Shown one piece after another: positions 1-23,727 of a stretch of 23,727 nt of DNA. The notes beneath the pieces are model-generated. The model ran no database searches, was not told where the DNA came from, and saw only the letters and a list, made by a program, of their open reading frames with translations. Source of the stretch: a virus; the IMG/VR virus record IMGVR_UViG_3300021138_001066, positions 1 to 23,727 of that record; one strand, written 5' to 3'. Numbering within the stretch: position 1 is the stretch's first letter; every line of letters starts with the position of its first letter. The translations under genes and the position numbers were made by a program.

Positions 1-681
1 CATGTCCCTAGAATTACTTTCAATTCTAAAGGTCTTGTGACCAATGCATCTTCTGTTGCAATTACGAGTACCGGAGGCATTACTCAATTAACTGGTGACG
101 TAACTGCTGGACCCGGATCTGGCAGTCAAGTTGCTTCTCTTAATAATGTTTATCCTGGATTCAGTCCAGTTGGTTCTTCAACTGCAATACCTGTTTTGAC
201 TATTGGTAGTGATGGTCGCATTACTTCTTCGACTGTTGCTACTCCTTCAACTGGCTATACACCGCCCAATGCTTGGAGTGTTGAACATAATTCTGTTTCA
301 ATCAGCAATTCACTAAGTCCGGCAACTGGTTTTACAATCGCTGGTCATAGTGGTTATTTAACTTACCTTGTCACTTTTTCTGCAACAATGTATGGGAACT
401 GGGGCGCACCATCAACGCAAGCAAGAGCGCAGTTAAATGTTTACTACTCAGTAAATGGCGGTTTCTATAATGCTTTTGGTAATGGGGTTGGTGTCTTTAT
501 GGCAAGCGGTGGTGATCAAGTTATGGTCGTTTGGCAAAATCTTTTGTACGGACTTGATGGCACTTTACCTGTAAACTTTACAACATCAGATTCCATAGGA
601 TTTGAAGGTCTTGCCGCCATTACAACTGGTTCCGGCACTTCAATCGTCAATGGAGTATTAACAGTTCAAGGAGTTAGGTAA
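1..681 (+). CDS. Tail fibre-like structural protein, 5'-truncated
   Basis: The reading frame is open from base 1, so the gene begins upstream of the window. A GTG at 37 exists but has no Shine-Dalgarno, and residues before it (VPRITFNSKGLV) match the style of tail-fibre repeats. The segment LTGDVTAGPGSGSQVASL is a phrase I recognise from many phage tail-fibre and collar proteins. The C-terminal ~130 residues are Ser/Gly/Thr/aromatic-rich and beta-like, as expected of a trimeric C1q/knob-type receptor-binding tip, but I cannot name the fold. Lysis genes follow directly, which fits a late operon. Role in host recognition is inferred from context. Confidence 0.7.
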   Translation, partial: HVPRITFNSKGLVTNASSVAITSTGGITQLTGDVTAGPGSGSQVASLNNVYPGFSPVGSSTAIPVLTIGSDGRITSSTVATPSTGYTPPNAWSVEHNSVSISNSLSPATGFTIAGHSGYLTYLVTFSATMYGNWGAPSTQARAQLNVYYSVNGGFYNAFGNGVGVFMASGGDQVMVVWQNLLYGLDGTLPVNFTTSDSIGFEGLAAITTGSGTSIVNGVLTVQGVR

Positions 682-900
682 ATGTCAATCAAAATGATTT
701 CAGAGGTAACGTGCGATTCATGTAATGAATTAATTGTTTTCAATGGATCTCAAACAACAGGTTTCATTGTTCTTTTAAATCAAGCAATTCAAGACAAAGA
801 TGGTGTTCCGCAATTTTCACTCTCAGATGCAGTCCCTGTTAACACATCATTCTGCAATGTTGATTGCATGAAACAATACTCACCAGTGGCGACAAAATAA
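682..900 (+). CDS. Small protein with Cys pairs (possible zinc-binding)
   Basis: A 72-residue protein that starts on the base after the upstream stop and is preceded by AAGGAG, so it is translationally linked to the fibre gene. It carries CDSC near residue 12 and CNVDC near residue 58, a spacing that could bind one zinc ion between two knuckles. The middle is polar, with no membrane segment or signal peptide. I do not recognise the family. Its position between a fibre gene and an endolysin suggests a late, possibly virion-associated or fibre-assembly role, but this is only context. Confidence 0.6.
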   Translation: MSIKMISEVTCDSCNELIVFNGSQTTGFIVLLNQAIQDKDGVPQFSLSDAVPVNTSFCNVDCMKQYSPVATK

Positions 901-921
901 TAATCTCGCTACACTTGTCGC

Positions 922-1413
922 ATGACTGACGTTCGACAAAACATAGTTGCATGGGCTAAATGGTGTGCAACGAATCATGGCAAGTTCACTTATTCAGAAG
1001 GACCACAGCGCATGTCGGGAATTGGACAACCCGGAAAATTGCCTGTTACTGCTGATTGTTCTGCCTTTGTGACTCTTTGTTACAACTGGGCTGGTGCGCC
1101 TGATCCAAATGCTCAAAGTTACAATCACACCGGATACACAGGAACCCTTCTTGCTCATGGTCAGAAGATTGCTTTGAAAGATGTTCAGCCCGGCGATGTA
1201 ATTGTCTATGGACCCGGGACAGGCTGGCACACTGCGCTTATTGTTGATGTCTCAGGCGGCAATGCAATGAATCCTTTGACTGTTTCGCATGGTCAGCAAG
1301 GGGATCCTTCCTATGTTCATGTAAATCAAGATGGTCGCTTGCCTCAGACGTATTTGAGATTCAATACAAATGCAATGACAGCAAGCGCAATTCATACACC
1401 GCCAAATCCATAG
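922..1413 (+). CDS. Endolysin, NlpC/P60-type cysteine peptidase
   Basis: This 163-residue protein fits an NlpC/P60 or amidase-like cell-wall hydrolase that would cleave peptide bonds in peptidoglycan. The probable catalytic cysteine is C46 in TADCSAFV, the usual D-C-S-x-F context. The histidine is probably H103 in GWHTALIVD, following the family's PGDVIVY strand. H123 (VSHGQQGDPS) is a candidate third polar residue. There is no signal peptide and no separate wall-binding domain, so it should need a holin, and the next gene encodes a one-helix membrane protein. A later gene in the window encodes a second, circularly permuted member of the wider fold. Confidence 0.8.
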   Translation: MTDVRQNIVAWAKWCATNHGKFTYSEGPQRMSGIGQPGKLPVTADCSAFVTLCYNWAGAPDPNAQSYNHTGYTGTLLAHGQKIALKDVQPGDVIVYGPGTGWHTALIVDVSGGNAMNPLTVSHGQQGDPSYVHVNQDGRLPQTYLRFNTNAMTASAIHTPPNP

Positions 1414-1414
1414 C

Positions 1415-1678
1415 ATGAATGCTTTTAATTTTTGGCTTCAAATTATTGCGACTGTTGGTTTTATTCTTGGAATGCTTTGGACTGTCATTCGATTTGGGCA
1501 TAACATTCTTGCAAAATCAGTCTCCGAGCGACTTGAAGACATCCGCAAAGAGACCAAGCCAAATGGCGGTTCAAGCCTCCGCGATGCAGTTGATCGCATT
1601 GAAAAGAAATTAGACAACGTCAGCATTGATTTTGCTGAACACATTGGTTTTCATAAGGGAATTGGCGACGATCTTTAA
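1415..1678 (+). CDS. Holin-like small membrane protein (DUF2746-like)
   Basis: An 87-residue protein beginning one base after the endolysin stop. Residues ~5-27 form a single hydrophobic helix (LQIIATVGFILGMLWTVI). A basic stretch follows, and then a charged amphipathic region containing SLRDAVDRIEKKLD, which should form a coiled coil. This architecture is that of the DUF2746-type proteins that sit beside lysins in actinophages and are usually called holins. Function as the pore that lets the endolysin reach the wall is inferred from architecture and adjacency. A spanin-like or anchoring role cannot be excluded. Confidence 0.65.
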   Translation: MNAFNFWLQIIATVGFILGMLWTVIRFGHNILAKSVSERLEDIRKETKPNGGSSLRDAVDRIEKKLDNVSIDFAEHIGFHKGIGDDL

Positions 1679-1715
1679 GCCCAAAGATTTCTCCTGCCCG
1701 ACTTGCTGAGAGATC

Positions 1716-1744
1716 TTGAACTGCATAGGATGATCGAGTAAATA
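1716..1744 (+). promoter_or_regulatory. Possible weak promoter before the structural gene at 1814
   Basis: The 135-base gap 1679-1813 contains TTGAAC (1716-1721), 17 bases, then TAAATA (1739-1744). The -35 half is a fair match to TTGACA, but the -10 half is poor. There is no other strong candidate in the gap. Low confidence. Confidence 0.25.
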
Positions 1745-1774
1745 CATTACCGAATTGACCAAAAGGAAATCCCA

Positions 1775-1792
1775 ATGGTACAGTTGAGGTAA
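1775..1792 (+). other. Five-codon mini-ORF with its own Shine-Dalgarno (possible leader peptide)
   Basis: ATG at 1775 reads MVQLR and stops at TAA 1790-1792. It is preceded by AAAAGGAAATC, almost the same ribosome-binding context (AGAAGGAAATC) as the true gene at 1814. It lies 39 bases upstream and in the same frame. It could be a leader peptide or the remnant of a duplicated start region. No other gene is visible in this gap. Confidence 0.3.
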
Positions 1793-1813
1793 GAACTACT
1801 AGAAGGAAATCAA

Positions 1814-2188
1814 ATGGCTCGTTTACCTGTTGCACAAGAGAACGCTGGATTGAACGCAATGTTCGTTCCAACAACGACTTACTACCTTGCTCTTTTCACA
1901 TCTGACCCATCAACAACAGGTGCGTCTGGTGAAGTCACTGGTGGTTCATACGCTCGTCAAGCAATCGCATTTGGATCAGCATCAGCCGGTTCACAGGCTT
2001 CAACGAACGCTCAGAACTTTACTGGTATGCCAGTTGAAGCAGGTGGAGTTCCTTACTTCGGACTTTTCTCAGCATCAACAGCAGGAACATACCTGGGCGG
2101 TGGAACAACAACTGGACTAAGCGGAGCGATCTCTGCCGGCTCAACGATTGCTTTCGCTATCGGCGCAGTTACAACAACTCTGTCATAA
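1814..2188 (+). CDS. Gp80-like phage tail fibre/virion protein
   Basis: A 124-residue small, Ala/Gly/Ser/Thr-rich protein with a good Shine-Dalgarno (AGAAGGA). The N-terminal half, YLALFTSDPSTTGASGEV then GGSYARQAIAFGSAS, matches a family often annotated in actinophages and other phages as a Gp80-like tail-fibre or virion protein (pattern xLALxTxxP, GxEVxGGSYxRxxI). The second half, with PYFGLFSASTAGTYLGGG, matches the rest of that family. It has no charged core and no catalytic motif, so it should be structural. Its neighbours on both sides are lysis and tail proteins. Confidence 0.7.
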   Translation: MARLPVAQENAGLNAMFVPTTTYYLALFTSDPSTTGASGEVTGGSYARQAIAFGSASAGSQASTNAQNFTGMPVEAGGVPYFGLFSASTAGTYLGGGTTTGLSGAISAGSTIAFAIGAVTTTLS

Positions 2189-2191
2189 GTC

Positions 2192-2284
2192 ATGGGCGGC
2201 GAACAGCAGTTCACCGCTTCGGCGGTGGCAACAGTTATCCCACCAACCCCTGACGAGGAAACAACCACCGACTCAGACAACTAG
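2192..2284 (+). CDS. Possible 30-residue ORF, in frame with the gene before it
   Basis: ATG at 2192 opens MGGEQQFTASAVATVIPPTP and runs to a DEETTTDSDN tail, ending TAG 2282-2284. It is in the same frame as the preceding gene and only one codon past its TAA, so stop-codon readthrough would extend the upstream protein by about this much. There is no convincing Shine-Dalgarno of its own. It is more G+C-rich than its surroundings because it contains a perfect hairpin. Whether it is translated is uncertain. Confidence 0.35.
   Translation: MGGEQQFTASAVATVIPPTPDEETTTDSDN
2212..2227 (+). other. RNA hairpin with a cUUCGg tetraloop
   Basis: CACCGC (2212-2217) pairs perfectly with GCGGTG (2222-2227) around the exceptionally stable UUCG loop. 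No T-run follows, so it is not a standard intrinsic terminator. It could set mRNA stability or transcript levels between two structural genes, or protect the 3' end of the upstream message. Confidence 0.55.
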
Positions 2285-2298
2285 AAAAGGACTAAGCA

Positions 2299-3834
2299 AT
2301 GGTTGATGCAATAAAGAACTTTGCTTACTCACTTGTCGCTACTGCTCCTTCACCAGCGACTTCTGGTACGTCACTTGTTGTTACATCAGGAACAGGAACA
2401 GTATTTCCTGCGGCTCCTTTCAATGCGACTATCTGGCCGCCAAGCACTCAACCTTCAACAACAAACGCTGAAATTGTTCGAGTCACAGCAGTTTCAACAG
2501 ACACGCTCACTATAACCAGAGCGCAGTATGGAACATCTGCTCAAGCCATAACTGCCGGGTATCAGATTGCTCAAACGATTGATACCAACTTATTCGGACA
2601 AGTTGCTCCTATTTTGTCTACACAATTAGTCACTGCCAAAATCAAATCATTTACCGTCAATGTTCCTCAATACGCAAACATGCTTTTGTATGCTGGCGGC
2701 AATGCTGGGACAGTTACTATTGGTGGAACTGCGTATAACATTTCAGCAAATCAAACTATTGCAACGGCATCGCTAGTATCTCCTGGATCTCAATCAGTAC
2801 TAGTTTCCGGTCAATTTTCTGCAATTAATCCTGCAACTCAAAGTGGCGGTTGGTCTGTTGGCACTGCTCCTGTTGCACTTACCTACATGCAATTTATAAA
2901 TGGTATTTGGTTGGGTGGTACCAATAGTGGAACCGCAGTCGCTTTTCAAGCAAACTCAATCGATGGCATCAACTGGTATCAAACAACAATTATGCCAACA
3001 TCAGCCGTTTGGGGAATGACAGGTTTCGGCGGTCCGCCGGGTGCTGGTTATTATTTGACAATTCAATACTCAAGCAATGTTTGGGCATACTCGACAAATG
3101 GGACCACTTGGACAACGATAACTGCGGCGTATAGTTACAATTATGGTACCGTTGTTAACGCATACGGCACTGCTACCCCTTGGGTTGTCTTTCCTCAAGG
3201 CGGAACATTAACTCAATACCAATACTGCACAACAACTGCGCCGACATCATGGACGACAGGAACTTTTCCTGCAAGCAGATACTTTCCAGATCATTGCGCC
3301 GCTTACAATCCCAATAGCGGTTACTGGACAGTCAATGTTTTATCAACAACAGGCGCATACTATTCTTCTAATGGAACTTCATGGACGGCATTCAGCATGC
3401 CGTATGCGCCTTCAAATGGACTTTATTTAGCACCCGGAACTGCCGTCAATGGTGGTACTGCTGGTGTCCTTGCCGCCGGTCAAGGTTTTACAAGTACAAG
3501 TTCATACAATTATCAAACAACTGGAACAACATCATGGAGCAGTTCGACTATCCCAGGGACAATCGGTCAAAACTCTGCTTCTTGGGGCAATGGGTATTAT
3601 TGGTTTGGTTTGAATGGTTCATCTGCTTGGACGTCTTATTATTCGCAAAATCTAACTTCATGGACGGCGTTCACAATTAATTCTGCTTCAGGAACCAACT
3701 ATCATTATACCGGGAGTTTCGGCAATGGATCATTTGCTCAAGGCGGTGGTTATGCCGCTTTTCAGTATTCAAGCGCAACCGCAACGCTTCCTGTAACATT
3801 TATTATTACTCAAGGCGCAACAACTTATTATTAA
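2299..3834 (+). CDS. Tail fibre/tip protein with a probable six-bladed beta-propeller
   Basis: A 511-residue protein with no catalytic motif that I can recognise. Residues 1-110 form an Ala/Thr/Ser-rich N-terminal module with TDTLTITRAQYGTSAQAI, a phrase typical of phage tail proteins that attach to the virion. From ~residue 185 to 490 there are six evenly spaced copies of a GxxWxxxxxP-like strand turn: W226, W271, W318, W362, W413 and W455 (spacing 42-51). This is the blade spacing of sialidase/BNR-like or kelch-like propellers. The domain probably binds a surface glycan; there is no evidence that it cleaves one. It is preceded by a good Shine-Dalgarno (AAAAGGA). Confidence 0.65.
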   Translation: MVDAIKNFAYSLVATAPSPATSGTSLVVTSGTGTVFPAAPFNATIWPPSTQPSTTNAEIVRVTAVSTDTLTITRAQYGTSAQAITAGYQIAQTIDTNLFGQVAPILSTQLVTAKIKSFTVNVPQYANMLLYAGGNAGTVTIGGTAYNISANQTIATASLVSPGSQSVLVSGQFSAINPATQSGGWSVGTAPVALTYMQFINGIWLGGTNSGTAVAFQANSIDGINWYQTTIMPTSAVWGMTGFGGPPGAGYYLTIQYSSNVWAYSTNGTTWTTITAAYSYNYGTVVNAYGTATPWVVFPQGGTLTQYQYCTTTAPTSWTTGTFPASRYFPDHCAAYNPNSGYWTVNVLSTTGAYYSSNGTSWTAFSMPYAPSNGLYLAPGTAVNGGTAGVLAAGQGFTSTSSYNYQTTGTTSWSSSTIPGTIGQNSASWGNGYYWFGLNGSSAWTSYYSQNLTSWTAFTINSASGTNYHYTGSFGNGSFAQGGGYAAFQYSSATATLPVTFIITQGATTYY

Positions 3835-3844
3835 GGAGAGACCC

Positions 3845-4246
3845 ATGTCCGACACTTCAACAACACCAGCAGGATTCACGCCACCAGAAGGCGGTATGCA
3901 ATACCCATCAGGCATTCCTGCCGATGCATTTGAAATAACAGATTACAACGGCGACAAGATTTATTGGTCTGTTGATAAAGAATCACCATTTACGATTAAT
4001 GCATGGCACACCGCTTATCCAACGCCAGATGAAACTCCTTTTTGGCATCAGCCACATGACTTTGCTGGCAAGGTTTGGCCAGATGAAGCAACAGCAATAG
4101 CATTTGCGACTCAGTTCCTCAAAGAAAATTGGGAGACTGCTCCTGTTGAACAACCAACTCCTGTACCAAGCATGGATGAAATCAGGGCGGCTCAAATCAT
4201 CTTGGCGGCAACTGGGCACACAGTAATTCCTCCAACTGCTAGTTAA
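3845..4246 (+). CDS. Hypothetical virion-region protein
   Basis: A 133-residue protein starting 10 bases after the propeller gene behind TAAGGAGAG. The N-terminus is Pro/Thr-rich (TTPAGFTPPEGGMQYPSGI). The middle is an aromatic-rich globular stretch (YWSVDKESPFTINAWHTAYP, then TPFWHQPHDFAGKVWPDEAT). The C-terminus is helical with a Pro-rich hinge (PVEQPTPVPSMDEIRAAQII). I do not recognise the family. Its place between two large fibre-like genes suggests a fibre chaperone or small virion protein, but the sequence does not show which. Confidence 0.55.
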   Translation: MSDTSTTPAGFTPPEGGMQYPSGIPADAFEITDYNGDKIYWSVDKESPFTINAWHTAYPTPDETPFWHQPHDFAGKVWPDEATAIAFATQFLKENWETAPVEQPTPVPSMDEIRAAQIILAATGHTVIPPTAS

Positions 4247-4259
4247 GTAAGGAGCCGAG

Positions 4260-7001
4260 ATGTTCGGCGCAAACTTCTTTGCAGGGATTTTCTTTGCAGA
4301 AGCAACTGGGGCTCAAGCAGTTTCAAATGGCAACGGTATTGTTGCGCCTTCATTCTCAGCCAATGCAACAGGTTCTGCATTTCTTCCTGCGACAGCATCA
4401 TTAACTGGCGGCACAACGCTTCTTGGTCAAGAAGTTCAAATCTTCCCTCTTGGTCAAGGTCAGATTCTTGGATCATTTATTGGTGGCGTTCTTGGTGGAT
4501 CAGGCAATGGTGAGTTTGGATCCGCAGTTTTTGGATCAACTTACTTTGCTCAAGATCAAGCAGGTCAGCAACCAGTCAGCATTTACATTCCCGGCTCAGG
4601 ATCATTTGCTGGATCATTCGCCGCAAGCGCAACCGGATCAATAACGCTTCAATACGGAACAGGATCCATAGCAGGATCATTCACAGGATCAGGATCAGCG
4701 ACTTTCTTTGCGCCGGGATCAGGAATACTTTCAGGATCATTCAATTCAAATGGTTCAGGATCAGCATTTGAGCCTGCATCAGGATCATTACTAGCAAGTT
4801 TCAATGGATCAGCATCGGGATCCGCATTTGAACCTGCCAATGGATCTCTGATCTCATCAGTTGCATTGATCGCAACCGGAACTGCATACCTGCCTGCAAT
4901 AGGATCGCTTTCAGGATCATTTTCAACCGCAGGATCAGCAACAACTTTCTTACCAGCAAGCGGATCGCTTTCAGCGAGTTTCAACGGATCAGGAGCAGGA
5001 ACCGCATTCTTGCCAAGTCAAGGATCTGCATCAGCAAGTTTTGATTCAAATGCAACTGGCAATGCATTCGAGCCCGGGACTGCTCAAATTGTTACAACCT
5101 TCAATTCAAATGCCGATGGAAATGCCTTTGAACCGGCTCTAGGATCGCTTAGTTCAGACTTTATGTCTGCTGGCGATGCAACGACCTATTTGCCGGCATC
5201 GGGATCAATAAGCGCATCTGGGACTCTCAATGCGACAGCAGAAGCATTCTTACCCGCAACTGGATCTTTGATAGCAGATGTCGTATCAAATGGTGATGCA
5301 ACAACCTATCTGCCGGCAGAAGCATTCCTAGTCGCATCATTTGAATTGATTGCAGATGGTAATGCCTATGAACCAGCAACTGCCGAAATTGATGGATCAT
5401 TTGATGCGAACGCAGACGGCAATGCATTCGAGCCTGCATCTGCATCTCTTAATGCAGAAGTTGAATTGACAGCAGACGGCAATGCCTATGAGCCTGCAAG
5501 CGCAGAACTTGATGCTTTGTTTGATGCAAATGCAGATGGATCTGCTTTTGAACCTGCAACGGCAGAACTTGATGTTGATTTTGAAGCCAATGCAGATGGC
5601 TACCCATTTGAACCTGCAAGTGCAGAAATTGATGTTTCATTTGATGCAAATGCTGACGGCAATGCATTTGAACCTGCCAGCGCAGAACTTAATTCTGAGT
5701 CACAACTTGATGCGACAGCAGAAGCATTTCTACCTTCATTTGCAGAACTTGATTCTTCATTCGAAACAAACGCAACAGCAGAAGCATTCCTGCCAGCAAA
5801 TGGATCTGTCAATTCAGACTTTGAAAGCAATGGAGATGCAGAAGCATACTTGCCGGCAAATGCAGAACTAGATGCATCATTTGAGTTTGATGCTTATGGC
5901 GAAGCATTTGAACCCAGTACTGCGCAATTAATTTCGACCTTTGACGCTAATGGCGATGCTCTTTGGGTTCCTGCCGCCGGTGGATTTGTATTTGCTAATT
6001 TCGATGCGAATGGTGATGCAACGACTTATCTCCCGGGCATTGCCGAACTTGATTCCGATGTCGAACTTGCTGGCGATGCGCAAGCATTCTTGCCGTCATC
6101 TGGTCAACTAGATTCTTCATTCTCAACTGATGCAATCGCTGAAACATTCTTACCATCAGAAGGATTTGCTGTCGCTTCATTTGAACTTGCTGGCGATGGT
6201 TCAGCCTTTGAGCCTGCTGTTGCAGAACTTATTTCAGAGTTCGAAGCAAATGCCAATGGAGAAGAAATTGATCCAGCATTTGCAGAACTAGATTCATCAT
6301 TTGATTCAAATGGAGATGCAACAACATACTTGCCTTCTGAGGGATACCTTGTTGCTTCATTCGTTCTTGAATCTACCGGCGAAGCATTCTTGCCATCATC
6401 AGGTGAATTAGATGCATCGTTTGAAATAAATGCAGATGGTCAAGCCTTTGAGCCGGGCACTGCGCAATTCATTGCGACATTTGATGCCAATGCAATCGGT
6501 CTTGAAATTGAACCAGCACTTGGTGAAATCAATGCATACTTTGATGCTACTTCTGATGCCACCACTTTCCTACCGGGCGGAGCAACAGTCTCTGCTTCAT
6601 GTTCATTAAGCGCAGTTGGATCTGCCTTCTTGCCGGCTTCAGGATCATTAATTGCAACATCATCTCGATCTGCAACTGGATCCGGCAAACTCTATGGGCA
6701 GGGCTCAGTAACAGGATCATTCAATGCCGATGCAACCGGCGATGCATTTGAAAACTCTCTGGGTGAATTGGCGGCCTCATTTTACGCAAATGCAACCGCT
6801 ACAACATACCTTCCGGGCTTTGCAAATCTTGTTTCGACCTATACCGCCACAGCGCATGGATCTGCCTTCCTAGACGCATCTGGGGCCCTCTCAGGACAAT
6901 TTGCGACAATAGCCAATGGATTTACATTCATACCGCCTCATCCCGGCACAGTTCGAGGCGCAATCTTGGTAGCATCAGTAGTCGGAGACGTTGAGGTATA
7001 G
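4260..7001 (+). CDS. Giant 20-residue-repeat acidic tail protein
   Basis: This is a 913-residue protein. The N-terminus (MFGANFFAGIFFAEATG, later FGSAVFGSTYFAQD) has FG/YF-rich turns like the attachment segments of other tail proteins. From residue ~140 it is 38 consecutive repeats of exactly 20 residues with no insertion or deletion. The consensus is roughly xFxxNAxGxA[FY][EL]PAxAExx, with a near-invariant Pro at position 13. Composition changes along the array: early units are Gly/Ser/Thr-rich, central units Asp/Glu-rich, late units mixed. I find one Lys and two Arg in the whole protein. Fixed length with diverging sequence implies a regular beta-solenoid or stacked beta fold. It is probably a long fibre, whisker or surface adhesin; no enzymatic motif is visible. 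Confidence 0.75.
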   Translation: MFGANFFAGIFFAEATGAQAVSNGNGIVAPSFSANATGSAFLPATASLTGGTTLLGQEVQIFPLGQGQILGSFIGGVLGGSGNGEFGSAVFGSTYFAQDQAGQQPVSIYIPGSGSFAGSFAASATGSITLQYGTGSIAGSFTGSGSATFFAPGSGILSGSFNSNGSGSAFEPASGSLLASFNGSASGSAFEPANGSLISSVALIATGTAYLPAIGSLSGSFSTAGSATTFLPASGSLSASFNGSGAGTAFLPSQGSASASFDSNATGNAFEPGTAQIVTTFNSNADGNAFEPALGSLSSDFMSAGDATTYLPASGSISASGTLNATAEAFLPATGSLIADVVSNGDATTYLPAEAFLVASFELIADGNAYEPATAEIDGSFDANADGNAFEPASASLNAEVELTADGNAYEPASAELDALFDANADGSAFEPATAELDVDFEANADGYPFEPASAEIDVSFDANADGNAFEPASAELNSESQLDATAEAFLPSFAELDSSFETNATAEAFLPANGSVNSDFESNGDAEAYLPANAELDASFEFDAYGEAFEPSTAQLISTFDANGDALWVPAAGGFVFANFDANGDATTYLPGIAELDSDVELAGDAQAFLPSSGQLDSSFSTDAIAETFLPSEGFAVASFELAGDGSAFEPAVAELISEFEANANGEEIDPAFAELDSSFDSNGDATTYLPSEGYLVASFVLESTGEAFLPSSGELDASFEINADGQAFEPGTAQFIATFDANAIGLEIEPALGEINAYFDATSDATTFLPGGATVSASCSLSAVGSAFLPASGSLIATSSRSATGSGKLYGQGSVTGSFNADATGDAFENSLGELAASFYANATATTYLPGFANLVSTYTATAHGSAFLDASGALSGQFATIANGFTFIPPHPGTVRGAILVASVVGDVEV
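4677..6956 (+). repeat. 38 tandem 60-bp units inside the repeat protein gene
   Basis: Codons for the SF/DF/TF-type start of each unit recur every 60 bases from 4677 to 6897 without a phase slip. DNA similarity between units is moderate, with protein pattern kept more strictly than bases, so the array is old and selected rather than freshly expanded. A 63-base degenerate unit precedes it at 4614-4676, and another similar unit lies near 4350. Confidence 0.9.
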
Positions 7002-7003
7002 AC

Positions 7004-7363
7004 ATGAGTTATGCAAATGGAAACAATTACAACTACATCGAAGGGACGACCCTTCGTTTCTATACTCGTGAGCCATTTACTTCGATTGATGGCATCATCG
7101 TCAATCCCGACAATGTTACTTTTACCTATGAAGTGCAAGGGCAAACTCCGGTTACTTACCAATGGGTAAACCCAACAGGAGATCCAACTCAAACAATTCA
7201 AAATCCTGATACCGGTTATTTTTATTGCGACATTCAAACTAGCGATAATGCAGGAACTTGGACTTGGCAATGGGCTTGTTTTCCTTCTTCTGGCGAAGAT
7301 GTGACCGCAACAGAAGTAATCAATGAGGGCGAAGTAATCGTCTCAATTTCAGGAATTAATTAA
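7004..7363 (+). CDS. Small beta-sandwich (Ig-like) virion protein
   Basis: A 119-residue protein following the repeat protein by two bases. Its strand-rich pattern (TTLRFYTREPF, NPDNVTFTYEVQGQ, TGYFYCDIQTSDNAGTWTWQ, EVIVSISGI) is that of a single Ig-like or carbohydrate-binding-like sandwich, a shape common in small phage virion proteins that end with a G-x-W-x-W strand. It is the last gene of the late structural block, and a promoter region follows. Function is not known from sequence. It could decorate the virion or bind host surface polymer. Confidence 0.55.
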   Translation: MSYANGNNYNYIEGTTLRFYTREPFTSIDGIIVNPDNVTFTYEVQGQTPVTYQWVNPTGDPTQTIQNPDTGYFYCDIQTSDNAGTWTWQWACFPSSGEDVTATEVINEGEVIVSISGIN

Positions 7364-7381
7364 TACACCAGCCATACACAC

Positions 7382-7425
7382 ACTATGTGCGCATAGTTGT
7401 CTCTCCATCAGTCACCTGTTAGTAT
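7382..7425 (+). promoter_or_regulatory. Promoter with an adjoining 16-bp dyad (possible operator)
   Basis: TTGTCT (7397-7402), a 17-base spacer, then TAGTAT (7420-7425) fits an actinobacterial TTG...TAnnnT promoter. Immediately upstream, ACTATG (7382-7387) and CATAGT (7392-7397) are a perfect inverted repeat around TGCG, touching the -35. This is well placed for a repressor or activator. The gap 7364-7458 separates the late structural genes from a three-gene unit closed by the terminator at 9499. Confidence 0.5.
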
Positions 7426-7458
7426 CCTGTGGACGGAGGTAGTTAAAGCGAGGCACAC

Positions 7459-7689
7459 ATGGCAGTTGATTTGTCTGAGTTCTATACAAATGAAAAGAAG
7501 ATCTGCATCATTGGCAGATACATTCAAACTCTTAGTGAAGAAGATGTCGAAAAAATTGAGGCGGCATTTAAGACTGATGACATTGCAAATCGAGCAATCG
7601 TTCAATGGTTAAATCAGAAGATCTCAAAACCGACTAGCGAAGATTCGCTTCGCAATCACCGATGGAAGCGTTGCATCTGTAATGCCTGA
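7459..7689 (+). CDS. Small putative DNA-binding protein next to the phosphoesterase
   Basis: A 76-residue protein, first in the unit driven from 7397-7425. The N-terminal 60 residues look helical (LSEEDVEKIEAAFKTDDIAN). The C-terminus SEDSLRNHRWKRCIC resembles the basic, Cys-ending tails of small helix-turn-helix proteins encoded before phosphoesterase genes in actinophages, where a recognition helix is followed by an H-R-x(n)-C-x-C end. It overlaps the next gene by 8 bases. DNA binding is inferred from this resemblance only. Confidence 0.45.
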   Translation: MAVDLSEFYTNEKKICIIGRYIQTLSEEDVEKIEAAFKTDDIANRAIVQWLNQKISKPTSEDSLRNHRWKRCICNA

Positions 7690-8881
7690 TCTCTCAGAGT
7701 TCGAGCGAAAAAAACGACACAAGGATCAGCATCCGACAGGATGGGAGCCAAGCCTTCAATGGAATGGCAAAGATGGGACAATAACCGCTTGTCTTGAAAA
7801 TGAACCCGATGATTCAATTTGGGAACAGTTGATTGCAGATTGGGGTCTTGATCCCTCTCGAACAATGGTCGTTGATGGATCCTTGCAGATTCGAGCATGG
7901 GATACCACCAGAGATGGTGAAACGATCCGCATGAAATACTACCGAGCAACGATCAAACCGAGAGATCAGATTATTGATCGAGCCGACATTGATCTTCTTT
8001 GCGATCAGATCAAGAAGCGCAAGCCGTCTGCGATCAAGCAAAAATCAGGATCCTCAGCATTCGTGATCTTGATGAGCGATTGGCAGATCGGAAAATCTGA
8101 AAATGGTGGATCCGAAGCAACTATCAATCGGATCCTGACTTCTATTGATAGAAGCATTGATCGCTTCAAGCAACTTCAAATGTACGGTTCAGTATCTAAT
8201 GAAGTGTACGCAATCGGTCTAGGAGATCTCATTGAATCTTGTGACGGCTTCTATGCAATGCAAACATTTCAAACTGATTTAACGGATCGAGAACAAGACA
8301 AGATTGCTCGAAGATTGATTCTTCATGCCATTGATGGATTTGTTGATGCAGGAGCAAAGATTGTTGCAATGGGGGTTCCGGGCAATCATGGCGAGAATCG
8401 CAAAAATGGAAAAGCATTTACTGATTGGTTAGACAATCGAGATTTCTCTGCATTTGAAACAGTTGCAGAAATCATTGCCGCCAACCCTAAGCGATACAAA
8501 AATGTCAGCATTCCGACTAATGCAATTAATTCTGATGACTTAACAATGACTCTTGACATAAAAGGGATCCCAGTCGCATTTGCTCATGGTCATCAATTCA
8601 GATCAGGAACGAATGCTCAAGCAAAAATGGAATCATGGTGGAAGGGGCAGGCTCTTGGAAGAACGCAAGTTGCTGATGCTGAGATTCTCTTTGCTGGTCA
8701 TCTGCATCATTTCGTCATTTCTGAATCAACTGGGCGAACAGTCATTCAAGTTCCTGCAATGGATGGGGGAAGCAAATGGTTCACATCAACATCAGGATCA
8801 AGTTCACCAGCAGGAATGGTGACATTGCTAATTGGAGCAGGAGTCGGCTTGCGAGGATGGTCAGACCTGCTTATCGTTTAA
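7682..8881 (+). CDS. Calcineurin-like metallophosphoesterase
   Basis: A 399-residue protein. The C-terminal two-thirds carries the full set of calcineurin-family metal-binding motifs in order: D133-W-Q135, G181-D182, G234-N235-H236-E, H302-G-H304, and G-H340-L-H342. These hold two metal ions that hydrolyse phosphoesters. The first motif has Gln where His is commonest, a known variant. The N-terminal ~115 residues are an extra domain with Trp-rich beta segments (GWEPSLQWNGKDG). A nuclease acting on DNA or RNA is most likely, but a nucleotide phosphatase is possible. It overlaps the DNA-binding-like gene and is followed within 2 bases by a cysteine hydrolase. GATC is very frequent in this gene (about 23 sites). 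Confidence 0.85.
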   Translation: MPDLSEFERKKRHKDQHPTGWEPSLQWNGKDGTITACLENEPDDSIWEQLIADWGLDPSRTMVVDGSLQIRAWDTTRDGETIRMKYYRATIKPRDQIIDRADIDLLCDQIKKRKPSAIKQKSGSSAFVILMSDWQIGKSENGGSEATINRILTSIDRSIDRFKQLQMYGSVSNEVYAIGLGDLIESCDGFYAMQTFQTDLTDREQDKIARRLILHAIDGFVDAGAKIVAMGVPGNHGENRKNGKAFTDWLDNRDFSAFETVAEIIAANPKRYKNVSIPTNAINSDDLTMTLDIKGIPVAFAHGHQFRSGTNAQAKMESWWKGQALGRTQVADAEILFAGHLHHFVISESTGRTVIQVPAMDGGSKWFTSTSGSSSPAGMVTLLIGAGVGLRGWSDLLIV

Positions 8882-8883
8882 GC

Positions 8884-9462
8884 ATGACTATTTTTTCTTC
8901 TGACTATTCTTTTCCATTAATTAAGAAGGCGAGACCTTTGCCATTGCCGCCAATTCGAAGTAGTATGGATCCAGTCGTTGGTGACATCGCCTTCGCTCGA
9001 TCAAATGGCATCATGGGCAGGATGATCCGTCTGGGGGAATGGTTGAGATGGAAACATGGCTCTAAATGGAATCATGTTTGCTTTGTCAGCCGAATTGAAG
9101 GCGGTGTCGCTTACGTCATTCAAGCAGAGCCCAAAGGGATCTCTAATGACAAACCTCTCAGTTCAATAGGCGAGTATTTGCTCATCTCTTTACCTGATGG
9201 GACAGATGCTAAAAAAGTCCTCGAGTTTGCGACCAAACAAGTTGGCATGAAGTATTCATTTCTGTCAATTATTTCTTTGATTGCAGACATCTTGACTCCC
9301 AATTTCTTCCCTGCTGTCAGGAGAGATAACACATGGATCTGTTCGACTCTCGTTGCTGAATCATTGCGCTATGGAGGATGGTTTCATGACTGGGGCGACA
9401 TCTATTGCGTCACGCCGGCGCAACTGTATTTAGCCATTTGCAATCAGGATCGCAACGACTAA
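8884..9462 (+). CDS. Permuted NlpC/P60-like (YiiX-type) cysteine hydrolase
   Basis: I chose ATG 8884, two bases after the phosphoesterase stop, giving 192 residues; an in-frame start at 8776 would overlap that gene by over 100 bases. PVVGDIAFARS opens the fold. The probable catalytic His is H64 (KWNHVCFV), and the cysteine follows it at C153 (TWICSTLVAES). His-before-Cys order marks the circularly permuted papain-like group (YiiX/YebB, DUF830-like) rather than the ordinary NlpC/P60 seen at 922. Substrates in this group range from peptidoglycan peptides to amide or ester bonds on lipids. There is no signal peptide. It is the last gene before a strong terminator. Confidence 0.7.
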   Translation: MTIFSSDYSFPLIKKARPLPLPPIRSSMDPVVGDIAFARSNGIMGRMIRLGEWLRWKHGSKWNHVCFVSRIEGGVAYVIQAEPKGISNDKPLSSIGEYLLISLPDGTDAKKVLEFATKQVGMKYSFLSIISLIADILTPNFFPAVRRDNTWICSTLVAESLRYGGWFHDWGDIYCVTPAQLYLAICNQDRND

Positions 9463-9498
9463 AGTAAGCATCGTGGGGTTCATCTTCCCTACCTCCCA

Positions 9499-9546
9499 GA
9501 GCCCCATCGTCTTCTCAATCAGACGATGGGGCTCGCTCCTTTCTTG
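9499..9546 (+). terminator. Strong intrinsic terminator
   Basis: GAGCCCCATCGTCT (9499-9512) pairs perfectly over 14 bp with AGACGATGGGGCTC (9521-9534), with an 8-base loop, followed by a pyrimidine/T-rich stretch (CTCCTTTCTTG). It ends the 7459-9462 unit and separates it from early operon I. The stem is symmetrical and could also stop transcription from the other direction. Confidence 0.85.
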
Positions 9547-9551
9547 TTTGA

Positions 9552-9575
9552 AAACCCACTAATCCGTTGGTGTTT
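9552..9575 (+). other. Imperfect hairpin before promoter copy 1 (flipped relative to copy 2)
   Basis: AAACCCA (9552-9558) pairs with TGG-T-GTTT (9568-9575) with one bulged T. Its CCACTAATCC (9556-9565) is the exact reverse complement of GGATTAGTGG (15117-15126) in the matching hairpin before promoter copy 2. The 3' arm overlaps the start of the promoter repeat. Confidence 0.6.
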
Positions 9576-9614
9576 GACAAATGCTTGCATTGGCTGTTCA
9601 TCAGCCATTATGAT
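9568..9614 (+). promoter_or_regulatory. Early promoter, copy 1 (repeated at 15124)
   Basis: Bases 9568-9596 are identical to 15124-15152 and include TTGACAAATGCTTGCATT. The best pair is TTGCAT (9585-9590), 18 bases, TATGAT (9609-9614); the same spacing holds in copy 2 with TAAGAT. TTGACA (9574-9579) is perfect but too far from that -10 (29 bases), so it may be an activator-type element. AATGC-TT-GCATT (9580-9591) is a perfect dyad over the -35. In this copy the spacer also contains TGGCTG-N5-CAGCCA (9591-9607). Confidence 0.6.
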
Positions 9615-9621
9615 TAATCAG

Positions 9622-9646
9622 GTAGAGCGAAGCGCAGTAACTCTGC
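9622..9646 (+). ncRNA. 5' leader hairpin, copy 1, abutting the Shine-Dalgarno
   Basis: GTAGAG (9622-9627) pairs with CTCTGC (9641-9646), with one G-U pair, around the 13-base loop CGAAGCGCAGTAA. AAGGAG follows at once and ATG comes at 9662. The second copy, at 15178-15202, has different stem bases that still pair, with the same loop length and nearly the same loop. It should sit at the very 5' end of the transcript. It is a candidate translation-control or message-stability element. Confidence 0.65.
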
Positions 9647-9661
9647 AAGGAGCAGTGAGAG

Positions 9662-9877
9662 ATGAAAAAGCAATTCAATTTATTTGAAGATGGTAAAGGC
9701 GATGGGTTTGAAAATTGCATCGTCTGTGCAAAGAAGATTGGCAAGCAAGGATGGGTTGTAGAAATCGGCATCGATGGCTACGAGTTTGGAACGACTGATG
9801 AAACTAATTCTCAGGGCGGATTCAAAATTGGTTCAACTTGTGTCAAGCAATTCATCAACGTATCGGAGGCGATGTAA
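9662..9877 (+). CDS. First gene of early operon I: small Cys-containing protein
   Basis: A 71-residue protein with an AAGGAG Shine-Dalgarno directly after the leader hairpin. C19 and C22 (ENCIVCAKK) and C60 (GSTCVKQF) could form part of a zinc site, but the fourth ligand is not obvious. The rest is a short beta-rich domain (GWVVEIGIDGYEFG). I do not recognise the family. As the first gene of the operon, and because the gene at 15218 has the same kind of leader, it is a candidate early host-takeover or regulatory protein. That is inferred from position. Confidence 0.6.
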   Translation: MKKQFNLFEDGKGDGFENCIVCAKKIGKQGWVVEIGIDGYEFGTTDETNSQGGFKIGSTCVKQFINVSEAM

Positions 9878-10326
9878 TGACCGCCAAGACAATCAAAGAG
9901 AGCGCATACTTTTCGGATGCTGTTGCATTGACGATTCAAGATGCCGCCGATCAGTTAAGCAAAGCGATTAAGGATCTGCAAGAAGCAGATGGTCACATGC
10001 TGAGCAAGACCTCTATTGGTCGCCTTGCTCACCAGTATCGTCTTTTCTTAAAGGATCAAGATGTGACAGATCAGACACCTGATCGAGAAGTCATTGATTA
10101 TGTAATGGAAAATCTGATTCACAATGAAGAAATCATTGATGAGGCAATCAAGCGACTTGAGCAAGTGAGAGATCGTTCTCGCAATGCTCGACACTTATTG
10201 CGAAATCATGTTGGCATTGCAGATGCAAAGAAAATGAATGCATTGTTTCAAAGCGGTGAAATCAAAGAATGTGGATTTGATTCATTCTATGTTTGGCAAT
10301 TTGAGAACAAAGGAGCCCGATTCTAA
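9877..10326 (+). CDS. Helical early protein of unknown function
   Basis: The start chosen is ATG 9877, overlapping the upstream TAA (TAATG) and preceded by GGAGG; a frame-compatible TTG at 9838 would lie inside the previous gene. It encodes 149 residues, almost entirely helical and charged, with coiled-coil-like segments (DAADQLSKAIKDLQEAD, then NEEIIDEAIKRLEQVRDRSR). There are no catalytic motifs, and the single Cys is near the C-terminus. I do not recognise it. It is coupled to its neighbours on both sides. Confidence 0.6.
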   Translation: MTAKTIKESAYFSDAVALTIQDAADQLSKAIKDLQEADGHMLSKTSIGRLAHQYRLFLKDQDVTDQTPDREVIDYVMENLIHNEEIIDEAIKRLEQVRDRSRNARHLLRNHVGIADAKKMNALFQSGEIKECGFDSFYVWQFENKGARF

Positions 10327-10616
10327 TGAAAACATTTGCGACATTAGAAAATAAGAAACAGCACCAGATTGCATTTCGAATTGATCGAGACAATGAATTG
10401 AATGCATGGGTTCTTTTTAAAAAGCGATTTGATCACTCTGCTTTTCCGAAGGAGTATGCGATGCATTGGAGCCCAGAGGAGCCTTGCTACATCGCTCCAG
10501 ATAGTTCCTATGGCGATGAAGACTACGGATCATTCGAAGTCTGCCTCGGATACATGCATGATCAGATTGAAAAGTTGCTGAAGAAAGGCTTCATTGAATT
10601 GGAGGAAGAAGCATGA
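10326..10616 (+). CDS. Small early protein of unknown function
   Basis: A 96-residue protein whose ATG overlaps the upstream TAA by one base. It mixes beta-like segments (HQIAFRIDRDNELNAWVLFK) with a C-terminal amphipathic helix ending in EELEEEA-like acids. Two separated Cys are present (PCYIAP and EVCLGY), with no paired zinc motif. I do not recognise it. Translation is coupled to the surrounding genes, and the next start lies inside its stop (ATGA). Confidence 0.55.
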   Translation: MKTFATLENKKQHQIAFRIDRDNELNAWVLFKKRFDHSAFPKEYAMHWSPEEPCYIAPDSSYGDEDYGSFEVCLGYMHDQIEKLLKKGFIELEEEA

Positions 10617-10852
10617 GCAAATACCTTGAAGATGGCCGCCTAAAAGTTGTTAGCGGATTCGTCATTTCTTATGATCCGAATCATGAGTTATTTCCTCAAA
10701 GATGCTACTGCGCCATTTGCTTCATTAGAGAGTTTGGCATTGAAGCAGAGATAGTGATGGATGAAGAATCAACTGAATACATTTACATGATTTCAAATAC
10801 TCGAGCATCTATGAGAAGGAGTTGCTGTGAATGCGGAAGGTGGGTGAATTGA
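10613..10852 (+). CDS. Small Cys-rich probable zinc protein
   Basis: A 79-residue protein beginning at an ATGA overlap. CYCAIC (about residues 31-36) and CCEC (about residues 71-74) lie ~35 residues apart, a layout suited to a two-knuckle zinc-binding domain. The segment between them is a short beta/alpha core with acidic residues (AEIVMDEESTEYIYMI). No family is recognised. It belongs to a run of Cys-rich small proteins in this operon. Confidence 0.6.
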   Translation: MSKYLEDGRLKVVSGFVISYDPNHELFPQRCYCAICFIREFGIEAEIVMDEESTEYIYMISNTRASMRRSCCECGRWVN

Positions 10853-10938
10853 TGCATAACGCAATCAACTATTTGTTAGGAGTAATGACAGGAGCATGGC
10901 TTGTCTATGCATGGGCGAGAGGAGCATTTGATGATTGA
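10852..10938 (+). CDS. 28-residue single-helix membrane peptide
   Basis: ATG 10852 overlaps the upstream TGA (TGATG), and the reading frame codes MHNAINYLLGVMTGAWLVYAWARG then AFDD. Residues ~5-21 are hydrophobic enough for one membrane span. It overlaps the next gene by 8 bases, and its 3' end supplies that gene's GAGAGGAG ribosome site. Tight packing on both sides supports it as a real gene. Function is unknown. Confidence 0.5.
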   Translation: MHNAINYLLGVMTGAWLVYAWARGAFDD

Positions 10939-11206
10939 AACAAAATTAGAATGGGAAGGTGACATTCCATGTTGCGAGCCATACGATCAATACGATTGCA
11001 TTAATCAGAAGCATTCTGATGGCTGTGTTGAGTATGTATGCGAAAATCATGGCAATCATTCTCATTCTTCAATCAAAGATGATGGGCTCAAAGTATGGGT
11101 ATTAACAGGCGGCGAGATTAGGAATGCAGACTCAATGGATTTCTTGACATCTCTCGTCAAACAAAGAATCGCAAACAGCGAGACAAAGGAGGCAGTAGAT
11201 GAATGA
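10931..11206 (+). CDS. Cys/His-rich small protein
   Basis: I chose ATG 10931 over an upstream in-frame TTG (10901), because GAGAGGAG lies at the right distance before 10931. It encodes 91 residues. Possible metal ligands are C14-C15, C23, C32, C37, H40, H43 and H45 (VCENHGNHSH), which could hold one or two zinc ions in the N-terminal half. The C-terminal half is a small alpha/beta tail (KVWVLTGGEI). The family is not recognised. It overlaps the next gene by 8 bases. Confidence 0.55.
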   Translation: MIETKLEWEGDIPCCEPYDQYDCINQKHSDGCVEYVCENHGNHSHSSIKDDGLKVWVLTGGEIRNADSMDFLTSLVKQRIANSETKEAVDE

Positions 11207-11483
11207 CATCAAGTTTATTGATTGGAATCTTGGCGATGATCGAGCGAAGTCTTATTGGACTTGTTGCGAAGTCGAGCCCGGCGAAGTTTTAGTTGCTGGT
11301 GTTTTCAAGAATGTTTTGAATGATCAATTTCGAATGTGGGTAAAAGGTCAGCGAGTCGGATCGACTGAATCGACCTGCGCATGGGATTGGGATTACGAAA
11401 CGCTTGAGGCCGCCATAACAGATTTCAAAGAGTTTGCTATTGATTTTTGTCGAGGCAGAAGCGAGATCACTCATGCGAATTGA
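11199..11483 (+). CDS. Small early protein of unknown function
   Basis: A 94-residue protein, Trp-rich (DWNLGDD, SYWTCCEVEPG, RMWVKGQR, CAWDWDYETL), which suggests a compact beta domain followed by a C-terminal helix (EAAITDFKEFAIDF). Its Ala-Ala pair is coded GCC-GCC, as elsewhere in this window. A Shine-Dalgarno AAGGAGG precedes the ATG. No family is recognised. Confidence 0.55.
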   Translation: MNDIKFIDWNLGDDRAKSYWTCCEVEPGEVLVAGVFKNVLNDQFRMWVKGQRVGSTESTCAWDWDYETLEAAITDFKEFAIDFCRGRSEITHAN

Positions 11484-11634
11484 CTTAACGGCAGAAGAAG
11501 TTGCAGACATTAACTATGCGCTCAGGATCGTTGCAAGGCGATTTGAGATGGATGGCGATCTTGAAGAAGCGAGAGCATTCAGAAGGCTTAGCATGAAAAT
11601 CAAAATCAAAGACAAGGAGGCAGTATCCAAATGA
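11473..11634 (+). CDS. 53-residue helical protein
   Basis: ATG 11473 is chosen, overlapping the preceding gene by 11 bases; upstream in-frame codons lie well inside that gene. The product is two or three amphipathic helices (AEEVADINYALRIVARRFEM, DLEEARAFRRLSMKIKIK). It could be a small protein-protein adaptor or regulator. No family is recognised. ATGA couples it to the HTH gene that follows. Confidence 0.5.
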   Translation: MRIDLTAEEVADINYALRIVARRFEMDGDLEEARAFRRLSMKIKIKDKEAVSK

Positions 11635-11813
11635 AATCACATCTCTATGAGTTGAAGAATTATGAACTCAAAGGAGATCTCAAAAAGTATTTGAGAGAAA
11701 ATCGAAAGGCTGGGAAATCATTTCGAGGGATCTCAAGAGAATTATCTGAATGCGGAACGTCCGTAGGCAGATCAGCAGTTACCGACTGGTGTCGCCAGTT
11801 GGGAATCAAATAA
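11631..11813 (+). CDS. Small helix-turn-helix protein
   Basis: 60 residues. The segment AGKSFRGISRELSECGTSV followed by RSAVTDWCRQLGI matches a classical helix-turn-helix: a first helix (FRGISREL), a turn, and a recognition helix (RSAVTDWCRQLG) of the kind seen in resolvase, transposase and small phage regulators. It is preceded by a basic, Lys/Arg-rich stretch. It probably binds DNA and might control early transcription. It lies directly before the recombination genes. Confidence 0.6.
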   Translation: MKSHLYELKNYELKGDLKKYLRENRKAGKSFRGISRELSECGTSVGRSAVTDWCRQLGIK

Positions 11814-11826
11814 GGAGGAAGTGAAG

Positions 11827-12408
11827 ATGGCAAGATTCAATCTTGATGATTACATTGATGTGGCTGAACGAATTGCCGATTTCTATGAGGAGTATTCTGA
11901 GGGGAGGATCATTACGGATCTGCTCAAATACTCCAATGATGAAACTGGCAAGCAGGTTCAATTCATTGTGCGAGCATCTCTGTACAATGGCGAATTATTA
12001 CTTGCGACTGGGCTTGCAGAAGAATCATTCTCAAATCAGGGCGCAAATGTGACGAGCCCATTGGAGAATGCAGAGACGAGTGCTATTGGCAGAGCATGTG
12101 CAAATCTCGGTATGAGTGTTATGCGAGGCGGCAAACGTCAACGACCCTCTCGACAAGAGATGGAAAAGGTAGTGAGGCATGATGAATCATTGAAGCAAAC
12201 GGTTTCAAGAGTTCAGGGTGAAAGTCTCTCAATACCGCAACAAACATTGAGGAAAGTTCTTCGAGAAAAGTTTGGAGAGAATCCCATTGACATAAAAGCA
12301 TTTATGGAAACCGTTCTTGAGAGAACTGTGACTGGATACCACGATGTTGATGGAGGCGAGATTGATTTGATCTTTAAGGCATTGGCGGTTGAAAATGCAA
12401 ATAGTTGA
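11827..12408 (+). CDS. Putative single-strand annealing (ERF-like) recombination protein
   Basis: ATG 11827 is chosen because AAGGAGG lies 7-8 bases upstream; the GTG at 11821 is too close to it. It encodes 193 residues. The central sequence SPLENAETSAIGRACANLGM follows the (L/E)N-x-E-T-SAIGRAL-A-x-x-G pattern that I associate with a widespread phage family encoded with SSB and annotated as ERF-like or recombination-associated. A basic stretch (MRGGKRQRPSRQEMEK) follows and could contact DNA. Neighbouring SSB and the YqaJ-type exonuclease in operon II make a lambda Red-like exonuclease plus annealing pair plausible. Assignment is moderate. Confidence 0.5.
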   Translation: MARFNLDDYIDVAERIADFYEEYSEGRIITDLLKYSNDETGKQVQFIVRASLYNGELLLATGLAEESFSNQGANVTSPLENAETSAIGRACANLGMSVMRGGKRQRPSRQEMEKVVRHDESLKQTVSRVQGESLSIPQQTLRKVLREKFGENPIDIKAFMETVLERTVTGYHDVDGGEIDLIFKALAVENANS

Positions 12409-12553
12409 ATTAATAATGTCAGATGATCTTGTCGGTGATACTTGGATTGCCGCCAGAAGCGAAGGGCTCACCGTCAATGAGTTCATTCGCAAAACAATAA
12501 TGAATCACATTTACCAAGACCTACAAATCCACAAACAAGGGAGCGCAGTATGA
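12395..12553 (+). CDS. Ribbon-helix-helix-like small regulator
   Basis: ATG 12395 gives 52 residues, overlapping the end of the preceding gene by 14 bases and the SSB start by ATGA. An alternative start is ATG 12416. The sequence ...WIAARSEGLTVNEFIRKTI followed by MNHIYQDL fits the second half of a CopG/Arc ribbon-helix-helix: a short strand, then helix A (ARSEGLT), the turn VNEF, and helix B. If dimeric it would bind DNA. A role in autoregulation is inferred. Confidence 0.5.
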   Translation: MQIVELIMSDDLVGDTWIAARSEGLTVNEFIRKTIMNHIYQDLQIHKQGSAV

Positions 12554-12948
12554 GCAGTAACATTACCATCATTGGCAATACAACCAGAGATCCTGAATTG
12601 ATTTTCTTAAACTCTGGTCAAGCATCGGCGAAAGTATCGGTGGCAGTAAATCGCCGATGGATCAATAAGAGAACTAATGAACCAGAAGAAAAGGTTTCAT
12701 TCTTCAATGTCGTTGCTTATGGAAAACTTGCTGAAAACATTGCGACTTCGATTCCCAAAGGATCGAGAGTTGTCGTGACTGGCCGCCTAGAGATGCGAGA
12801 ATGGGAAACTGAGAACAAAGAAAAGCGATCTGTTATTGAGATTATTGCTGAGGACATAGGCGCATCAATGTCCTTTGCTCAAGTTAACATCTCAAGGAAT
12901 GCGACTAACATCAACTCGGGAACTACTGAACAGGAGTATTCGTTCTAA
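12550..12948 (+). CDS. ssb: Single-stranded DNA-binding protein
   Basis: 132 residues with a clear SSB oligonucleotide-binding fold: ITIIGNTTRDPELIF at the start, then KVSVAVNRRW, KVSFFNVVAYGKLAENI, KGSRVVVTGRLEMREWE and the final strand SVIEIIAEDIG. It should coat single-stranded DNA during replication and recombination. The C-terminal tail is short and ends EQEYSF, a shortened version of the acidic hydrophobic tip through which SSBs recruit partners. The neighbours are recombination and replication genes. Confidence 0.92.
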   Translation: MSSNITIIGNTTRDPELIFLNSGQASAKVSVAVNRRWINKRTNEPEEKVSFFNVVAYGKLAENIATSIPKGSRVVVTGRLEMREWETENKEKRSVIEIIAEDIGASMSFAQVNISRNATNINSGTTEQEYSF

Positions 12949-13211
12949 TGGCTAAAGAAAAGTGGAGCGCAACCGTTGAAGCAATCTTGTCAGCACTTAC
13001 CATCAGGAGAGGTGATGCAGAGATAACAGAAGAAGAAGCAACAAATCTTTATGGCGGATCACTAGCGACAACAGTAGGAGATCTGAGCAAGCAAGAACTT
13101 GTTCAGGTCGCTTTACTAGAAGCGTATGCAATTATTGAAGACATGATTGCAGAGCAAGCCGATCAGAAAATCACATCTTTAAACCGAGCGACAAGACGTT
13201 CGAAGAAATAG
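12948..13211 (+). CDS. Small helical phage protein ending LNRATRRSKK
   Basis: An 87-residue protein, its ATG overlapping the SSB stop by one base. It is mostly helical (WSATVEAILSALTI, SKQELVQVALLEAYAIIEDMIAEQA) with a basic tail NRATRRSKK. A similar LNR-x-x-RR tail occurs on small phage proteins of unknown function. I do not recognise it further. Its place between ssb and whiB suggests a replication or regulatory accessory. Confidence 0.55.
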   Translation: MAKEKWSATVEAILSALTIRRGDAEITEEEATNLYGGSLATTVGDLSKQELVQVALLEAYAIIEDMIAEQADQKITSLNRATRRSKK

Positions 13212-13490
13212 GTGCAAGAAGATTGGCGGCATGATGCTTCATGTAAAAATGAAGACAAGCGACATTTCTATGCTCACGAAGAAGGAGAGCGAATAGCGAT
13301 ACCTGAGCGGATTATTCAAATGTGCGAATCATGCTCTGTCAAATTAGAATGTTTGAACCATGCTCTCGATTTCGAGAATTATGGTTATTGGGGAGGAACA
13401 ACTGCAAAGGAGCGTCGGGAGATGCGCCTTGCCGCAGGGGTTCGGATTCAACGCTTAGAATCGAGGATCCGATTCTTTGAGGAAGATTGA
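13212..13490 (+). CDS. whiB: WhiB-family iron-sulphur transcription regulator
   Basis: 92 residues, starting at GTG immediately after the upstream TAG and with no clear Shine-Dalgarno, so translation is probably coupled. C11, C38, C41 and C47 follow the C-x26-C-x2-C-x5-C pattern that ligates a [4Fe-4S] cluster. GYWGGTT supplies the family's G-[VI]-W-G-G-like turn, and the basic KERREMR segment follows. WhiB proteins are confined to Actinobacteria and their phages, where they alter host transcription by binding the primary sigma factor. This is the strongest host-lineage marker in the window. Confidence 0.92.
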   Translation: MQEDWRHDASCKNEDKRHFYAHEEGERIAIPERIIQMCESCSVKLECLNHALDFENYGYWGGTTAKERREMRLAAGVRIQRLESRIRFFEED

Positions 13491-13492
13491 GC

Positions 13493-14041
13493 ATGAGCAT
13501 TTATGTTATGAATTACATCTGGTCGCTTGATTTGCCACCAACCGTCAAATTGGTTGCAATCGCTCTCGCTGATCATGCGCACGATGATGGATCAGAAGCA
13601 AGACCAAGTCAAGCATTGCTGATGAAGAAGACTGGTCTCAGTAGAGTCTCAGTTCAAAGATCTTTGATTTATTTGAAGAAGGCTCAGATCATTGTCCTTG
13701 AGCGATCATCTAGCCAGCACCGAGCCAACGTTTTCCGCTTCATTCTGCCGAGCGATTTCAAAAGTGGCAGGAGCATCACAGAGATCCCTCAGAGGCGGAA
13801 TCAGACGTATCAAATCGTGTCTCAGAGGCATCAGAGAGATTCATCAGAGATGTCAGAGAGACGCCCTAATCCTAAAGAACAATCATTTGAATCAATGCAA
13901 ATCCAAGATCAAAGTGTTCGAGATGAAGAAATCAGATTGTATGGGCATGTCTTGAGCAATGCAGAGCGAAGCAGATTGCTGAGAGCAACTCTGAGGAATG
14001 GCATCTTCACTCCTGATTCGAAACAGGATTCGATACAGTAG
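13493..14041 (+). CDS. Winged-helix replication-initiator-like protein
   Basis: ATG 13493 is chosen (a TTG at 13487 would add two residues), giving 182 residues. Residues 1-88 form a winged-helix domain of the kind found in phage replisome organisers: an N-terminal helix (LPPTVKLVAIALADHAHDDG), PSQALLMKKTGLSRVSVQ with a recognition helix, and a wing ending FRFILP. Residues ~95-125 are a Gln/Arg-rich linker (PQRRNQTYQ, QRHQRDSS) whose DNA carries iteron-like repeats. The C-terminus has a YG-x-x-LS-x-AERSRLL helix. No helicase or polymerase is seen, so it probably recruits host replication proteins. Confidence 0.65.
   Translation: MSIYVMNYIWSLDLPPTVKLVAIALADHAHDDGSEARPSQALLMKKTGLSRVSVQRSLIYLKKAQIIVLERSSSQHRANVFRFILPSDFKSGRSITEIPQRRNQTYQIVSQRHQRDSSEMSERRPNPKEQSFESMQIQDQSVRDEEIRLYGHVLSNAERSRLLRATLRNGIFTPDSKQDSIQ
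13789..13858 (+). repeat. Cluster of TCAGAG repeats, possible iterons
   Basis: TCAGAG occurs at 13789, 13822, 13831, 13844 and 13853, with TCAGAC at 13801. The spacings are 12, 21, 9, 13 and 9. They are direct repeats inside the initiator-like gene, as in lambda where the origin lies within O. The same bases also encode a Gln-Arg-rich linker, which may be the only reason for the repetition. Confidence 0.4.
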
Positions 14042-14045
14042 TTGA

Positions 14046-14399
14046 GTGATCCAACTCAAACAGCAAGATTCGACAGATGCGCCTCTGCCGGATCTCCTCT
14101 TGCTCTTAATTGATCTTCAATCTATTGACATGAGCATTTACATCAGAAGAATTACAAATGAACTAACAATAATTCCGATGCCAGAAGAATCAATGCTGAT
14201 GCGCATTGAAGATTTCTTTGATGAATTAAGAACTTTGCTACCGGGGACTTGCGATGGTTGCGGTGTTTGGAACATGAGAAGATTTGAAACTTTCTGGGGA
14301 GCGCATCCTCACTTCTGTAAGCGATGCATGACAACGGCAGTTACAATCTTTGAACGGCATGACAAATGGCCAGAGACAGAGATGCCAGATACTTTATGA
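14046..14399 (+). CDS. Zinc-ribbon-like protein
   Basis: GTG 14046 follows the previous stop by 4 bases and lacks a clear Shine-Dalgarno; ATG 14130 is an alternative that would give about 89 residues. C69-x-x-C72 and C91-x-x-C94 (CDGC, CKRC) form a standard four-cysteine zinc ribbon in the C-terminal half. The N-terminal half is Leu/Ile-rich and helical (PDLLLLLIDLQSID). It probably binds nucleic acid or a protein partner. It precedes an HNH nuclease with an ATGA overlap. No specific family is recognised. Confidence 0.55.
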   Translation: MIQLKQQDSTDAPLPDLLLLLIDLQSIDMSIYIRRITNELTIIPMPEESMLMRIEDFFDELRTLLPGTCDGCGVWNMRRFETFWGAHPHFCKRCMTTAVTIFERHDKWPETEMPDTL

Positions 14400-14773
14400 A
14401 ACGAAGCAAAATTAATCCGGTATCAAAAAAACGCAAATCAATGATCCAAGATCGAGCGCAGACTCGCCTAGATGTCTTTGAGCGATCTTCACGATGTGAA
14501 GCAAACATCGAACCTCTTTGCTCGTATCATGCGACTGATGTTCATGAAATCAAAACAAGAGCCCGAGGCGGATCAATAGTTGATGTTGAAAATTGTTTGG
14601 CTCTTTGTCGAATGTGTCATCGTTACATAACAGATAATCCTGCATGGGCTTTAGAACATGGTTATGTTGTTCATGCATGGGCTGGCGATGCAGAAATGCT
14701 GGCCGCCAAAAGAGCGAGAGAAGTTTGGCGATTTGGAGTCATGACTTTATCTGATTATGGCGAAGGACTTTAG
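14396..14773 (+). CDS. HNH endonuclease
   Basis: ATG 14396 (ATGA overlap with the upstream gene) is preferred to ATG 14366. It encodes 125 residues. Structural zinc ligands are C34, C42, C71 and C74 (CRMCH). The catalytic region runs VHEIKTRARGG (H50), the linking N66 in VENCLAL, and H75. This is the betabetaalpha-metal fold that nicks or cuts DNA. Phage HNH enzymes beside terminases assist packaging, but this one lies among replication and recombination genes and next to a VRR-NUC nuclease, so a replication or host-DNA role is as likely. Confidence 0.8.
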   Translation: MKRSKINPVSKKRKSMIQDRAQTRLDVFERSSRCEANIEPLCSYHATDVHEIKTRARGGSIVDVENCLALCRMCHRYITDNPAWALEHGYVVHAWAGDAEMLAAKRAREVWRFGVMTLSDYGEGL

Positions 14774-15092
14774 TTTGTTCTCAGGGGAGCAACTTAAATC
14801 ATTGCAATTAGAAAAAGATTTTCAAGATCAAGTTTGTCACTACGCTCGCTTGAATGGCTGGACAATTTATTCAGTACCAGATTCTCGCAGAGCATCATTG
14901 GCTGGTTATCCCGATTTGACTATGTGGCATGTAAAGAAAAGAAAATTGATCTTTGTTGAATTGAAAAGAGAAAAAGGCAAAACGTCTCCAGCACAAAATG
15001 AAATCATTCATCAGTTGAGAAGCATCGGATCAGAGGTTTATGTGTGGCGACCTTCTGATTGGCTGGAAATCGAGAAAATCATTGGACGATAG
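14757..15092 (+). CDS. VRR-NUC domain nuclease
   Basis: 111 residues forming a compact PD-(D/E)XK fold of the VRR-NUC type. The catalytic residues are D53 in GYPDLTMW, then E68 and K70 in FVELKREKGKTSPAQ, with Q80 and the final VYVWRPSDW strand. Phage stand-alone VRR-NUC proteins act as structure-specific nucleases or dimeric resolvase-like enzymes. It overlaps the HNH gene by 17 bases and is the last gene of early operon I. A hairpin and the second promoter copy follow. Confidence 0.88.
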   Translation: MAKDFSLFSGEQLKSLQLEKDFQDQVCHYARLNGWTIYSVPDSRRASLAGYPDLTMWHVKKRKLIFVELKREKGKTSPAQNEIIHQLRSIGSEVYVWRPSDWLEIEKIIGR

Positions 15093-15106
15093 AGATTTGA
15101 GATCCT

Positions 15107-15131
15107 AAACACCAAGGGATTAGTGGTGTTT
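15107..15131 (+). terminator. Perfect 8-bp hairpin, possible weak terminator before promoter copy 2
   Basis: AAACACCA (15107-15114) pairs perfectly with TGGTGTTT (15124-15131) around a 9-base loop. Only GTTT follows, so termination would be weak. The right arm is the first part of the promoter repeat. The central segment is inverted relative to the equivalent hairpin at 9552-9575. Confidence 0.5.
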
Positions 15132-15170
15132 GACAAATGCTTGCATTGGCTGACGAAACGCCATTAAGAT
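15124..15170 (+). promoter_or_regulatory. Early promoter, copy 2
   Basis: The first 29 bases are identical to 9568-9596, including TTGACA (15130-15135) and the dyad AATGC-TT-GCATT. The best -35/-10 pair is TTGCAT (15141-15146), 18 bases, TAAGAT (15165-15170), the same geometry as copy 1. Of copy 1's spacer palindrome only TGGC and GCCA remain. It would drive early operon II. Confidence 0.6.
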
Positions 15171-15177
15171 AGAAGTA

Positions 15178-15202
15178 TTGAAGCGAAGCAAAGTAACTTC
15201 AA
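15178..15202 (+). ncRNA. 5' leader hairpin, copy 2, abutting the Shine-Dalgarno
   Basis: TTGAAG (15178-15183) pairs perfectly with CTTCAA (15197-15202) around CGAAGCAAAGTAA, the same 13-base loop length and 11 of 13 bases as copy 1. GAAGGAG follows at once, and ATG is at 15218. Several stem positions differ from copy 1 with compensatory changes, which supports a real RNA structure. Confidence 0.65.
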
Positions 15203-15217
15203 GAAGGAGCAGGAAAG

Positions 15218-15523
15218 ATGAAGGCATCAAGCAAGCAGATTGAATTAGTTGAGATGTTCGGATCTGAAATTGAAGATGGCGGCAAGTGGGCATTGATTTG
15301 CTCATTGCATTCAGAGATGATTCAAGGAACATCAAAGCGCAACATCTTGAGTTTCAAGGCGCACTCAGATCAATGGTGCATGGGATGTCAGGATGATGAT
15401 CATTTTGATTACACATGCGGATACATAATGCCCGACTATTACTTCGAGGCAGACGGCAAGTTGTCGCTTGACATTGCGCCTCGTCACATCGGTTGCCAGA
15501 TCGGTTCAAAGGCAGGTGCATGA
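15218..15523 (+). CDS. First gene of early operon II: unknown Cys-containing protein
   Basis: 101 residues behind a strong Shine-Dalgarno (AAGGAG). Cys at 28, 54, 57, 67 and 93, with C54-x-x-C57 (WCMGCQDDDHFDYTCG), suggests a zinc site. The N-terminal helix (SSKQIELVEMFGSE) is followed by a beta-rich region. It shares no clear sequence with the 9662 gene despite the matching promoter and leader, so the shared element is regulatory rather than a duplicated gene. The family is not recognised. Confidence 0.6.
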   Translation: MKASSKQIELVEMFGSEIEDGGKWALICSLHSEMIQGTSKRNILSFKAHSDQWCMGCQDDDHFDYTCGYIMPDYYFEADGKLSLDIAPRHIGCQIGSKAGA

Positions 15524-15786
15524 TGAATGTCGAGTTTTGCGAAAAGATGATCGTTCAAGTTCTTGATCAACGGAAGAAGGATTCAAGAGGCAATTTGTAT
15601 CCAGTCTCAATGACTTGCTCAGATTTAAAAAAAGCAATCGGCAGTCGAGTCCCGATTGCAATCATTCGAGATGCGGTCAACAATCTGGTCACGAAGAAGA
15701 TAATCAAATCAAATGGCAAAATGATTTACTTGACTAAAAACAAAAAGCCAGCAAACACATACGTCTTAGTGAAATGGAGCATCTAA
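15520..15786 (+). CDS. Small winged-helix-like protein
   Basis: ATG 15520 (ATGA overlap) or the adjacent ATG 15523 gives 87-88 residues. VSMTCSDLKKAIGSRVPIAI followed by an RDAVNNLVTKKIIK helix and the turn SNGKMIYLT resembles a winged helix: two helices, a recognition helix, then a beta-hairpin wing. It is basic overall. Probable DNA binding, perhaps as a regulator of this operon. Confidence 0.5.
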   Translation: MMNVEFCEKMIVQVLDQRKKDSRGNLYPVSMTCSDLKKAIGSRVPIAIIRDAVNNLVTKKIIKSNGKMIYLTKNKKPANTYVLVKWSI

Positions 15787-16097
15787 TGAAGCGTCATTAT
15801 CAAACTATGAGAGACATTCGTTTTCATAATGAAGAAGCAGGCGGAACTTTCTTTGGTCAATTTGAGCGCAGATTTTTTAACTCAAGAACTTTGCGATCAG
15901 TATTTGGCAAGCATGGATCCATCTTTATTTCTTCAGAACAATTTGATCCGATTCTTGCGCCAGAGATACCTCGAAAATACACAGTTCGATTTATTGATCA
16001 AGAAGGCATGATTCAATCGCTTAGCGAGTTTCAACAATTTGAAACTGCTTCGGCCGCCAAGCGTTATGCGAAGCAGATTGCAGAGTTGGAATCATGA
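15786..16097 (+). CDS. Conserved-looking small phage protein, unknown
   Basis: ATG 15786 overlaps the upstream TAA (TAATG) and gives 103 residues; an in-frame ATG at 15774 lies inside the previous gene. Segments GGTFFGQFERRFFNSRTLRS and ISSEQFDP, then RKYTVRFIDQEG and SAAKRYAKQIAE, remind me of a hypothetical family shared by many actinophages. No function is known to me. It has an N-terminal aromatic/basic half and a C-terminal helix. Confidence 0.55.
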   Translation: MKRHYQTMRDIRFHNEEAGGTFFGQFERRFFNSRTLRSVFGKHGSIFISSEQFDPILAPEIPRKYTVRFIDQEGMIQSLSEFQQFETASAAKRYAKQIAELES

Positions 16098-16480
16098 CAA
16101 CGCTATGGGATTTTATTGAAGCAGATGTTGACAAGAATGCATCTCTTAAAGAAAAGTTTGAGGCTTTTCATCGAGCAAATCCAAAAGTGTATGAAGAACT
16201 CAAAAGGCTTGCCATGATCCTCGTTGCGAGAGGTCATAAGAAAATCGGAATTGCAATGTTGTATGAGCAAATGAGATGGCAATGGTTTGAGCAAACGACT
16301 GATGTTTCGGGTTTTAAGTTGAGCAATAATCATCGGGCATACTACGCTCGATTATTAATGCAACAAGAACCTGTACTTGCAGGAGTTTTTACGATTAAGA
16401 GCATCAATCAAGACAGCGCAACCGAGACTCGCATTCAAAGACTCTCGCAAGCGGAAGCCTCAAGCATCGGAGATCGTTGA
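16094..16480 (+). CDS. Conserved phage protein, unknown function
   Basis: 128 residues. The core FEAFHRANPKVYEELKRLAM, ARGHKKIGIAMLYEQMRWQ and LSNNHRAYYARLLMQQEP is a pattern I recognise from very widespread phage hypotheticals (FxxFHxxNPxVYxxL...GIxxLxExxRW...NNxxxPxYAR). It is all-helical. No catalytic motif is established for the family. The stop overlaps the TTG start of the next gene (TTGA). Confidence 0.65.
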   Translation: MTTLWDFIEADVDKNASLKEKFEAFHRANPKVYEELKRLAMILVARGHKKIGIAMLYEQMRWQWFEQTTDVSGFKLSNNHRAYYARLLMQQEPVLAGVFTIKSINQDSATETRIQRLSQAEASSIGDR

Positions 16481-16875
16481 AGAAACCGCTTATCATTCTG
16501 ACCGTTGCATTGACCATCGCTATGACAATGCCAGCGCAAGCAAATACAAAAAATGTTGCACGAATTAATAAAGTCCCGCAAAGCAAATCAATTAGGTATG
16601 TGCCGCCAGAACCGATTATTGCGCCAGCAGTAATGGAACAATGGGCAAAAGTCGCTCAATGCGAAACTGGAAGCAACTGGCATACAAGAGGATCAATTTA
16701 TTCAGGAGGATTAGGGATCCTTGAAATAAATTGGATGGCTTATGGTGGTTGGATCTTCGGCGCAGAGTATTCAGCAACGCCAGCAGAACAGGTTTTCATA
16801 GCAATTAAGATTCAACGATTGAATGGTTTAGGAAATTATGTGCCCGATCAAAATGATTGCGGACATGGATGGTAG
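16477..16875 (+). CDS. Secreted Rpf-like transglycosylase
   Basis: The start is TTG 16477 (a TTGA junction equivalent to the ATGA overlaps elsewhere), giving 132 residues. Residues 1-22 are a signal peptide: two Lys, a hydrophobic core, and cleavage after AQA. Residues 55-132 match the resuscitation-promoting-factor/transglycosylase-like domain: WAKVAQCETGSNWHTRG with the probable catalytic E63 beside C62, then GGLGILEINWMAYGG, AEQVFIAIKIQ and a final C128 expected to form the domain disulphide with C62. The enzyme would cut peptidoglycan glycan strands outside the membrane. An early-operon location with its own signal peptide separates it from the lysis genes. Confidence 0.78.
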   Translation: MKKPLIILTVALTIAMTMPAQANTKNVARINKVPQSKSIRYVPPEPIIAPAVMEQWAKVAQCETGSNWHTRGSIYSGGLGILEINWMAYGGWIFGAEYSATPAEQVFIAIKIQRLNGLGNYVPDQNDCGHGW

Positions 16876-16886
16876 GGAGATACCAA

Positions 16887-17219
16887 ATGAATGAGTTTGA
16901 AAACGTATTAGAAGAAATGAAAATCTTGCATGATCGAAAACGATCTGACTATGGACGCAAAGAAGATGCATTTGCAAATGTTCGAGCATCAGAAGATTTC
17001 GGCGTTGAAGGATGGATCGGCGCATTAATTCGAGCAAACGACAAAATGCGGCGATTGCAATCGGCGGCAAGAGGATCCACTCTAATTAACGAGGGTGTTG
17101 AAGATTCATTAATTGACATGGCTGTGTATTCAGCGATTGCGCTTGCGCTCTTTCGAGATGCAAAAAGAATGAATCAAATTGTAGAAGCATCTTTAAATGA
17201 AACGAATCAAGGGAGATAG
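16887..17219 (+). CDS. DUF1599 / nucleotide-modification-associated (Nmad1-like) protein
   Basis: ATG 16887 is chosen with AGGGAGA upstream; a GTG-type start further back would run into the rpf gene. It encodes 110 residues: LHDRKRSDYGRKEDAFANVR, then GVEGWIGALIRANDKMRRLQ, INEGVEDSLIDMAVYSAIAL. I recognise the K-x-x-DYG, ANVR, R-x-x-DKM-x-R and EDSL-D-x-A-x-Y pattern of DUF1599. The family was linked by others to phage and mobile-element nucleotide-modification systems, and this window encodes such a system 1.7 kb downstream. The biochemical activity is not established to my knowledge. Confidence 0.65.
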   Translation: MNEFENVLEEMKILHDRKRSDYGRKEDAFANVRASEDFGVEGWIGALIRANDKMRRLQSAARGSTLINEGVEDSLIDMAVYSAIALALFRDAKRMNQIVEASLNETNQGR

Positions 17220-17221
17220 TT

Positions 17222-18244
17222 ATGTTGTGTGACGTAATAGCAAATGTAGATGAATTGACTCATGATGAATGGCTTGATTTGAGATCAACTGGCATTGGCG
17301 GAAGCGATGCTGGCGCAATTTTCGGATCATCAGCATACGCATCGCAGTTTTCATTGTGGGCTGAGAAATCAGGGCGAGTAGAGCGAATTAATGAAACGAA
17401 TGAAGCAATGGAATGGGGCAATCTGCTTGAGCGAGTCGTCGCTGAAAAGTTTGCTAAAGAATACGATGTCGCTGTTGTTGAATGGCCAGTAATGCTTAGA
17501 AGCAAAGCGCATTCATTCATGCTGGCAAATCTTGATTTCTTGATTGTCAAATCTTCATTTGAATACCCAAAAGGTCGAGTCACTAAAGATCTGACCTTTG
17601 ATCCAAGCAAAGTCGAAATTGATTCAATTCTTGAAATTAAGACGACTGGCATTGTTGGTCGAGGGAATGCAAGGGGCTGGGAAGATAATTTCATACCAAG
17701 AAATTATGAACTGCAAGGTCTTCACTATTCATGCGTAACCGGCATTGAAAATGTGACTTTTGCCGCCTTAGTTGCTGGCGAAGGATTGATCGTCAGAGAT
17801 CGAGAGTATTCAGCAGAAGAACGATTTGATTGCATAAAGCGAGAGACGTTGTTTTGGGATCTCGTAAAGACCGGCATCGAGCCCGATCCTGACGGACATA
17901 CAAGCACTCTTGAGACGATTGGCAAAATGTATCCCGAGAGCAAAGAAGGTGTCATCGTTCAGGCAGATGATTTCATTCTTGAGACATACACGATCTACAC
18001 CAAAGTCAAAGATGAGGTCGCTCAAGGTGAGGCTCGACTTAAAGAATTGCGAGCCCGGCTTGAAATTGCTATCGGCGAAGGAGACACTATGGAGTATCAA
18101 GGAAATGCATTATTTACCTACAAGTCAACAAAAGATTCAGAATCATTTGATCAAAAAGCATTTAAACTTGAGCATCCAGAAATCTTTGCTAAGTTTATGA
18201 AACCAAAGAAAGGCCATCGAGTCTTTAGGATGAAGGGTGAATGA
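17222..18244 (+). CDS. YqaJ/lambda-exonuclease-type recombinase nuclease
   Basis: 340 residues. The N-terminal nuclease domain has RSTGIGGSDAGAIFG, the MEWGNLLE motif (E70), D105 (ANLDFLI), E138-x-K140 (ILEIKTT) and NYELQ (Y162/Q165), in the usual order and spacing for the YqaJ viral-recombinase fold. It should chew 5' ends of double-stranded DNA to expose strands for annealing. The C-terminal ~100 residues are a coiled-coil-like extension (VKDEVAQGEARLKELRARLE) ending in MKPKKGHRVFRMK. The likely partner is the ERF-like protein at 11827, with SSB at 12550. Confidence 0.88.
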   Translation: MLCDVIANVDELTHDEWLDLRSTGIGGSDAGAIFGSSAYASQFSLWAEKSGRVERINETNEAMEWGNLLERVVAEKFAKEYDVAVVEWPVMLRSKAHSFMLANLDFLIVKSSFEYPKGRVTKDLTFDPSKVEIDSILEIKTTGIVGRGNARGWEDNFIPRNYELQGLHYSCVTGIENVTFAALVAGEGLIVRDREYSAEERFDCIKRETLFWDLVKTGIEPDPDGHTSTLETIGKMYPESKEGVIVQADDFILETYTIYTKVKDEVAQGEARLKELRARLEIAIGEGDTMEYQGNALFTYKSTKDSESFDQKAFKLEHPEIFAKFMKPKKGHRVFRMKGE

Positions 18245-18315
18245 TGAAGTATTTACTTGAAGCATTGACTGTTGTTTGGATGATTGCTTTGTTGTATGCA
18301 ATGGCGACTCTCTGA
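18241..18315 (+). CDS. 24-residue single-helix membrane peptide
   Basis: ATG 18241 overlaps the exonuclease TGA (ATGATG, so 18244 is equally possible). It codes MMKYLLEALTVVWMIALLYA then MATL. The hydrophobic stretch of ~18 residues can span the membrane. Its stop overlaps the next mini-gene's start (TGATG). Function is unknown. Confidence 0.5.
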   Translation: MMKYLLEALTVVWMIALLYAMATL

Positions 18316-18407
18316 TGCATGCCTTGATGTGGTTCGGCGTTATCCTGATGGATGCTTCTGCACTCGCATCATTGATCATGGTAATTTCACTATTTTTTAA
18401 AAAATGA
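18315..18407 (+). CDS. 30-residue single-helix membrane peptide
   Basis: ATG 18315 codes MHALMWFGVILMDASALASL then IMVISLFFKK. It has one hydrophobic span with a Lys-Lys end that would face the cytoplasm. The stop TGA overlaps the next gene (ATGA), so this and the preceding peptide form an unbroken translational chain between the exonuclease and the Ntn-hydrolase. Confidence 0.5.
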   Translation: MHALMWFGVILMDASALASLIMVISLFFKK

Positions 18408-18889
18408 CATGCGTTGTTGGGCTTGTGACTCAAAGCGGCGCATACATGGGTTGTGATTCAATTTCTGTTGATGATGAAAATCTGTATACGATCAGCAATA
18501 CGCCGAAAATTAAGAACATTGGCGGTCTGTTAGTTGGCTTTGCTGGATCATGGAAGGCAGGATCTCAAGCATTTGATCAATTTGAAAGAATGCAAAATCC
18601 AAAAATTGAATTATTTATTAAGCAATTCAAAACAACCGAAACAGAATGGTCGCTTCTTGTTATTGAAAAAGGCAAACTGTTTGAAATCCAAGATGATTTA
18701 TCGGTCATCGAATCAAGAGGCGATGCAGACGGCGCATACAACGCAATAGGATCCGGCGCATCAGTCGCATTTGGCTCCTTGTATGCTGACCACATTGACA
18801 AAGCAAGCGTTCTAACTGCGCTTAAAGCATCAGAAGCGCATTGCACCCTTGTTCGCAGACCATTTTCTGTGCTAGAAGTAAAGATGTAA
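18404..18889 (+). CDS. Ntn-hydrolase (HslV/proteasome-beta-like)
   Basis: 161 residues. MTCVVGLVTQSGAYMGCDS matches the start of the proteasome-beta/HslV family: once Met is removed Thr2 becomes the N-terminal nucleophile, with D18 and K35 near the positions of Asp17 and Lys33 of proteasomal subunits. GLLVGFAGSWKAG, YNAIGSGASVAFGSLYA and VLTALKASEAH are further family signatures. It should be an N-terminal-threonine hydrolase. Similar stand-alone phage genes exist, but their substrate is unknown. It immediately precedes the ParB-DpdA cassette with a 16-base gap. Confidence 0.75.
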   Translation: MTCVVGLVTQSGAYMGCDSISVDDENLYTISNTPKIKNIGGLLVGFAGSWKAGSQAFDQFERMQNPKIELFIKQFKTTETEWSLLVIEKGKLFEIQDDLSVIESRGDADGAYNAIGSGASVAFGSLYADHIDKASVLTALKASEAHCTLVRRPFSVLEVKM

Positions 18890-18905
18890 GAATGAAAGGG
18901 GAGGC

Positions 18906-19469
18906 ATGAAGCCAGTTAGAGTTCCGTTAAATAATCTTGCTCATTTAGCAGGCAATCCTCGAATGGGAGATGTTGATGCGATTGCAGAATCCTATTCTCG
19001 CTTTGGGCAAGTCAAACCAATCGTTGCTCGAAGAACAGGCGATGAGGTTGGAATCGTCATTGATGGTAATCATCAACTTGATGCCGCCAAGCAACTTGGT
19101 TGGGATTCATTAGAAGTTATCTTTGTTGACATGGATGAAGCGACTGCAAAAGCGTATTCTTTAGCGGCCAATCGAACTTCGCAATTAGGAACATACGATC
19201 CTGAATTATTGCTTGCAATGATTAGCGACATTGATTTGGCTGGCACAGGATACATCGAGCAAGACGTGACTGATCTTTTGCATCAATTAACTCCACCCGA
19301 TCTTGATGCATTAGCGAATGAAATAGGCAACACTCAAGATGTCCCTGATGAATACTCGCTTCTTCTTAAAGTAACTCGAGCAACATTGAATCGTTGGAAA
19401 TCAGCATTCATTGATCCAAGCCTCAGCGATGATGAAAAATTGAATCGATTGCTCGATCAGGTCACATGA
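18906..19469 (+). CDS. ParB/Srx-like nuclease-domain protein
   Basis: 187 residues with an AGGGGAGG Shine-Dalgarno. Residues 1-100 carry a ParB-type N-terminal domain: VPLNNLAHLAGNPRMG, IAESYSRFGQVKPIVARR, the box IDGNHQLDAAKQLGWDSLEV, and AYSLAANRTSQLGTYD. The C-terminal half (ATLNRWKSAFIDPSL) is helical and contains a short HTH-like stretch. In deazaguanine systems ParB-like proteins are often encoded beside dpdA and may guide or regulate the transglycosylase; a CTPase or nuclease role is also possible. It overlaps dpdA by ATGA, which supports a joint function. Confidence 0.8.
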   Translation: MKPVRVPLNNLAHLAGNPRMGDVDAIAESYSRFGQVKPIVARRTGDEVGIVIDGNHQLDAAKQLGWDSLEVIFVDMDEATAKAYSLAANRTSQLGTYDPELLLAMISDIDLAGTGYIEQDVTDLLHQLTPPDLDALANEIGNTQDVPDEYSLLLKVTRATLNRWKSAFIDPSLSDDEKLNRLLDQVT

Positions 19470-20392
19470 GTTCTTCCTCAGCCCGGCAAGCAATTCTTCT
19501 TGCAGATACAACGCTGACAATACCTAAACGATTCAATGCGCTTCTCTCATTTCATACGGTGTCAGAGCCAGAAGAAGTAATTGCATTATCAAAACTCGGG
19601 TATCGATTTGTTGCAGATTCCGGGGCATACTCTGTCGCAAGCATTGGCGCAGTTATTGACATTGATGAATACGCAGAGTGGTGTCATGTTGTTAAAAATC
19701 ATGTTTGCTGGATGGCATCGCTTGATGTTATTGGCGATGCAGATGGTTCATTTGAAAACTTTAAATACTTGCGCAACAAAGGTCTTGACATAATTCCAAC
19801 AATTCATTATCCAGCCTCGCCGACATTAATTAGCAAATACATTGCATTTGATTCAAGTATTGATTTCTTTGGACTTGGCGGATCCGTTGGAGTTCGAGAC
19901 GCAAAGAATCTACTTCGATGGTTTGTCGAAGTATTCCGATACGTCAGAGATCATCATCCTCAAGTTAGATTTCATGGTTGGGGATGCTCTGGCACTCGGC
20001 TTGTATCTCAAGTTCCTTTCTATTCTGTTGATTCATCAGCATTTAAAAGCGGTCAACGGTGGGGCAGTTTTGTTCTTCACGATGATCGTTCTCTTAAACG
20101 ATGGCAGTATCAAGCAAATGGAAAAGATGCTTATTTGCTCAAAGATGAACTAAAGAGACTCTATGATCTCAACCCATCTCAGATTTCGACTTCAACACCT
20201 GAAAATTGGGGGCTCGTTATTTATTTCGCCGCCAGAAGTTCTGTCAATCTGCAAAAGTTTTTGCGCAAACGCTTTGGTGAAATTAGCGCACCTTCATTTG
20301 GATCCGATGGGCAAAATGGCATCAATGTTCATAACGTTCTGACACCTCAAGATCTTCGACTTATTGCGCCGCTATTGAAGGAGATGACATGA
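19466..20392 (+). CDS. dpdA: DpdA-like DNA guanine transglycosylase
   Basis: 308 residues of the TGT/DpdA TIM-barrel superfamily. The first catalytic motif is D51-SGAYSV (TGT enzymes use D-SGG). The second is SLDVIG with D87, followed by IPTIHYPASP, FFGLGGSVG, VRFHGWGCSG and SVDSSAFKSGQ with D189 as probable nucleophile. I see no C-terminal Cys/His zinc cluster of tRNA-acting TGTs, which supports the DNA-acting branch. The expected reaction exchanges guanine in DNA for preQ0. It is translationally locked to parB upstream and queC downstream. Confidence 0.8.
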   Translation: MSSSSARQAILLADTTLTIPKRFNALLSFHTVSEPEEVIALSKLGYRFVADSGAYSVASIGAVIDIDEYAEWCHVVKNHVCWMASLDVIGDADGSFENFKYLRNKGLDIIPTIHYPASPTLISKYIAFDSSIDFFGLGGSVGVRDAKNLLRWFVEVFRYVRDHHPQVRFHGWGCSGTRLVSQVPFYSVDSSAFKSGQRWGSFVLHDDRSLKRWQYQANGKDAYLLKDELKRLYDLNPSQISTSTPENWGLVIYFAARSSVNLQKFLRKRFGEISAPSFGSDGQNGINVHNVLTPQDLRLIAPLLKEMT

Positions 20393-21114
20393 AAGATAAA
20401 GCAGTTGCGATTGCATCAGGGGGAATGGATTCAACGGTTCTTCTGTATGATTTAAATGAGAGAGGATTTGAGACTCTTGTTTTGTCATTTGATTACGGAC
20501 AACGGCATAAAAAAGAACTTGATTTTATTGCAATAACTTGCAAGAAATTAGGATTTGAACATCGAATCATTGATCTGACTGGCATTACGGAATTGATTAC
20601 TTCTTCAGCATTGACTTTTGGCAAAGAAGTTCCTGATGGTCACTTTGCAGATTTAACGATGCGACAAACAGTAGTGCCGAACCGCAATGCAATAATGCTG
20701 TCAATCGCCGCAGGAGCCGCAATGAACATTGGATCGCATTTTGTTGCAACAGCCGTTCATGGTGGCGATCATTTTATTTACCCAGATTGCAGACCTGCTT
20801 TTGTTGATGCGCTTAGTATGGCGATGTCTTTGGCCGCCGATGATCTCTTTACTGAAGGCGCATTTGAAGGAATCTATTCCCCATTCATAACGACTGACAA
20901 GGCTTACATTGCCGCATTAGGTCATGCAATGCATGTTGATTGGAATGATACTTGGAGTTGCTATAAAGGTGGCGAGATTCATTGTGGCAGATGTGGCACT
21001 TGTGTTGAGCGCAGAGAAGCCTTTATGCTGTCAGGTGTAGAGGATCCAACTCTTTACGAAGATTACGATTTCGCATGGGAAGCGATTGAAAAACATAAAA
21101 GGGGAGAACAATGA
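20389..21114 (+). CDS. queC: 7-cyano-7-deazaguanine (preQ0) synthase
   Basis: 241 residues, a full-length QueC. The ATP-pyrophosphatase loop is ASGGMDSTVLLYDL (S10-S15), the substrate/ATP region has VVPNRNAIMLSIAAG, and zinc ligands C191, C199, C202 and C205 (CYKGGEIHCGRCGTC) are complete. It converts 7-carboxy-7-deazaguanine plus ammonia and ATP to preQ0. There is no fused amidotransferase and no QueF or ArcS in the window, so preQ0 itself is the likely base handed to DpdA. Confidence 0.94.
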   Translation: MKDKAVAIASGGMDSTVLLYDLNERGFETLVLSFDYGQRHKKELDFIAITCKKLGFEHRIIDLTGITELITSSALTFGKEVPDGHFADLTMRQTVVPNRNAIMLSIAAGAAMNIGSHFVATAVHGGDHFIYPDCRPAFVDALSMAMSLAADDLFTEGAFEGIYSPFITTDKAYIAALGHAMHVDWNDTWSCYKGGEIHCGRCGTCVERREAFMLSGVEDPTLYEDYDFAWEAIEKHKRGEQ

Positions 21115-21557
21115 GAATGTCCTTAACTAAAGAAGTCGAGTTTGATACAGGGCATCGCGTCCCAGATCATGCCAGTAAATGCTTCAATCCGCATGGGCAT
21201 CGCTATCGTGTCCGAGCAACATGCGCTGGTGAATTAATTAATGAAGATGGAGCCGCCGACAATGGCATGCTTGTTGATTTTTCAGACCTAAAGGCTTGGA
21301 TGACTGAATACGTTCACGATGTTTATGATCACGCTTTTGTCGTTTATGAAAATGATGACATTATGCGCTCATCATTGGAGCATGGATCGCCGGATTGGAA
21401 GATCGTCATCGTTCCTTTCATCCCGACTGCTGAAAACATGGCTCAAGACATCTTTGATCGGCTTGCTCCTATCATTGAAAGTCATTGGAGAAATAACATC
21501 AGGCTTGTCAAAATTGAAGTCTGGGAAACTCCGACATCGAAAGCGATTGTCGAATGA
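21111..21557 (+). CDS. queD: 6-carboxytetrahydropterin synthase
   Basis: 148 residues, of normal length for the family. Zinc ligands H15, H28 and H30 (FDTGHRV, NPHGHRY) and the nucleophile C24 (SKCFNPHGH) are present. D73-H74 (VYDHAF) and E108 (PTAENM) with E139 (VWETPTS) complete the active site. It makes 6-carboxy-tetrahydropterin from dihydroneopterin triphosphate, the second step toward preQ0. The start is ATG 21111 (ATGA overlap with queC) or ATG 21117. Confidence 0.93.
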   Translation: MRMSLTKEVEFDTGHRVPDHASKCFNPHGHRYRVRATCAGELINEDGAADNGMLVDFSDLKAWMTEYVHDVYDHAFVVYENDDIMRSSLEHGSPDWKIVIVPFIPTAENMAQDIFDRLAPIIESHWRNNIRLVKIEVWETPTSKAIVE

Positions 21558-22264
21558 GTTACGAAGTCGCAATTTCAGCCCATCTTGCTTCAAGTTTGAG
21601 AGTCTCAGAGATCTTTGGACCGACACTTCAAGGCGAGGGCGCATCTGTCGGTAAACAATGTTGGTTTATTCGACTAAGTGGATGCAATCTCGAATGCTCA
21701 TGGTGTGACACTCCCTACACATGGGACTGGTCGGGCAAAAATGGGAAAAAGTTTGACAAGAAACAAGAAGAAAAAGTCATGCAGATCGCCAATGTGGTTG
21801 ACGAAGTCCGCTTTGCCAATCATGTTGTCATAACCGGTGGCGAGCCATTAGTTCAAAGCAGAGCATTGATTCGATTACTCAACGCACTCGAACTTGTCGG
21901 GATCAGCGCAGAAGTTGAGACTAATGGGACTCGCCCCTACCCTATTGGTGCGCCACTTGGAACACGCTGGAACATTTCTCCAAAGTTATTAAGTTCTGGC
22001 AATGGCAATGGGATCCGCCCAAAGGCTCTCGCTTCATACCCGCTCAATTCAATTTTCAAGTTTGTCATAACAGATCCAAGCGACATTGATGAGATCCTTG
22101 ATTTGAAATTGCCTCGCAAGCAGACGTATTTGATGCCAGAGGGTCGAACGCTTGAAGAAATTAATGACAAAGCGAAATGGGTTGCAGAATTAGCAATTCA
22201 GAATGGCATGAACTTCTCGTATCGTCTTCACATTCTTTTGTGGGGATCCGAAAGAGGTCACTAA
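21554..22264 (+). CDS. queE: 7-carboxy-7-deazaguanine synthase (radical SAM)
   Basis: 236 residues. The opening signature SEIFGPTLQGEGASVG is typical of QueE. C44, C48 and C51 (GCNLECSWCDTPYTWDW) are the radical-SAM iron-sulphur ligands. VVITGGEPLVQ is the SAM-binding strand. The rest of the barrel carries AEVETNGTRPYP, WNISPKL and FKFVITD. The enzyme rearranges carboxy-tetrahydropterin to 7-carboxy-7-deazaguanine. ATGA overlap with queD and 2-base spacing to the next gene. Confidence 0.94.
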   Translation: MSYEVAISAHLASSLRVSEIFGPTLQGEGASVGKQCWFIRLSGCNLECSWCDTPYTWDWSGKNGKKFDKKQEEKVMQIANVVDEVRFANHVVITGGEPLVQSRALIRLLNALELVGISAEVETNGTRPYPIGAPLGTRWNISPKLLSSGNGNGIRPKALASYPLNSIFKFVITDPSDIDEILDLKLPRKQTYLMPEGRTLEEINDKAKWVAELAIQNGMNFSYRLHILLWGSERGH

Positions 22265-22266
22265 TC

Positions 22267-23157
22267 ATGAAACGCCCTGAAATGCCGTTATACGCCGATT
22301 TCGAGCAGTTAAAGCAGTTATCAAGGGAATTAGCCGGCAGATGGGATACTCAGCCAATTTCCGGCGTTTGGGGTGTTCCAAGAGGCGGCACTTATGTTGC
22401 GATCATGGTCGCTCAGATCCTCGGAGTCCCATTGCTCGATGAATACAACGGCGGTTGCTTAGTTGTTGATGATCTTGTTGACTCTGGCAGGACAGCATCT
22501 GAATACCATCAGTTTGATGCTTTGTTTCGTAAATCGCATTCGCCATCGCATCTTGCTCCTCATGCCAAAGTCATTGATAACTGGATCGTATTCCCTTGGG
22601 AAGCAAATGAAAGCGGTCCCGAAGAAGCAGTTGTCAGGATTCTTGAATACATCGGTGAAGATCCAAAGCGAGAAGGCTTGATCGAAACTCCCAAGCGAGT
22701 AATCAAAGCATTTAAAGAACTTACTGATGGGTATGAGAAAATAGATACCGAGATTTTGACGACCACTTTTGATGAAGCCTGCGATGAGATGGTTGTTGTC
22801 TCTGGCATCGAGTTCAGTTCAATGTGCGAACATCACATGCTTCCATTTACTGGGCATGCAACAGTTGGTTACATACCAAATGGATCCATTGTCGGGCTAT
22901 CAAAATTGGCTCGATTAGTTGAAATGTATGCTCGCCGCCTTCAAGTTCAAGAACGCATGACTGAACAAATTGCCCATTCAATTCAAGACATCCTCAAACC
23001 ATTGGGTTGTGGGGTGGTTATTACCTCTCATCATTCTTGTATGGGCATGAGAGGGATTAGAAAAGCAAACGCAAAGATGACGACCTCATCGCTTCTTGGT
23101 GCAATGCGAGATGAGCCAGAAACTAGAGCCGAGTTCCTAAGCCATCACAAAGACTAA
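22267..23157 (+). CDS. folE: Phosphoribosyltransferase-GTP cyclohydrolase I fusion
   Basis: ATG 22267, two bases after queE, gives 296 residues; a start at 22177 lies inside queE. Residues ~1-112 are a purine phosphoribosyltransferase: GVWGVPRGGTYVA, then the phosphoribosyl-pyrophosphate loop LVVDDLVDSGRTA (D68-D69) and DNWIVFPWE, the last a xanthine/guanine-type ending. Residues ~116-296 are FolE: zinc ligands C187 and H190 (SSMCEHHMLPF) and C258 (HHSCMGMRGI), with GLSKLARLV and RLQVQERMT. FolE makes dihydroneopterin triphosphate from GTP. The fusion suggests guanine salvage coupled to its use. Joined in one frame, with no stop between. Confidence 0.88.
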   Translation: MKRPEMPLYADFEQLKQLSRELAGRWDTQPISGVWGVPRGGTYVAIMVAQILGVPLLDEYNGGCLVVDDLVDSGRTASEYHQFDALFRKSHSPSHLAPHAKVIDNWIVFPWEANESGPEEAVVRILEYIGEDPKREGLIETPKRVIKAFKELTDGYEKIDTEILTTTFDEACDEMVVVSGIEFSSMCEHHMLPFTGHATVGYIPNGSIVGLSKLARLVEMYARRLQVQERMTEQIAHSIQDILKPLGCGVVITSHHSCMGMRGIRKANAKMTTSSLLGAMRDEPETRAEFLSHHKD

Positions 23158-23161
23158 TTGC

Positions 23162-23260
23162 ATGTCAGAAGATGAAGAATGGATCAGCGACCCGATGACG
23201 GCAGACGAGTTCATTCAATTTCTAAAAGGCTTCAATGATGCAGATACAGTAGATACATGA
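23162..23260 (+). CDS. 32-residue acidic peptide
   Basis: ATG 23162 codes MSEDEEWISDPMTADEFIQF then LKGFNDADTVDT, rich in Asp and Glu. The frame is uninterrupted and its TGA overlaps the terminase start (ATGA), as real genes do here. It could be a small inhibitor or DNA mimic, but this is only suggested by charge. There is no clear Shine-Dalgarno. Confidence 0.45.
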   Translation: MSEDEEWISDPMTADEFIQFLKGFNDADTVDT

Positions 23261-23727
23261 GCAATAGAAATCCTGATCCAGAATTGATAGACAAAGAACG
23301 CCAAGTCCTTGAATTAAGGCGAATGGGCGTGACGTATGACGAGATTGCTAAAGCAACTGGTTATGCAAGTGCCCAGGGCGCATTGCTCGCATACAAAAGA
23401 GCATTGAAGCGAACTCTGAATGAAGCAGGAGCCCAAGAAGCAAGGGAAGAAGAACTAGATCGTCTTGATCGTTTACAGCGTGTCTATTGGCCAAAAGCAA
23501 TTAATGGCGATGTCGTTGCATTAGATCGAGTATTGAAAATTATGGAGCATCGAGCGAAGTATCGTGGTTTGTATGCTCCTGCACGAATGCAGGTGGAGGC
23601 GACAGTTTATGATTCAGGAACCATTATTGGAGAACTCGAGCGAATCCGAGCCATCATACGAGCCAATCGTGGCGAGGCGATTGCTTTGGACAGAGGAATT
23701 AGCGAGACCGGAGCAATTACCGACTGA
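23257..23727 (+). CDS. Terminase small subunit
   Basis: 156 residues, complete to TGA at the last base of the window. The N-terminal region ELRRMGVTYDEIAKATGYASAQ followed by an AYKRALKRTL helix is the usual helix-turn-helix. The central EEELDRLDRLQRVYWPKAINGD and ALDRVLKIMEHRAKYRGLYAP are the oligomerisation helices of actinophage small terminases. It recognises packaging sites and delivers DNA to the large subunit, expected immediately downstream. ATGA coupling to the preceding peptide places packaging in the same transcript as the modification genes. Confidence 0.85.
   Translation: MSNRNPDPELIDKERQVLELRRMGVTYDEIAKATGYASAQGALLAYKRALKRTLNEAGAQEAREEELDRLDRLQRVYWPKAINGDVVALDRVLKIMEHRAKYRGLYAPARMQVEATVYDSGTIIGELERIRAIIRANRGEAIALDRGISETGAITD

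Follow-up and report, generated by a model that had tools for sequence, protein, structure and literature searches.

Which role could a phage protein play that is built from 39 gapless repeats of 20 residues, holds next to no Lys or Arg and turns strongly acidic in its middle? The question is raised by a gene in the window, i.e. the whole stretch of 23,727 nucleotides that was analysed (IMG/VR virus record IMGVR_UViG_3300021138_001066). The window covers part of the genome of a tailed phage, and the gene (Table 1) is an ORF on the + strand with an ATG start and a product of 913 aa. The earlier note on this DNA, made from the sequence, had counted one Lys and two Arg in 913 residues, which is borne out by the translation (K1, R2, D50, E59; 109 acidic residues in total). 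The calculated pI is 4.05. The poor visibility to tryptic proteomics that had been foreseen agrees with the four tryptic peptides computed (803, 7, 89 and 14 residues).

Read in phase, the translation contains 39 gapless 20-mers (residues 118-897), preceded by an irregular N-terminal part (residues 1-117) that lies outside the array. A profile scan recovers an unbroken run of 37 units with weaker units flanking it, so that the 38 repeats proposed originally are correct to within one. The identity at lag 20 amounts to 0.379, versus 0.099 +/- 0.010 in shuffled sequences (n=1000, maximum 0.133), while lags 19 and 21 yield only 0.05 and 0.04. The strict phase of 60 bp or 20 residues is therefore kept in the array, as had been claimed. 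Within the acidic zone, the most recently duplicated stretch displays a nucleotide identity of 70-80% between units.

The charge is distributed differently from what had been described. The central units are indeed acidic. Instead of a gradient, there is a zoning into neutral, acidic (residues ~338-777) and again neutral parts; the acids per 20 aa number ~1.0 (residues 118-357), 4.1 (358-777) and 0.8 (778-897). The zones may, as the earlier note supposed, correspond to parts with different contacts. The sole Lys and one of the two Arg are found in the last of these zones (units 34-39).

Table 1. Repeat gene, its parts and its neighbours in the window (feature, position, strand, basis or remark)
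913-aa acidic, Lys/Arg-poor repeat protein, whole gene	4260..7001	+	ORF and translation, syntenic homologues
Conserved N-terminal motif MFGANFFAGIFFAEATG (relatives MLGGNYIGQAYLAQGYA)	4260..4310	+	family alignment
Irregular N-terminal region, 1-2 degenerate units and inserted segment ending SIYIPG	4311..4610	+	
Units 1-11, Gly/Ser-rich, 0-2 acids per unit	4611..5270	+	
Units 12-33, acidic, 2-6 acids per unit, located on outward columns	5271..6590	+	
Units 34-39, mostly neutral	6591..6950	+	mostly 0-1 acids, one unit with 4
C-terminal motif VRGAILVASVVGDVEV, HPGT before it	6951..6998	+	family alignment
Most recently duplicated array part	5341..5761	+	Tandem Repeats Finder, 60/120-bp period, 71-74% matches
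Gp80-like fibre protein	1814..2188	+	Pfam PF23140; phrog_240 head protein
Upstream tail fibre gene	2299..3834	+	N-terminal part matches phrog_8469 tail fiber
Downstream 119-aa gene	7004..7363	+	adjoins repeat gene in close relatives; 61% identical in L004

Among the large genes of the fibre region, the repeat gene comes last; before it stand, in this order, the genes for tail-tip proteins, endolysin, Gp80-like protein and tail fibre. The product of the small gene that follows looks beta-rich (judged by eye only). A second contig from the same population (L001/G001) is 99.9% identical to window 1-6556 and carries terminase, portal/head-morphogenesis, tail (phrog_290) and tape-measure genes. All seven differences between the two are situated outside the repeat gene. 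This contig stops at its position 10297 (window 6556), within the array; the assembly may misjudge the number of units. The gene content from the first tail fibre to the repeat gene varies among related phages (window 2299-4246, L094 706-3183, L096 2341-5907), as expected of a host-recognition region. The window also encodes a WhiB protein (Pfam E 2e-15), and freshwater surveys have used WhiB to recognise actinobacterial phages (PMC6802176). Together with the relatives described below, this suggests that the phage comes from a lake.

Elsewhere in the window, a cluster at 18906-23157 encodes ParB-like, TGT/DpdA-like (phrog_7068), QueC, QueD (PTPS) and QueE (radical SAM) proteins and a GTP cyclohydrolase I with a phosphoribosyltransferase-like N-terminal part; it likely serves the 7-deazaguanine modification of the phage DNA. 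Among the replication genes, 16477-16875 encodes a transglycosylase-like protein (Pfam PF06737) whose N-terminus resembles a signal sequence.

The near-absence of Lys and Arg turned out to be real and at the same time not special. The Lys/Arg-poor fibre-type genes occupy window 1-7363 and contain 0.3-3.8% of these residues, versus 8-21% in the replication and metabolism genes. In the relatives described below, the repeats hold 0-0.38 Lys+Arg per unit. The scarcity is common to all fibre-type genes of the window and is therefore not peculiar to the repeat gene; the idea that it was special was dropped after this comparison with the neighbouring genes. Lys/Arg poverty is a property of the fibre module. 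As a consequence, the repeat protein would escape standard tryptic virion proteomics, and other fibres of these phages would probably be missed as well.

Sequence searches with the repeat protein alone returned only the same phage. Relatives were found in IMG/VR contigs by using the conserved MRE11-like gene downstream as query, and then the first relatives. The search for the 20-residue unit in other phages, which had been put forward as a check, could in this way be answered with a set of syntenic proteins: L012 (546 aa), L013 (465), L016 (488), L018 (564), L020 (350), L026 (308), L094 (593), L096 (688), L098 (566) and the distant L004 (331). In these phages the repeat gene lies directly upstream of a gene of the 7004-7363 type, after which the MRE11-like gene follows in most cases. 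The relatives span 308-688 aa, the window protein being the longest. Nine of them carry the N-terminal motif (MLG.NY.G..YL..) and 11-30 copies of the 20-residue unit, and most display the C-terminal motif (PG.V.G..). The window protein contains both (MFGANFFAGIFFAEATG and HPGTVRGAILVASVVGDVEV), its C-terminal VRGAILVASVVGDVEV being a short form of the family tail PGSVTGDFKTASVRG... The insert ending in SIYIPG recurs in L094 and in L092 and L093, which are near copies of L094, and was seen in no other relative.

When the window protein was compared to the relatives by BLASTP, 114-423 bits were obtained in the forward direction, 80-166 with reversed and 47-133 with column-permuted sequences, the smallest margin being that of L004 (114 vs 80.5). 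By these scores, its homology to the relatives exceeds the reversed and column-permuted controls, narrowly so for L004, and the repeat proteins form, as judged from their sequences, an undescribed family found in related phages. A scan of genome contigs with one relative (L018) revealed no cellular relative. In the still farther phages L021, L022, L024 and L025 the same slot is taken by unrelated-looking, non-repetitive genes.

The family also bears on the claim that the unit length is under structural constraint, which it supports. The 20-residue spacing is found in all nine closer relatives, and the length is fixed in ten proteins that together hold about 220 units, the single exception within an array being a 22-residue step in L020. 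L094 additionally carries an inserted segment near the N-terminus, apart from this spacing. L004 has a divergent N-terminus and irregular units of 17-20 residues (by eye), and the 20-residue rule therefore holds within a clade only. Between orthologues, the gaps in the array mostly comprise 20, 40, 60 or 240 residues, i.e. whole units, with small gaps mainly at the ends. Purifying selection is evident from dN/dS values of 0.20-0.29 over divergent orthologue pairs. The window protein resembles its ten syntenic relatives in gene position, N-terminal motif, beta unit and Lys/Arg poverty. It differs in having 39 units (vs 11-30) and 2.64 acids per unit (vs 0.15-0.63), and is the only strongly acidic member among the relatives found.

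What the unit may look like can be read from its columns. The window units have the consensus DASFEANADGTAFLPASGSL, and the acids per column (10,0,8,0,19,0,5,0,17,0,9,2,0,16,1,0,3,0,13,0) alternate in a strand-like manner and change sides at the F-[LE]-P turn. When the polar columns are defined from the relatives alone (1, 3, 5, 7, 9, 11, 17 and 19), 84 of the 103 acids in the window array fall on them (p = 7e-18; rotation null 41 +/- 6). Two core swaps are observed, from F4/A6 to x4/L6 and from F13/P15 to A13/Y15, which in the relatives reach OR 0.017 (p 3e-16) and OR 0.026 (p 6e-13). In the first of them bulk is traded between the two columns, F4 going with a small residue at 6 and L6 with a small residue at 4. 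The units are related by descent and not independent, and all p values at the unit level therefore overstate the significance; the column patterns do recur in several relatives. Exchanges between core positions i and i+2 fit beta-strands with a packed interior. The alternation of acids and the compensation in the core thus point to amphipathic beta-strands whose core is packed, and not to disorder. Disorder throughout, which the earlier note had named as the outcome that would speak against its fibre, is at odds with the strict in/out beta alternation of the sequence.

Structure prediction agrees with beta structure at low confidence. For eight acidic window units (23-row alignment), AF2 returned an all-beta model with a pLDDT of only 39.8, and this model (pLDDT 40) was left out of the fold search. 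The full relative L026, modelled with the family alignment, forms 24 strands, which recur in pairs every 20 residues, one pair per unit (pLDDT about 60 in the repeats, 51.6 overall). In Foldseek, its best PDB match is not significant (E 0.13), and the best match in the viral library (E 0.007) consists of uncharacterised proteins of uncultured Caudovirales. After realignment to the PDB candidates, the nearest solved folds are parallel beta-helices: the Ca2+-dependent beta-helical antifreeze protein 3p4g (Z 19.0, rmsd 3.6, 269 aligned) and curli CsgA (Z 21.9 but rmsd 9.2). AF2 is also known to over-predict beta-solenoids for repeat sequences (PMC11795689). Given this bias, the low AF2 confidence and the non-significant Foldseek scores, the fold assignment is weak. 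A solenoid had been suggested from the start; a beta-solenoid with two strands per unit is plausible from the model of the relative, at low confidence.

Searches of Pfam, PHROGs and PDB sequences with the protein, 8-unit windows and full-length relatives yielded only chance-level or low-complexity matches, none of which leads to a homologue with a known function. The match to PF05069 Phage_tail_S (E 0.0014, below its cut-off) covers a stretch of repeats and was dropped, and DUF2807 matches were dropped as chance-level. The unit consensus lacks the GGxGxDxUx nonapeptides of RTX calcium beta-rolls (no RTX Pfam match), the units lack the CsgA repeat S-x5-Q-x-G-x-G-N-x-A-x3-Q (by eye; no Curlin Pfam match), and collagen-like Gly-x-y triplets are absent from the translation. 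Among the papers accessible to the analysis, none pertinent to repeats of 20 residues in the virions of phages came up. Membership of any named fold family is not established.

How could the acidic zone be accommodated? In columns 5, 9 and 14, acids follow one another without a gap over 6-7 successive window units. In a stacked solenoid, such columns would bring carboxylates to about 5 A from each other, so that counter-ions or protonation would be needed. Furthermore, 11 of the 39 window units fit a D/E/N-x-N-x-D/N loop with an adjoining G, a candidate for an EF-hand-like DxDxDG calcium loop (D-x-[DN]-x-D-G and an acidic ligand further on), and E14 is present only together with G10 (p 2.5e-5; units related by descent). 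NANGDA loops are already carried by L096. In the charge-hydropathy analysis, the acidic zone is located at the border between folded and disordered (margin 0.02), and the remaining zones plot clearly on the side of folded proteins (0.29-0.35). It is from the stacked acid columns, the DxNxDG-like loop in some units and this borderline position that the cation idea derives. A stabilisation of the acidic zone by cations or low pH is plausible on these grounds.

The locked unit length, the amphipathic alternation, the core compensation, the gain and loss of whole units, the purifying selection, the synteny with tail genes and the charge zoning characterise a protein that is genuine, selected and structurally constrained, and that is extreme in length and acidity within its family. 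Most probably, the tailed phage carries it on its virion as a fibre or spacer with 39 stacked 20-residue beta units. Each unit would comprise two short strands, connected by a loop at about columns 5-8 and by a turn with Pro/Gly at about columns 15-17. The core would be lined by small and aromatic residues (columns 2, 4, 6, 8, 10, 12, 13, 18 and 20), and the polar residues would be exposed to solvent (columns 1, 3, 5, 7, 9, 11, 14, 17 and 19). The units would stack coaxially, as a solenoid or a trimer, and it is proposed that their number therefore sets the length of the fibre, which may act as adhesin stalk or spacer. The conserved N- and C-terminal segments would anchor it to the virion or cap it, the N-terminal motif being a possible attachment segment. 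In the window phage, the outward Ser/Thr/Asn of the middle ~22 units would have been replaced by Asp/Glu, and the resulting acidic, Lys/Arg-free surface may bind cations and would require them, or low pH, for stability.

The same sequence pattern would be produced by a trimeric fibre. In a homotrimeric shaft, of the triple beta-spiral or the interleaved beta-helix type, no chain has a core of its own; it arises where the extended beta segments of three chains meet, as in the fibres of adenovirus and of many phages. The 20-residue unit is kept, and the rise per unit would be several times that of a monomeric solenoid. The position among fibre genes, the long in/out alternation from column 17 round to column 12, broken once in each unit by a Pro/Gly kink, and the poor confidence of the AF2 monomer despite the clear beta pattern all agree with such a shaft. 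The AF2 monomer model itself favours a closed two-strand solenoid turn, and the repeats of published triple beta-spirals, at about 15 residues, are shorter. A shaft of this kind is considered unlikely, though worth keeping in view. Low AF2 confidence, the borderline charge-hydropathy of the acidic zone and the gain and loss of units could also point to a largely disordered, low-complexity acidic part of the tail that serves as linker or entropic bristle, where the 20-residue phase would be a relic of tandem duplication. This is highly improbable in light of the strict acid alternation, the compensating core swaps, the fixed unit length and the purifying selection. An equally slim chance is given to a decoration of the head or neck (whisker or head fibre) instead of a tail-tip fibre. 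The nearby Gp80-like protein, assigned to a head protein group, speaks for it; the location of the repeat gene speaks against it, as it lies behind the tape measure, tail-tip, endolysin and fibre genes, where the tail module has its distal end for host recognition.

A bolder extension of the fibre or spacer reading is regarded as rather improbable. It holds that the family represents a new structural class of phage fibre, in which up to 39 beta units of 20 residues are stacked and where one lineage has converted outward Ser/Thr ladders into Asp/Glu ladders, so that folding and stiffness of the mid-fibre would be switched by divalent cations or pH. If true, such ladders would make a fibre that responds to water chemistry. 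More generally, repeat fibres whose length is set by the number of units are useful models for how phages tune the reach of their adhesins. Across related phages, the same slot is occupied by members of this family with anything from 11 to 39 units; the in/out code is clear, and a natural charge series, from neutral to strongly acidic, is offered on one scaffold. There is no usable match among Pfam, PHROGs and PDB sequences, and such proteins will therefore be annotated as hypothetical.

The repeat protein would work like known repeat fibres. A look-alike architecture is present in cultured phages: the Microcystis phages Mel-JY03 and Mae-JY02 and the Pseudanabaena phage Pan4 possess a Gly_rich_2 protein with 20-residue repeats (lag-20 identity 0.48), which in Mel-JY03 (L102 4759-6648) is annotated as glycerophosphodiester phosphodiesterase. 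It shares the Gly/Ser/Thr-rich alternating pattern and the small downstream gene with the window protein, and differs by Arg within the units and another N-terminal domain. As a cultured homologue, Mel-JY03 was rejected: its reversed sequence scores as well (hhalign 11.6 vs 12.0; blastp 94 vs 84 bits), and homology is therefore not claimed. The two-strand beta-solenoids CsgA and 3p4g have a repeat length of about 19-23 residues. Both align with the low-confidence model of L026 at 6% sequence identity, and no curli or RTX motif is seen (by eye) in the window units. Tandem BACON-domain repeats of varying copy number occur in tail proteins of crAss-like phages, where a role in host binding was proposed (PMC6949934). 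They are likewise tandem, tail-associated and of changing copy number, and differ in being whole domains of a known family instead of 20-residue units. The triple beta-spiral shafts of adenovirus and phages are built from short beta repeats with a Pro/Gly turn, and their length follows the number of repeats, each of which is shorter than the unit of the window protein.
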